Positions 1 through 64,000 of a DNA stretch of 64,000 bases are shown piece after piece (the first letter of the stretch is position 1; every line of letters starts with the position of its first letter). The stretch covers positions 47,229,269-47,293,268 of the forward strand of contig OX439041.1 in assembly GCA_949317995.1 (NCBI GenBank), given 5' to 3'. The position numbers and the translations under genes are program-made. This DNA is from Acholoe squamosa. Lineage: Eukaryota > Annelida > Polychaeta > Phyllodocida > Polynoidae. The notes under the pieces are model-generated. The model had not been told where the DNA came from and did no database searches. It saw only the letters and a list, made by a program, of their open reading frames with translations.

Positions 1-850
1 GAGTCTCAGGGTAAATTACATAATGTACTAGAAACCCTGGGATTTACGGTATCATCAAAAAAAGTGGTCACTCCTACACAACGGGTCAAGTACTTGGGTA
101 TCATAATTGATTGGACAAATATGACTCTATCAATTGATCTGACAAAGTGGAGAGAGTTGTGGACTGTGTTGGGAAGTTGCTGGATAAAAGGTGGTGTTCA
201 AGGAAATTATTAGAACAAACCGCGGGTCTATTGGCACATTGTGCCACAGTGGTAAGAGGGGGACGCACCTTCACCTGCCATATAATGCGCTTCGAGATGC
301 TGATTCTCATTGTAGACGGATCAATATTTCCGAACTAGCCAGGCAAGACTTAAAGTGCTGGAGTAAGTTATCGGTCACTTTTAATGGCAAGGCCAGAATA
401 TTTGACAAATCATGTAGAAATGTGGTTCTGACGACAGATGCATCATCCACTATTGGCTTTGGTGGGTATTCCGAAGATAATTATTTCTGGGGTCTATGGT
501 CTGAAACCAAGGATGAAGACTTATGTTGTCTTCACCAGGTGCCTGCTCCTAAGGATAATGTAATTGTGGATAATATCAATGTAGGCAAACTCTGGCCTTT
601 AGTCACTGCAGCTCACAGGTGTTCTGAAAATTGGAGAAACCGTGTTTGTGGTGACGGACAATACCCAAGTATACTATATGCACTAAAAACTGGTAGAGGT
701 AAAAATGCCACCACTATGGCTTGGCTATGAGAACTGTTGTGGATAACTTCCGTGTACAACATTTATCTAAAAGCTTCATGGGTAAGATCTGAGGATAATG
801 TCTTGGCAGACTCCCTATCTCGTCTAAAAAACCCAGATTGTATAATGGTG
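1..850 (+). pseudogene. RT C-terminus and RNase H of DIRS/Ngaro-type element
   Basis: The first 200 bases read as the end of the RT, with the typical block VKYLGIIIDW. After a frameshift the frame opened at 191 gives an RNase H with the acidic motif VVLTTDASSTIGFGGY around 424-470 and NVGKLWPLVTAAHR around 580-615. A further frame carries NVLADSLSRL near 799-828, the classic end of the DIRS RNase H region. At least two frameshifts separate the blocks, so no full-length protein can be made. Confidence 0.8.
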
Positions 851-949
851 TGCGGGGTGATATGATATTGGATTTCAAATATCGTTGCAGACCTGGACTC
901 TCTCAGAAATCATTGGAGGCAGCTGAGGTCCCTGTGTTGGTCTGAGAAT

Positions 950-1792
950 ATGAAGAAATCAAATAAGTCTAGATGGAAAAAGCTGCGTCCTGCTCCTGTA
1001 AGTGTGGAGACAGTGTGTCTGTATATCACTTATTTAACTGAAGCTGTGTCTTATGTAACCATCACACATTACATTTCATCAGTATGGAATCTACACAAGC
1101 ACCTTGGGTTGGAGTACCCTACACCTTCAGCCTTTTTAATCCATCAGACACTGATGGGTGCTAAGAGACTGCTTGGCTGTGCATCAACACCAGCTCTACC
1201 TATTACACCTGAAAATCTGTTGGTGATTTACAAGCTACTTGACTTATCCAACTTCGCTGACCTCAAGTTTTAGTGTGCTGTTCTCTTGTCATTCAGGTGC
1301 CTACTTCGAGTCAGTCATATCACCAAATCCCCACATGCCTTACTTCTCAAGGATATTGAGTTTACTTCATCGGGCATGGATGTGGTGGTACACAGTTCTA
1401 AGACTGTCCAATATAACTAACGTGAAAACCGTAAACCGGTAATTGAATCCCCTTCAAGCCTCTTGTGTCCTGTGAGGTTCCTTAAACTTTATATTTCATC
1501 CCTCAAGAAGCAACTTCCTAACCAACAGCTGTTTGGATACGCTTACAACAGCTACAACTCCTGGCTGAAGTCCCTATGTACTGCCATAGGACTAGTGGGG
1601 CATTATTCTACCCATAGCATTCGCCGAGGATCTGCTACATACCTCTCTACCTGTATGCCATTGCAGGATGTCAAGGCTTATGGAGATTGGCGTAGCTGGG
1701 CCGTTCTCTTATATCTTGCAGATAATTATACTACCCCTTCTCAAAAGGACTTCTTAGTCTCGGAACAACTATCCAAGTACTACATGTATTAA
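950..1792 (+). pseudogene. Tyrosine recombinase of DIRS/Ngaro-type element
   Basis: A SAM-like N-terminal domain (950-1273) is followed, after a frameshift, by the catalytic core. The core Arg region LLRVSHIT is near 1300, the HSIRRG box (HxxR) near 1613, and GDWRSWAVLLYL, carrying the W and the tyrosine nucleophile region, near 1684-1725. The last 109 codons are open from 1463 to 1792. One frameshift near 1265 and a stop near 1418 disable it. The family carries out strand exchange of the circular cDNA into the genome. Confidence 0.8.
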
Positions 1793-1819
1793 GTGAGGCA
1801 ATGTTTTTTGGCTATTTTG

Positions 1820-2166
1820 GCCTCCCCACTCCAATGTTCGTGGGACTTAGGGCAAATGTACTAACCCCTTCACCTTGGTTGTTGCAAGAATATGGATACC
1901 GTATTCATTCATGAATATGGTTCTATATTGTTGGGGACAGACCATACTTCCATAACTTCCCACTAGGGGGTCTCTCATGTATACCACTTATTCCCACCTA
2001 TAGGCGTTATTCTACATGTTCAGATCCTACTACACACACTTACAAATTTTTCTTTCTTTCACTTATTACATGATGTTACTTTGTAATAAAGTGCCTCCCC
2101 ACTCCAATGTTCGTGGGACTTAGGGCAAATCTACTTACCCCTTCACCTTGGTTGTTGCAAGAATAT
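1820..2166 (+). repeat. Split direct repeats at the 3' end of the DIRS/Ngaro-type element
   Basis: A 74-bp sequence beginning GCCTCCCCACTCCAATGTTC occurs at 1820-1893 and again at 2093-2166, nearly identical, 273 bp apart. The second copy ends exactly where LINE sequence begins. A pair with almost the same spacing (272 bp) follows the recombinase of the minus-strand element at 33513-33848, so this is a family-level terminal structure. Confidence 0.8.
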
Positions 2167-4003
2167 AACCTTATTTTTTCAAACTGTGATAATAGTATTT
2201 CTAGCGGACCGCTTAATATTCATTTATCTGATCATCTATCGGTACATGTGCAAAGGTATCAAAAACATGAATGAAAAGCTACAGAACTTTTTTGGGCAGA
2301 TTATATAATAAGTTTGATGCTGAGAAGTTCTATACTGATTTGAATAACTGTGATTGGAGTCTTTTTGATCAGAGTGAAGACCCCACACTATGTTGGAATA
2401 TCCTAGAGAATCTCTTGAAGCGAATGTTAGATACACAATGTCCTGTAAAATGTTTCAAAGTTGTCGATAAAGCCAGTCATTGGATGACAAATGAATTGTT
2501 GGAGCGTAAAACGATGAAACATGTTATTAAAAAATGCCAGAAGACATATGGATACCATATGGCATAGAGCTAGGATATGCCGTAATTCAGTTAACCAAGA
2601 AATTGATATAACCAAGGAGGTCTATTATTCTAATCTATCTGTAGTTCACAAAAAGGACTCTAAGAAATTTTGGAGTATTATGAAGGAGATTATTCCATCT
2701 AGTAAGAGAGCTACTAAATCAATTACTCTAACTGATGAGAATGGCGGAGTTATATCAATTGAAGATACCTCTACATATATAAATAATTTCTTTGCAGAAA
2801 TTGGACCTTGTCTTGCAGAAAAGCATAACACTGTATTTGATTTTAAAGGTACTCGTTGTGAAATAGATATGCCTGACATGAACTTTACTGATGATGAAAT
2901 TATAGAATGTTTACAGAACATTGATGTTGCAAAGTCATCTGCAATTGATTATTTATCTACCAATATCTTCAAGAAAGCTATGTTAAAGTTTCCACAAAGA
3001 TTTATTAAGATTATAAATTTAATAACTACTACCGGTATTATCCGGGATAGCTGGAAAATTGCCACTGTCACTCCCCTCCCCAAGGGAGGTGATCCATCAG
3101 ATGTTTCCACTCAGACCCATTGGTGTACTCCCGGTTCCTGGTAAAGTGCTAGAAAGGTTAATACATAATATATTGACTTATCATTTAGATAGATATCAAA
3201 TTTTATCGAAAACCAAGGTGGCTACCAAAAATCTAAATCTACAGTTGACTCCATTTCAGTTTTGGTTGATGATGTTCTAAAAAAAAGAAAAAGGTGATAT
3301 TACACTTGCAGCCTTCATAGATATAAAAAAGGCATATGATTCTGTTAATCACATGATATTATTGAGTAAATTAGAACAATACCGTATTAGAAATAGAAAC
3401 CTCACACTTATTGAAAAATATTTATCTAGTAGGCAGCAATGTTCTATAGCAAATCATATACGATCTAGCAAGGCCAACCTCTCATGTGGAGTCCCCCAGG
3501 GCTCAATTTTGGGTCCGTTATTTTTTCTATTGTATATTAATGACTGGATATCCCCAGATGATACCCATAAAACACTTCTCTATGCTGATGATTCTGTATT
3601 ATATGTATCAGGGAAAAGTGTAGACCCTTTGACAAATCAACTTACCACTGCTTTAAATAAATCTTCAGGTTGGGCCTCAGCGAACAAATTAACTATGAAT
3701 GAATCAAAAACAAAAATTCTGACTTTTGCTTCCTCAATCAAACTCAAAAAAATTCAAAACCAAAAAGTTTTGTTAAATGGCAAATCATTAATGAATGTCT
3801 CAAGTTACAAATATCTTGGTGTCTTGTTAGACCCTGAATTGAACGTCAATATGTACCTGAGAAATGTTATAAAAACTGCACATTATAAATCACTGATCTT
3901 GTATAAAACGAGGAAGTACTTGTCAGTTGAAGGGAGGATAAGAATGTTCAAGATGCATATTACACCTATTATTGACTATTGTGATGTACTGTATTGTAAT
4001 GGT

Positions 4004-4503
4004 AGCCCTAGGCTACCGTGGGTAACGCTGCAGGTAACGCTGCGGGTATCGCTGCGGGTATCGCTGCGGGTATCGCTGCGGGTATCGCTGCGGGTAACGC
4101 TGCAGGTAACGCTGCGGGTAATGCTGCGGGTAACACTGCAGGTAACGCTGCGGGTAACGCTGTGGGTAACGCTGCAGGTAACGCTGCGGGTAACACTGCG
4201 AGTTTCGATGGTTTGGCCTCACGCCACAAGGGGGCGCGTCTTGCAGCCACTATATAACGTGGCTGCGGGGCGTCGCCTCCTCAGTCGTATCCAAGGCTCG
4301 AAATGGTACAGGTCGTGCCAGCCTTACCCGCAGCGATACAGCTAAAGGAAAGACGTTGGAGTTAAAGACTGATGCCAATTGATGTTCTATCCTGTTGTAC
4401 TTACTGATCGGTTCACAATATATGAGGCCAAGCCTCCTTACAACCGTAAGGGCAGCTGTTGTGTTGTTTCTCTATTACCCACATCTCAAATACCGTTACA
4501 GTA
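4004..4503. mobile_element. 500-bp non-autonomous insertion nested in the LINE, with 7-bp TSD
   Basis: The LINE reading frame stops matching at 4003 and resumes exactly at 4511. The heptamer TAATGGT is present on both sides (3997-4003 and 4504-4510), which is a target-site duplication. The insert has no coding capacity. It begins with a near-palindrome (GGTAGCCCTAGGCTACC), then a GC-rich 12-bp minisatellite, then about 300 bp of unique sequence. Terminal inverted repeats are weak at best, so the class is unassigned. Confidence 0.75.
4019..4200. repeat. 12-bp minisatellite (GGTAACGCTGCG)
   Basis: About fifteen copies of GGTAACGCTGCG, with GGTATCGCTGCG, AACACTGCG and GTGGG variants, run without interruption. 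The unit is a multiple of three, so every frame stays open and the RT frame reads through it as (VTLR)n-like sequence. That reading has no biological meaning. Confidence 0.95.
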
Positions 4504-5334
4504 TAATGGTGCCAAAGTTGATTTATTGTTAGAATTACAATGATTACAAAATAAGTGCCTAAAAACTTGTCTGGGTGTGCACATCTTAACTCCTACGTCC
4601 TCAGTGCATAGAGACACAGGGGTGCCTAAGCTAGCTAGAACCAAGAAGGTATTACCATATAAAAATGCTTGCCTTTAAACGTTCATTAAATGAGGTTTAT
4701 GTTAAACCAATTGTGCTGGTGACTAGGTTTTCTAATGCTCCAGTTTTAAAATATGAAAAAATAAATTGCACATCGTATGCCAAATCACCATAATGTCTAT
4801 GTGCTCAGACTTGGAATAATCTACCTAGTGATATAAGGACTATTAGGGATGTTGATGCATTTAAGGAGGCATCCAAGAAGGCCCTAGCCATTACCTTGTA
4901 ATAGGCATCAGCCCTTGGATGTAATTTATAATCTTTAAACTGCCAAACTGCTTTTGGGGGGTCCGGTGTACACACTTATATTTAATGTAATATATTTATT
5001 ATACTCTAGAAAGGTGTAGTTACCGCGCCTTCTAGATACTGTAGGGGAGGGGGGAATACCATATTGATAATTTAAAGTAAAAATGTGCCTCCTTGTTCCT
5101 AAGATTGAAATGTTATTATGATGAATTATCTTATGATGAATGGTAGTTCATTTGTATGGCCAGGTCACCACAACATTTTTAAAATGACGACCTGGTCATA
5201 AACTGTTTAGTCACTGTTATTTGGATATTACCGATCTTTGTGAAAGGATGACTTATTGTATTGTACTGTTGTATATCATATGCACAATGATATGTTAAAT
5301 TCGACCAAATAAAGTTTAAAAATTGTTAAAAAAA

Positions 5335-6655
5335 TGTTCATGCCCAGTCCAGGAAGCACAACCTTAATGAAGACATCCTCCATGGTGGGAACTATCGCTG
5401 ATGAGGGTTGTAGTCCAAGTGTCCTGCTGTCGACTGTGAGAAATAATGATGTTATACGATCTCAGCAGAGTGACATTTGCTCACGCATTTTGCTATCCGT
5501 GTGAGGTGACACTGCATGAGCAGGCACCAGTCCATACCAGTAGTCACACAGAGTGACTCATAGTGACACATACTAAGATTCGTGTGAGGTGACAACATGT
5601 GAGCATGTGTCAGTCTGTGTCAGTAGGTGTCATTATTCACTCAATGCCACACACATTGACACATTTATGAAGGCATGAAGTGAGGCATGCATGAGAATGT
5701 GTAGGTCTGTGTCAGTAGTCACACTGGATAGCACATGACAACACAGGTGTCAGGTCTTAGAGAACTTGTATGGATTCACTCTGTGTGTACTTTGAGGCAG
5801 GGGGAAATCAGATAAAAGCTGATTCAACTAATATTGCCTAATGAATCAATGTGTTTATATGTGATATGTATTGATATGTATGTAGGGAACCTAATGATAC
5901 ACGCGAACATGAATTTAAATTTGGCTTTGGCATATTAAAAAGTAGAACTGGAATCATCAACATCTCATGTAGTATTGAGGCACAGATTTGTCTTGGTTTC
6001 ATAAATGAGCAATAGTATGATGCACAGTGAGCAAGAAGGTGGCATGTATTCAAGAAAGATGGGTAAGAACTCTTGATATAAGCAAAATTAAGATTGTGCA
6101 TTGGGTGATAATACTCACACATTTTGGCGCAAGCAGACTTACAGTGGCACAACCTGGTATTTCCTTTATGGTGCATGCGTGATCATGCGTCACTGGATGT
6201 TAGTTCTCAAACATTGTGACACACACTCATTCACAGTGACAAATCCTACAAGTTCCATGAATTCTGATTGGTCAATTTCAAATTCTTAGCCCCTAATTGG
6301 TCCGTTTCAGATTTCCCTCCCTTTTCCTAGTTCCTTTGTTCTCAGCATTTGTAACTTGGATTTCACAACACACAGGCATAGGAGGCAAGGATATCACATA
6401 CAAGGTGAGTAGTCTTACAGTCCTAGTACAGATTCATCTCGGAATTCCAGAAGACCTGCAGTTCTACAGAAGCACATCATGATATTGTGCATTACTTCAT
6501 CTATAGATTCCTGGTTGATAGCACATTTCATGTTGCTTATTTCCATGCTGGATGGGTTGAGAATGCAGTACATATTACTCCATTTCTACTTCATGGCACC
6601 TAAGGGAGTGATATTTTTACAACAAAAGGGGGGCCGGTGGGTTTGAGGCTGTATG
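5335..6655. other. Gene-free stretch
   Basis: No credible coding region was seen. From about 5460 to 5770 short phrases such as GTGTCAGT, CATGTGTCAG and TGACACA recur irregularly, apparently the same family as the clearer repeat at 6656-6797. The rest looks unique. Confidence 0.6.
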
Positions 6656-6797
6656 AGGCTGCGTCATATCAGATGTGTCAGTATGGGTGAGGCCGTGAGT
6701 CATAACACATGTGTCAGTATGGGTTAGTGTGCATCATGACACATGTGTCAGCACAGGTGGGTGTGGCATGATACATGTGCCAGTATGCGCCAGTCAT
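6656..6797. repeat. Degenerate 34-36-bp tandem repeat
   Basis: Four units share the core ACACATGTGTCAGTATGGGT, spaced 34-36 bp apart. The core contains the palindrome TGACACATGTGTCA. Similar words occur at 5460-5770 and TGACAC words near 6870. Confidence 0.65.
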
Positions 6798-7824
6798 TGT
6801 CATCAGTGACACAAGAGGGCTTGATCTTTTTCTGTAGAGCGCACAAGTTAGCACTCACACACATTGACTCAGAGTGACACCAATTTGCTGGGAGGCGAGT
6901 GATAAAAAAAAATTGCTTGCCCCCACCCCCACCCCAATTGTTGGTGAATCTTCCTTTTTCTCTCTTCTCCCGCCAAAGATGCCACTCCTTCTTGAAGTAT
7001 ATGACTGTCGTAAAGCAATTGGGGTATCCTCCATGTTTGGTCCCCATCACTGAACACTGGCTTACCGCAAATGCCTGTCTAAGCACAAAGGTCTCAAATA
7101 AGAACAGGTCTCATTTGACTGAAGCCCCAAAACTCCCTCAAAATATTCTCAAATGAGCACTGGGCAATCAGATCAATTATGTTGTTACTGATAATGGGAA
7201 GAGAATTGTATAGATTCATTGGATTATTCAAGTAACTGATAGATCAACCCCACATAAAGCAATTTAAAATTTATATGACGAATATATGAGCAAGTCACAC
7301 AAGGAAGTATGCCTAAATGTGACGATTGATGTATGTGTGTGTAAGGAGGGGGGGCATGGTAGTGATAAACAAAAAAGATAAGATGTACACCTAGTCATCG
7401 ATTATTGATGAGTTCTTGGGCAACCTGACTTTGGTAATTGGTTTAATGGGCGTTTATAACATAAGCATTTTAATACAATTTTGTTATTATCTTAAATCAG
7501 ATATACTATAGTGTACATGCCAGTGTCAGACAAATCTAAGGGTGTGTGGTGTGGGCCACTTCCGCAAAGTTAACACCAAAACTAACGTAAGTCATTATGG
7601 TAGCGATACAAACTTTAGCGGAATTTGCGCTGTCTCGTCTTTAGCGCAAAAATAGTGAAAAGGAACCAGCAAAAGTTGAAGTTGAAACATCACTACCGGG
7701 TAGCAGACGGCAGGAAAGGGGGTTTCTTTTCTTCAATCAAGTTAAGAGAGATATGTCGTATTCACAGGTAGGACCCTCCCCCTTTCTGCTGTGTTTATCT
7801 TCACGAGCTTCTGAACTAAGGAGC
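6798..7824. other. Gene-free stretch
   Basis: No gene was recognised. The ORFs near 6900-7150 arise from a poly-A/poly-C tract and have no coding character. The region 7560-7700 is rich in TAGCG/TTCCGC words that recur near 21640-21810, perhaps ends of an old transposon. Confidence 0.5.
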
Positions 7825-8381
7825 GTACTACGGAGCCCCTAAAAGGACATCCGTTTTCTACACATTTTTTTCTCTAGTTTGTTTCCGCAAGTTTTATTTT
7901 CGTTTCCGCAAGTTTTATTTTTCGTTTCCGCAAGTTTTATTTTCGTTTCCGCAAGTTTTATTTTCGCTTCCGCAACTTTTTATTTTTGTTTCCGCAAGTT
8001 ATCTTTTGTTTCCGCAACTAAACATTTTGTTTCTGCAACTTTATGTTTTGTTTCCACAACTTAACATTCACAATTGATTGACTATGCACAAAGAAAAACT
8101 ATTAAGTTGTGGATACAAAAGTATAAGTTGCGAAAACGAAAATTAAAGTGCGAAAACGAAAATTAAAGTTGCGAAAACGAAAATAAAACTTGCGAAAACG
8201 AAAATAAAACTTGCGAAAACGAAAATAAAACTTGCGGAAACGAAAATAAAATTTGCGGAAACGAAAATACTACTTGCGGAAACAAAAATACTTCTTGCGG
8301 AAACGAAAATACTTCTTGCGGAAACAAACTCTAGAAATAAATGTGTAGAAAACAGATGTCCTTTCCAGGGCTCCGTAGTAC
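7825..8381. mobile_element. Foldback element with iterated 21-bp arms
   Basis: The outer about 70 bp on each side are inverted repeats (GTACTACGGAGCCC... to ...GGGCTCCGTAGTAC). Inside them the left arm holds about eight copies of CGTTTCCGCAAGTTTTATTT and the right arm about nine copies of its complement (AAAATAAAACTTGCGAAAACG variants). A short loop at about 8054-8105 is flanked by CCACAACTTAA/TTAAGTTGTGG. Iterated motifs inside long inverted repeats are characteristic of foldback transposons. No TSD is clear and there is no coding capacity. Confidence 0.85.
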
Positions 8382-9350
8382 ACGGTATGCTTGTTTAGAG
8401 GAGTGTCCTTCTTTTTTTCGACTCAGAGAGACTTATTTTTTTAGCGCTTGGTGGGCGATGATAGGGAACATGTCGCTATAGGAGTTCGCTGAGGTGTGTT
8501 TTCGTCTTTTATGACTGTCTAAGCTAAACTAAACATTCTGGGTAAAGCTGTTTCACTTTATTAGGTCGGTTTCTCACCTACTTCAAGGTGGGGTCGTATT
8601 AAAGGGTTAACATGGTAGAAAACGTGTTCCCTAAGTGACACTGACATTTTATATGTGACTCCTCCCCTATAAAAAATTTCTCTTTTGCGAGTATCATATC
8701 AATAGTCGCCCCTCCCTCTTTCAACCCTTTTAAGTCAACTTCCTTTTTGTTAAGGTCTTGCAAGACTACAACGTCAGTAGTGAGGACAGCAGCGCCCATA
8801 ATGACAGAGGAAAAGACCAGGAATATGATCCTTCTCCCACGCCGACAAATGACGATGACTCCTCGGACTAAGGATCTGAAGGTCTTCCACATCTTTCAAG
8901 GGATTATGTGTACAATCTGCAAAGTTAGACCCTCTATAGAACGGTCATGACCTCACAATCACAATACAACCATCCATTTTGCTCTATCTCCATAAATAAC
9001 AAACACAGGGAGTCAAAACTTGAAAATGAGTTCTCATATTATATCATTACAGGGCCACCCTCCAGGGGGCTAAGACCAGATATGACACCAATATTATGCT
9101 AGTTCATATACATCCCCATGCTCCCATTAGATTCTAAAAGAAATAATCCAAGCAGTGCTACTAGCACATTATGTTTCCTTAGTGGCAGTTCACATAATAT
9201 GCAGAATCAGAATGGCAGCAGTTATGGATGGGGGAAGGCTATATATAACACAAGAGAGACCAAATACTACCAAATGACAACAAATGTTTCGGTAACTATG
9301 GTTACCAAACCTGACCAATAAATTCCATGTCCTTAACTGAATGTCTTTAC
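8382..9350. other. Gene-free stretch
   Basis: No coding region or repeat could be supported. Small ORFs on both strands lack any recognisable motif. Confidence 0.5.
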
Positions 9351-12300
9351 TGAGTTATGAGTATTCAGGAATACTGGGGCGTGAAAGGGTCAAGCTGCAG
9401 GTTCTAAGTGAGGAGCCTCTGCCTCTAAGGGTGCAGCCTCGAAGGTTGCACTGTCTTCCTCTAAAGGTAAAGGCCCAGCCTCTAAGCCTGTCCTGTCTAC
9501 CTCCCAGGGTGGAGGCTCAGAGTCTCCCCCTTGTACCCCGTTGAAGCGCACGAGCAAGGGCACAGAGAGGAACAGGGACTACCGATGGACTCCACAAGAG
9601 AACTATAGTCTTTTCTATCAAATACTTCAATTTAAAGACAACATTCAGGCTAGGGGTCCAGAAAATATCCAGAGGCGGAAGCGTGGGACACAGTACAGTT
9701 TTTTCCTGCCTTTTCAATTTTATTACATGAAAAAAATATTATTGAAGCATATCTTTTTTTCAAGGCAAAGAACTAAAATAAAGTCTACCCTTTTTGTACT
9801 TCACCAAAATCATTTATTTTTTCTTGTGTCAGGACCTAAATTTTTCTTCTTTTTTTTGCAGCCACAGTGAACAGCATGGAGAACAAAGAATTCGGAAGGG
9901 AGTTTGGTCCTATGAGGAAACATGTCAACAATTTCTACGACAGATTGAAGAAGGTGAGCATTGTATTTCCAGAAACTATGGGTCATCATTTTAAAGGGGA
10001 ACCTCCCTTTCATACTTCTATAGCGTCACTGTAGCACCTCTTGTTATTCCATAGTGACTTCTTTAGAGTAAACATCTTTATTAATCTTCTGAAAGAACTG
10101 CACTTCATCCTATGTTTAACTTTCCACCAGAATGAGGAGTACGTGGCCAAAATAAGACAGGGGAATGAGTACCCCAGTTGCACTTAGGCAGAAGTCATGT
10201 GCCTGCAGTACAAGAAGGAAAAGGTTATTGCTGGTAAGTTACCTCAGCCTTTCCCAAAAAATGTACGTGACTGATGCAGAGGATGTACACCATGAAAAGG
10301 TAGGTTGCCCTGTAGAATCTGACTCTTCTTCTTTTTAAGCAAATACTGCCTTGATTCATTTTGTGTTAACCCCCCCCCCCAATGACCCAAAAAAATACTT
10401 ATTTCTGTTCTCTCCTTGTTTTACAGGTCCTAGTCAGAAATTCTTCTATCACACTCCCGAGCCAGCAGACGGAGGCACTCAGCAGAGCAAAAAGGCTAAG
10501 AAAAAAGTGTTAGGCTCCCCCCATGCTGTCAAGAGTCAACAGAAGGACCATAGCGGATCTACCGTCAATCCTGCTAAGTAAAAGAAGCAGGCAAGCAAAA
10601 GTGAAATTGTGCAAAGTTTTGATGTACCCGAGGAATTCAATGACACCTTCATAGACCTAACAATTGGGGGAAAAAGAACCTCCACCCCAAAGAGCAACAG
10701 AACGCCTGACTCTAAAATCTTGTCTCCTTGTAAGCGCAGTCCCCATTTACAGGCAAGGCCCAAGAAAGGTTTGTCCTACTGTGAAGAAATCCAAGTAGAT
10801 CAAGGAGATGAACAAGATGTAGATCCCAATAACCCCAATAACTCCGCGAACTGGAGGTAACGAAGCCTGACCCAACCGAGTCCCACCATAACCAGGTGGA
10901 CTAGAGCGAGGTCCAAGAGAGCGAGCCCCCTGAGGGAGAGCCTGCTGAGGGAGAGCCCGTCCTCAGCCAGGCTGACTTGGACAAACCTGACGAAACACAG
11001 TTAAGCACACTCCTAGAGCGCGCAAGATCAGACCGGAAACTGATACTAAAGAATCAGAACATGGCACTTGAAAACCAGAAACTAGCACTGAAAGGTAAAA
11101 CTGAAATCCTTTTATTTCCATTATATATTGTGATTGTATTTATATCATTTATCAGTAATGTCTGTTCTTAGAAAGAAGAGAAAAACCCCATCTGTTAACA
11201 AGTTAATGTTAAAATAACACACATAAACATCTAGGTTAAGTTAACCAGGAAGTCCAATTGTTAGCTTGTTTTTTGGGGGTTTTTTTTGGACGTGTTTATT
11301 AGGTGATAATGAATAGTTACATTCATTTAAGTATCACTATAAAAACAAGACCAATGACTTTATAATTGATGAACAAATGGACATGGTAAAAAAATTACAC
11401 ATGTGTTTCATATTCATCAAGCATTTTTGATTTATAAATCTTAACAGTAAAATATATACACACATATAAATACACACGTATGAATATCTATATGTACATG
11501 TATATATATATATATACACACGTTTGCGCTATGTAGCTTTCTGCAGAAATCATACACATTTATTCTTTCAGTCTCTGCCAGCTTGGTGTACTACTCAGAG
11601 GGAGCCTCTCATCCTTCGTTGAAGACAACCCAGACCCCTGTGTCTTGCCTGCAGCCTCTCCCCAATAAAAGAATACAGACTGACGAGGACCCCCGACTTC
11701 AAGCTAAACCATTGGTCGTGGTGCATGCAGATTCTGCTGAAATGTGAGGTGAGGTAAACTTTGGTCACTTGTTAATAACCATACTAGCGTATATGCCATT
11801 AAAGTATAACACTACTTAAGCGTTGGGGGCAAATAATTTTTCTTTCATATTACATTGAAATATAAACTTTATTTTCAGACCTAAGTCAGATGTAAAGGGT
11901 GCCTTCTCTTTTTTTTTTGTAGTTGTACCTTCATCCTCTGTTAACCCTGACAACAAAGTTATAACACTGACTACAGATGGCCAAATGGGTGTAGTTCGCA
12001 ATGGTGCACCTGAAAAAGACTAGGGCGAGGAAGATATTTTGGTGCACAGAGAGGAGGCGCCAGAAGGAGGAACCCAGGAGGCAGACCAAGGAGGGCAGGA
12101 GGACGTTATTAATTTGGATGACAAAGGTAAAGAAGAGAAGGAAAAAGAAGCCTAGACTCCAGCCCACACTCTACCTGTCGACAAAAGCGAGACTGACACA
12201 GCTTGTAAAGCTGATGGCCTACAGGGTGTAGTAGGAGACAGTGCAGGTGATAATGATCAGCACAAGGATCAGCACATTCCCTCAAAAGTTGAATTGGAAG

Positions 12301-13017
12301 ATGAAGGTGGAGGTCAGAATGTAGACCAAGATGCAGCAGACGACCAAAAAAAAATAATTTAGAGGGGAACGCTGTAGCAGAGCATCATGAAAAAGACCCT
12401 CTCCCTCTGTAGAAAAGGTGGAACTGCTTACAGCAGAGACTGCCGAGACTAAGGCAGAGACTGCCTGAACTATAGCAGAGATTGCCAGGACTAAGGCAGA
12501 GACTGCCGAGACTAAGGGGGTAGAGGAAGAAGGGGGGAGGACTCAACATGTACTGAAGGAAAGGCAGACACTGTGGCACTGGCTGCTCAAGAAAAGGGGG
12601 AGAAGGACTTCATAGAAATCAAAGGTGAAGAGAAGGGTGGGGAAAGGAATGGTATTTTATTGTCAAAGTCCGGAACAAGTAGACACATGGTAAAAATAGA
12701 CAGCAAAGGAACCGTGCTACATTAAGCATAGGGAAAGTCCAGCTGGAATGCAGGACCAACCAGAGGATCTGTCTTTAAAAAAAAAATCTTGTCTCCTTGG
12801 AGCTATGTAGTCTTTAGACCTTGGGGGGGAAACGAGTGTCAAAGTTCCTTCTGACCAGCTAGGGGATTCAGGGACACAGGGGGACTCAGTGGAAGCTTCA
12901 GAGGACAGTTCACAGCCACATAAAAAAGGCTAAAATGTCTTAAGATACAGGACCCCCCAAGAAACCCATTGTCAGGAAAAGTAAGAGAAGAGCTGGTGCC
13001 CCTAAGAAGTACTCATA
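9351..13017 (+). pseudogene. Decayed multi-exon gene for a SANT/Myb-like, low-complexity nuclear-type protein
   Basis: A coherent exon series can be followed. Exon A (about 9351-9690) has an S/K/A-rich leader and RWTPQENYSLFYQILQFKD, like the first helix of a Myb/SANT-like domain. Exon B is 9862-9953 (FGREFGPMRKHVNNFYDRLK), exon C 10131-10233 and exon D 10427-11094, which ends in a charged helix with LLERARSDRKLILKNQ. Exon E starts at 11572, exon F at 11923, and an acidic Q/E/K-rich tail ends in KPIVRKSKRRAGAPKK. Splice sites follow GT-AG and phases agree at the B/C, C/D and D/E junctions. The frame holds at least eight in-frame stops (for example 10579 and 10858) and a frameshift near 10850. 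It may be a pseudogene or derive from a transposon-encoded SANT protein. The exact family is unknown. Confidence 0.5.
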
Positions 13018-13211
13018 ACCACGATGCTGCAAAGTTTTGCCTGTTGCAGAGGGATTTCTCTCTATGTTTTCATTGACGTTACCTAGGAGATAAGACTGTA
13101 GTCCCATGTACGATTTTGATGTTAGCGCTAACAACGTAGTTATGTCCATAGAGGAATATTCATACACCAGCTTCCTTCTATTGGTGAGACAGCAGCGAGA
13201 GTATCCCATGG

Positions 13212-13356
13212 ACCCTTTTTTTTTGAGGTGTGAGTACTAGGGTAGCACACACACATATATACTTCCTCTGTTAAATTATCAACCTGTGAAGCACGGGATA
13301 GCCACTTAGTGCTGCTAAAGTGCTGTAAAACACAAATCAATCAATCAATCAATCAC
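13212..13356. repeat. Probable SINE tail ending in (AATC)n
   Basis: The stretch GTGCTGCTAAAGTGCTGTAA is followed by five AATC units at 13337-13357. A unique body with a short tetranucleotide tail is the usual 3' end of a SINE. No A/B boxes were recognised upstream. Confidence 0.35.
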
Positions 13357-13435
13357 ACATATATAGTAGCAGAACCCCTACACATATATACCGTTATAAT
13401 AACTTGCACCAAGATAATTATAACACCCAAAACCT

Positions 13436-13968
13436 TTGTCCTTATCAAAGTATGACATAAATGAGGACATACTTAAAAAAGATCTGGCTGAAAAGGTTAA
13501 TTGCGCTATGATAGTTCACCTAATCCATAATAGGGGGCGTCTGGGTAGAAGAGGGAACAGTGACGTCACTTCCTCATGTCGTTCTCCAACCAAATTGACT
13601 GAAATTAGATTTAAAATTCCTTCCAAAAAGAAGCAGGTGAGTTTTTTCTTAGTCCTCTGTCCATGTAATATACCCAAGCTCTTTAAGAAGCCTGTCTTGT
13701 GTAATATAAGATCAGAATCACGGTCCTCAAAAAGTGGGTCGACGTCGTCTTTCTGTACCAGACCTTAACTCTTAGCAAAAATCCATAAAGTACATCCTTA
13801 TTGCGCTATGGTACCGGTATAATGATTTATTGTTACTTTTTTCAGGTAAACGTCCCCTAAAAGAAACGAAGAAGAAAACAAGTCGTGATAACCTCTAAGG
13901 CACACATCAACATTGACTCTGAAGCCTCTCTGTTGCCTACCGATAATGCATTAATGCACTACCATTAG
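13436..13968 (+). pseudogene. Basic coding-like segment, possibly a further piece of the decayed gene
   Basis: An open frame of 110 codons from 13436 contains a basic stretch (KIPSKKKQ) directly followed by a consensus donor (CAG/GTGAGT near 13636). A downstream acceptor (TTTTTTCAG near 13845) leads, after one stop, to KKRRRKQVVITSKAHIN and ends near 13968. Composition and state of decay match the pseudogene upstream, so this may be its last part or a separate copy. No domain was recognised. Confidence 0.3.
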
Positions 13969-14030
13969 TAGTGCAGATAGTGCATTAATGCACTACCAAA
14001 GGAAAAGCCAATAGTGCATTAATGCACTAT
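13944..14030. repeat. Three copies of the palindrome AGTGCATTAATGCACT
   Basis: The self-complementary 16-mer occurs at 13979-13994 and 14013-14028, extended to TAGTGCATTAATGCACTA in the latter. A 5'-degenerate copy is at 13944-13960. A related GTAGTGCA word lies between the first two. Spacing is about 34 bp. Confidence 0.85.
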
Positions 14031-14539
14031 TTATCATTTTCTTTCTAAAATGTTTTTCTTAGATTTGATGGTGAAATAATGATGCTATGAAGTACAATTT
14101 TTGGCAAGACATAAGAAATATCATTGATAATCATATTCTAGGTTTTTATTTACAAGAAAACGTTGCTTTAATTATGTACTGTACTGCTAAAGCGAACATG
14201 ATGCATTATTCTAAAAAATGGCCAGCTGTGGGGGTGCATTACATCTGCAGAGTATGGCTGTTATGTAATAAGCACTGGCCTATACACCAGTAGGCAAAGG
14301 GTGAAGGGATTCAAGGCTTCATGCAGCTTTGCTTTGTGATGAAACAAATGAGCCAGATCTAACTCAGAACAGAACTTCCGGGCAAGAGTCCTCAGACTCG
14401 GAGGGTTCTAGCTTAAGTGACTTAGACTGCTCTGTCAGAGATGACATCCCTGTAGTAACAGGGTGGTGGAGAGGCCCAGAAACAGATGCCCTGATGACAC
14501 AATTAATACATATGTATAAACCGTGATGCCTGAATTTTT
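14031..14539. other. No gene recognised; one coding-like fragment
   Basis: A + strand frame at 14329-14526 is acidic and serine-rich, then reads DDIPVVTGWWRGPETDALM. It looks coding in composition but matches no family I can name. It may be a transposase N-terminus fragment. The rest of the stretch shows nothing. Confidence 0.3.
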
Positions 14540-14920
14540 TTTTCTTTATAATAAGATTGGCAATATCCTCGTCATTTGGTTTTATGCGTCTCTCCCTCAC
14601 AGGATGATATAGATCCAGGTAACTAGCAATATTTTCAACAATTTCATCATACAGCATTTGCACACCACATTCATACACATTCTCACTCCACATGCAATTT
14701 TCTATATACTGCTTGAAACCTGCTTAGAGAACCCTCTATAATCTCTCCCTGATACCAACACCACCTTATCCTTGACTGGTCTTTTATGCTTATGAACAAC
14801 GTATACTGGGATATGGTCCCCACATATGTCATCAAATAAGCCTACCTCACTTACACAATTACAATTCGTATGTACATGGTCAAGCATTGACCTGTCATAT
14901 GGGTGTTTATACCACGATTT
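14540..14920 (-). pseudogene. LINE endonuclease C-terminus and linker (fragment)
   Basis: On the minus strand 14887 down to 14702 reads LDHVHTNCNCVSEVGLFDD then GDHIPVYVV, the LDHV.TN and (S/G)DH.PV blocks that close the apurinic-endonuclease domain of LINE ORF2. The next frame (14693 downward) continues with the linker VQMLYDEIVENIASYLDLYH. It is cut off near 14540 before the RT. The N-terminal half of what appears to be the same endonuclease lies at 17655-18200, so the gene was split by an insertion. Confidence 0.7.
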
Positions 14921-15107
14921 CGGGACTTCCGGTGGGTTTATATGCAGTTTAGCCGTGCATTATTCTGCATATACCACCCTTGTGCATTTTTGAAATTTTT
15001 GGTATATACTTTTTCGGGATCAAGTTGGACTTAGAATATTTTTGGAAATTATGGCAGCTATACAAAGTTAATCTAGCCATTTTCCATGGTGAAAAATCGT
15101 GCCAACT

Positions 15108-15178
15108 CGTATGAGGATTGAACCCCGGCCGCAGTGGTGGTAGGCGAAGGCCTTAGCCATAGCGCCACACTGAACGGT
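15108..15178 (-). repeat. tRNA-like SINE head
   Basis: The minus strand reads GTGTGGCGCTATGGCTAAGG (A-box-like) and 30 bp later CCGGGGTTCAATCCTCAT (good B box). This is an RNA polymerase III internal-promoter pattern of a tRNA-derived SINE. The flanks do not pair as a clean acceptor stem, so a functional tRNA is not claimed. Confidence 0.5.
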
Positions 15179-15189
15179 GATGAAATCCA

Positions 15190-15890
15190 ATGCGAAAATA
15201 AATAAGTTCTAACCTGCTATGTTTCCAGTCAGTTTTCGTATGGAATCCAACCATGACATGTTATAATATCGAAATCCCAAGAAGTTTTCGATCCATAGAC
15301 GAGGAATGCGTGCTAATTTTCTCCATTTTCTTCGATATAGATAAGAATCCATTGATTTTTCCATCGTAAGCGAGTCGCGGCCCGGTTTAAGCTCTATGCG
15401 AAGCCATTGTTTTTGTTCCTTGCCGGGAGAGGTACCGCTGTGTATACAGTCACTTTTCGTAATGAATCCAGCCATGACACGTCTTCAAAATAAAACATAC
15501 ATATCCTTAGATAGTCTAGATGATCCCTCCATACGTATTATGTCCAATATATTCAAAAAAAAGGAGAATCCATTGATTTTCTAAACGGGTCCGACATTTT
15601 CGGCGTCTTCCTCGTACGGCGAGCGGATGACCTATATCTACATCCGGGCCACTGACACACTTTCGCCGGACAAGGAGGCGGGTGGGAATGGCCGGACCGC
15701 GACTCGCGTACGTTGGGAAAATCAATGGATTCTTATTTATATCGAAGAAAATGGAGAAAATTAGCACGCATTCCTCTTCTATGGATCGAAAACTTCTTGG
15801 GATTTCAATATTATAACATGTCATGGCTGGATTCCATACGAAAAGTGAGTGTAAACACGGCGGTACCTCTCCCGGCCAGAACAAAAACAA
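15190..15890. repeat. Nested inverted repeats (foldback-like)
   Basis: A block at 15228-15362 reappears inverted at 15718-15848 (AATCAATGGATTCTTATTTA, CATGGCTGGATTCCATACG and other words). The neighbouring block at 15420-15482, with CCGGGAGAGGTACCGC, is also inverted at about 15820-15882. The ORFs at 15209-15475 and 15713-16108 encode the same peptide in opposite directions (WRKLARIP.LWIENFLGF) because they are the two arms. No protein function is implied. Confidence 0.7.
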
Positions 15891-16012
15891 TGGCTTCGCG
15901 CAGGGCAGCCACGGGCCGTGTCGCTAGCACTTACAAAATGTCTTCGCCTGTCTATATTCTTTGGATTTCAGGTAAGAAATTAATACAAAATGGAGGAAAT
16001 GGTGGTATAAAC

Positions 16013-16133
16013 CTATTAGGTCATGGATATTGGAGCCCACGGGGAGTCTATGCTGGATATACCCTCGCCGCTGCGCGGCTCAGGTATATCCAGCATAGAC
16101 TCCCCTAGGGCTCCAATATCCATGATCTATTAG
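16013..16133. repeat. 51-bp-arm perfect-type hairpin
   Basis: The left arm 16013-16063 and right arm 16083-16133 are almost exactly complementary (CATGGATATTGGAGCCC and AGTCTATGCTGGATATACC against their complements), with a 19-bp GC-rich loop CTCGCCGCTGCGCGGCTCA. The small number of mismatches suggests recent origin or conversion between arms. Confidence 0.85.
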
Positions 16134-16419
16134 CTTAATATACGTTGGTTGTGTTCTTAAATATTTCAAACCTGTCTCTCTCAGAAATGTGCTCATCACC
16201 TTGTCTCCCCAAAGTGGTGCAGAACTGAATGGCGAAATCTGACACACTCCTAAGGTGAAAAACTGACATGGTATTGAGCATTATCTCTATTTTCATAGGA
16301 TGTGAATAGTTAAAGACAATATGATACATACATAAGGTTATTACCCCTTATCCCCAGGTAAAGGAACAACGTTGTAGACTATCTTAAAGTGCATTTAATA
16401 TCACCTTTTATAAAAAAAA

Positions 16420-17515
16420 AAAAAATGGGTGAAAAACTGACACAGGGTCGGAAAACTGACATGGATAGTTGTTTCTTATTTTTTTCAAGGTGCTATACAT
16501 TTAATTCTAGCTCATATGTTCAAATAAATAGCCTATACTTCACCTTTCTCCCATACTCATATTTCTTCTTAATTATTTGTCTAATGTATTATTTTTTTAC
16601 TTTGAATGTCATTGGGAAACTTTAGGGGTGAAAAACTGACACGCTAGGCGAAAAACTAACACATTAGGTGAAAAACTGCCCCAGGGACAAAATGTTTCTG
16701 TCTTTTCTACCTCTGAGATAAATTTCTAAACTACTTGTACATTTACTTTGCCCACTAGTGCATTACTCCATGGGGAATTTCTACTATCCTAACATTATTT
16801 TTGCTAGCTGTAGTTACATTAAAAGTGTTTTAGGGTGAAAAACTGACATGCTAGGCGAAAAACTGACATGCTGGGTGAAAAACTGACACTCTAAGCAAAA
16901 TCTGACATGCTAGGCAAAAAACTGACACAGGGAGAAAAATGATTCTTTCTTTTCTACCTCTGAGATGTAATTCTAAACTTCTTATTCATTTACTTTACCC
17001 ACTAGTGCATTACTCTATGGTGAATTTCTACCATCCTAACATTGTTTTTACTACCTGTAATTCCATCAAAAGTGTTTGAGGGCGAAAAACTGACATGAAT
17101 AGTTGTTTCTTATTTTTTTCAAGGTGCTATACATCTAATTCTAGCTCATATGCTTAAATGAATAGCCTACACTTCACCTTCCTCCCATACTCATATTTCT
17201 TCTTAAATATTTGTCTAATGCATTTCTTTTTTACTTTGATTGTGATTGGGAAACTTTAGGGGCAAAAAACTGACACAGTGGACGAAAAACTGAAATGCTA
17301 GGCGAAAAACTGACACAGGGAGAAAAGTCTCTCTATCTTTACCTCTGAAACCTAATTATAGACTCCCTATGCATTTACTTTACCCATCAGTGCTTTATCC
17401 TAGAGTGAATTTATACAGTATTAACACAGGTTTAGGCCCTGTAATTTTAGGGCGAAAATCTGACATGATGGGCGAAAAACTGACATGATGGGCGAAAAAC
17501 TGACATGCAACTTTC
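16420..17515. repeat. Higher-order satellite built on the motif GGCGAAAAACTGACATGCTA
   Basis: Clusters of one to five copies of an 18-20-bp motif (GGCGAAAAACTGACATG and variants) sit near 16430, 16625, 16830, 17080, 17265 and 17448. Between them alternate two kinds of spacer. One begins ATAGTTGTTTCTTATTTTTT (16466 and 17098). The other begins with TCTACCTCTGAG-type sequence (about 16690, 16940, 17330). The set forms an imperfect array with about 630-bp higher-order periodicity. Confidence 0.8.
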
Positions 17516-17654
17516 ATTGGTCATCATTGCTAACTCACATCTACATTTAAGAAAAATGAACAATAGCAGGTCTACCCCATATATGGTAGGTATGCATATG
17601 CAAAATATCTATGTTCTACTACCAAGAAAAAAAATAGCCCTGTGTCAGATTTCG

Positions 17655-18200
17655 CCCTCAGTTCTGCATCACTTTCAGGAGACAAGGTGTCATTATTCTT
17701 GGCACTATTTCTACTTTGTGAGTTAACATTGAAATCCCCAAGGAAACAGCACTCCTTATTTTCAGTTAATTTATGTCTCGTACAAGCCTTTAAGTGATCA
17801 TAACAGTCTTGTACAGTACCTTTTGGTCGTGTATAGATTACAAATATCAACCGAGATTTTGGCTTGGATAACAGGTAAAAATACATGCTTAACTCAACAT
17901 ACTTATTTACCACAGTAAATTCTTCTATGACTGTAGTGTACGGGGCATATACATCTCTAACATAAAAAGCAACACCACCGCGTTTACCTTTCCTTCTATC
18001 CAGTCTATACAGCGACATACCTGGTGTATACATCTGTCCATTTGGTACTGAAGGCTTAAGCCATGTCTTTGTAATAGCTAAATAGACCAAACATGTAATT
18101 CTTTATATATTCATGCTGATCTCGGAGGCTTTGGGCATTTAACGTTACAATTCGTAGGCCTCTGTGTTGTCTTAAGTCCTGTGGGCTCTTGAAGACCATT
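17655..18200 (-). pseudogene. LINE endonuclease N-terminal half (fragment)
   Basis: Read from 18200 downward, the minus strand gives GLRIVTLNAQSLRDQHEYI, the start of a LINE apurinic-endonuclease domain. It continues with TKTWLKPSVPNG, RRKGKRGGVAFYVRD and GDFNVNSQSRNS, the Asn/Asp metal- and phosphate-binding motif. The frame from 18090 to 17572 is open but leaves homology at about 17655-17690, where satellite/inverted-repeat sequence starts. The remainder of the domain is at 14540-14920. Confidence 0.75.
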
Positions 18201-18555
18201 GTCTATTCTAAGGTTCCATTTTTTACCATTCACCCCATACCCTACATACATATAACACAGTAATTGATTCAACATATTATACATTTAGTGAAAGAAGATC
18301 AAGCGCTAATAATTTTAGAGCCTGGTTTCAGAATACCCTTGAGGTGGATACCCTATACAATGAGTCCGTAATTAGCTAGACACGGAATAACAGAACCATA
18401 CAATTCCAACTAATTGGCTCACGTGGTGATTGATAACTGTAGATCTTATACTAGTTACCCATACCAACAATTCAGTACAAATACAGCTTCTCACGCCGTA
18501 TAGTATTATTGTGTCATTACAACCTTGTCAGACAGTAGTTTCTTTGCAGTATTAT
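18201..18555. other. Gene-free stretch
   Basis: The stretch probably begins with remaining LINE 5' sequence. No further feature could be supported before the foldback element. Confidence 0.4.
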
Positions 18556-20920
18556 CAAGAATAGTATAGGTTCCCTAGGATATGTTACTCCATTGAGTCC
18601 TATAGTGCAAGCCACCCCCTTCTACCCCCCCTTCAAAGTAGGCTCCCTTTTGTGTTCAGTATTGAGTCCTATGTAGGATAAGGGGGTTTATAGAGATGTC
18701 AGGAATCTTTATCAGAGTGATATCAAATGGAAACAAGGGGCCACCTATACCAGAAAATCCTGCTGAATCCAAAATTTGTGGTCTTGATTCTCAGAATTTG
18801 GCCAAAGGTACCTAAAAATGAGGTTTGATGATGAGAATATTTTAAAAATGTACAAAAGTTATATTGAAAATGATTGGAACTTTTTATAGATGCAACATGC
18901 TAATCAAAGTCAGTACCTCAATCTACATATCCCAATGTTTGCCTATCCGAACCTGACAAGTACTCTGCTTGCATATGGCTCTACCTCTCCCACATACTGC
19001 CTATCCCTTAGTCTGCCTATCACTCATACTACCTATCCCCTGAAACATCTAGAGTTTAATTAGGTTTTCCCTCACATGCCTTAAAGGATTAAAGTTTACC
19101 CGTCACCTTTGTACCTAATTTTCTCTGTACATTCTTACCATTAGTCTACCTATCCTCAATCTGCCTATCATTCACTTTACCTATCCCTCATGGTGACTAT
19201 CCCCCAAATCTGCACATCCCTCATATTTGACTAGCACATCTGTGATATTACCTAGCACCAATGTATCTTTTGAATATGCTCACCTTACAAGGTACCCTCT
19301 GTACCTATCTCTTAAACTGTTTATTACCTATCCTCCTTGCTACCCATCCTCTTCAATACCTATCCCTCAAGCTCACTTTATAGCTTTCCTGCCTATCACA
19401 GCTTGATCAGCTGGGATAGCTCACATCCAACCTTTGTTATGATCTCTTAGTCAACCTATCCCCTAAAGAACAAATCCAACAGTCTACCTCAAGCATACAT
19501 CTACTGATCACTCATGCTATATATCCTTGAGGTTAGCTATCCTTCAGGCTGCCTATCCCTCATGGTCTATAGCCCTCTGCCTACCTAACCAGCTATCTAT
19601 GTATCTCTCACCTTGTATGCTATTCTTTCTACCTTTATAGTAGCTCTTATAGTCTATGCCTTGTGAAATATACCTATCGCTCATTGTACCTATCCTCAAG
19701 TCTGCATATCACTCATGTTTACCTTACATATCCCTCAGGCCATTGAATTATCATGCTTTTCTAAAATGCCTCACCATGGCTATCATTAGACTAGCTAACT
19801 TCCTATCCTAAATGTATGTTGTTTATTCCCCTCTTCCTATCCTTCATGCTGCATATCGTTCATGCTATCCCACTTGACAAGTTAAAAAACTGAGGGCTAT
19901 ATACCATGAAGGATAGGCAGCCTGAAGGATAGGTAACCTCAATGATATATAGCATGAGCAATAGGTAGATGTATGTGTGAGGTAGACTGTTAAATTTGTT
20001 CCTTAGGGGATAGGTTGACTAAGAGATCAAAATGAAGGTTGGATGTGAGCTATCCCAGCTGATCAAGCTGTGATAGGCAGGAAAGCTATAAAGTGAGCTT
20101 GAGGGATAGGTATTGAAGAGGATGGGTAGCAAGGAGGATAGGTAATAAACAGTTTAAGAGATAGGTACAGAGGGTACCTTGTAAGGTGAGCATATTCAAA
20201 AGATACATTGGTGCTAGGTAATATCACAGATGTGCCAGTCAAATATGAGGGATGTGCATATTTGGGGGATAGTCACTATGAGGGATAGGTAAAGTGAATG
20301 ATAGGCAGATTGAGGATAGGTAGACTAATGGTAAGAATGTACAGAGAAAATTAGGTACAAAGGTGAAGGGTAAACTTTAATCCTTTAAGCCATTTGAGAG
20401 AAAACCTAATTAAACTCTAGATGTTTCAAGGGATAGGTAGTATGAGTGATAGGTAGACTAAGGGATAGGCAGTATGTGGGAGAGGCAGAGCCATACACAG
20501 GTAGAGTACTTGTCAGGTTGAGATAGGCACACATTAGGATATGTAGATTCAGGTATTGACTTTGATTAGCATGTTGCATCTATAAATAGTTCCAATCATT
20601 TTCAATATAACTTTTGTACATTTTTAAAATATTCTCATCATCAAACCTCCTTTTTAGGTACCTTTGGTCAAATTTTGAGAATCAAGATCACAAATTCTGG
20701 ATTCAGCAGGATTTTCTGGTATAGGTGGCCCCTTGTTTCCATTTGATATCACTCTGATAAAGATTCCTGACATCTCTATAAACCCCCTTATCCTACATAG
20801 GACTCAATACTGAACACAAAAGGGAGCCTACTTTGAAGGGGGGTAGAGGGGGGGGGGGCTGTTACACTGTGTCCATAGGTAAAGCTCTGAGTTTCACCTC
20901 CTATCTATTGAAGCTTCTTG
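18556..20920. mobile_element. 2.4-kb giant foldback element with 7-bp TSD
   Basis: Left arm (18556-19576) and right arm (19892-20920) are inverted copies over about 1 kb, with a 315-bp spacer. The outermost bases are CAAGAATAGT... and ...AAGCTTCTTG (short terminal repeat CAAGAA). The flanks carry the heptamer GTATTAT on both sides (18549-18555 and 20921-20927), a clear target-site duplication. Much of each arm is made of irregularly iterated CTACCTATCCCTCAT-like words. No transposase is encoded. A shorter relative in opposite orientation lies at 32007-33066. Confidence 0.9.
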
Positions 20921-22417
20921 GTATTATTTTATATGAGCTCCCTATATTCTAATTTGTCGGGACTAATACAGCTTACACTCAGAGGACGAAAAGAGAATGA
21001 AAACCTTCAAAAGTTATTCCAGAAAAAAAAAGAAAGCATGGGCTAAGGCTGAACTGAAAAAAAGAAGACAACCAAAAGGGCAGGGGTATAAAGAGAGAAA
21101 AAGCTGAGAGGAAGAGAAGAAGAGCACTAGTTCGGCTGCAAAGGCAGGGGAGGAGGCTGAAGAGGCAGCTAGATCAGTTGCTGAGTGAGCAGATGACCCA
21201 GACACGAAGGCAGAGAGTAAGATATTAAGAGCTGAGATATGACAAAATGAACTCGAAAAGAAAACCCTTTAAGGTCAAGAAGAAGAAAATAATTAAGTAA
21301 AGAACACAGACGTGATTGATATATGCAAAGGACATTCACTAGCACTCTTATCATTATCAGTACAGAAAGCTGCTGCTCTATCGTCTGAATCCAGTTGTCA
21401 CTTTCCTATACACAGAGGCAGACTATTCCTGTTGTCATAAACGCTATATCATACCTAGTTCTATATACAATTCTCATGCCTACCCCACTATGTTAAAACA
21501 GCGAAATTATCTATAGACTAGAGACGCTACTGCACTTCCCTTATAGCGGTATAAGACAGTGCGCTACATGCTATGTGGGTACAACGTTATGTGTGACATT
21601 AAATGCAATATAACAACTCCTTTATTCATCATTTATCTGGGAAACCTTTACGCTAAAGATGATTGCGCAAGAGCCATAACCTAAGTGAAAAGGAGGTGAA
21701 GTGTTTCTGTAACCCTTTTTCTTGCCACTATGGATTAGCGTAATTTTTAGGTTTGCGCTAATTTGCGGAAGTATCTTTCTGTAACGGACTTTTACGCAAA
21801 GCAGACTTCCGCTATTTCCTGTTTTGCTTAGATATCATGAGATACTAGTATTCCGAGATCGGAATTGTCATGGATGCGCACACACATAAACAACATGTCC
21901 ATGGAGTTGATGAAATATTGAATAGTCATTGTCATGGCTGCATTAGACTTCTAGATGCATAAAGAATATCGATCGATAATAAGAGACAATTAGCTCAAAA
22001 TATTGGTAGAAATGCTAATAATGTGTCTGGATACCCACTTTTCTGCTTTACAACTATTTCAGTTGCTATACACCAATGACATATGTCCTGCGTGCTGATT
22101 GAAGTAAGTAAGGGTTGTTGGCGAATATAAAAAGAATGAGATATAATTATCTAGGTTTGAGAAGTGCCCCCCCCCCTTAACTCTTGTGTTGTGGGCCCTT
22201 TACCTTATTATGAAACTACCGTGAAGTTTATTTTAGTACATTGCTTTCAATCCCGGCTTTCAATGTTATCATAAATCCTTAGGAGAGCCTGCTTGAGATA
22301 TCGATGTGTTTTTTAAGATTTGGAAACACTATCAGCAGTTATCTGATAGACAGGGTATTGACAGGTACTGGGATAACCAGGAGGGTATAGGACTTTCTGG
22401 GTTTGGTCGATAATGTT
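20921..22417. other. No intact gene; one decayed coding-like stretch
   Basis: Around 21010-21270 a + strand frame gives a charged, coiled-coil-like sequence (KKAWAKAELKKRRQPKGQGY, KAGEEAEEAARSVAE) broken by three stops. It may be a transposon protein fragment. The region 21640-21810 holds TTGCGC/TTCCGC words shared with 7560-7700. Nothing else was seen. Confidence 0.4.
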
Positions 22418-22880
22418 GATAGTCCACTTGGCCTCTGTCACGTGATTGCGCCATACATTTCCTATATAAATTTCTGTGACAGAGGCCTAGTGGACTATGC
22501 ATGGGTGTAATGTCGATAGTCCACTTGGCCTCTGTCATGCAATTGAGTCATACATTTCCTATATAAATTTCTGCGGCAGAGGCCTAGTGGACCATGGGTG
22601 TCATGTAATGGTCTTATCTCACTTGGCGATTTAGGGCTAAAATGTCTCTGCGATTTACCATCTGTTGCAAATTTGGTGACTACCTCAAAACAACAACATA
22701 TATAACTACAGTAAAACCAACGGTCCACTTAGCCTCTGTTGTGCGATTGAGACATACATTTCCTATATACTCTTTTGCGACAGAGGCATAGTGGACTATC
22801 GATGTAAATCCCATAGTTACCTTGGCCTCTGTCCTGCGATTGAGCCATACATTGCCTATACGGGACAGAGCCATTGCTAG
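22418..22880. repeat. Cluster of about 80-bp hairpin repeats
   Basis: Units at 22418-22498, 22515-22595 and 22721-22799 each begin ATAGTCCACTTGGCCTCTGT and end with its complement (GACAGAGGCCTAGTGGACTA), separated by a common TACATTTCCTATATAAA core. A truncated copy is at 22812-22868. Each unit can fold into a near-perfect stem of about 22 bp. Repeated hairpins of this size are unusual for ordinary minisatellites. Confidence 0.85.
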
Positions 22881-23351
22881 TACCAAACAAATTAGCTAGG
22901 TGGCTCATGTAGTCGGGGCTAGATCAGCAGTTGGCCTCTTTGTACAGTTTACTTTGGTTGGCCCTTCCTAATAGTCTATATGAAGATATATTCTAAAAAT
23001 CTATACCTTTGGATAGCAAATACTTTAAACTTAACAATATAAGCTTTATATAGATTTAGTACTTCAAATACAAGAGAAATTAAGCTTTAAAAGTTTTCTT
23101 AGAGGGCACATATAATCCAGGCTGAGTAAAACCAAGCCATTGTCTCCCTATCAGGTTAATCCCCTCCATTCACACCTAAAACAATGGCCAGGTACTTAAG
23201 ATGATGAAGACAGAGGCAGTATTATCAATCTCCATTGTTGTGGCTGGAGGGGAAGAGATAAGAGATTACCCAAAATCCTCTGCCAGATCCAAGATGGCCA
23301 TCGGGGGGTCAGTTACATAACTGATTTCAAGATGGCCACCTCCATACAGGA

Positions 23352-23402
23352 ATGGCTCTGTTCCCTATATAAATTTCTGCGACAGGGGCCTAGTGGACTA
23401 TG
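23352..23402. repeat. Half copy of the hairpin repeat
   Basis: Only the right half (CCTATATAAATTTCTGCGAC and GGCCTAGTGGACTATGG) remains. The following 100 bp (GGCGATTTAGGGCTC..., CTGCGATTTAC...) also follow the copy ending at 22595, so a unit of about 200 bp was duplicated. Confidence 0.7.
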
Positions 23403-24937
23403 GGTGTATTAAAAGTCAAATCCCACCTGGCGATTTAGGGCTCAGGTATTTCTGCGATTTACTCCTTGTTGTGATTTTGGGGACTAACTTAAAATCGCAA
23501 CTTATATAAATAGAGCAACAGCAGGGAGTATAACAGACAAGCACAATGTTGCGTTTTATTGTAATGTATTTGAGGTATATTCCACTTCTTGCCAACACCA
23601 CTCATGTAAAACATGCAAAAGAGTCTATCCTCCGAAATGTATTCAGTATAAAGGATCACATAAAGCTGGTATTGGATGAATTTGGGCTTCCATATTGAAT
23701 CGCAAACAGAAGTCCATCGTATTCAACTGTGGCTATGTTATCAGTCGGCAGACATATTATCTTTGTTCAGGATTCTGTTGATTTGCCAAAGTGTAAGTGA
23801 TACTTGAGTTATGTGGACGGTGCCATTATACAGTATTGAAATGTACCCATACTGTGTATTCAGCAGGGGAATATGCGGAGCGTTCTCCAGGGCCCCATAG
23901 GTCACTAATGGTTCTGGCAAGTGACTTCAGCAAGCTACTACATGCCCGACTACATTCTGTGTGTCTAAGTCTTTATTCTGAATTCAGTGCACGTTTCGGG
24001 GCTGCAGATGCGATTAGCATCTTATGTAATACTAAAGGATATCGTATAAGATTGATAAAGACCGCATTCGAGAATCTCTGAGGATCAATTTCGAGTAAAT
24101 TTCCTTGGCTTATTTGATAGAATGTTCTTTTTGGAGCGAGGCCATGTGTTGTCCTATGCAGGACCACTGCTGTGCTGCTTATTATGTAACACATTTGTAT
24201 ACACTCTATGTACATTGAAGTAAGCTTATCCAGAACACCAGTTGGAATATACAGCAGTAAACGAACTTTCTAACAGGCTAGTAACGAGGCTTTACCACAG
24301 ATCCATAGCTTTCTTGGAGTCATAATTGTGTAAGTAGCAAAATTCATATATGACTCAAGGCCTTTTTTCTGATTTACCCTACCTAACTAAATATGGTCGA
24401 TTGTGTCTCACTCTTTGACAGAATCAGGTGATCGAAAGGGTATGGTTTCCTTTTTTCTTTTAATCATTATTTTCCTCAAAGTAGAATGGATGCTAAAAGA
24501 CCTTAATGAAGTGTCAGGAAACCTGAGTGGAGCTCTACATATAGATCAGCCGTAATTATGATCGTGTTATTAATGTGTGTTATGGTCATGACAGACGCAG
24601 GAATATGTGCCTGCATACATGCATATGATATTGTATAATATATGCAAGCACACACTGAAAAGTTAAGGCTTTAAAAGGTGTTCTGTAGTGATGACTTTTC
24701 GTCATCTTATTGATGATCCTGTGGGGGTGTACCCGGTGATCTTTGATTCATCAACATAGAAAGAGGACATTAAATCATCTATACTAATCACCTTCATAGA
24801 GACCCATATTTTCAGTGCACATGCATATACATGCAAACACGAATACATGCATGCTTGGGGCCCTTCGGCAGGGATCACAGTTTCCAGGGATCTCAAATCT
24901 TATCATAGAGAAAATCCCAAGGCCAAGAGCTAGCGGC
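23403..24937. other. Gene-free stretch
   Basis: The first 110 bp belong to the repeat unit described at 22.6 kb. The rest shows no recognisable gene. Open frames at 23797-24081 (+) and 23973-24215 (-) overlap each other and match nothing I know. Confidence 0.45.
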
Positions 24938-25003
24938 GGATCAACAAGGTAAAACGTACCTCTGTGAGGCCCCTCGTGGAGGTACGTTTTACCGTGTTGA
25001 TCC
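24938..25003. repeat. 25-bp-arm hairpin
   Basis: GGATCAACAAGGTAAAACGT with four further bases is followed by a 16-bp loop and its complement (ACGTTTTACCGTGTTGATCC), with one mismatch. It lies 130 bp upstream of the FkbM-like gene start and could be a MITE remnant. No regulatory role is shown. Confidence 0.8.
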
Positions 25004-25131
25004 ACTATTGTGTGTATTATTGTGTGTATATTTACCGGTATACATAAAGCTGCACCTCTGGACATAGATAGCTGTATACGTGTCCATATACATGTGTTCT
25101 GTGCTCTTTTCCAGATACACACTATATATAG

Positions 25132-26331
25132 ATGAGGACAATTGAAATGAAACCAAAGGCATTGGTGCTGCTGGCAGCGGTCATCCTCCTGCTGGTCTTC
25201 ATGATGCACCTCCTCCTGCCCTCCCACACACCACAACCTGAACATGCCATCCAATATAAAAAGGTTAAAAGTACACTGAAGAAGGTCCCCACTAGAACTG
25301 AGAAGTTACTTCAAGGAATCAAAATAAAAGTAGAAGATATTGAATTAAATGAAGATGATAAGATTAGACTTGAGAACAAAAGCTCACTCAACCTGATAGC
25401 CGAACGCTGTTCAAAGGTATGTCCTGCGTGCAGTGTTTACAAGCTGACATTTGACAGAGTGGATGCTGACACATTCCACTGTGTGTACATAAAGTTAGAT
25501 CTACCCTTTGGAGTTCCATACTGTGTAGAAACATATAGCGAAGCCGACCAAGCAAACTTTAGGGACATTTTGACTTCTCAGAAACCACAAGTTGCTGCAT
25601 TGGTTGAGGCCATGAGGAGAGACCCAGAGCTACATGTCATCAACGTGGGTGACCAGACCAGATTCTGGGCACTCATAGCTGCACAGATGGGGCGGAAGGT
25701 TATTGCCTTGGATAAAGACGACCTAACACTGAAAAAAATGAAGATGGCTGCCAGTATCGGCGAGGTAAAGCATAACATGTTGGTACTGAAGAACCCAGTG
25801 GCAGATACACATACGACGGCCCCTGATCTAGACTGTCCCTCCTGTTCACAAATGGAATCACTCACTCTGGGTGACCTTGTTAATATTACTGATGGGTTCT
25901 TCAGGAGGGCCTTCCTGTTTCTGGAGATAAAGAGTGAGATACATCATGTTTTCACTCCAGACAGTTTCAATCTGTTCAAGGACCTGTACATCAAGTACAT
26001 TGTGATCAGGTTTGCAGATATTAGGAATATATGTAATAAGAGACACCAAGGGGTAAACTCGGATCACATTGCCCAGATGATTGGCGGCCTTATCACACGT
26101 AACTACAGCCCATACGAGTTCAGCCAAGAAGGTAAAGAGCTGAACCCCACCAAGTGTGCCATGTGGCCCAAAGACGTGCTTTGGGTGCATGTCTCTGCAC
26201 CTTTTCCAGCCCCACCAGTGAAGACAAAAACTAACGCCAAAAACACTAACACCACGAAGGCTCCTCAAATGAAACTTAATTCTGCAGTTCGGTCAAAGAA
26301 GGTTCCAATCAGGAAGGCCAAAACCCAGTAG
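25132..26331 (+). CDS. FkbM-like methyltransferase-fold type II membrane protein
   Basis: An intact intronless frame of 399 codons. Residues 10-29 form a signal-anchor helix (LVLLAAVILLLVFMMHLLLP) after a short basic N-terminus, suggesting a type II Golgi/ER membrane protein. A K/E-rich stem follows, then a Cys-containing region (93-117) and a Rossmann-like domain from about residue 165 to 300. The SAM-binding glycine motif is degenerate (INVGDQTRFWALIAAQMG at 170-187), followed by RKVIALDKDD. The FkbM acidic motif is replaced (FLEIKSEIHHVF, 263-274). The C-terminus is basic. FkbM proteins are O-methyltransferases, but here loss of motif residues makes catalysis doubtful. A second ATG five codons downstream is an alternative start. 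The family assignment is inferred from overall pattern. Confidence 0.7.
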   Translation: MRTIEMKPKALVLLAAVILLLVFMMHLLLPSHTPQPEHAIQYKKVKSTLKKVPTRTEKLLQGIKIKVEDIELNEDDKIRLENKSSLNLIAERCSKVCPACSVYKLTFDRVDADTFHCVYIKLDLPFGVPYCVETYSEADQANFRDILTSQKPQVAALVEAMRRDPELHVINVGDQTRFWALIAAQMGRKVIALDKDDLTLKKMKMAASIGEVKHNMLVLKNPVADTHTTAPDLDCPSCSQMESLTLGDLVNITDGFFRRAFLFLEIKSEIHHVFTPDSFNLFKDLYIKYIVIRFADIRNICNKRHQGVNSDHIAQMIGGLITRNYSPYEFSQEGKELNPTKCAMWPKDVLWVHVSAPFPAPPVKTKTNAKNTNTTKAPQMKLNSAVRSKKVPIRKAKTQ

Positions 26332-27927
26332 AGCTCATATACACTGCAAATAAGGTGTTTAGGGTGTGCACATGTTGTTTTAAACATGTTGTTTTAAACA
26401 TACTAAATACATTTTTGGGCTAAATACGTTTAGAAAAATATTGTTAATACTAACATGAGTCGTTGCAAGAATTAATTATATGGCACATGGCTATTGTATT
26501 ATTGACCAATGGGAGGCATCCCTGGCATAAACTGCGGAGTCGGGGGCTGAAGGTGTTAGTCATAGTGGAGTCGGGGTCTAATGGCGGCCCCCAGCTGATA
26601 ATGGCTATGTGAGCTATAGAATTGTGCTTAGATCGTAAAAAAACAGTTTGCAGTGTAGAGAAACCAAACATTCTTGTTACATGTATATGATTCATGTTTA
26701 GACCTATACATCGACACTGCGTCTGTTGCCTCCATAATTATAGTCGGCCATTATAGTCGATCTCGCAATTTCGATCTACTGTGGCCATTGCACAATGGCT
26801 GCATTAGCCTGTCTTTAAAAACAATGAATTCTGTACATTATTTGACCTTGGTCGCAGGAATAGGTGCAACCGAATTTTACGTTTATCCGCTTAGCCTAAA
26901 ATATGACTAGAAGTGAACATAAAATTAATTTTGGAAATATCGACAAATATGACCTGTTGCCATGGGCTCCAGCTAATTGCCAATTTATCCTAATGTACCT
27001 GAATCTTAATATTATAACTGTTTCAAAACGCCATAAAGGCCAAATCCCCACTACACGAAACATGTCCTAAAATGCTTGTGATTAAGGAATAGAGTGGTCC
27101 TTAGCGGATATTGGAGGGGTAATATCGTCTAAGGGATGCTCATAATGGCTTAGAACCCCTGTCAAAGTGCTGCTATTTGGGGAGTGAAACATATATGATA
27201 TCAAAGGTGTTTGACATTTTCTTCACAAAGGGCCTGAAACCTCTGTGATGGACTAAGAATCCCTGTGATTTTAGAGGAAAACAACAATTTCTAGAAAATC
27301 ACAAGAGGTGTGTCTTTGATAAATCAGGACCCAAGTTCTACATACTACAGTTGTAAAAGGGGTCTCCTTGTGATATATGTGTGCTACATTTGTATTAAGG
27401 ATTGTTACAGAAAGAAAAACACATGGCATATGTCTATACTGGAGACCATTGCACATTGAGGCAACTGTAAATTTAATATCAAATACTCTATCTCTGTGAA
27501 TCAAACTAGTAGCTCCTCTGTACAGTAATGGAAATAACAGGGATTCTCCTTCTGATATCAGCTATAGTGGGTTTTGGAGTACGGAGAAGTGGGGTGAAAT
27601 CCCTTGTAATATAGGAAATTGACAAGACTCCAGGGCTTCCGATATCCAGAATCACAGACATTTCAGACTCATTTTTCAAGTTGTAGGATTTGACCTTAAA
27701 TATTGTGATATAATTTTCCTTTTGGAGCCCTTTTTGGGGATCAAAGATGTGTAGCTATAGTTTTGTTTGGAAAAGTAGGTTTTGCTCCTCTATCATATTA
27801 TTTTAGCGTTATCAACTTGCCTATAGGCAATATAAAGCAATATATTGCTAATGTGTGTACTATTCTATCCTATTGTGTCTGTCGTCCATATCTTGGATTA
27901 CTCAATAACAAAATAACAACATAAAGG

Positions 27928-27931
<4 letters not shown>
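26332..27931. other. 3' flank and gene-free stretch
   Basis: No canonical AATAAA was seen close to the stop. A duplicated ACATGTTGTTTTAA word lies at 26368-26398. No further coding region or repeat family was recognised. Confidence 0.5.

Positions 27932-27994
<63 letters not shown>
27932..27994. repeat. (TA)n microsatellite
   Basis: About 31 uninterrupted TA units. Confidence 0.97.
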
Positions 27995-27997
<3 letters not shown>

Positions 27998-28756
27998 TCT
28001 GAATGTTTCATAAACTCATAATGTTCAATTAACTTATCATTTTTTAGAATATGTATGCTGAGTTATCACTATCCTATCTCCCTTCTCAAGATAGATACAG
28101 ACAATTGGGATTCCATAATTTTCTGCCCATATGCCTACCTCGTACCACCACTAATTGGCTTTTAGTAGGAATATCAACATGATTCCAATAGTTTTTGAAA
28201 TATAATGACACCTGTTAGAGGCTGAAAATCAGATTGAGATTTGATAAAATCTCTAGAATCGACCCTGATTAGCTAGGCGAGGTCGGTTAGCCCCACATGC
28301 AATAGGGCCTATATATTGTTGGGCCTTAGTCACAAGCCGTTCAGTACAAAATTGGTTATATGCTGACTCAACGTTGACGAATACTAGATCAACATTATTG
28401 ATCACCGTTAATTATGTAAGTTGATCAATGATATGATTCACACAAGATTCTACACACAAAGTGGACACTAAGAACACAGGAGAGACACACTTTTGTGTCA
28501 GCTATTTTTTTCTAAGTAGCCTATATTATGTCTTTATTCCCTGTATTCAGCTTATCTCATACCTTATGTGTTAGAAATTATTCAAGCAATAAAGGCATAT
28601 TTATCACCATGTTTACTAAACTACACTCGTTTTTTGGAAACGTGTCAGTGTTCCTGTGCGTGGCGTTTTATACTGTTATCCGTTCTGACGTTGGAATCTT
28701 ATCTAATGAAGGTGCACATGACTAGGGGTGTGGATGGGGGGTCCCCCATATCATAT
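27995..28756. other. Gene-free stretch
   Basis: No repeat or coding region could be supported. Two overlapping + strand frames at 28528-28858 run into the tandem repeat and are not credible genes. Confidence 0.5.
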
Positions 28757-28880
28757 GTCGATTTTAAAAAATGGCCATGTCACTATGTCAATTTTAAGAA
28801 ATGGTCATGTCACCATGTCGATTTTAAGAAATTGTTCATGTCACCATGTCAATTTTAAGAAATTGTTCATGTCCCATGTC
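28757..28880. repeat. About 30-bp tandem repeat, four units
   Basis: Units read GTCGATTTTAAGAAATGGTC plus ATGTCACCAT with small changes (GTCAATTTT, AAATTGTT). The array is responsible for the repetitive peptides in two overlapping frames here. Confidence 0.9.
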
Positions 28881-29345
28881 ACTAAGCCTAAAATAGCCCA
28901 CGTCGCCATGTCGGTTTTAGTGGTCCACACCCATATGACTGGTCACAGCAAAGAACCTTGGTCCGGTCTTCTGTGGACTTGTGCGACTGTAGAGCTGACA
29001 TCTTTTGTTACAACCATTAACTAAATTCAACCGATGAGCAACAGAAAGTTCAGAAGGAATCAGTCCCGGGATACATTGCAATAGATGTCCCCATTTCCCC
29101 CTTTCGTCTAGTAATCAGGTCCGGGGGGGGGGGACTTTTTATAGGAGCCTCGGGCACTGGAGGCACATTTTGGAAAACAAGACTTCGTTTGTGCCTTTGC
29201 AATTAAAGGCCAACATAGCTATAACTTTTGATCAAAATACTTTCTGCCCACCCCCGTCACGTCTAGGGTAAGGAGAGCGGCATGTATCCTTTGTACGCAC
29301 ACCATATAGATATTGGAACTGTATGGCAAGCGATATGTTCTCCCC
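28881..29345. other. Gene-free stretch
   Basis: Contains a poly-G run at 29122-29132. Otherwise no feature was seen. Confidence 0.5.
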
Positions 29346-30016
29346 CTGATATCACAGTTTCTTCATTTGATATTACAGTTTTGTCACTGATATCACAGTT
29401 TTTGTCACTGATATCACAGTTATTCTAGGAAAACCCTTGTATCGGGCTGATAATGTAGTTTAGACCAGAAATTGGGATTGATTGACTGATATTCCAGTTA
29501 ATCAGAGCAATCCTTTATAATTCTTCATATTTGTAAACTCCAGTATCTGGGTGATACAGTAGTTTCTCAAAAAACTTTGATATCACAGATTTTTAACTCT
29601 GATATCAATGTTTCTAGCTGTGATATCATAGATTTTATCTCTGATATCAAAGTTTTTAGAATGTGATATCAATGTTTTAATTCTGATATCAGAGTTATAT
29701 ACTTTGATATCGGAGTTATTAACTGTGATATTAAAATTTAAAACTGTGATATTAAAGTTTCTGACAAACTCATGTTTCGCTCTGATACTGGAGTTTACAG
29801 AATTTGAGAAATAAAAGGAAATAATATCTAATTTCTATATATAAAATGAAAAAGAAGGTGGGGGAATGAATTTATCACAATATCAGTCTGATATGGCAAT
29901 ATTTCAGAAAAAAAAACTTTGATATCAGTCAAGGAAACTGTGATATCAAAGTTAAAAAACCCTGATATCAAATACTAAAACTGTGATAAAAAAAAAAAAG
30001 AAACTCTGATATCAGG
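29346..30016. repeat. Dispersed array of TGATATCA-centred motif
   Basis: More than twenty copies of a motif around CTGATATCACAGTTT occur in 670 bp, at irregular spacing of roughly 20-45 bp. They include GATATTA and GATATCG variants and copies in both orientations. The palindromic GATATC core makes orientation partly ambiguous. The array has no coding content. Confidence 0.85.
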
Positions 30017-32006
30017 GGTGAACATTTGGCTTGCCACAGTATGGCCCCTCCCCGGCCCAAATCTCGATCATCACCATCTGACAGGGTGCGCTAGCAGCAT
30101 CGGTGTTAATGTGTATTACCGGTACATGTAGTTTAGCCAGCACTCAGCAGCCCAGTAGACCACCAGACGGCTTAGTTGGCATAGTATACCAATATCACCT
30201 CGGCACTCACAGGGTAGACAGCCACTCATCGCTTATAGCACCTTCCGGGATACACCTGCACCCAGTAAACATACCACGTCACCATGTTCCGCACGTAAGG
30301 ATGAATTGTAGTGATCTTGTGCTATTTCAATTATCATAGTACATCATACCTTGTACCAGTTGTTGTTGTAATGACACTGTGACTGCAGAGCTAATCATTC
30401 CAGCTATTCTTAACAGAATGAGATCAGCAGGCCCCGGGCAAAGCTAATGGACGGTACCTAACTCTTGTTGTAAATGGAGGCCAACCCGGGAGGCCAGCCT
30501 TGCCTCCTTGGTGTTTGTCGTTGTTGTTTTGTTGGCTAATGAAAAAAAATCGTATTCAGTTGTGGAAATTTCCCCAGGCCGCCCCTCAAATGTGTCAGAG
30601 AAGCACGATATAGGATTGTCCCTGTTCGTCCATCTAACCTATTTTCAGGGACTCCGTACTTGTTTTCAGCTCAGCCAACCCATATCTTCAGCATAACACA
30701 GCTCTGACCTCCAATTAACTGATTATAGGACGGAAATAGCTACTTCAACACCAAACATAATAGTTCTACGTTTGATACCTTATCAATTTGAATGCGCCCT
30801 ATATTAGATTATCAGCGTTTCTAGCACGGGGGCCTTTTCAGTATCTCTGCGGACAACATAGCCCTAAAATCGTCCAGAAATTCCCTATGTGCCAATCATG
30901 GTCGCCTACGTTAGTTGGTAAATTGCTACGACTGCTCTACCAAATCATAGAAACCAATCTTAGGGAAGGATTTTTGACGACCACATGCCCCTGCACATGC
31001 TTCTCCAGTAAGATACCCAAACAATTGTCAGGCCATCAGTCATATTGAAATAAACCCCTGGCATAAGAAAGGGGGGTATTGCCATTTCAAACTTCCACGA
31101 TAACCTTTTGAAAATGGAAACAATGTCACGGTAACCTATCTATCAAAAAGGATGGCACATACATTTACTACGGGTTCTATCATCAAGTTTAGCACACAGC
31201 TAAATGTGAAAGGGGGGGGCACTCAGCCTCATACAGTATAGGTACCAACTGCAATACCGACCTAGCACAACGGTGGCCGTTAACGCCTCAATGTGGGGCT
31301 GTCAAATAAATTTAATTTCGAATCAGGGGGGGGGGGTCGATACCGACTATAACTTGTATGGTATCATAATATAACTAAGATATTGCTTATAATCTTTTCA
31401 TGGTTGTCAACATTCAAAGTATTTTCATCACAAAACTTATTTTCAATGGAAGAGTACCCCCAAAAAGGGAGGGGGGGTGGCTGTTGAAGGACTTCTCTGA
31501 AAATATAAGTCTATAACAATTGAGTTGCTTTCTAGGGGGGCTGTGAAGTGACCCAAAATATGGAGGGCAGTTGGTACTTACAATCGAAGAGTCCACGGGT
31601 ACCCGCTGCTGAGAATTTTAGCTAAATGATTTTATTTTTGCCTGTGAGCGCTGGGGTTTCTCAAAACGGAATGAATAATAACCTGATATCTGAAAAGGGT
31701 CAGTGTTTAGTTGCAAATAATAACCCCCCCCCCCTCCCCTTTTCTATAAGCTCTTATGAATTTGATGGACAAAATAGTTTTTATATCTTTTATTTCTACC
31801 TCTAGCCGCCCAAACTCTATATACAGATCGTTAATGTACATCATGCCCACTGTACGTCATGATGTATGACCAGCTCTGGTGACTCTTCCACTGGTTTATA
31901 ACGTCTAGCATATCTCCTAGCTAGAATCAGACTATTGTCACTCCCTCGTCACTTTGGCATTTAGCATGAATTCCTTATCGTGTCAATGCCTACTTCCCCC
32001 AGGTAG
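30017..32006. other. Gene-free stretch with poly-G runs
   Basis: Poly-G or poly-C runs lie near 31210, 31326, 31480 and 31724. Open frames at 30103-30339, 30508-30696 and 30788-31048 show no motif I recognise. No splice structure could be assembled. Confidence 0.5.
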
Positions 32007-33066
32007 CAAGAAGCTTCAATAGATAGGAGGTGAAACTCAGAGCTTTACCTATGGACACAGTGTAACAGGCCCCCCTCTACCCCCACCCCTTAAAAGAAGG
32101 GTCCCTTTTGTATTCAGTATTGAGTCCTATGTAGGATAAGGGGGTTTATAGAGATGTCAGGAATCTTTATTAGAGTGATATCAAATGGAAACAAGGGGCC
32201 ACCTATACCAAAAAATCCTGCTGAATCCAAAATTTGTGATATTGATTCTCAGAATTTGACCAAAAGTACCTAAAAAGGAGGTTTGATGATGAGAATATTT
32301 TAAAAATGTAAAAAAGTTATATTGAGAATGATTGGAACTTTTTATAGATGCAACATGCTAATCAAAGTCAATACCTCAATCTACATATCCCAATGTTTGC
32401 CTATCCCAACCTGACAAGTACTCTGCCTGTGTATGGCTCTGCCTCTCCCGCATACTGCCTATCCCTTAGTCTGCCTATCACTCATACTACCTACCCCTTG
32501 AAACATCTAGAGTTTAATTGGGTTTTCCCTCAAATGGCTTAAAAGATTAAAGTTTACCCCTCACCTTTGTACATTCTTACCATTAGTCTACCTATCCTCA
32601 ATCTGCCTATCATTCACTTTACCTATCCCTCATGGTGACTATCCCCCAACTCTTCACATCCCTCATGTTTGACTGACACATCTATGATATTACCTAGCAC
32701 CAATGTATCTTTTGAATATGCTCACTTCACAAGGTATTCTCTTTGCCTATCTCTTAAACTGTTTTACATTTTTAAAATATTCTCATCATCAAACCTCATT
32801 TTTAGGTACCTTTGGCCAAATTTTGAGAATCAAGACCACAAAATTTGCATTCAGCAGGACTTTTTGGTATAGGTGCCCCCTTGTTTCCATTTGATATCAC
32901 TCTGATAAAGATTCCTGACATCTCCATAAACCCCCTTATCTTACATAGGACTCAGTACTGAACACAAAAGGTAACCTACTTTTAAGGGGGGGGGGGTTAG
33001 AGGGGGGTGGCTTGCACTATAGGACTCTATGGAGTAACATATCCTAGGGAACCTATACTATTCTTG
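32007..33066. mobile_element. Internally deleted copy of the 2.4-kb foldback element, opposite orientation
   Basis: The sequence is the reverse complement of the 18556-20920 element at both ends (CAAGAAGCTTCAATAGATAG at 32007 and CCTAGGGAACCTATACTATT before 33061). Most of one arm and the spacer are missing. The join is at about 32760, where the arm jumps to ACATTTTTAAAATATTCTCA. Flanking heptamers CAGGTAG and TGGGTAG match at five of seven positions, consistent with an older target duplication. Confidence 0.85.
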
Positions 33067-33413
33067 TGGGTAGGGTCAATTGCCGTATTTTCCAGGGTCA
33101 CTTGTCCTCAGGGTCAGCTGGCCTGTTATTTCAGCAATATTTACCCAGCCTTCATCGTACTAGACTTTATATGTGCATGTAGTACTGATAGAAACCATGG
33201 TTGATATTTGACCTCTGACATGTAGAGGGCAAACCCCGGGGGATCACTCCATATGTTTCACATACACATATGTGTGGCTGGCAAGGGTACTTTTTCAGCA
33301 AAATGTCCCTAGCAAGGGTCTGGTTTCAGACCAAAATGTCCCTATTATGGTCTTCTTTTGAGCTAAATGTTCCTAGCAAGGGTCCTCTTTCAGCCAAATA
33401 CCCCAAATCGTGT
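33067..33413. other. Gene-free stretch with short degenerate repeat
   Basis: The phrase CCCTAGCAAGGGTC recurs three times with variation between 33280 and 33395 at about 37-bp spacing, together with TTTCAGCCAAA words. It is probably a degenerate minisatellite of the insertion target. Confidence 0.5.
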
Positions 33414-33512
33414 GGAAAATTCAGAAATTTTCATGAATATTTTCCCAGTTTTCATGAAAATAGCATGAACAAAATTGAAATTTTCTCCCAAACAAAGTCA
33501 ATTTAAGATATT
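33414..33512. repeat. 99-bp direct repeat flanking the DIRS-type insertion (left copy)
   Basis: The sequence from GGAAAATTCAGAAATTTTCA to TTTAAGATATT is repeated at 36702-36800 in the same orientation with one visible difference (GCATG against GCTTG). The retroelement lies exactly between the two copies. Confidence 0.9.
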
Positions 33513-33848
33513 AATCCTTACAAGGAGAATAGGAACAAGTAACTAAGTATCTGGACTTGGACCTGTGAAACTGAACACCGGCCTATTTATTAACAAATAA
33601 CATAGAAAATAAATAATAATGAAAAAAAATTGTGACCAGCATAGAGCTAGCAGCAGGCCTGCAGCATGCAGGGTGAAGCACTAACTGGGTCAGCACACCT
33701 GCACCAGTCTACCTGTACAGGTGTGGGGACTAGGCTCCCCTCTAGTGATCAATACTCGCATCAACTATATTGATGCTTAACATTAATCCTTACAAGGAGA
33801 ATAGGAACAAGTAACTAAGTATCTGGACTTGGACCTGTGAAACTGAAC
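33513..33848 (-). repeat. Split direct repeats of the minus-strand DIRS/Ngaro element
   Basis: A perfect 64-bp repeat beginning AATCCTTACAAGGAGAATAG lies at 33513-33576 and 33785-33848, offset 272 bp. The same geometry as at 1820-2166 supports a common architecture, although the repeat sequences differ. Confidence 0.85.
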
Positions 33849-33870
33849 GACGGCAAACTCCAAGTAAGAA

Positions 33871-35565
33871 TTAAATGGTAAAGTTCTTTGACAAGCAACT
33901 GGAAACAACGTAATCAGTGTCAATACAGGAGCTATAAAGTTTGGTTAGATATAGAAGAGCGGCCATACTGGCCCAATCTCCAGCTTGTCTGATATCTTTG
34001 ATTGTCAGACCAAGATTGTACATATAAAGAGCTCCAGCTCTGGGGAATGAATGCAAGCCAGCTCGTTCACTCAGTAACGAAGCAGATTTCAAGAGCCTTT
34101 TTGGAAATCCCAACAAAATTGGATATGTCACAGGCGTGAGGATATTGTTCCTTGGTAATACAAACACTGGGGCCTCCGGGTCCTTGCTAGGGAATTCAGC
34201 CATATGTCGTTTTATCAAACTGGCTGCACACAATGGGGAACCTGGAGCCAATGTAATAGGTACTTTATGTAACCGTTGACCATGTTGTATTGTCTTTGAA
34301 CTTGACACCGCTATTTCCAGGCCCCAATCAGTGAAAGACACAGCGCCCCTCTTGAGGTAATGCACACCAGTAGCCACAGTGCTATCAGGAACGATATTAC
34401 ATTTGCGCAGTAGTCCTTGGAAACTAAAGGCGAGACAGGTCCACAAGACTCTATCCTCTAGTTTTGACATGTCCACAAAAGCAAACCTACTTAGAATATC
34501 CTTCAGTGTAAAAGAAGGGCGAACTGGCTCGGGATCACCTAATACACGTCGGATCCCTGCCATAGTCATGATAAAGGAGAAGTCTGAGCGGATATACTTG
34601 GCATCATAATCAGCAGTGAAGGCTCGTAGCATGTTGATGACTCGATGCGAAAAGGTCCTCCCACTGCGCACCAGGGTTGAACAATGGCTAAGTATGCAGC
34701 ACAAGTGTTGCAGCTGCCGCTTTGTCGCCCTGCGGCAACCAGTAAAAAAGCGCAGCTCCTGGTGTAGCTTTTCTATTTTATCCTGTGGGAGACTTAGTGT
34801 CATCAGCAGTGAGTTTAGCTCAATACCCAGGTAGCGTTGGACCTGCGATGGTGAGCTAACCTTCTCTTAGGCTATATAGAAACCTAGAGAGCGTAAAGTA
34901 GCATGTAGATAGAGCTGAGCATTTTTACATTCCTCATAAGTGGTTCCAAGAACGATAAAGTCATCTAAATAATTCAGACAGGAGAAACCACTAGCAGTCA
35001 TATAGTGAGCAACCTCATCAGAAATGCTATTAAAGATGTACGGTGCTGCTCTCGTACCAAAACTCATGAAATTGTCCTGGATAAATTCACCATTTCAGAA
35101 TAAACCCTGATGGGTTCTATCGTCAAAACCGTCCTATACGCACTTTTGATGTCTGTCACCGCCATGAAACAGCTGGGTGTCATCAGGGCTGAAACCTTGT
35201 CAATTGACTTATAGCTAAACGAATGGAAGGTCTGATCCATATAATTGTTAATGTTTTTTTTCTAAAGGCCTACTAGCGTCAGTAATTGGATGATAACCCC
35301 CACCGGATTTGGTGACTGCACCTAGCGCGTGAATGCACTTTGGTTGTTCCTTAACAACAGACAATTTACCACTCTCTAACTCGTTTGATACGATAGCATC
35401 AATAGCACTGAAAGTGGCCGAAGAATAATTTTTACAGAAATATCCTTCAACGGGGGCACCAGGGTCCACCAGCTTGAAGCCGTGTAGGACGCCATCTAAT
35501 AAATAATGAGAATTAATATCCCAAGCATCTTTACCGAACACCTGGTCATCACCACCTGATAACAT
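33871..35565 (-). pseudogene. Reverse transcriptase joined to tyrosine recombinase (RNase H deleted)
   Basis: RT starts near 35565 (KSGGGYHPITDASRPLEKKH near 35250). Motif B-C follows as MSFGTRAAPYIFNSI and SCLNYLDDFIVLG (catalytic YLDD, near 34965). One in-frame stop lies at 34867 and a frameshift near 35240. From 34803 to 33871 a single 310-codon frame runs from the RT thumb (RQLQHLCCILSHCSTLVRSG) directly into the recombinase (IRRVLGDPEPVRPSFTL, then HSFPRAG, then GDWASMAALLYL). A normal element has RNase H and about 80 more recombinase residues in between. HSFPRAG deviates from the usual HSxRRG box. Confidence 0.8.
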
Positions 35566-35660
35566 TTTGCGCCAGCCGCACGGTTTAAATTGAGCACGTA
35601 CTCATTGGACAAACAAAGGAATATTACAGTCCCACAAAGGAGCAAAATCAACATAGGAGC

Positions 35661-36338
35661 TCAACAAATTTGATAATGACGATAATTCACTCCCCAGCCA
35701 CAGCCAACATAAGTCATCCAGTCATGGCTTGTGTTTATCCTGCTTATCATGAGGGCCCGAAGACTGTTGCGGAGCAGCGCTAGCAGCATTGGAATCATCA
35801 TTCTTGCAGAACCTACTCTTGTGTTGCCCCCTACATGTAGCACAGACATGTTTTTTATAACATGGGTCAGTTGCAAGAGATTCCACTTCCAGCACACATC
35901 GGTAGGCCAACCAGCGGTGTAGTTGTCAGAACGCTGTCCCCGCTGACGCGGGCGTCTATTCCTGGTGCTGGTCTTATCCTGTGAATTTGAATTGGGATTG
36001 GATAAATTCTCTACGACCCACATATGCTCAGCACTCAAATGCGCTTCGATGGCTGGTTTGTACCCTGCCTCAAAATCAGCTAATTTGCCTTCTATCACAT
36101 CCATCACTACCTCATGATCATATTTAGAGAGCGCTTTGGATGAGAAAGCATTTCCTTGAGCCTTTAATGACACAAATCGCATATGTGCTCTGTAGCCATC
36201 TAGACTGACCCTGGGGAGATTGGAATTACTTATGTAGTCCGCAACACAGTTCATGCCATTGACCAGCTCTTGAAGACCCATTTCTTCGAATTTCTTGTCA
36301 ACATCAATGTAGAAGTCAGGGCGTAACTTATTAGTCAT
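35661..36338 (-). pseudogene. Gag-like protein with zinc knuckle, frameshifted
   Basis: A 225-codon frame starts at 36338. Its first 140 residues resemble the gag region of DIRS/Ngaro elements (helical, then a basic stretch RNRRPRQRGQRSD). After a frameshift near 35910 the correct frame (35910-35722) gives CYKKHVCATCRGQHKSRFC, a Cys/His zinc-knuckle-like motif. It would package element RNA. The frameshift separates the knuckle from the body. Confidence 0.7.
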
Positions 36339-36344
36339 GTCTCC

Positions 36345-36678
36345 TTGACACCGCTATTTCTAGGCCCCAATCAGTGAAAGACACAGCGCCCCTCTTGAGG
36401 TAATGCACACCAGTAGCCACAGTGCTATCGGGAACGATATTACATTTGCACAGTAGTCCTCGGAAACTTAAGGTGAGACAGGTCCACAAGACTCTATCCT
36501 CTAGGTTTGACATGTCCACAAAAGCAAACATACTTAGAATATCCTTTAGTGTAAAAGAAGGGCGAACTGGCTCGGGATCACCTAATACACGTCGGATACC
36601 TGCCATAGTCATGATAAAGGAGAAGTCTGAGCGGATATACTTTGCATCATAACCAAAATAAGCATTAAGGGAAATCAC
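36345..36678 (-). pseudogene. Second tyrosine recombinase fragment
   Basis: The 115-codon frame reads VSGVISLNAYFGYDAKYIRS, then the same sequence as in the main copy (IRRVLGDPEPVRPSFTLKDI), with several differences, up to TDWGLEIAVS, where it runs into the sequence just before gag. It retains recombinase N-terminal residues lost from the main copy. Joining may have used the shared TTGACACCGCTATTTC-type sequence. Confidence 0.75.
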
Positions 36679-36701
36679 TCCGCTAACGTTAAGATCCGTA
36701 C

Positions 36702-36800
36702 GGAAAATTCAGAAATTTTCATGAATATTTTCCCAGTTTTCATGAAAATAGCTTGAACAAAATTGAAATTTTCTCCCAAACAAAGTCAATTTAAGATATT
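36702..36800. repeat. 99-bp direct repeat flanking the DIRS-type insertion (right copy)
   Basis: Partner of 33414-33512. After this copy the sequence continues as TTGAGCAAAATCTAAGAG, apparently host sequence. Confidence 0.9.
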
Positions 36801-38052
36801 TTGAGCAAAATCTAAGAGTGTTATGTCAAAAATTCCCCAGCAAGGATAGGGCTATGAAGAAAAAACCCGCGAACGAGTGCCCTAAAAAGGATAAGGGGAG
36901 TCGGGGGTTCAGCAACACACCCGTATAAAAAAAAAATTGAAGTGCCCCCGGGGGCAAACTCATTATTGGCCATTTATCACTTAATCTGGACAACTACTGG
37001 CCTTCAGCCAGACCACTCATCACCCATCGTCATTACCCGTCTTATCTGCACGGAAACCGACCAGGGATCTTTTGCACAATACTGTTAAAATGATAAATTA
37101 CCGCAATTATGTTATTTTGAGGACCAACTGAGTCCAAAGCCTAGCACTCAAGATTTATTACAAGACAAAATGAGCTGACGTGTTCTGACGAGGTGCTAGA
37201 GTAATCACTGATAAAGCAGGCCAAAAAAATGATTGTATACATATGTAACCAGCCAATGAAAATAAAACAACTTAAGTTTGAATCCCCTTTTTTTCTAAAA
37301 CAAAGGTAAGCTTCACTACTCTTCCAGAACAAACACACCATGTACACACTTCATGAATTATCATTTTATAATTTACTGAACACAATAAGTACAAGACTTT
37401 GCCTCAGCGCCCCACCTGTCTGTACGCCCTAATTCTAATGTCTTTTGTTATAGACATGTCGTTTTTAACAGATTACTCACCCAAATGTGTGACAACCTTT
37501 TGAGAAGTTATTCCGCAGTTTTTTCCAATGGTCCAAATCTGCCAGGGGACATTAGGCCTAAAATTGTCGTGTTCAGGTAACATAGCCAAAAGAATTAGGG
37601 TAGGTAGGTCGATTTTTTTTTTTTTTTACAATTTTTTTTGTTAGGACCATGAGATTATGGTAGTACTGTAGAACCTTTACTTGCGTATAAGGCGACACCC
37701 CATTTAAGATGCACCCTGAGTTGGAAGCTAGGGGCAATTTTGGGTCAGTTTAGGGAGCATTCATTATTTATGGCAGGGGTGGGGGTGAGCAAATTGAGGG
37801 GGGGGGCATTTATTTTCAGGGTATTCTCAGAGGTGGGGCCGTTTGTTTTTTACCTATTCTTAGAGGGGGGGCATTTATTTTTAGGGTATTTATATAAATC
37901 CAAAATGCCGCAAATTTCGTCACCATAAAATGTCTTTTAATGTATCTGAGACTCCTTTTGAAAAACAAAGGTAATCAAATTGATCCAGTTCAGTGAAATC
38001 TAATTGGATGGAACTATATATTCAGAGATCTTTTTCAATTTATCAATACAAA
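36801..38052. other. Gene-free stretch with G-rich MITE-like segment
   Basis: The segment 37735-37890 (TTTAGGGAGCATTCATTATT then G-runs with CATTTATTTT) is inverted-related to 39955-40145, whose end reads AATAAATAATGAATGCTCCC. GCGTATAAGGCG near 37683 recurs at 38695-38760 and 39380. No gene was seen. Confidence 0.5.
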
Positions 38053-38451
38053 TGTAGGGGTATGGTATTTACACTTATACGTTCATGCACCCGTGGGACT
38101 CAGACCTAGTTCTTTGGGTGTAGTGGGGGAATCCGGATGGCAGGTGGCAGCACCTGCCTCTGGGTTCGTATCCATTACACCAGGGGGCCTACCACTCGTC
38201 CGCCAAACGGTCTGAGTTTCGCGGGCTTTTCCCCTATATAAGGTTGGTTCTACCCCCATATTCTCCAGTAGTGGTTTTACCCACTGCTCAACCCAAAAGG
38301 GTGACCAAATGCCCTAGCAGCATGTAGTCCTCTGAGGCTGTGATCGTATGTAACAAAAGCTTATGAAATAAAAGCTTGGTTGCCTACCCGGAAACTTCTT
38401 CTCTCTTCGTTATGATTTACTTAATCTAACTTAACGAGACGAACCACTACA
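38053..38451. mobile_element. Candidate solo LTR
   Basis: A 399-bp segment begins TGTAG and ends CTACA. It contains a TATA box (TATATAA at 38234-38240) and, 130 bp later, AATAAA (38367-38372). TG...CA ends with an internal TATA and poly(A) signal are the layout of a retrotransposon LTR. No clear 4-6-bp target duplication flanks it, and no internal retroelement genes adjoin it. It also includes GGGTTCGTATCC, a B-box-like word, so a SINE origin is the alternative. Confidence 0.4.
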
Positions 38452-41005
38452 CCAATGTGCATTTCTTGTCGATGACTACAAGTTTCATCTAGAAGTAGCA
38501 TATTCTAATAGAAATGATACATAGTATGCACCATCTTCCAAAGAATCTGGGTCTCTCTTATGAACAACAAGACATGTCATGCTGGTGATCTTACAGTTTC
38601 CCAGGAGAATAACTGCATAAATTCATCGCACTTAAATCTCCTTCAAATCATGCTGCAAAGATTCATGGAGAGAAAACATATTACTGTTATCTCCTGCGTA
38701 TAAGGCACACCTCGCATATAAGACGCACCCTGAGTTGAAGGAAATTTTATAAGGCACATCAGAGGGGGCGATTTTTGAAGGTTTAATACTGGTTTAGTAA
38801 TCAGGATGCAGCTTATAGGTAAGGATTTCATACCATAGAACAGTACTAAAATGAGCGAAATTTGATCTCAGATGGGTCTAAAATCATTTACATCAACCCA
38901 AGATGTTTCCTCTATAAAAGGTGTGTCCTCCACATGAGGATTTACTGTAGTCCAGAGTGTATAAAGTATACACATAAATTTGGCTTTAGGCTTGCGAGCA
39001 AGTACTGAAAGTTGTGAAAGTTTTTCAAATAACTTTTGGAACATCCAACTTGTGTGAAGGTAATGTAAGATACAAGACCACCTGAATGTGTAAGGACATG
39101 TTATAAGGCACATCTCATGGGGGTATACATGTAAGCCCCGGGTCAAGGTAAAACCCAATTGGCAAATGTTGGGATTTAAAAGTACATACAAAATATCCTG
39201 TGGGTGAGGCACAGATTGGGTGAAAGTTGGAAAATTAAGTACTGTTCTACAATATGATATCCTAGCACACCCTGACTTTAGGAGGATTCTTTGTGGGCCT
39301 GACTGAAGGAGCTATCCTCATTTATAATCTCCACCTTATGCATGAGTTTTTACAGTAGTAGGTCTACTATTCTACACAAAAGTACCTTGTCTATAAGGTG
39401 TATCTGAGTTGAGACCAATTCTATCACCTATCCCTTGGAGTCTATTAACCCATTAATGGCAGAAGGCACATGAGTTATCTGGCCATGGAGGCAGCCTTTA
39501 AATTTCCTAGGAGTAAGGGCCTACCTTCTATTAAATGCACCTGCACTAATAATCGCACCCCTCGCCTTTTGGGCTGTAAGCACACACCCCTTGTGTCAAA
39601 TCATGCTAATGTAAAAGTAAAGTTTTTTAGAGCAAATGGTTTTTAGACTTTAGGGGTGTCCCTTTTGGAAATGATTTTTGTATTAAGGTTCGACCATCTA
39701 ATGATTATTTTTCAGCACCGGTGCGGTTATTAGAATGAATATGGTATTCACAGTCCTCGCACAATTCCTATATAAGGAGGCCTACATGGTGTCGACTATA
39801 GTCAATGCTAGACCCGCGATGGTGTTGACTATAGTCAATGCTAATCATAAAAATGTTAAAGTACTATTCCCAAGAGAGGTATAATTATATGAATCACACA
39901 ATGTATAGGCATGGTTTTGGCATTTATGTTAGATAAAAGAATATTCATGGATGATCGTCATTGGGGGGGAGGCGCTTTATTTTCAACCTATTTTTGAGGG
40001 GGGTCATTTATTTTCAACCTATTCTTGAGGGAGGGCCAAAAATTTTGGACGTATTCTTTAAGGGGGCCTTTTATTTTTGACCTATTCTCTTTCGCCAAAT
40101 GCTCACCCCCATCCCCCCAATAAATAATGAATGCTCCCTTAGGAGGGGTCATCATTTATCAATGGGGGGTTTACACGGAAAATTTTTTATGCCCCCCTTC
40201 CACAACAGTCAAATCTTTTTGCCTGTCACAAGGGTCAGGGGTCCCGTAAGCTACACATGAATTTTTGAATTTTAAAAATTGGTCAATTAGAACCAAAGTT
40301 ATGTCATTTTCCAGATGTTTATATGAGGTTGATAAAAAAAAAGGTAGGACGGGATACCTGAACACAACATTTTTTTAGGCCTTAGGAATTTTGCACATTG
40401 AGGTCCCTAATTTATATATTCTAATTAGGTAGGAGACATTTTAGATTAAAGATCATAAAGTAATGGAGAATTAGCCAAAGGCTTCTGAAATGATCGCACA
40501 CTTTCAAAATGCAAATTTAGAATTTAAAATTGTTATCATAAGTTGATTAGAAGAGGTGTTACATAGTTATGAATCCTTTAATGTCACCCGTTTCTAAAAA
40601 GATGGCTGCCATATTGGAAATATGGCTAATCTGAAATGCCTCATATGCAGAAATAATGGCTAAGGCTAACTGGTCTTTGCGAGATTGATGGCTATTAAAG
40701 GCTTACTGGTCTTTGCGAGAAATTTAGACTATTTCCCTTTAGGAAGTTTTAAATGTGTTAACAGTGCCAATATGCATATATCTTCAGTTTTTCCATAAAT
40801 TATACGAATCCAGCCTATTACATATTACAACAATTAATGTCATTAATACAAAATTGTTGGGAATTACCTGATGTGATTTCACTATTTACGAAATTGGTCA
40901 CCAGGAAGAATGTAGCAACAATTTTTATAAACTTTAAGGTTGCTCTTGTTAACAGGAGCTTTTTATTCTTTATGATATCAGGTTATGCTATTACACTCAC
41001 TATAG
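38452..41005. other. Gene-free stretch, old repeats
   Basis: Words like TATAAGGCACACCTC and TATAAGACGCACCC recur between 38695 and 39420, suggesting decayed MITEs. The segment 39955-40145 is a G/C-run repeat (see 36801-38052). The first coding exon of the methyltransferase gene should lie near the end of this stretch or upstream, but was not identified. Confidence 0.45.
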
Positions 41006-44000
41006 GTTCAAAGAGGATGATAAGGAGGTCAAGCAAGAGACCGCCGAACAGTTTTGTGAGAAGATGGACCAGCTTATTGTGCACAGCTTTGTGGGGATGT
41101 CAATTGAGATCGGAGTAAGAACAGGCCTCTTTGAGGTGATGATGACCTTCACTGAACCCAAGACCTCACAAGAGATTGCCGATGCCATGAGGTTTAAAGA
41201 AAGGTAGTATGCCACTAATGAATCAAATGATATCTGATTCACGAATTGTAATAAATTACTTTTTCTGGTCTCTATTTACGTATGATTCTTTACAGCTAAC
41301 AATAATTCATTAAAGGTACGTGCGGGAGTGGCTTGGAGCTATGGTTACCACTCAGATCATTGACATTGATGATGACAAGAAGTACTTTTTCCCGGCACAT
41401 CGTCATCAGCGGTTTAAGCAGAAGAACAGCATGGTATACTGTACCCCTCTATTACCCATGTTTGGTGAGGTTATGGGTGACCTAAAGGAATGCTTCAAGG
41501 CTACGGGGCCTAGAGGTACAGTAAATATCTTTTATACCCATTAAAATTCCTTCTTAAACCTTTGTTGAGCCTCGTTTAGAACATTTGTAGGACTAGATTA
41601 AGTCTCATTCACCGATGAATATTCCTGACGTATATATTTGACAGAAACCTTCCAGCAGAATAGCCATAATTCAGAAAAGGGGGAGACAGGCAGTATCCTT
41701 CATTTGCATGACCCCTATGGCGACCAATCTAATTTATGTGTGTGCGCGGACATGACAGTTCTGACCACGGAACATCGCATTATTCACATGGGTCGAACTT
41801 CCTGGCATACCGGGAACAGGGGGCATTACACAAAATAACGATGCATCTTTCTGTCTTTTTATCGTTCTAAGTACGATTATCATAAAGATTTTTGTAGTGC
41901 CCTGTTACACAATCCGTTAAGCATGATATAACGAGACTCGTTATCACGATAATTTGTACAGTGGATTTCAGCCTTAAAAAGAAAAACGTCACTTCCGGTC
42001 TCACAATCTCGTTAAAGATTTCACCCTAAAATCCTTATTTATAATCCAATTTACATGCTGTAAAGTTCCACATGGATGTTTTAACATGTTATCTATCCAT
42101 TCCCAATGCCATATCAGTGCTACACTGTAGATTTATACCCAGAAATCGATGCAAAAAATCGCAAAATGGTAGTTCCAATAATTTCCGCTAGATGGCATAT
42201 CATTCTCCCTGGAGCCTACAGCGACCTCTGTATGTATCTTAATAAATCAAATATGGTCTCACTGATCTAATAGTTAAGAAATAATCCAAACAAGTCAGAA
42301 ATTATCAATTGAAGTTAGGAAACTAAAAGGTAATGTTAAGAACTGTCTAATGAGGAGGTTGGAAATAATGAGATTAAGTTAGTCCTGAATTTAGTTGGTG
42401 AGGTCTAGAATGAAAACCCAATTGCACCCAAACCTACAATAGCATTGCAGGATGTCTATGGCCACTCCTCCTCTTTAACATAGGACTCAACAGCGTCATC
42501 TCCTGGCTATTGTTAGCTCACATGTACCATATATCCAGAAGAAGCTGTAGAGTCCAGGGTAAAAGAGGAGGGGTCACCATAAATATTCAGACTCAATAAC
42601 TGTCTTTTATATAAGGACAACAATAAGTTATTGACTGCACATATTTTTTTCATGGTAGATTTGAGCATGTAGAGTGAGGAATCAAGTTGACGAAGTATAT
42701 TTGATATTTTCGACCTGACCTTTTAATTTCCTGACTTTATAAAATTAGTCTTGCTGCTAGAAAACTTTTGAATTCGGAATTAACATTTATAATACTGGTA
42801 GGTGTGTTATAGGAACGTTAGGGACACATTGCTCCAGGAAAATTTTCAGATTATCTGTTCTAAACTGGGGTATTGTAGGGAGGAGGAATAACAAAAAACA
42901 TTTTAGGTTCTGCTGCTATATAGTGAGTGAGTGAGTGAGTAATAGATGTTTAATGCCACTTCGACAGCTAAGGTCATATTCATGGTGAGAAAACTACATT
43001 ACACAATTTCACAGGAATGTGTCAGTGCCCACACATATGTGCACCACACATATCCGAGGGGATAGGAAAGAGGAGATATAGACCCTTTTAAGTGGGCTAG
43101 GGAAGCCCGCTGCTGCTAGATAGATTACCGGGGTATGTCTTAGAAGATTTAGGTGAATATACACCAGGAAAATTTTGAGATTTTACCTTAAAAATATCAG
43201 GTTGGCAAATTGCTGAAATTTTCAAATTTCACCTTTAAAATTAATGGGTTTGCAGCATTTTCAAGGAGAATTGCTCCACATTTCACCAAGAAATCTTTTA
43301 GATTCTACCTCAAAACATTTGTGCATTTTAGGAATTTAGGTGACAAACTGCTACAAGAAAATCTTCAAATTCTGTCTTTAGAATTAATGCCATCTTAATG
43401 GTTCTCGGAAGCATATTGCTTCAAGTAAATTTTCAGATTCTTCCTTTAAAATCTGAACAGGTATCAATTCTAGAAGATTTGGGAGCAAATGAGGAGTATA
43501 TTGCTCCAATCTAACAGTGAGAGTTTATCATTGGCTATTTAGACCTTAAGGTGAAATAACAGTTTATCAGTGTTCTATAATCATTTAAGGGGATATTGGG
43601 CATATATTGAAAAGCTCATAATGTTGATTCTAGTGGGAATATTTATGATGTTTTTTTTTTAAATTGGGCAATAATTCAAAAGGTCATAACTTTGGTTCTA
43701 GTTGGAATATTTACAAAATTCTTTAAGATTCAGAAAGCCCTGATCGTCCCTATTGTCACTGTCGCATTTATCAAGCTCTCTGTCGCACATTTTTCTGCGA
43801 CATTGCGACAGCTGCCCACCCCTGTAGAAAGTAGATCAAGGCTGCAGTAACTGCTGAAGTTATGACACCAGTAGCAGTTGAATATAATCATTAGCATATT
43901 AATACATCATATGATCCAGGGATTAGCAGATGATAAAAGTCGAATGTCAGAGGCATGTCCAGAACCACTGACATGAGAATGTTCAGCTTGAATGACTTGT

Positions 44001-47000
44001 TGATCATAGTAGTAGTTTATAGGGGCAAACTCAGCACATAGGAACAGCTACTGAATTCGGTTTGACCTACTTACTAACCGGAAGTGACCTTTTAACCTCA
44101 ACCTCTTGACCAATCAGAAGCCAGCATTTGACTGGAAGTCATGCCTATGATCATATATAGGCATGTGACCTGTTATGACCTCGTTTCTCAAGCTCTGATT
44201 GGCTGAGAGGTGGTTGCCATGGCAACCATCAAAAATAAACAAACCTAGCAGATATTATTGGAACTGTTTATAGCTGGGAGACCCCTTGGGGTTAAAAAAA
44301 AACTAGTGGTGCCCTTACGCCTGACACCTAGTGGATATTATTAGAACTGCTCATAGATGGGTTAAGTGGAGCCCCCTTGTGGTTAAAAAAATTAGTGATG
44401 CCTTTACACCTGACACCTTGTGGGTATTATTGGAACTACTTATAGCTGGGTTTAGTGGAGCCCCTTTGGTTAGGAAGTGACGTGTAATATCCATGTAACT
44501 TTTAGGGGTAGGGAAAGTATAACCTAGTTTTTTTAGTGCTGATTGCTTGTTGGATATTTTATACTTGATCTAATTTGTTAAGCTTTGATTGGTTGTTGAC
44601 ATTTGTGTAATACCCATGGAATTTAAGGGAAGACATGACAGGAACTTATTTTTTCCACATATTGATGTTCATTGCATGATTTCAATGCTTTTGTCCGATG
44701 CAATTTAACACAACACAACACAGGTTTTTTTTACACTTTTTTATTTCACAAACAACCTTGACATATGAATGTGCTTTTACCATTAGAAGGTTTTGTACAC
44801 ATGCAACAGAAAGAGGTGTTTGCAGTTAGTGATTTAGCTCTTGTCCAATGCATTGACTTTAAGCTTTCATTCCAGGTATTAAAATAACATGTGCTACTGA
44901 TTCTAGCTATGTTTGCAATAGCAGGTTCAAACAATGCCTGAGCCAGAAAGTAGACAGGGTTGTTTTTTTTTACTGAAGCTAAAAGCCCTGAAAGGTAGCC
45001 TTCCTTGAAAATTAACTTGAATGAAAAATGACTTTTTACCCTAACCAAGTTTAAAGGGGCCCTGGCATGGTAATGCATGCCCGCATTAAAAAGTCACGTG
45101 ACCACCCCTTGACCAATCAGGGCATCGTGATTTTTCCGCTAATTCCCACGATTTTATGATCGCTGTTTGAATCGGTACCCATGTTGTTAATTTGCGGTGC
45201 CAGCCCCCCTTTAAAGCTGAAATTTCCAAGGTGCATTGTAGACAGGTGAAACATAGGGTTTCACATATTTGCCAATGTTTAGATTACTTTTACAATGGCA
45301 TAATACACCCACTTTGGGGTAAATTTTTAGTTCCTGAAGGTATGCTGCAAATTTTCGCACACTGCCTAGTGTGTACCTGGTATAATGTCGTGGAAATGTC
45401 TCTTTAGTGTGTAATTGATATACTCCAATACACCAATCCATTGTCTGTAATGTAACATTGTTTTGTTTACAGTAGTTAATGCAAACGGCAAAAGCGTCCC
45501 TAAAAGCCACATTAAAGAACTTGCACATATTAATGCTATTTAAACAGTGGTCAACAGTGTCTGGTTCAGCTCCTCTAAGATATTGAATGTTGTCTACAGG
45601 AATTGCTTCCCAGAAAAAGTTTTCTTCACATCCACATAACACACTTCTTATATTATTGCCTGGACTAATTGCGGAAGGTTTACCGTATGTTGTGTTCGAC
45701 TGTGAATAAGGTCGCATATAAAATTCAAGGAGGGTTAGACATTATGGTGCCTGCTTAGCTAAAACACTACCAAAGACCAGATAAGGGAAAAAAACCTCTT
45801 GTCTGGTGAAGTTGATGCAGAACTGAACTGTTTTACACAATCACTTTTCTTTTTTGTTTCTTGCCCCTAGTTTTATTTTTTTGGGGGGGGGGAAATTGTT
45901 TATCCCCTTTTCCTTACACACAGTATGTATACACATGACACAGGATATGTAATACAACCTTAACATCGTCTTTTAGTAAATTTTACTGTTTTACACATTT
46001 ACTTTTCCTTTTTTATTTTTTCACACATTATACAACCTTAAACTATGTAATTTTTACTTTTTTACTTTTGTTATTTTTTTCACACAGGATACATGATAGA
46101 ACACAACCTTTCACACAGTATACACATGACAGAATACAACCTTAAACTATGCAATTTTTACTTTTACTTTTTACTTTTTAATTTTTTTAATTTTTTTCCA
46201 CACAGGATACATGATAGAAGACAACCTTAACCTTAATTTTTACTAAAACCTTTTTACAAAAGATGCTTATACACAAGAATGATTTGCTTAACCTGTGAAT
46301 CACTTTTTGAAGTGGTAAATCTGACATTGTAATCGCTTTTGTATCGTTTTCTAAACCAGCTATAAATTTTAAAAGTTGCCATCATAAGTTTTCTTGTAAT
46401 AAGAGTCTTTTTTCTATTTTTCAGGCACAAAAAGTAAATGTTGTTATTTTTTCATCACGCATGCTACACAATAGTTTCTATGCATTAAGATGCTACACCA
46501 TAATGCTTTGATGATTGTAACATATGAGCACCAGTTGTTGAACTGGTACATATACGACGCTACAATGCTATGAAACACGTTTAATTTTGACACAAGAGAA
46601 GCTGTTGACCGGATTTAAATAAAGAAAAAGGCTGTTGACCACTGACCTTTTCTTTTTCACTGGTAGAAACTCTTGTAGTCTTGTTCCAGAAGTGGTCCCA
46701 CACATGTTTGAAGAGTTTTCAGCACTTGAGGTGTAACGGTGTGATCACAGTGTGAGGGGCAGGTGGGAAGACGCATGACAGAAGACTCAGAACGGTTCAT
46801 TTCATTTATGTACGACTGAGTGCCAATGTGGATTTTACCTGCATCCCTTGTAAAGGTTTACCAGAACCGAAACAGGGCATGAAGAAGGTGCAGCAGTGGA
46901 GATGTCCAAATCCTCTACGAGGTTAGAAACGGCTGGCACTCCCTGGTAGGCTTGGAGTAAAATATCTTGGTGGTGCTTTAGGAGAGTTGGACATTTGCTG

Positions 47001-48598
47001 ATGAGCAGTCTGACCTGGGGAGGTGAAAGGTTAACACACCTTTCAAAGGGTCTATGTAGGAGTGAATGGCCAGACCTTTCACATTGGGCTTCTTTTACAT
47101 CTCTATGTGTGTATTCTTGTCACCTTCAGGGTAAAAATTTGGTTAGGTTTTCACCCTCCTCTTCCTCCTCCTCCTTCTCCTCTTTGGTCAATGCCATAAC
47201 AGGGTATGTGTGCGAGTTGTCAACAATATCTCCAGGTGATGGTGGTGGTGATGATGACGGTGCCCATAGCGGCACTGTTGCCGCAACTCCAGTTAGGTCT
47301 GTGGGGTTCTTGTTGCAATGAAGAAACTCGCGTATGTCATAATTAGACTTGGCATTTTCCCCACCATCCCATTCACTGTGCAAGTCATGCATTAAGCCAT
47401 CCACCTCTGGAGTTCTATCCGGGGTGAGTGGTGAGAAAGAAGGTGGTGTTGCTCCCTTGGAATGGCAATCGTCCACTATTATATTATAACAAGGTGTGGA
47501 GAGAAAGCCCTCTGTAGAAGTGGGCTGTAGTTTAATGGGTGGTACCCTTTTACCTCTCGTTAGCAGTTTACTCGACATAACTGTGGAGATGCTAGTGGCA
47601 GTGTAGGAAAGCTGTGGTAGGTGTGGTTGCAGCAGCAGCAGTTGCGCTAAAAGCGCTTATGTGATGGTCAGTGACTCCTTATAAACCCTATTTTTTCCCC
47701 TCCCTCCCTCCAGCAGCAGCCTAATGAGCCTGTATATGCAACCCTGTTTTGTTTATGTTAGACTGTCCACCAAATTGCCACCGTGTGTAGTGCGTTCAGT
47801 AGCTTTTTTCCTTCCACCCCCCTTTTCCTCCCCTGTTAAACTGACCACCAAGTTGCCACTGTGACCATTGATGGTGCAAGGTTCACTCCCATTAGTCAAG
47901 AGCTGCTCAGCTGATCATGACTGCTGCTTCCTTACCTCTGAGCTTATCCACTTTTCACAAAAGAGAAACGGTGGTTTTTATTTCAGACATAAGGGGTGGT
48001 GTAGAACACGGTAAGCTGTTTCAACTGTGGCGGTATTGTCCTGAACATTATTCTTCAGACGCGTTTAATCCTCCCAATTTGAATTTTAGAAAGTGTTTCC
48101 TTCAAAACAATACTGCACCTTTAATAGAGAATGGCAAACACTCCTTTTGTCTATCCATAAAAAAAATTGATCAGAAAAAGTAAAAATTGGCAGGTAGCAG
48201 GGATTGAGCTTACTTATAATGCTGTAATGTACATTATGAGACGTCACGCCATACCCTGTAGAAAACTTTGTTTCTAAAAAAAGTCCAAAGGGGGGAAATT
48301 CAGTTTTTATTGATCCCACTCTGGTAGAAGCGTTGATAAAATTTCAGGCAGACAAAATTACATTTTCCCCCCTTGTACCAAACAGAATTTTTTACGAAAG
48401 GTTGTTCAGAACTGAAATTGGCCACTCCTCACTAGGCTCTTGTCATATAGTGAGGGTGGTAACTCAAATGTGGACATGGAGCATGATACAGGAGCAGCGC
48501 CCACTTGTTAGATACTGGCAACGCTGCCTTCACACATTTGTGGTGATATCCACTCACCAACACCTACAATGGAAACACACTGATTACCAAGCGCACGT

Positions 48599-48655
<57 letters not shown>

Positions 48656-51067
48656 AGTGATCTTTTAGTGTGATTCAGGAGCTTGTAGTGCTTTTAGTGT
48701 GATTTAGGAGGACTCAAGAGATGCACTTTTTGCTGATCCCAAGACCAGATTAACTGTGACGTCATGCTTGTGTGTGACAATGATTCTGCATGCGGACCGT
48801 AACAGATGGGGTACGGACCTCCTCTATATCTATTAGGGTGAAGTGTACTTATATACCCATTGGCTATGTAGAACCCACGAATAAGGTGTGTGCTAAAGTG
48901 GAAAAATAGAAAGCAAACAATCTAAAGCATCTGTTGTATCTTGTCAAATTTATTCTATTGCTACAAGCCTTGAACGAGCTGTGATTTTTCATTTTTGAAA
49001 TAAAATAGGGACTATAAGCCGCTTTTTCTACCCACATAAATGAAGTGATGCTATGTGCTCAGGTGGTTGGTGTTTCTAAAAAGTGCAAAGTGGCGGCACC
49101 TACTGGAAAGCAGACACGCTAACGCTGTTTACACACAAAGGTGGTTCACCACCACCAGCACTTGCTAAGTTGCTACACCACCTACCCCACCTACCTCACC
49201 TGCCCTACCTACCCTATATAACCCACTTTTATGTTTTCTGCCCTATTATAACCTACCTACCTACCAAATATCATGGAGGATTACCTCCCGGATAATTTGT
49301 TATTGAATGTAAGTAACAAACCACCTATGGCAGAGTACACTCGGCTAGGTATTTATTTAGGACTGAGAATGAGTCTCATGGAGTACATGAACAGTGAAAC
49401 TAGCATTGCTTCAATAGCCAGAGAAATGCTAACTTGTTGGTACAGGAAAACTGTGCATTGTAAGTGGATGGTAAGACATGCACTGAGTGAGATAGGACAT
49501 TATGATTTGGTGGAATACTGCAGATGGTTCATGGCATAACACAACATGGTGGATCATAGTAAAATACCTGCAGAGTAATGGAAAGTAGAAACTTTGTTTG
49601 TTGACCTTGCACAGAAGTTGCCACGAGATTGGAGAGAATTGGGAATGGAACTGTAGTTAAGTTTTCCTAAGCTTAACCTCTGCTCTACACCAGTTCCCTC
49701 CGACAGAAGTGTACAAAACCCTGTCCTTGAAGTTCTTAAGGTGTGGAAATACAAGAAGATATCTCATCCCAGCAGTTTGATTGTCGCATTAAACAACATG
49801 GGTCGTGCCGACTTAGCTCTTTACGTAGAAAGTTTAATGGAGGTTTCACCTAACTTAAAAGACACCACTGTTGAGGTTTGAGCTTTCATTCACCATGGAT
49901 CAACAAGAGCTAACACCTCTTTCTGTTACATATGTATCAAAAAAGTGAAATACAAGTAAAAAAAAAAACTACGTTGTGTTGTGTTAATTACACATTTCAT
50001 TTCTTGATGCTCAAAAAAATAGGTTATACTTTCCCCTATCCCTAAAAGTTACATGGATATAACACGTCACTTCCTAACCAATTCAATTTATTTTTAATTT
50101 ATTTTATTTCACAACCTCTAGCTAGAGGCAAAGGAAAGTAACATGTTACATGGTGTACAATACAAAAGTTGAAGTTATAATCACAAAATACAGTACTGGT
50201 ACATGAGATTCATTTTAGCACCACAAATCATATGTTACAAAGGGGTAAGATATAGAAATTGAGACAAGAGGCTCCACTAAACCCAGCTATAAGTAGTTAC
50301 AATAATACCCACTAGGTGACAGGCGTGAGGGTGTCACTAGTTGTTTTTTTAACCACAAGGGGGCTCCACTAAACCCAGCTATAAGCAGTTCCAATAACAT
50401 CCACTAGGTGTCAGGTGATTACATGACATTGCCATGACAACAACACATTTTGTTAATTTTTGATGGTTGCCATGGCAACCACCTTTCAGCCAATCAGAGT
50501 TCGAAAAATGAGGTCATGACCTGTTATCATCACGTGATGATGTCATAGCTCTCAGCCAAAAAAAAATTAGGTCATATGCCCATATATGGTCATGGGTTTG
50601 GCATCCGGTCAAATGCTGGCTTCTGATTGGTCGAGAGGTCGAGGTCAAAAGGTCACTTCCGGTTCATAAGTAGGTCAAATCGATTGCAGTAGTCATTCTA
50701 TGCGCTGAGTTTGCCCCTTTATACTACTTCTAGTCAAACACCACATCAAATATGCCAGTATGAAGTGGTTTTTATTTTGACCACTGCTTGACTGTGAAGT
50801 GCTTAAGGTATTGGTGGATATAAAAAGGTCACAGCATTGTAACCTTTCTTTTGTGATGATAGCCAGCCAGTTTACTTGTTTTGGCACTACCTACATGCAG
50901 ACACTTGTGCACTACCTCCATGCGCGCACAGGTCTGTCTCAGCACTAAATACAGTAGTTTTGGAGAGCCTCAAAATGAAAAAAGGCACTAAGATTAAAAT
51001 AGCTCAGGTTTATATCGTCCAAGCAGTCATACTCTCTGTCTGTCTGTCTGTCTATCTGTCTGGCTGC

Positions 51068-51136
<69 letters not shown>

Positions 51137-52616
51137 TCTCTAACCTTTCAACTTCGAGCAGGGCCGATGATCCATAATCTTTGGTGCATGCAAAATAATG
51201 AAGTTACTACATGTTCAAGTGCATGAAGGGATTTATGATATGTTTGGACCCAACAACCCCAAGGCACAAGTAAATATATATTTCATACATGACGTATATA
51301 AAAAGTGCCACTAAGAAATTATTAAATTGCCCCAAGGTAAATAATCATAGGGAACTGGCTCCAGGCCATTTAGAAGATGAACCATACAGATATTTCTAAG
51401 ACATAAGTAGGGTCTATGAGACTAGTCTTATGCCAACTTACTCTAATAAAATCCTATGGGCAAAAGGTATTGTATTTTCATTCAATTGTCTTTGTCAAGG
51501 AATCCCCTATGCTCGATATGTTGGATTCCAAGATTGGAGACAGGCTTTCACGGAGCCACAGGCAGAGTGGAGCAGCTTGAAGCAGGAACTCTCACTAGTA
51601 CCAGGCATTCTGGACAAACTTGGTGAGATTTTTCTCTTACAAAGCCCTGCACAGAGCTATTTCTGTTCTGACCATTTGCTTGGTAATAAATTTCAGCCTA
51701 TGATAACTAGAGTGAATCTATGAAACATAGGGTGTAGAAGATTTCAACAAGTGGCTGGGAATGTGGTGGCTTGAGAAGTGGTAAAACCGATTTAGACCAA
51801 GAAAATGTTTCCCTGCTTTGATTGGTTTGGGGTGTGCAGGGAAATGTTTAATTGGACTTGTAAAGAAACCCAACAACCCCACTCATCCTTCTTGAAGATG
51901 ACTTCTTCCTTGTTGACTACTTGTTTGTCACTATAACTGTGTATTCTATACATTGAAGTTAGTCATATTTATTATGGTATTTCATATTGAATAGTGTGGC
52001 GGTCTGTGCATGTACAGTAGTGAGGCTAAGGACATTAATCAAATAATGTCTTTTTGCCATTCCAGAGCAGGGCATTGATCTCTGTGACATGGGAACAGGT
52101 CCAGGGACCATTGCCTTGTCCATCGCCAAGCACTTTCCAAAATCAAAAGTTTGGGGCCTCGATATCTCAGAAGAGGGTATAGACATGGCCAATACTACGG
52201 CGGAAGACATGAAGCTTAAGAACACCCACTTCCATGTACAAGACATTTGCAATATGCCTGATGACTGGACAAACAAGTGGGATGTTGTTACAATGTTCGA
52301 TGTTGCCCATGATGTCCCATATACGACCAAAATGATGAGAGAAATTGTTAAGGTGTTAAAACCTGGGGGTTATTTTTTGATGATGGACATTGGAGTCCAC
52401 ACTGAACATAAGGATAACATCTCCCTCCCAATAGCCCCCTTCATCTATTCATGCAGTTTGTTCCACTGCATGGTTGTATCCCTAAATGAGGAGGGAGGGG
52501 AGGGGTGGGGAGCTGCATGGGGGATTGAGAAGGCAGTTGAACTGCTGAAAGAAGCAGGCTTCGCTGAAGTCACAGTTAAGGAGGGGCTGCAGGCTGTCTG
52601 TAAAAAGGCTCAGTGA
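41006..52616 (+). CDS. SAM-dependent methyltransferase, Rv2258c-like (winged helix plus Rossmann domain), four exons seen
   Basis: Exons are 41006-41203, 41316-41515, 51500-51622 and 52066-52616. All have GT-AG borders and phases match at each junction. The first two give a helical dimerisation region and a winged helix (SIEIGVRTGLFEVMM, YVREWLGAMVTTQIIDIDDD). The third has GIPYARYVGFQDWRQAF. The last carries the SAM motif DLCDMGTGPGTIALSIAKHF, the acidic GLDIS, FDVAHDVP and the post-motif VLKPGGYFLMMDIG, ending in a TGA at 52614. About 357 codons agree with the roughly 350-residue family. The initiator exon is missing, so the start is open. The substrate is unknown in animals. Intron 2 is about 10 kb and contains the TIR element at 44008-50731. 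The last two exons are duplicated at 60.9-62.1 kb. Confidence 0.85.
41516..42921. other. Intron sequence
   Basis: Part of the long intron. The open frame 41638-41838 follows a possible acceptor but shows no family similarity and is not needed to keep the methyltransferase frame. No repeat was recognised. Confidence 0.5.
42922..43112 (+). repeat. (GTGA)n-headed interspersed repeat, copy 1
   Basis: It begins AGTGAGTGAGTGAGTGAGTA, then has a GTTTAATGCCACTTCGACAG-type core and ends AGTGGGCTAGGGAAGCCCGC. A clear second copy lies inverted at 62348-62535. Repeats starting with GTGAGTGAGT followed by TTTAACGCC-like words are common in molluscs and related phyla. Confidence 0.75.
43113..44007. other. 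Intron sequence with weak repeats
   Basis: Between 43130 and 43520 phrases like ATTGCTCCA..AAATTTTCAGATT recur about five times at 60-80-bp spacing, a degenerate tandem array. Nothing else was seen. Confidence 0.45.
44008..44744 (+). repeat. Left terminal inverted repeat
   Basis: Matches the complement of 49945-50731 throughout. It contains ETS-like CCGGAAGTGACC, CCAATCAG boxes, the X-box palindrome, two and a half copies of an about 85-bp subrepeat (AGTGGATATTATTGGAACTG-type, 44247-44472), and at its inner edge a poly(A) signal on the minus strand. Confidence 0.9.
44212..44227. promoter_or_regulatory. RFX X-box palindrome in left TIR
   Basis: GGTTGCCATGGCAACC is a perfect 16-bp palindrome matching the RFX-family consensus GTNRCC(N0-3)RGYAAC. 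A CCAAT box (GATTGGCTGAG, reverse ATTGG) lies 10 bp away. Conserved between the two TIRs. Binding is predicted from sequence only. Confidence 0.75.
44740..44745 (-). terminator. Poly(A) signal at the end of the leftward transcription unit
   Basis: AATAAA on the minus strand lies immediately after the stop codon of the ORF ending at 44746, at the inner edge of the TIR. The right TIR has the corresponding sequence GTGAAATACAAG just past the rightward genes, so the signal is TIR-encoded for both sides, degenerate on the right. Confidence 0.6.
44746..45078 (-). CDS. Unrecognised Cys-rich C-terminal protein of the TIR element
   Basis: A 110-codon frame, leftmost in the element. The last 35 residues hold two paired cysteine clusters (SFCCMCTKP, then FICQGCL), as in a zinc ribbon. 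The rest (HFSFKLIFKEGYLSGLLASV, YFLAQALFEPAIANIARIS) looks like folded protein. It may be the C-terminal exon or a frameshifted continuation of the ORF at 45211-45717. No family was identified. Confidence 0.45.
   Translation of the reverse strand: MHYHARAPLNLVRVKSHFSFKLIFKEGYLSGLLASVKKNNPVYFLAQALFEPAIANIARISSTCYFNTWNESLKSMHWTRAKSLTANTSFCCMCTKPSNGKSTFICQGCL
45211..45717 (-). CDS. Unrecognised 168-residue Cys/His-rich protein of the TIR element
   Basis: An intact frame starting at 45717. Cysteines lie at residues 28, 30, 58, 65, 79, 83 and 96, and there is a CHC cluster at 140-142 (KVGVLCHCKSNLNIGKYV). A Cys-His-Cys centre in a small Cys-rich viral-type protein distantly recalls the adenovirus E4 34K family, but similarity by eye is too weak for assignment. 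The upstream region has the short leader expected of a promoter-proximal gene, and the next ORF begins 130 bp downstream. Confidence 0.45.
   Translation of the reverse strand: MRPYSQSNTTYGKPSAISPGNNIRSVLCGCEENFFWEAIPVDNIQYLRGAEPDTVDHCLNSINMCKFFNVAFRDAFAVCINYCKQNNVTLQTMDWCIGVYQLHTKETFPRHYTRYTLGSVRKFAAYLQELKIYPKVGVLCHCKSNLNIGKYVKPYVSPVYNAPWKFQL
45830..46260. repeat. AT-rich degenerate tandem repeat
   Basis: The phrase CACACAGGATACATGATAGA with ACAACCTTA recurs near 45915, 46080 and 46195, separated by TTTTACTTTTTTA tracts, with roughly 110-bp spacing. It lies between two leftward ORFs and probably contains no gene. Confidence 0.6.
46658..47578 (-). pseudogene. Unrecognised acidic protein of the TIR element, frameshifted
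   Basis: The first frame (47578-47126, 150 codons) starts at a good ATG. It contains a Pro-rich segment (ATPPSFSPLTPDRTPEVDG), DLHSEWDGGENAKSNYD and a poly-Glu tract. Coding character continues in other frames as VRLLISKCPTLLKHHQDILL (near 46980) and SSVMRLPTCPSHCDHTV, ending at a stop near 46658. Two frameshifts are needed. The total of about 300 residues is one protein by inference. It is the first leftward gene from the central promoter. Confidence 0.45.
47579..47916. promoter_or_regulatory. Central bidirectional promoter region of the TIR element
   Basis: The 338 bp lie between divergent ATGs at 47578 (-) and 47917 (+). A paired motif (CCACCAAATTGCCACCGTG and CCACCAAGTTGCCACTGTG) occurs at about 47768 and 47848. 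CAGCAGCAGCAG/GGTGTGGTTGC words and CTTATAAACC near 47680 are also present. The role is inferred from position. Confidence 0.5.
47917..48600 (+). pseudogene. Unrecognised rightward protein of the TIR element, frameshifted
   Basis: The first frame (47917-48183, 88 codons) reads KRETVVFISDIRGGVEHGKL and FQLWRYCPEHYSSDAFNPPN. After a stop the coding signal moves to another frame (QVAGIELTYNAVMYIMRRHA, then FIDPTLVEALIKFQADKITF) and peters out before the (GA)n tract at 48602. Together about 170-220 residues. No family was recognised. Confidence 0.4.
48602..48655. repeat. (GA)n microsatellite
   Basis: About 27 GA units with one AAG interruption. It gives a spurious Arg-Glu repeat at the end of the frame entering it. 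Confidence 0.97.
49215..49220 (+). promoter_or_regulatory. TATA box of the death-domain gene
   Basis: CCCTATATAACCC lies 52-58 bp before the ATG at 49273, after a run of ACCTACC-type words. The distance suits a short 5' leader. Confidence 0.55.
49273..49539 (+). CDS. Small death-domain protein of the TIR element
   Basis: An intact 88-codon frame. Residues about 22-85 fit a death domain: LGIYLGLRMS (helix 1-2 region), SIAREMLTCWYRKT with the conserved W56, then WMVRHALSEIGHYDLVEYC, the AL..IG..DL signature of helices 5-6. Death domains mediate homotypic assembly in apoptosis and NF-kB signalling. As a stand-alone domain in a mobile or viral-type element it could act as a decoy, but that is inference. 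A TATA box precedes it, and a second, broken death domain follows in the same frame. Confidence 0.7.
   Translation: MEDYLPDNLLLNVSNKPPMAEYTRLGIYLGLRMSLMEYMNSETSIASIAREMLTCWYRKTVHCKWMVRHALSEIGHYDLVEYCRWFMA
49540..49881 (+). pseudogene. Second death domain, interrupted by stops
   Basis: In the same frame as the preceding gene, after stops at 49537 and near 49579, the sequence reads FVDLAQKLPRDWRELGMEL, a stop near 49654, LSFPKLNLCSTPVPSD, then LEVLKVWKYKKISHPSS and LIVALNNMGRADLALYVESL, ending near 49881. The W.ELG.EL start and AL..MGR.DLA signature are clear death-domain features. Either the element encoded a tandem death-domain protein that has acquired stops, or a second gene has decayed. 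Confidence 0.65.
50085..50270. repeat. Insertion within the right TIR
   Basis: AT-rich sequence starting TTTATTTTTAATTTATTTTA and containing CTCTAGCTAGAGGC has no counterpart in the left TIR, so it entered after the TIRs formed. Possibly a LINE or SINE 3' end in reverse orientation. Confidence 0.5.
50465..50480. promoter_or_regulatory. RFX X-box palindrome in right TIR
   Basis: Identical 16-bp palindrome to the left TIR, again next to AGCCAATCAG. Nearby are CACGTGATGATGTCAT (E-box and CRE-like words). Confidence 0.75.
50732..51033. other. Intron sequence
   Basis: Flank of the TIR element. No feature was recognised. Confidence 0.5.
51034..51141. repeat. (TCTG)n / (TC)n compound microsatellite
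   Basis: About nine TCTG-type units followed by about 32 TC units. The long Ser-Leu frame across it is an artefact. Confidence 0.95.
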
Positions 52617-52937
52617 TAATCAAAAGGATCATAACGTTCAATCTCACCAGGTATAAAGAAAGGCCACTTCCTTAACACTGTATACATACTACAAGGTGAA
52701 ACAGCATTTATCAGGTCAGTTACATAACATTAAATAGAATAAGAGGCATAGAGGTTCTAAGGTATGGGCAAATCATTGCAAATACATACAGCTGAAACTA
52801 TTCATTTTAGGATAAGGACGTAGCTCATTTATCTAGGAACTCTTCCCACTTTTTGGTGCTCATAGATAGCACGTGTGCGACGTTGTATACATGCTTTTGA
52901 TACATTTTCAGACTGGTTTACAGTTGTGTAGGTTTGA

Positions 52938-52943
52938 AATAAA
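52938..52943 (+). terminator. Poly(A) signal of the methyltransferase gene
   Basis: AATAAA lies 322 bp after the stop at 52616. The sequence around it (TTTGAAATAAATGTTGCTAC) is mirrored downstream of the second copy (TTGAGATAAACATAGTTACT near 62277), so the 3' UTR was duplicated too. Confidence 0.6.
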
Positions 52944-53363
52944 TGTTGCTACTACAACACGATAGACACGATAGGAGCATGTGCTTTTTAGATATTACAT
53001 AGCCAAAGATAGTTTTCATGAAATAAGAAAATAGTGAGAAACATTTATGTATAAATGCATTTTGTACCACAATATTGTATCATATATTGATCCATGTCTT
53101 ACCACGGCTCCGTCTTGACACCTAGTGGTTAGTATAAACATTATCTAGAGCTCTGCTGTGCCATCTGTTGGCAATTAAAGGCTCATACATCTGGGTGCAA
53201 CGCTGTCAATTATGTTCCAGATGCCACTTGCCATTTTATGAGCACTTGCTTGCTTGGTCGCTTTAAAAAAAATTCCCTTACTACCCAGAGGGGGGATTCG
53301 TTATATTTCTCTGTGACATCTGTGACATCCTGAACCATTTCAAAACTGTGTTCTATGCTTATG

Positions 53364-53365
<2 letters not shown>

Positions 53366-53415
<50 letters not shown>
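53366..53415. repeat. (CT)n microsatellite
   Basis: About 25 uninterrupted CT units. Confidence 0.97.
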
Positions 53416-53419
<4 letters not shown>

Positions 53420-53599
53420 AAATGGTGAAAAACATGATGCTGGAATTGAACGCCAATTACAAGATGATCTTCAATTATCAAACACATTGTTTATGATAAC
53501 TATGTAGGGCCTAATGCATGAAGTCAATACTGCCAAAGGCATGATTATGAAGTTTTATTGCAAAAGGTGACTCAATCAGCTGCCTTTTCCAGTGCTTAG

Positions 53600-55015
53600 T
53601 CTTGGTCATAAAGTGTTAATGAAATTGACACCCCCACTCTGGAGTTATATGTGCAAGACATTGAAGTTAAGAAGTCATCTGGTCTTGATGACATGAGGTC
53701 GCATGTTATTAAGGACACAATGCTTGGGAACATTATGGTATGGTGTGCTTTCATTAACAAATGTATATGAGAACACAGCTTTCCTGACATTCTGAAACTG
53801 GGCACTATAATAAGCCTTCCTAAAGCTGGACATTTGACATATGTAGGAAATTGGGACCAATAACTCTGCTGCCCATTACTGGGAAGGTTACACCGACAAC
53901 TACTATATCACACGGAAAATAACAATATTATCAGTGATTGTCAATTTGGCTTCCTCCCTGGTAGATCAACTGGACTTGCTTTACTCAAGTTGATGAACAT
54001 TCTATACAGTGCACGTAATAATGGCGACTATGTATTGAGTGTGTATTTAGATATTAAAAAGGCCTCCGATGTTGTCCATCATGGAAGATTACTATGGAAG
54101 CTAAAAAAATATGGCTTGTCAAAAAGTGCATTTAAATTGATAGCGAGTTACCTAGAAGCAAAACAAAGTCCAACCATGGCAAATGGTACTTATTCAGCAC
54201 CATGTAATGTGAGCTATGGCGTCCCACAAGGAAGTATATTAGGACCATTATAATTCTTATACTATATAAATGACCTCCCTGATGTTACTGAACTTTGCCT
54301 GCCAATTCTCTATGCTGACGACCTGGTGTTGGTTAGTAGAGGAAAAGAACCTGCAAGAATTCATAACTACATGCAACAGGATATAGTAAATATCAATAAC
54401 TGGTGTACCTTAAATAGACTAACGCCAAACTTAGGTAAAACTAAGATGATGTAGTTCTGCCATTACCAGCGAATAGTTGATACCCCTGGCTTACTAATCG
54501 GGATGAGTGGCTGTCTGTTAGGTGAAGCTGCAGAATATAAATATTTAGGTGTATGGCTAGACAGGAACTGAAAGTTTAAGAAACAATTAAAGGACCTTGA
54601 CCACAAGGTGGCACATAAAATACAGCAGCTTAAGAAGATACATTACTATATAAACCAACTAGACTCCATATGTATCTATAAACAGGCCATACCTTCAATC
54701 ATGAAATACTCGGACTTTATATATAACTCAGGCCCAAGCACAGCAGTTAAACATCTACAAGTTCATCAGAACAATGCACTGAGGTTTTGCTGTAAGAAAA
54801 AGGTTGGAGAGATGCCAACCATCCAATTACATAAACATTGCAATGTGCAAAGGTTGGAGACAAGAAGGAGATGGCATCTACTATCCATGATGTATAGACA
54901 CATGAAGGATCCAGATAATGAGCTCCCAAGTCTTAACAATAGGACTAGGGCCGATCTTAGACATAGAATGAAGGTAGAAAGGGAAAATTATTGGAAAGGC
55001 CCATTATACAGGTAA
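53600..55015 (+). pseudogene. Non-LTR retrotransposon reverse transcriptase, decayed
   Basis: The RT region runs from about 53640 with many stops. The clean blocks are LSVYLDIKKASDVVHHGRLL (motif A, 54036-54095), YGVPQGSILGPL (motif B, 54215-54250, followed by a stop), LPILYADDLVLVSRG (motif C, catalytic YADD, near 54300-54345) and AEYKYLGVWLDRN (near 54533). A 135-codon frame (54608-55015) covers the thumb/C-terminal region. It lacks an endonuclease and is 5'-truncated. It sits between the two copies of the methyltransferase terminal exons. Confidence 0.85.
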
Positions 55016-56636
55016 ATGCTGGCCTGGGAAGACTTAGATCTACCATGCAACATCTTGAGTTTGAGTTTGAGTTTAACAAGTTTATTGGCCAAATAACATC
55101 ATACAACACGAAGCTTTACAGGATCAGCCAGGAAATGACAAAAATTATAACCATACACAAAGGAAAAATTATTTCACAATGCATTGCATATGGGAATACT
55201 TGAAAGATATAATCTGTTTAAACAGAAAATCGAATGCACTATAAAGTGACTGTCATACTGAAAGCCTTGCTCTCAAAAGTTTCCTCAAATTTTATTATTT
55301 GCAAGACTGTGAAATGAAAATACATTTATGGCTGGGCAGCCAACAAAAACAATTACTACTACTATTATTATCAATATTATTGTGATTATTATACGCTAGT
55401 AGTTGATACAGTATAAAGAAATGTTTGTAATTCTCTGATTATATGCTTAGGCATGTTGTGTATATCTGTATATATTTACTGACTGTCTAGATCAAACGTG
55501 GTACCTCTTCTACATGAGTTTCGGTCAATAAACACTTTAGAAAAGATGTGACAGAGAGAAAATTTTTGCTGCCTAGAAGTGGAGCTGGATTGAGAGTCAT
55601 ACCACAGCCCACGAAATTAACCCTTTAGACCTAAAAACAATTGCTGAAAATAATGCTCAATTTTCCTGAGATTTCACCGTTTTTGGCAACTATCTGCACA
55701 TAATTATCTGTACAGGTACGGGTTTTTTTGTTTGTTTTTTTATTGTGTATCAAAATTGATGAGTGTAATCACCATATAAGATAAGTATCTGCAGGCATAC
55801 TTCTGAAGCATGGGAATGACAAAATTAGATCAAGATGGGTGTAATAATTAGGACATTGGTTCCTTCTATAAACTTACCAATGGAAATAGACTACTGATAC
55901 CCATTTTATGTTCCATGCATAAAAATAACAGCACTGGGCAGTATGGATCTCTAACGTGTGCATGTCTGCTAGCTAGTGCAAGGTTAAACTTGAGTTTTCA
56001 TATCGATGAACATCTTACCAGCATTTTAAACCATGTGTGAAAATATCTAATGATTATAATGAAAGTGACTGTGCCCGAAAAACAAAGGAAATGTGTGCTC
56101 CGTATGAGGTCAAGTCTCACAAAATGGGGTCATGCAGTGAGGAACCATACGGGTTAGGTGGAAGTCAATGTTGCCCTCTCGGTATTCAGGCATGCACTGA
56201 AGGGCGTTCTGGCTGCTGATTGGTTTAGAATTGGAATAGAAGAAATGTTGTTAGAATTATGAAAAGAAACTCACAGATGTTCCCAAATAGTTAATAAATG
56301 GAGAAGAAGTTTTGGGGATTTTACGAGGCATGCTAAAGTGTATCTGGCCAACAGAGATTTTTCAGGCCCAAAATAGGGTAGATTGGCACTGACTGCACAT
56401 ATCATTCCCTTATTTAAGATTTTCAGGGTCAAGCCTATCCAACATTCTGTCACATTGTGTATGAGGAATGGTTTAATCTTGTTACAGTTGAAATTTGTAG
56501 GGGTCGGCGAAAAACGCGGTAACCCGCAGGGGGACTCACATAGTCACGTTCCCCTGCAAATTATTGCCAATAAACATTTTAGGCGGCTTTTTTTTGTGTT
56601 ATGCTATATAGAAACATAATTTAAAGGAAACGGATT
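55016..56636. other. Gene-free stretch
   Basis: The first part (TGAGTTTGAGTTTGAGTTTA near 55057) may be the LINE 3' end. The rest shows no recognised repeat or gene. Confidence 0.45.
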
Positions 56637-56950
56637 TTAGGCAGTGGTCACTTTTTATCAACAGGGGGGTGGTGGGTTTGAAAGGCGGCATTAAAAATTC
56701 AGACCCCTCCTGAGGGGGGGCTAAAAAATTTTGACCCTCCTTGAGGGGGGGCTAAAAAAATTTACCCCCTTTTTAGCATAAAAGCCCACACGCTACTATA
56801 GATCAAAGAGTGGTGCGAAAATTCTCTGCGCCTCCAGCGGGGGACGCAAAAAATTTGGACTGCCATCGAGGGGGTGGTGTAAAAAATTTTCATGCGTCCG
56901 CGCGAAAAACCCACCCCCCCTGTTGATAAATAATGACCACTCCCTTAGTT
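56637..56950. mobile_element. About 310-bp MITE with G-rich inverted repeats
   Basis: The left end TTAGGCAGTGGTCACTTTTT ATCAACAGGGGGG is mirrored by the right end CCCCCCTGTTGATAAATAAT GACCACTCCCTTAG. Inside are two direct copies of GAGGGGGGGCTAAAAAATTT. Related ends occur at 37735-37890 and 39955-40145. No coding capacity. Confidence 0.75.
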
Positions 56951-58298
56951 CCCCTTGACCTATAGGAGGAATGGGCATTTTACCTTTATATTTCAGATGA
57001 CTTTTCCAAGTCATTTTTCTGTTACAATTGGCTATTTTTGTAGGAATATGACCAAATTAGCCACATAAATGGTGTATAAATCAGAAAAACCCTAGGAAAT
57101 GTTGCTTGCCGAGATGCAAAATATTGCAGTTTCTAAAAATTGCCCCAAGCACCACTTTTTTCCGGACATAACCCACCAACAGAATCAAATTTTCAGCTGA
57201 GAATTAGCTTTTAGTCTTATTTTAATCTTTCTTGAACTTTTATGCAAAGATGTCCATTTAGGGCCTACCATGGGGACAATTAGGGTCAAGTTTGCCATGT
57301 TCCGTCAAAATTTCACCAGACAAGCAACTATCCAATTACAAAGTAATAAATTGTCCCTGAGTGCAGATTTTGATACAAAGTTGTCAATATATATTTTGAT
57401 GGATGTACCAGAAAAGGCACAATTAAAGAAATGATCAGTGATATCATCTAAAAAAAAGTGGGATTTCCACACTATATTTTACAAAATCAACAATTAATGC
57501 CCTCTTCATCATCAGGTGACTGTATTCAATACAAACATGCAGTTTGGAAAGCTCTAGAGCTTTCACTTGTCTAGTGCATGAGCTTTCACTTGTCCAGTGA
57601 TAATAAAAGTGGCTGCTCGGAAACAGCCCTGAAAACTAGTAGGAATTTGAGTGTGAACTGCACATATGGATGCTCTCGTATCATAGCACTGAGAAAGGCT
57701 GTTATCACCTCACCTCAGGATATGATAGGAAAGAGCCATAGGTTTGATAGAAAAAAGGCTAAGTTTAATCTGAAGACCCCATATACATGTATACAATTTG
57801 GGAAATCAACACAAAGGCATTATGGATTTAGGACAGGAAGATATTAATTATGAGATTTTAAATTAACAAATACCGGCCACATTCAAGATATAGCAACTTT
57901 TATTGTGCAAAAGTAACCCAGAACTGTATGTGCCACATGGAACCATACATGCCACACATTAAATCATTTCTGTCATTGCAGTTTTCAAATAAATCATTTC
58001 TACCTTGTCGACCCAATTCCTTGTTTCATTAGCTTATTATAACATTGATATTTGATAGTTGATCCAAAAGCTGAATGTACAGGGAAGGGGAATGTGTTGC
58101 AAATATGGTTCGATTCCTATTGATAATATTTGTTTGGTTGCCTACAGAGGGAGCCTCTGTGCTAGGCATGAATAACCAATCCTTATTTTCAAGGTGTCTC
58201 TCCAATTTACTCAGAAACTATCAAACAGTTGAAGCCCGGCCTCCCATTGCAGTTCACTGTGCTGAAATTAAGCACTTCAATTTTGGGATCATTTGACA
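56951..58298. other. Gene-free stretch
   Basis: No feature supported. The open frames at 57578-57847 and 58075-58296 show no motif. Confidence 0.45.
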
Positions 58299-59413
58299 AT
58301 TAACCCTTACATGCCCAGAACTATTAGGAAGGACCCACTTTTTTCTGTGTGATATTACTATTTTTGAAGATGATGCACCAGGTGGATAACTCCACATGGG
58401 ATATGCTTCATATCATATATACTTGAAGCTATTGTGACAGGCTTTGGAATAAAGTGGGTAGCAACATTCTATTAGTGAACTGTTGTGGTTACCATGGCAA
58501 CAGAATCAACAAACATCTCTCTTGAGTGAAGACTTGTTCATGTAAACCTGGCAAATGTCAGTTTGTTTCATTGATTCTTGCCCCTTCTTTGATGCTTCAT
58601 CGGATAATACCACTACATACCACAAGAGTATGGTCAGGGCTTTTGTTGACATGTTTAGTTTTGGGAAGATATTGGTAACTATGGCAACGGAATCAACAAA
58701 ATCAGAAAGAAAGACACATTTTTCCACCATTTTCTCACTTTATTGGTCCAATTCTAACATGTATTCAACAGTAAATGACATCTATTATACATCCTACCTA
58801 GATACACCCATAGATTCCAATGATAGGGTATGTTGCCATGGAAACTCTGACTCTTAATGACTGGAACCGATCATATTATCAACATTGTATGCTGTAATAG
58901 GTATCATTTTTTATCAAATAGATGTTAGAAACAGGCCACTGATGTGTGAGAAAAGTGAAAAATGTCTGTTTTTTGCCATGGTAACCACAAGAGTTCACTA
59001 ATAGAATGTTGGTACCTACTTTATCATAAAGCCCAACACAATAGCTTCAAGGAAATGTCATATAAAGCATAGTCCTTCTGGGGTTTTCCACCTGTTATAT
59101 CATCTTCAAAAAATTACACCAAAAAAGGGGCTCCTTCCTCCTAGTTCTGGATTGTGGCCAATACCTGCCTCCCCCACTAGTTTGCAAAAAATGTCAGATG
59201 ATTATTTCCATTGCTTGATTCAAATTACTCTGAAATCCCTTCTATTCGCTGAATATAAAATATGAGGACATCGACAAAAAGCTTATTGCAATTCACAAAC
59301 CTTGGTATAGGACCGAGTGTTGTGGACCTAATATTTATATGTCAAATCAATGGCCCATTTATGTATGCATAAAAATGGCCATTTTCCGCCACTGGGCACC
59401 TAGGGGTTAATGA
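58299..59413. mobile_element. 1.1-kb foldback-like element carrying X-box palindromes
   Basis: Ends read CAATTAACCCTTACATGCCCAG and, inverted, CATTAACCCCTAGGTGCCCAG. Arms continue inward (AACATTCTATTAGTGAACTG, GTGGTTACCATGGCAACAG against their complements near 58978-59015). A 230-bp insertion interrupts the right arm. GTTACCATGGCAAC, an RFX X-box match, is present in the left arm with a related form in the right arm and two internal variants (58672, 58832). Confidence 0.75.
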
Positions 59414-59632
59414 TAGCAAAAATAAAGGAGATGCACAAGAGTAGCAAATTTAAAACCATTTTAGCCATGTTCACGTGAAGTTTCAAATTTTGGACATGTA
59501 GGGGAATCATTTTAAGGATACCCAGGATTATACCATGATTTCTGGGTTACACAGTGCTTTTTGGTGGCTATTCCCATCCACATATCTGTCGATATTGCAC
59601 ACCCTGTAGGCTTTACCATCGATTTTGGAAAG
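59414..59632. other. Gene-free stretch
   Basis: No feature seen. Confidence 0.5.
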
Positions 59633-59704
59633 CGTGCTGTTATCCTTCTAAGGCATGCTGTTATCCATCTAAGGCGTGCTGTTATCCTGAATAACAGCAC
59701 GCCT
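59633..59704. repeat. 21-bp repeat ending in a palindrome
   Basis: Three copies of GTGCTGTTATCCTTCTAAGGC-type units, the last followed by its complement (GCGTGCTGTTATCCTGAATA then ACAGCACGCC). Confidence 0.75.
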
Positions 59705-59744
59705 CTCCCATGTCACATGTCACATGTTAAAACCCACGAAATTT

Positions 59745-59822
59745 TCCAGGCCACGGTAGGGATCGAACCTGCAGTCTCACATCCCAAATCCAACTCCTTA
59801 TGCACTGCGCCACAAGGACTGA
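59745..59822 (-). repeat. tRNA-like SINE head
   Basis: The minus strand reads CTTGTGGCGCAGTGCATAAG (A box) and, 30 bp on, GACTGCAGGTTCGATCCCTA (perfect B box). Like the copy at 15108-15178, it has polymerase III boxes but an unconvincing acceptor stem, so it is taken as a tRNA-derived SINE rather than a tRNA gene. Confidence 0.55.
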
Positions 59823-59857
59823 CGAGAAATGCTCGGTTCGAACCACGTCTCGATATG

Positions 59858-60490
59858 ATATAAAGCCGTGTGCGCTGTCGCTGTCCGCTGCCGGGCGATG
59901 AGGTGTATTTAGCATAGAAACATAACAGTGAGACGCACTTGGAGGAGGAGACGCGGTGGTCTAGCGGTTAGCACGTTGCGCTCAGCCGTCAGAGGTACAT
60001 GGATCGCGCCCTGGTCCGGGCGCATCTTTTTTCGCCGTGTGCGCTTTCGCTGTCCGCTGCCGGGTGAGGAGGTGTATCATACACAAACATAACCGCGAGA
60101 CGCGTCTTTTTTCGCCGTGTGCACTGCCGCTGTCTGCTGCCGGGAGAGGAGGTGTATGTACACTATTTTTCGCCGTGTGCCGCTGCTAAGCCTAGCCGAG
60201 ACTGGGGCTGCCGCTGTCCGCTGCTGGGCAAGGAGGTGTATGTACACAAACATAACAGCGAGACGCATCTTTTTTCGCCGTGTGCGCTGTCGCTGTCCGC
60301 TGCCGGGCGACGAGGTGTATTATACACAAACATAACAGCGAGACGCGTCTTTTTTTGCCGTGTGCGCTGCCGCTGTCCGCTGCCGGGAGAGGAGGTGTAT
60401 GTACCCTATTTTTCGCCGTGTGCCGCTGCTAAGCCTAGCCGAGACCGGGGCTGTCGCTGTCCGCTGCCGGGTGCCGAGGTGTATGTACCG
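59858..60490 (+). repeat. GC-rich tandem array, about 75-100-bp units, with a tRNA-like segment
   Basis: At least seven units share TTTTTTCGCCGTGTGCGCTG, CGCTGTCCGCTGCCGGGCGA and GAGGTGTATnnTACACAAACATAAC. They start near 59864, 60029, 60107, 60167, 60270, 60350 and 60408. Long and short units alternate in the later part, showing a higher-order duplication of about 240 bp. Between the first two units, 59950-60020 has GGTGGTCTAGCGGTTAGCAC, an A-box-like tRNA start, with a poor B box. Open frames here are by-products. Confidence 0.8.
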
Positions 60491-60600
60491 ATCATGTACA
60501 CACAATGGCTGGCATTGAGTCCCGGGGAGGGGGAATAATTTTTGTTTTCAACTTGAATTTATTGGTATAATATTGATTATTTATTGGTTTCGTGGTATAA

Positions 60601-60735
60601 AATAAGTAGTCAATGGATAACTCATGACTTTTGTGTGTTAGCAAAGGCTAAAGGCTAATAACACTCGGCCTACGGCCTCGTGTCATTATCCTTCACTAAC
60701 ACACACGCGTCATGAGTTATCCATTGATTACTTGT
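60601..60735. repeat. Hairpin MITE
   Basis: The arms AAGTAGTCAATGGATAACTC ATGA and TCATGAGTTATCCATTGATTACTT pair, and the centre ACACTCGGCCTACGGCCTCGTGT is itself palindromic. It is 180 bp upstream of the second methyltransferase exon pair. Confidence 0.85.
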
Positions 60736-60914
60736 TCACTATCTTCATGCATGTTCTCATTATTGCCATTTTGAAATTACAGATGTTTGAACAACTGCAT
60801 CGCTAATCTATTAAGAGCGCTGTAGACTATGAGCAATGTACAGTAGCATTTTCTCACCTAATTATAGGAAATTGGCCTTAACCTTTGCAATTACAATCAT
60901 CTGTCTTTTTCAAG

Positions 60915-61394
60915 GAATCCCTTATGCTCGATATCCTGGATTCCAACATTGGAGACAATGTTTCTCAGGGCCACAAGCAGAATGGAGCAACTTAAAGAAG
61001 GAGCTATCACTGATACCGGGCATTCTGGATAAACTTGGTGAGATATCAGCATCATTCCTCCTGCAAAATCATGTTCTGGTGTTAATGAGCCCTGCACAGA
61101 GCTATGGAAAACCTGGACAAATAACATGATTCTCTGAAATGGGGAAAATATGATGGAGACTAAACCCATTTGGACAAAATCATATCAAATCATCGTACTT
61201 TATAAAAGTGGGCTGCACGTTACTTTACAGTGCATAACAAGAGTCAGCTGTAAAAAAAAGCCTTAAGCCTCTTAGAGACCTGGTTTATACACAATTTCCA
61301 TAGTATTAGTCTGGTTCCCGCTATATATGTATTCTGACAGAGGGGAGAACAAAAAAGTGACTTAACTGAGTTAAAATCCCACTGCACTAGTCTT

Positions 61395-61456
<62 letters not shown>

Positions 61457-62079
61457 ATTATCTACTATTCTATATACACAAGATGTACATCTGTTTATAC
61501 TTTTTCACAGAGGCGGGCATTGACATCTGTGACATGGGAACAGGGCCAGGGACCATCCCATTGTCCATAGCTGAGCACTTTCCCAAATCAAATGTATGGG
61601 GCCTGGATATCTCAGAAGAGGGCATAGGCATGGCCAATTCTATGGCAGAAGAGATGAAGGTCATGAACACCCACTTCCATGTACAAGACATTTGCAATAT
61701 GCCTGATGACTGGACCAACAAGTGGGATGTTGTTACAATGTTTGATGTTGCCCATGATGTCCCATATACCACCAAAATGATGAGGGAAGTGGTCAGGGTT
61801 CTGAAACCTGGGGGTTATTTCTTGATGATGGATATTGGTCTGCACTCTGAACAAAAGGATAACATCTCTATCCCTCTGGCCCCTTTTATCTACACATGTA
61901 GTTTGTTCCACTGCATGGTTGTGTCCCTGAATGAGGAAGGAGGGGAGGGGAGGGGATCGACATGGGGGATTGAAAAGGCAGTTGAATTGTTGAAAGAGTC
62001 TGGCTTTACTGAGGTCACAGTTAAGGAGGGCCTACAGGCTGTATGTAGGAAGGCTCACTTAAAATCAAACAGACCATAA
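60915..62079 (+). CDS. Second copy of the methyltransferase-domain exons
   Basis: Exons 60915-61037 and 61511-62079 correspond exactly in length of exon 3 (123 bp), phase and splice sites to 51500-51622 and 52066-52616. The protein is highly similar (SAM motif DICDMGTGPGTIPLSIAEHF, FDVAHDVPYTTKMMRE, YFLMMDIGLHSEQKDNISIP) and ends six residues later. Both frames are intact. No winged-helix exons occur between 52616 and 60915. The copy is thus either an alternative pair of 3' exons spliced to 41316-41515, or a 5'-incomplete duplicate. Intact reading frames and mostly conservative differences argue for use. Confidence 0.8.
61396..61453. repeat. (TA)n microsatellite
   Basis: About 29 TA units in the intron between the duplicated exons. 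Confidence 0.97.
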
Positions 62080-62347
62080 TTTTTAATCTATTGAGGGGAT
62101 TTCAAAGGTATCGGGAATGGGATACATAAGTCCACCCAAAAAAAGAGTTATCACTCATTAGATAGAAAAACATGCCTTTTCATATCTTTTCTTTTTTTCA
62201 ATTTCTTATGAAAATATCATACTGCACATAGTGCATATTGGACACTTTATCAGAGTGTTCCCTTCTTCTGTAGGATTGAGATAAACATAGTTACTACAGC
62301 AGCATAGGTCTTTTATAAGTATTAAAAGTCAGTCTTTCTTAGTAATC

Positions 62348-62535
62348 CGCGGGCTTCCCTAGCCCACTTAAAAGGGTCTATTTCTCCTCTTTCCTATCCC
62401 CTCGGGATGTGTGTGGTGCACATATGCGCGGGCACTGACACATTCCTCTGTGAAATTGTGTAATGTAGTTCTCGCCATGAATATGACCTTAGCTGTCGAA
62501 ATGGCGTTAAACATCAATTACTCACTCACTCACTC
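62348..62535 (-). repeat. (GTGA)n-headed interspersed repeat, copy 2
   Basis: The inverted copy of 42922-43112, from GCGGGCTTCCCTAGCCCACT to (CACT)n. Divergence from copy 1 is moderate. Confidence 0.75.
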
Positions 62536-63659
62536 TTAGTAATCCAGGGATGTATTGCGGTAAACAGACATGTGCCTTAATTAGCATGTGCTATTATCAT
62601 AACTGCCGATGGAGTGAACTTTCCTGGAAAACCACTAACATGTGAGTTTCCGAAGGGGTTGGTCCTTGGCTCTCTAATATGACACCAGAGGCGGATCCAG
62701 GATTTTCAGAAAGGCGGGGGGGTGTGAGATTTGGCCCTGGACATCGGGTGGGGGGGTACAAGTGCATCCCCTTGATGTTGCAAGTGTCGTGTAATGACTT
62801 CTTTAGGGGGGTTGGGGGGCATCCCCTCAAGAAAAAATTTTAAATAAGAGGAAACTGTGAATTGTAGTGGATTCTGAGGGCTCTCCTGACTAAGTTATCT
62901 ACAGCTAGAAGTAAGGCCTTTTCCCCTCTAGATTGCAACAATTTCCTGTGGGGGCATGCCCCCAGACCATTTTGAAATCTAGAGGGAAAATAATGCATTC
63001 TGGTAGATTCTGAGGGTTCTTTTAACTAAGTTTTATAGGTTTAAAATACCTCTCTATATTTGACAGATTTACTGTGGGGGCATTGCCCCAGAAATTCTTT
63101 TTTTTTAGCGCCTCCCACGCCGCGTAGCGGCGGTACCGCGAAGCGGTACGGGAGTGCGCTATGATGATTTCATTTGCCCCATGTGATGAGGTCTCACAAT
63201 ACAAAATTACTGAATACCGACATTAATGGCGGGAGGCGTTTTTTTACGCGGTCACAACCGCATTTCTTGTTTTACTTGCTCATTGCATTAATGAACTGTT
63301 ATGTTTATTTAAATAATGCTATAGAGCAGACTATTTTTTATTTTTATTTTCATCAAAGTATAATAGAAGTAATACCGAACTTCTCATCACACAACTAATG
63401 TCAATATATACAAACTTAGGAAATAGGGGCTGATAATCTGCACATAAATCATGCTAGCATGTAATACCATTATAATGTTTAAGATAGAAGATAGCACAAA
63501 GTCATACATGATAACAATGTATACAATCATAACTTTCACCTGTGTAATCAACGATATTGAGTATAACAGAATCAGATTAAATACCATATCAAAGTGTATA
63601 AAAAAGCCTATTTGTAAATTAAGTTGAAGCGGCGCGGTTTCTACACCTGCTTCTTGACT
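62536..63659. other. Old repeats, no gene
   Basis: 62688-62830 begins AGAGGCGGATCCAGGATTTT and continues into G-runs, a pattern of a common invertebrate interspersed repeat. The phrase TGTGGGGGCATGCCCCAGA occurs twice (62949, 63072). At 63116-63165 the short GC-rich segment CGCCGCGTAGCGGCGGTACC GCGAAGCGGTACGGG contains two small hairpins. The remainder is AT-rich with no feature. Confidence 0.5.
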
Positions 63660-64000
63660 TCAATTGTAACCCACCTTAAGATTAAGCCTTAAATTATCAA
63701 TCTTCTTTAATTCTTTTGTGGTAGCTCTCTGAATTTCCTCAGATAGAGCATTCCATAGAGCTTTATCATGGTGATCACTTATAATGTCTTGAAAAAGTAC
63801 CCTAGATAACTCAAATATAATTTTATCTTGTGACCTTGCATTATAAACTTGGCGTCTATTTCTTACAAATTCAGATTTCTTATACATCAGGCATAATGAT
63901 AATATATCAACTCTCTTTTCTAGTAAGGATATGTCACAGATTCCTTGTAGTTCTTTGACACTGTATCGTCTTATATTGCATCTTAAACATACTCTTAAGG
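63660..64000 (-). pseudogene. LINE ORF2 C-terminal fragment
   Basis: From the window edge the minus strand reads RRYSVKELQGICDISLLEKR (thumb-like region), then the frame starting at 63887 with ALWNALSEEIQRATTKELKK and a stop at 63660. An LWN.L...I block near the end is typical of LINE RT C-termini (compare WNNLPSDI in the LINE at 2167-5334). The rest lies beyond the window. Confidence 0.7.

Follow-up and report, generated by a model that had tools for sequence, protein, structure and literature searches.

The closest described systems are the Polintons or Mavericks (polintoviruses). According to a study of intact vertebrate Mavericks (PMC8097293), the elements are 12.7–24.6 kb long, have terminal inverted repeats (TIRs) of 46–1,447 bp, generate 6-bp target-site duplications (TSDs) and most commonly carry the end motif (AGT)2//(ACT)2. 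A second paper (PMC4028283) gives the packaging ATPase, the protease and the capsid proteins as conserved in Polintons and records that Tlr elements were once proposed as non-autonomous Polinton derivatives; given that older suggestion, the idea of a non-autonomous Polinton is not new. Our searches of the open-access literature, with Repbase and most subscription journals outside their scope, returned no paper on an adintovirus with a death domain, on the combination of TIR, death domain and Polinton, or on named non-autonomous or mini Polintons, and broader searches likewise gave none among the matches listed.

We analyzed a window of 64,000 nucleotides from the genome of the annelid Acholoe squamosa (C7:47229269-47293268; the genome comprises 1.48 Gb in 63 contigs) and found in it a single unit of 6,718 bp with the ends AGTAGT//ACTACT. 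The family to which it belongs fits the Polintons/Mavericks in its 6-bp TSD, AGT-repeat ends and TIR of ~530 bp, and further resembles them in that accessory genes flank the core in the large form. It differs in length, the window element of 6,718 bp lying outside the Maverick range of 12.7–24.6 kb, and in gene content, as neither PolB nor an integrase, capsid, protease or ATPase was recognized in the window. Like MITEs and other non-autonomous TIR elements, the family has a high copy number, no transposase and ends in common with a larger element; unlike them, it has not only the ends but also several of the genes found in that element. We consider it probable (roughly 0.85) that the window element is a decayed copy of a non-autonomous family of the Polinton/Maverick type. 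The preliminary description had left the class unknown and offered a deleted Polinton or adintovirus relative as one option and an undescribed family as the other; the first option is supported by the end motif, the 6-bp TSD, a TIR homologous to the one carried by an 18.3-kb element of this genome, and the genes shared with that element.

The element had been placed at 44008..50731. Judged from the sister copies, the terminus is AGTAGT, and the true ends thus lie three bases further in on either side (Table 1). The long TIRs described before were confirmed: their main alignment contains 355 identities in 510 columns with 95 gaps (E = 5e-78), corresponding to 85% identity over the 415 ungapped columns, and an additional block of 72 bp, displaced on the right by 184 bp, is 93% identical. 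Outward gene blocks around a divergent center were likewise recovered as an ORF layout. The element contains two stop-to-stop ORFs of 176 aa; among 500 first-order Markov simulations, the longest ORF was that long in 2.2%, and in none was the second longest. Since ORFs of at least 176 aa are also found elsewhere in the window, ORF length alone is weak evidence, and the conservation of the layout across the sister copies is the stronger evidence for the gene blocks. The poly(A) sequence thought to be encoded by the TIRs was not recovered: a scan for AATAAA and ATTAAA gave no outward-reading signal in either TIR, only A-rich sequence, with the nearest left-side signal at 44745 on the minus strand and no plus-strand signal downstream of the death-domain gene. 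A TATAA was read by eye upstream of the ORF at 47578, and an Rfam search gave no match.

Table 1. Features of the window copy, with positions counted from the first nucleotide of the window
Feature	Position	Strand	Remarks
TSD, left half (degraded)	44005..44010	+	CATAGT; 4/6 match to right half
Whole element	44011..50728		AGTAGT left, ACTACT right; terminus set from 20 sister-copy ends
Left TIR	44011..44540	+	contains 2–3 tandem units of ~90 bp each
o1, second part of left-end gene	44746..45093	-	Cys-rich; reads toward left TIR; present in 8 of the first 20 sister stretches
153-bp segment	45057..45209		missing from sister copies (L012, L017, L020, others), contiguous there with 7-bp overlap
o2, first part of left-end gene	45211..45717	-	57–59% identity to open frame, mostly 308 aa, in 18.3-kb relatives
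o3, three ORF pieces	46660..47578	-	47129-47578, 46838-47119, 46660-46857
o4, first part of central right-strand gene	47917..48183	+	51% identity to L076 ORF 133-864
o5, second part of central right-strand gene	48240..48605	+	54% identity to L076 ORF 133-864
Insertion site in sisters	48469..48472		L018, L027, L031, L043, L048 have 0.8–2.5 kb extra; no recognizable gene seen
TATA-like site	49215..49221	+	TATATAA; 58 bp upstream of death-domain ATG
Tandem death-domain gene	49273..49881	+	three in-frame stops: after first domain, before and inside second
Right TIR	50010..50728	-	broken by 184 bp (50082-50265) missing from left TIR
TSD, right half (degraded)	50729..50734	+	TCTAGT; 4/6 match to left half

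The family is abundant. A 31-nt pattern of the TIR end, allowing at most three mismatches, was found 630 times in forward and 618 times in reverse orientation, against 0 + 0 for the reversed control, and a search of the genome with the TIR gave at least 44 matches (40 scored of 1,619 candidates). We fetched 29 ends from 27 copies. In 26 of these 27 sisters, at least one interior block matched the window, with a DNA identity of 66–93% per block and, by our own reading, in the order of the window, with gaps and insertions; L011 matched in the TIR only and L022 in short blocks only. Among 11 second stretches of copies compared with the window, four (L032, L034, L035 and L041) gave no match. Sister copies longer than the window element contained inserted retrotransposon-like ORFs where sampled. 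A 16.6-kb copy on C18 that resembled a full Polinton was rejected, as its interior ends hold ORFs that look retrotransposon-like by eye. Five other long end pairs supplied ten pieces, of which a single one matched the element of the window; the rest, also judged by eye, carried retrotransposon-like or unmatched ORFs.

No 6-bp repeat flanks the ends first proposed, and the sole exact 6-mer pair listed lies inside the TIRs. The family as a whole has a 6-bp TSD. In ten insertions with both ends known, 53 of 60 TSD positions matched: six duplications were perfect, one matched at 5/6 and three, those of the window, L012 and L026, at 4/6. As a control, 90 mismatched pairings had a mean of 2.37 matches of 6, with one perfect pair and 13 reaching at least 4, so that the 4/6 of the window alone means little. 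Two copies were left out of the count: L015, whose end is ambiguous owing to AGT repeats, and L029, whose second end lacked the terminus. The insertion in the window is old, as seen from TIRs only 85% identical at the ungapped columns and from the broken genes, and this copy is dead.

Several ORFs described as separate products turned out to be parts of the same genes. ORFs 44746 and 45211 adjoin in the sisters and are separated in the window by 153 bp; ORFs 47917 and 48240 both match a single 244-aa ORF of the 18.3-kb relative; and the two death-domain ORFs also belong to one gene. The three pieces of o3 are possibly one spliced gene, the splicing being judged by eye. For the window genes compared with the copies in the first 20 stretches, dN/dS was 0.43–0.84 for genes with at least three copies, and in many cases shifted or reverse frames gave values as low or lower; two pieces of o3, each compared with a single copy, gave 1.04 and 1.62; selection on the cargo within the small family is thus not evident from dN/dS. 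The scanned ORF pieces of the window had no Pfam match to PolB or rve integrase, nor to capsid, protease or packaging ATPase, with the reservation that Pfam may have no good model for capsid proteins. Overall, no core Polinton gene was recognized in the window or in the scanned pieces of the family.

The same genome contains a larger relative. A 32-nt pattern of its ends was found 629 + 606 times (control 0 + 0), and the 100 places listed included 43 adjacent inverted end pairs less than 50 kb apart, one further adjacent pair 12 Mb apart being left out. Of the 43, 34 span 18.1–18.5 kb and the rest 1.0–35.5 kb; an example copy is C1:6065012-6083336. This length and the AGT-repeat inverted ends fit Polinton/Maverick. 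The TIR of the 18.3-kb element aligns with that of the window at 69% identity over 130 bp (E = 5e-10), and its alignment scores against the left and right window TIRs were 100 and 87, whereas shuffling, done 200 times for each, gave at most 16 and 22. Common to the TIRs of both are CCGGAAGTGACC and ACCAATCAGA, which may be kept promoter sites. The left end of one copy of the relative starts with AGTAGT, 784 bp from the left-end gene.

Searches of the genome with two cargo genes each gave two groups of matches, which differ in identity and in the state of their reading frames. With the open 150-aa death-domain piece of sister L012, we obtained the best 150 of 1,900 candidates. Among the matches listed, 39 had an identity of at least 72% (query and window included), 28 of them containing stops by our own count, and 111 were 56–64% identical, 105 of them free of stops and the majority sharing one score and a frame of 228 aa. 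The left-end gene of the window gave the best 150 of 1,794 candidates; the matches listed comprised 67 with an identity of at least 62%, many of which contain stops (own count), and 83 at 57–59%, all but one (82/83) without stops and mostly with 308-aa frames. Most genes of the 18.3-kb relative are thus intact, and among the matches listed their scores are often identical; two of its copies compared over 1.4 kb are 99.6% identical; the family is apparently full-size and recently expanded. The 57–59% identity of its intact frames to the window gene suggests constraint at some time.

Sequence comparison showed three gene units, the left-end, central and death-domain genes, to be common to the two families, and in both they have the outward layout. 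Upstream of the relative's death-domain gene lie the 244-aa ORF, a single frame that covers both central window ORFs, and an ORF of 140 aa that weakly matches DUF5662. Next after the death-domain gene on the same strand, and so between it and the right end, the relative has an ORF of 246 aa that contains a Walker-A-like motif, followed by further ORFs. The best Pfam matches of this ATPase-like ORF, Pox_A32 (E = 0.0054) and Adeno_IVa2 (E = 0.0062), were both below the cut-off; it had no match in PDB and none in the window. Among gene matches picked by eye on C1-C2, 27 of 28 for the left-end gene and 10 of 10 for the death-domain gene lie inside an inverted end pair. In the C1-C3 subset of the matches listed, a left-end gene was found within 15 kb of 19 of the 28 death-domain matches, in every case in the outward arrangement, and the remaining nine had no partner among the matches listed. 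The distance from the left-end to the death-domain match is ~3.7 kb in the window and ~9.1 kb in the relative, and that from the death-domain gene to the right end 0.85 and 7.6 kb, respectively; given these shorter spacings, the stretches expected to hold the core genes are missing or replaced in the window.

In the ~4.6 kb of the 18.3-kb element that was read, no PolB, integrase, capsid or protease was seen. PolB ORFs are abundant in the genome, with at least 206 matches (71 scored of 871 candidates). None of those listed PolB matches that were compared by eye lies inside an 18.3-kb copy; the two nearest are ~20 and ~27 kb from a death-domain match and have no tie to the 18.3-kb element. The 4.5 kb upstream of six PolB matches contained nothing like the window family (best E 0.15), and a second set further upstream had no boundary with its TIR. 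For an adenovirus-type protease, the genome gave a single match.

Cut-and-paste superfamilies commonly have long TIRs with internal repeats and small copies that are non-autonomous. Together with the failure to recognize any core gene of Polintons among the window ORFs scanned, this would suit an independent DNA transposon superfamily that had captured Polinton or host genes. We regard such an origin as improbable, since the homology to the 18.3-kb element reaches beyond the cargo and covers the TIR itself, and AGT-repeat ends with a 6-bp TSD fit Mavericks; Ginger elements have 4–5-bp TSDs and TGTNR ends and differ from the window family in both. Another reading is a separate, naturally small virus-like lineage that came to share TIRs and accessory genes with Polintons through exchange and not through loss; in its favor, the sampled copies have one layout and, apart from insertions, about the same size. 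It is very improbable in view of the TIR, left-end, central and death-domain genes keeping the order of the large element and of the scanned window ORFs containing no recognizable replication or capsid gene.

The preliminary description had named a pair of independently inserted MITEs around an ordinary host intron as the case that would dissolve the element. We found nothing in favor of two unrelated MITEs flanking host sequence, and the recurrence of interior segments in 26 of 27 sister copies and the six insertions with a perfect 6-bp TSD around the whole unit leave this explanation a negligible chance.

The small family probably arose from a relative of the 18.3-kb element that lost sequence at two places, first between the left-end and central genes as counted from the left, and again on the way from the death-domain gene to the right TIR. 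The viral core would have been lost, and the genes kept would be accessory ones acting on the host cell. Mobilization of the small family may have occurred in trans, with the polymerase and integrase of full-size Polintons recognizing the shared AGTAGT ends, copying and inserting the element and leaving the 6-bp duplication. With 1,248 ends of the small family beside 1,235 of the 18.3-kb relative in one genome, the pair allows tests of the origin of miniature Polintons, of helper dependence and of the role of a Polinton-borne death-domain protein.

Cells use death-domain proteins to signal self-destruction, and large DNA viruses are known for interfering with host cell death. The death domains claimed for the element are clear in the relative and in two sisters and marginal in the window, whose scores of 21.7 and 16.5 bits compare with a curated cut-off of 22.6 bits for PF00531. 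Of six sister pieces of the gene, two exceed the cut-off (33.9 and 30.1 bits), three fall below it and one (L023) has no match; the relative's protein scores 50.1 bits, with two death-domain stretches in one protein. The window frame is 57% identical to the relative over 208 residues, with three stops. The nearest solved chain by sequence was FADD, found for the second domain (E = 0.015), which weakly suggests that the tandem product of the relative is closest to FADD. Viral FLIPs and cellular FADD similarly have two death-fold domains in one small protein; those of viral FLIPs are death-effector domains, whereas both domains here score as Death. By analogy with large DNA viruses and from its domain content, the protein may be a decoy or adaptor, possibly in FADD-type death signaling. 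A bolder reading, to which we give rather low odds, is that the family is a polintovirus satellite using the replication, integration and perhaps virions of full-size Polintons, having kept no genes but those acting on the host cell, among them a FADD-like tandem death-domain protein that blocks or rewires cell death; if true, the family would be to Polintons what a virus satellite is to its virus.

Two TIR patterns and the left-end gene had no match in IMG/VR, the best PHROGs match had E 0.039, and AlphaFold2 single-sequence models had a mean pLDDT of 45.9 and 37.4, too poor for a fold search. The death-domain piece had two IMG/VR matches, both of which were discarded: in L001 the short matching stretch is another frame of a long ORF, and the match in L002 is equal to it in length and identity. 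Protein-database searches with two cargo products found nothing, while a neighboring host methyltransferase found 24 relatives. The only named animal protein among those 24 rows is from the tubeworm Lamellibrachia satsuma, which the methyltransferase matches at 53%.

At least 206 matches to PolB (PF03175) were found in the host genome, with 71 of 871 candidates scored, and many of those listed lie in open frames of 1,426–1,582 aa, with identical scores recurring. Judging from these frames and scores, several further full-size Polinton-type families in the genome appear to have been active recently. The stretches 5′ of three PolB matches (L051, L052 and L053) contain long ORFs, one F-box-like and one LRR-like by eye; on the same visual reading, these ORFs appear to be accessory genes of the respective PolB elements. 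The adenovirus-type protease (PF00770) gave a single match in the host genome (contig C10:55387912–55388196, 30.7 bits; 150 of 321 candidates scored).

Among the matches listed for the left-end gene, three same-strand copies are spaced 4.5 kb apart on C7, the contig holding the window (C7:23689564, C7:23694076 and C7:23698582), an arrangement that looks like a tandem array.

Several sister-copy alignments break near the (GA)n microsatellite. The element itself lies immediately upstream of the first of two host methyltransferase ORF sets. Elsewhere in the window, positions 3281–4342 carry a retrotransposon ORF with a reverse transcriptase (RVT_1, 84.8 bits).

Features of the window and example PolB matches on other contigs (C1, C2, C10) of the host genome
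Feature	Location	Remark
PolB match	C2:36205552	
PolB match	C1:3335781	
PolB match	C10:67179134	
(GA)n microsatellite	window 48603–48655	
(TC)n microsatellite	window 51079–51131	
Host methyltransferase ORF set, first	window 51400–52613	resemblance to second set judged by eye
Host methyltransferase ORF set, second	window 60833–62076	Methyltransf_31, 88.5 bits
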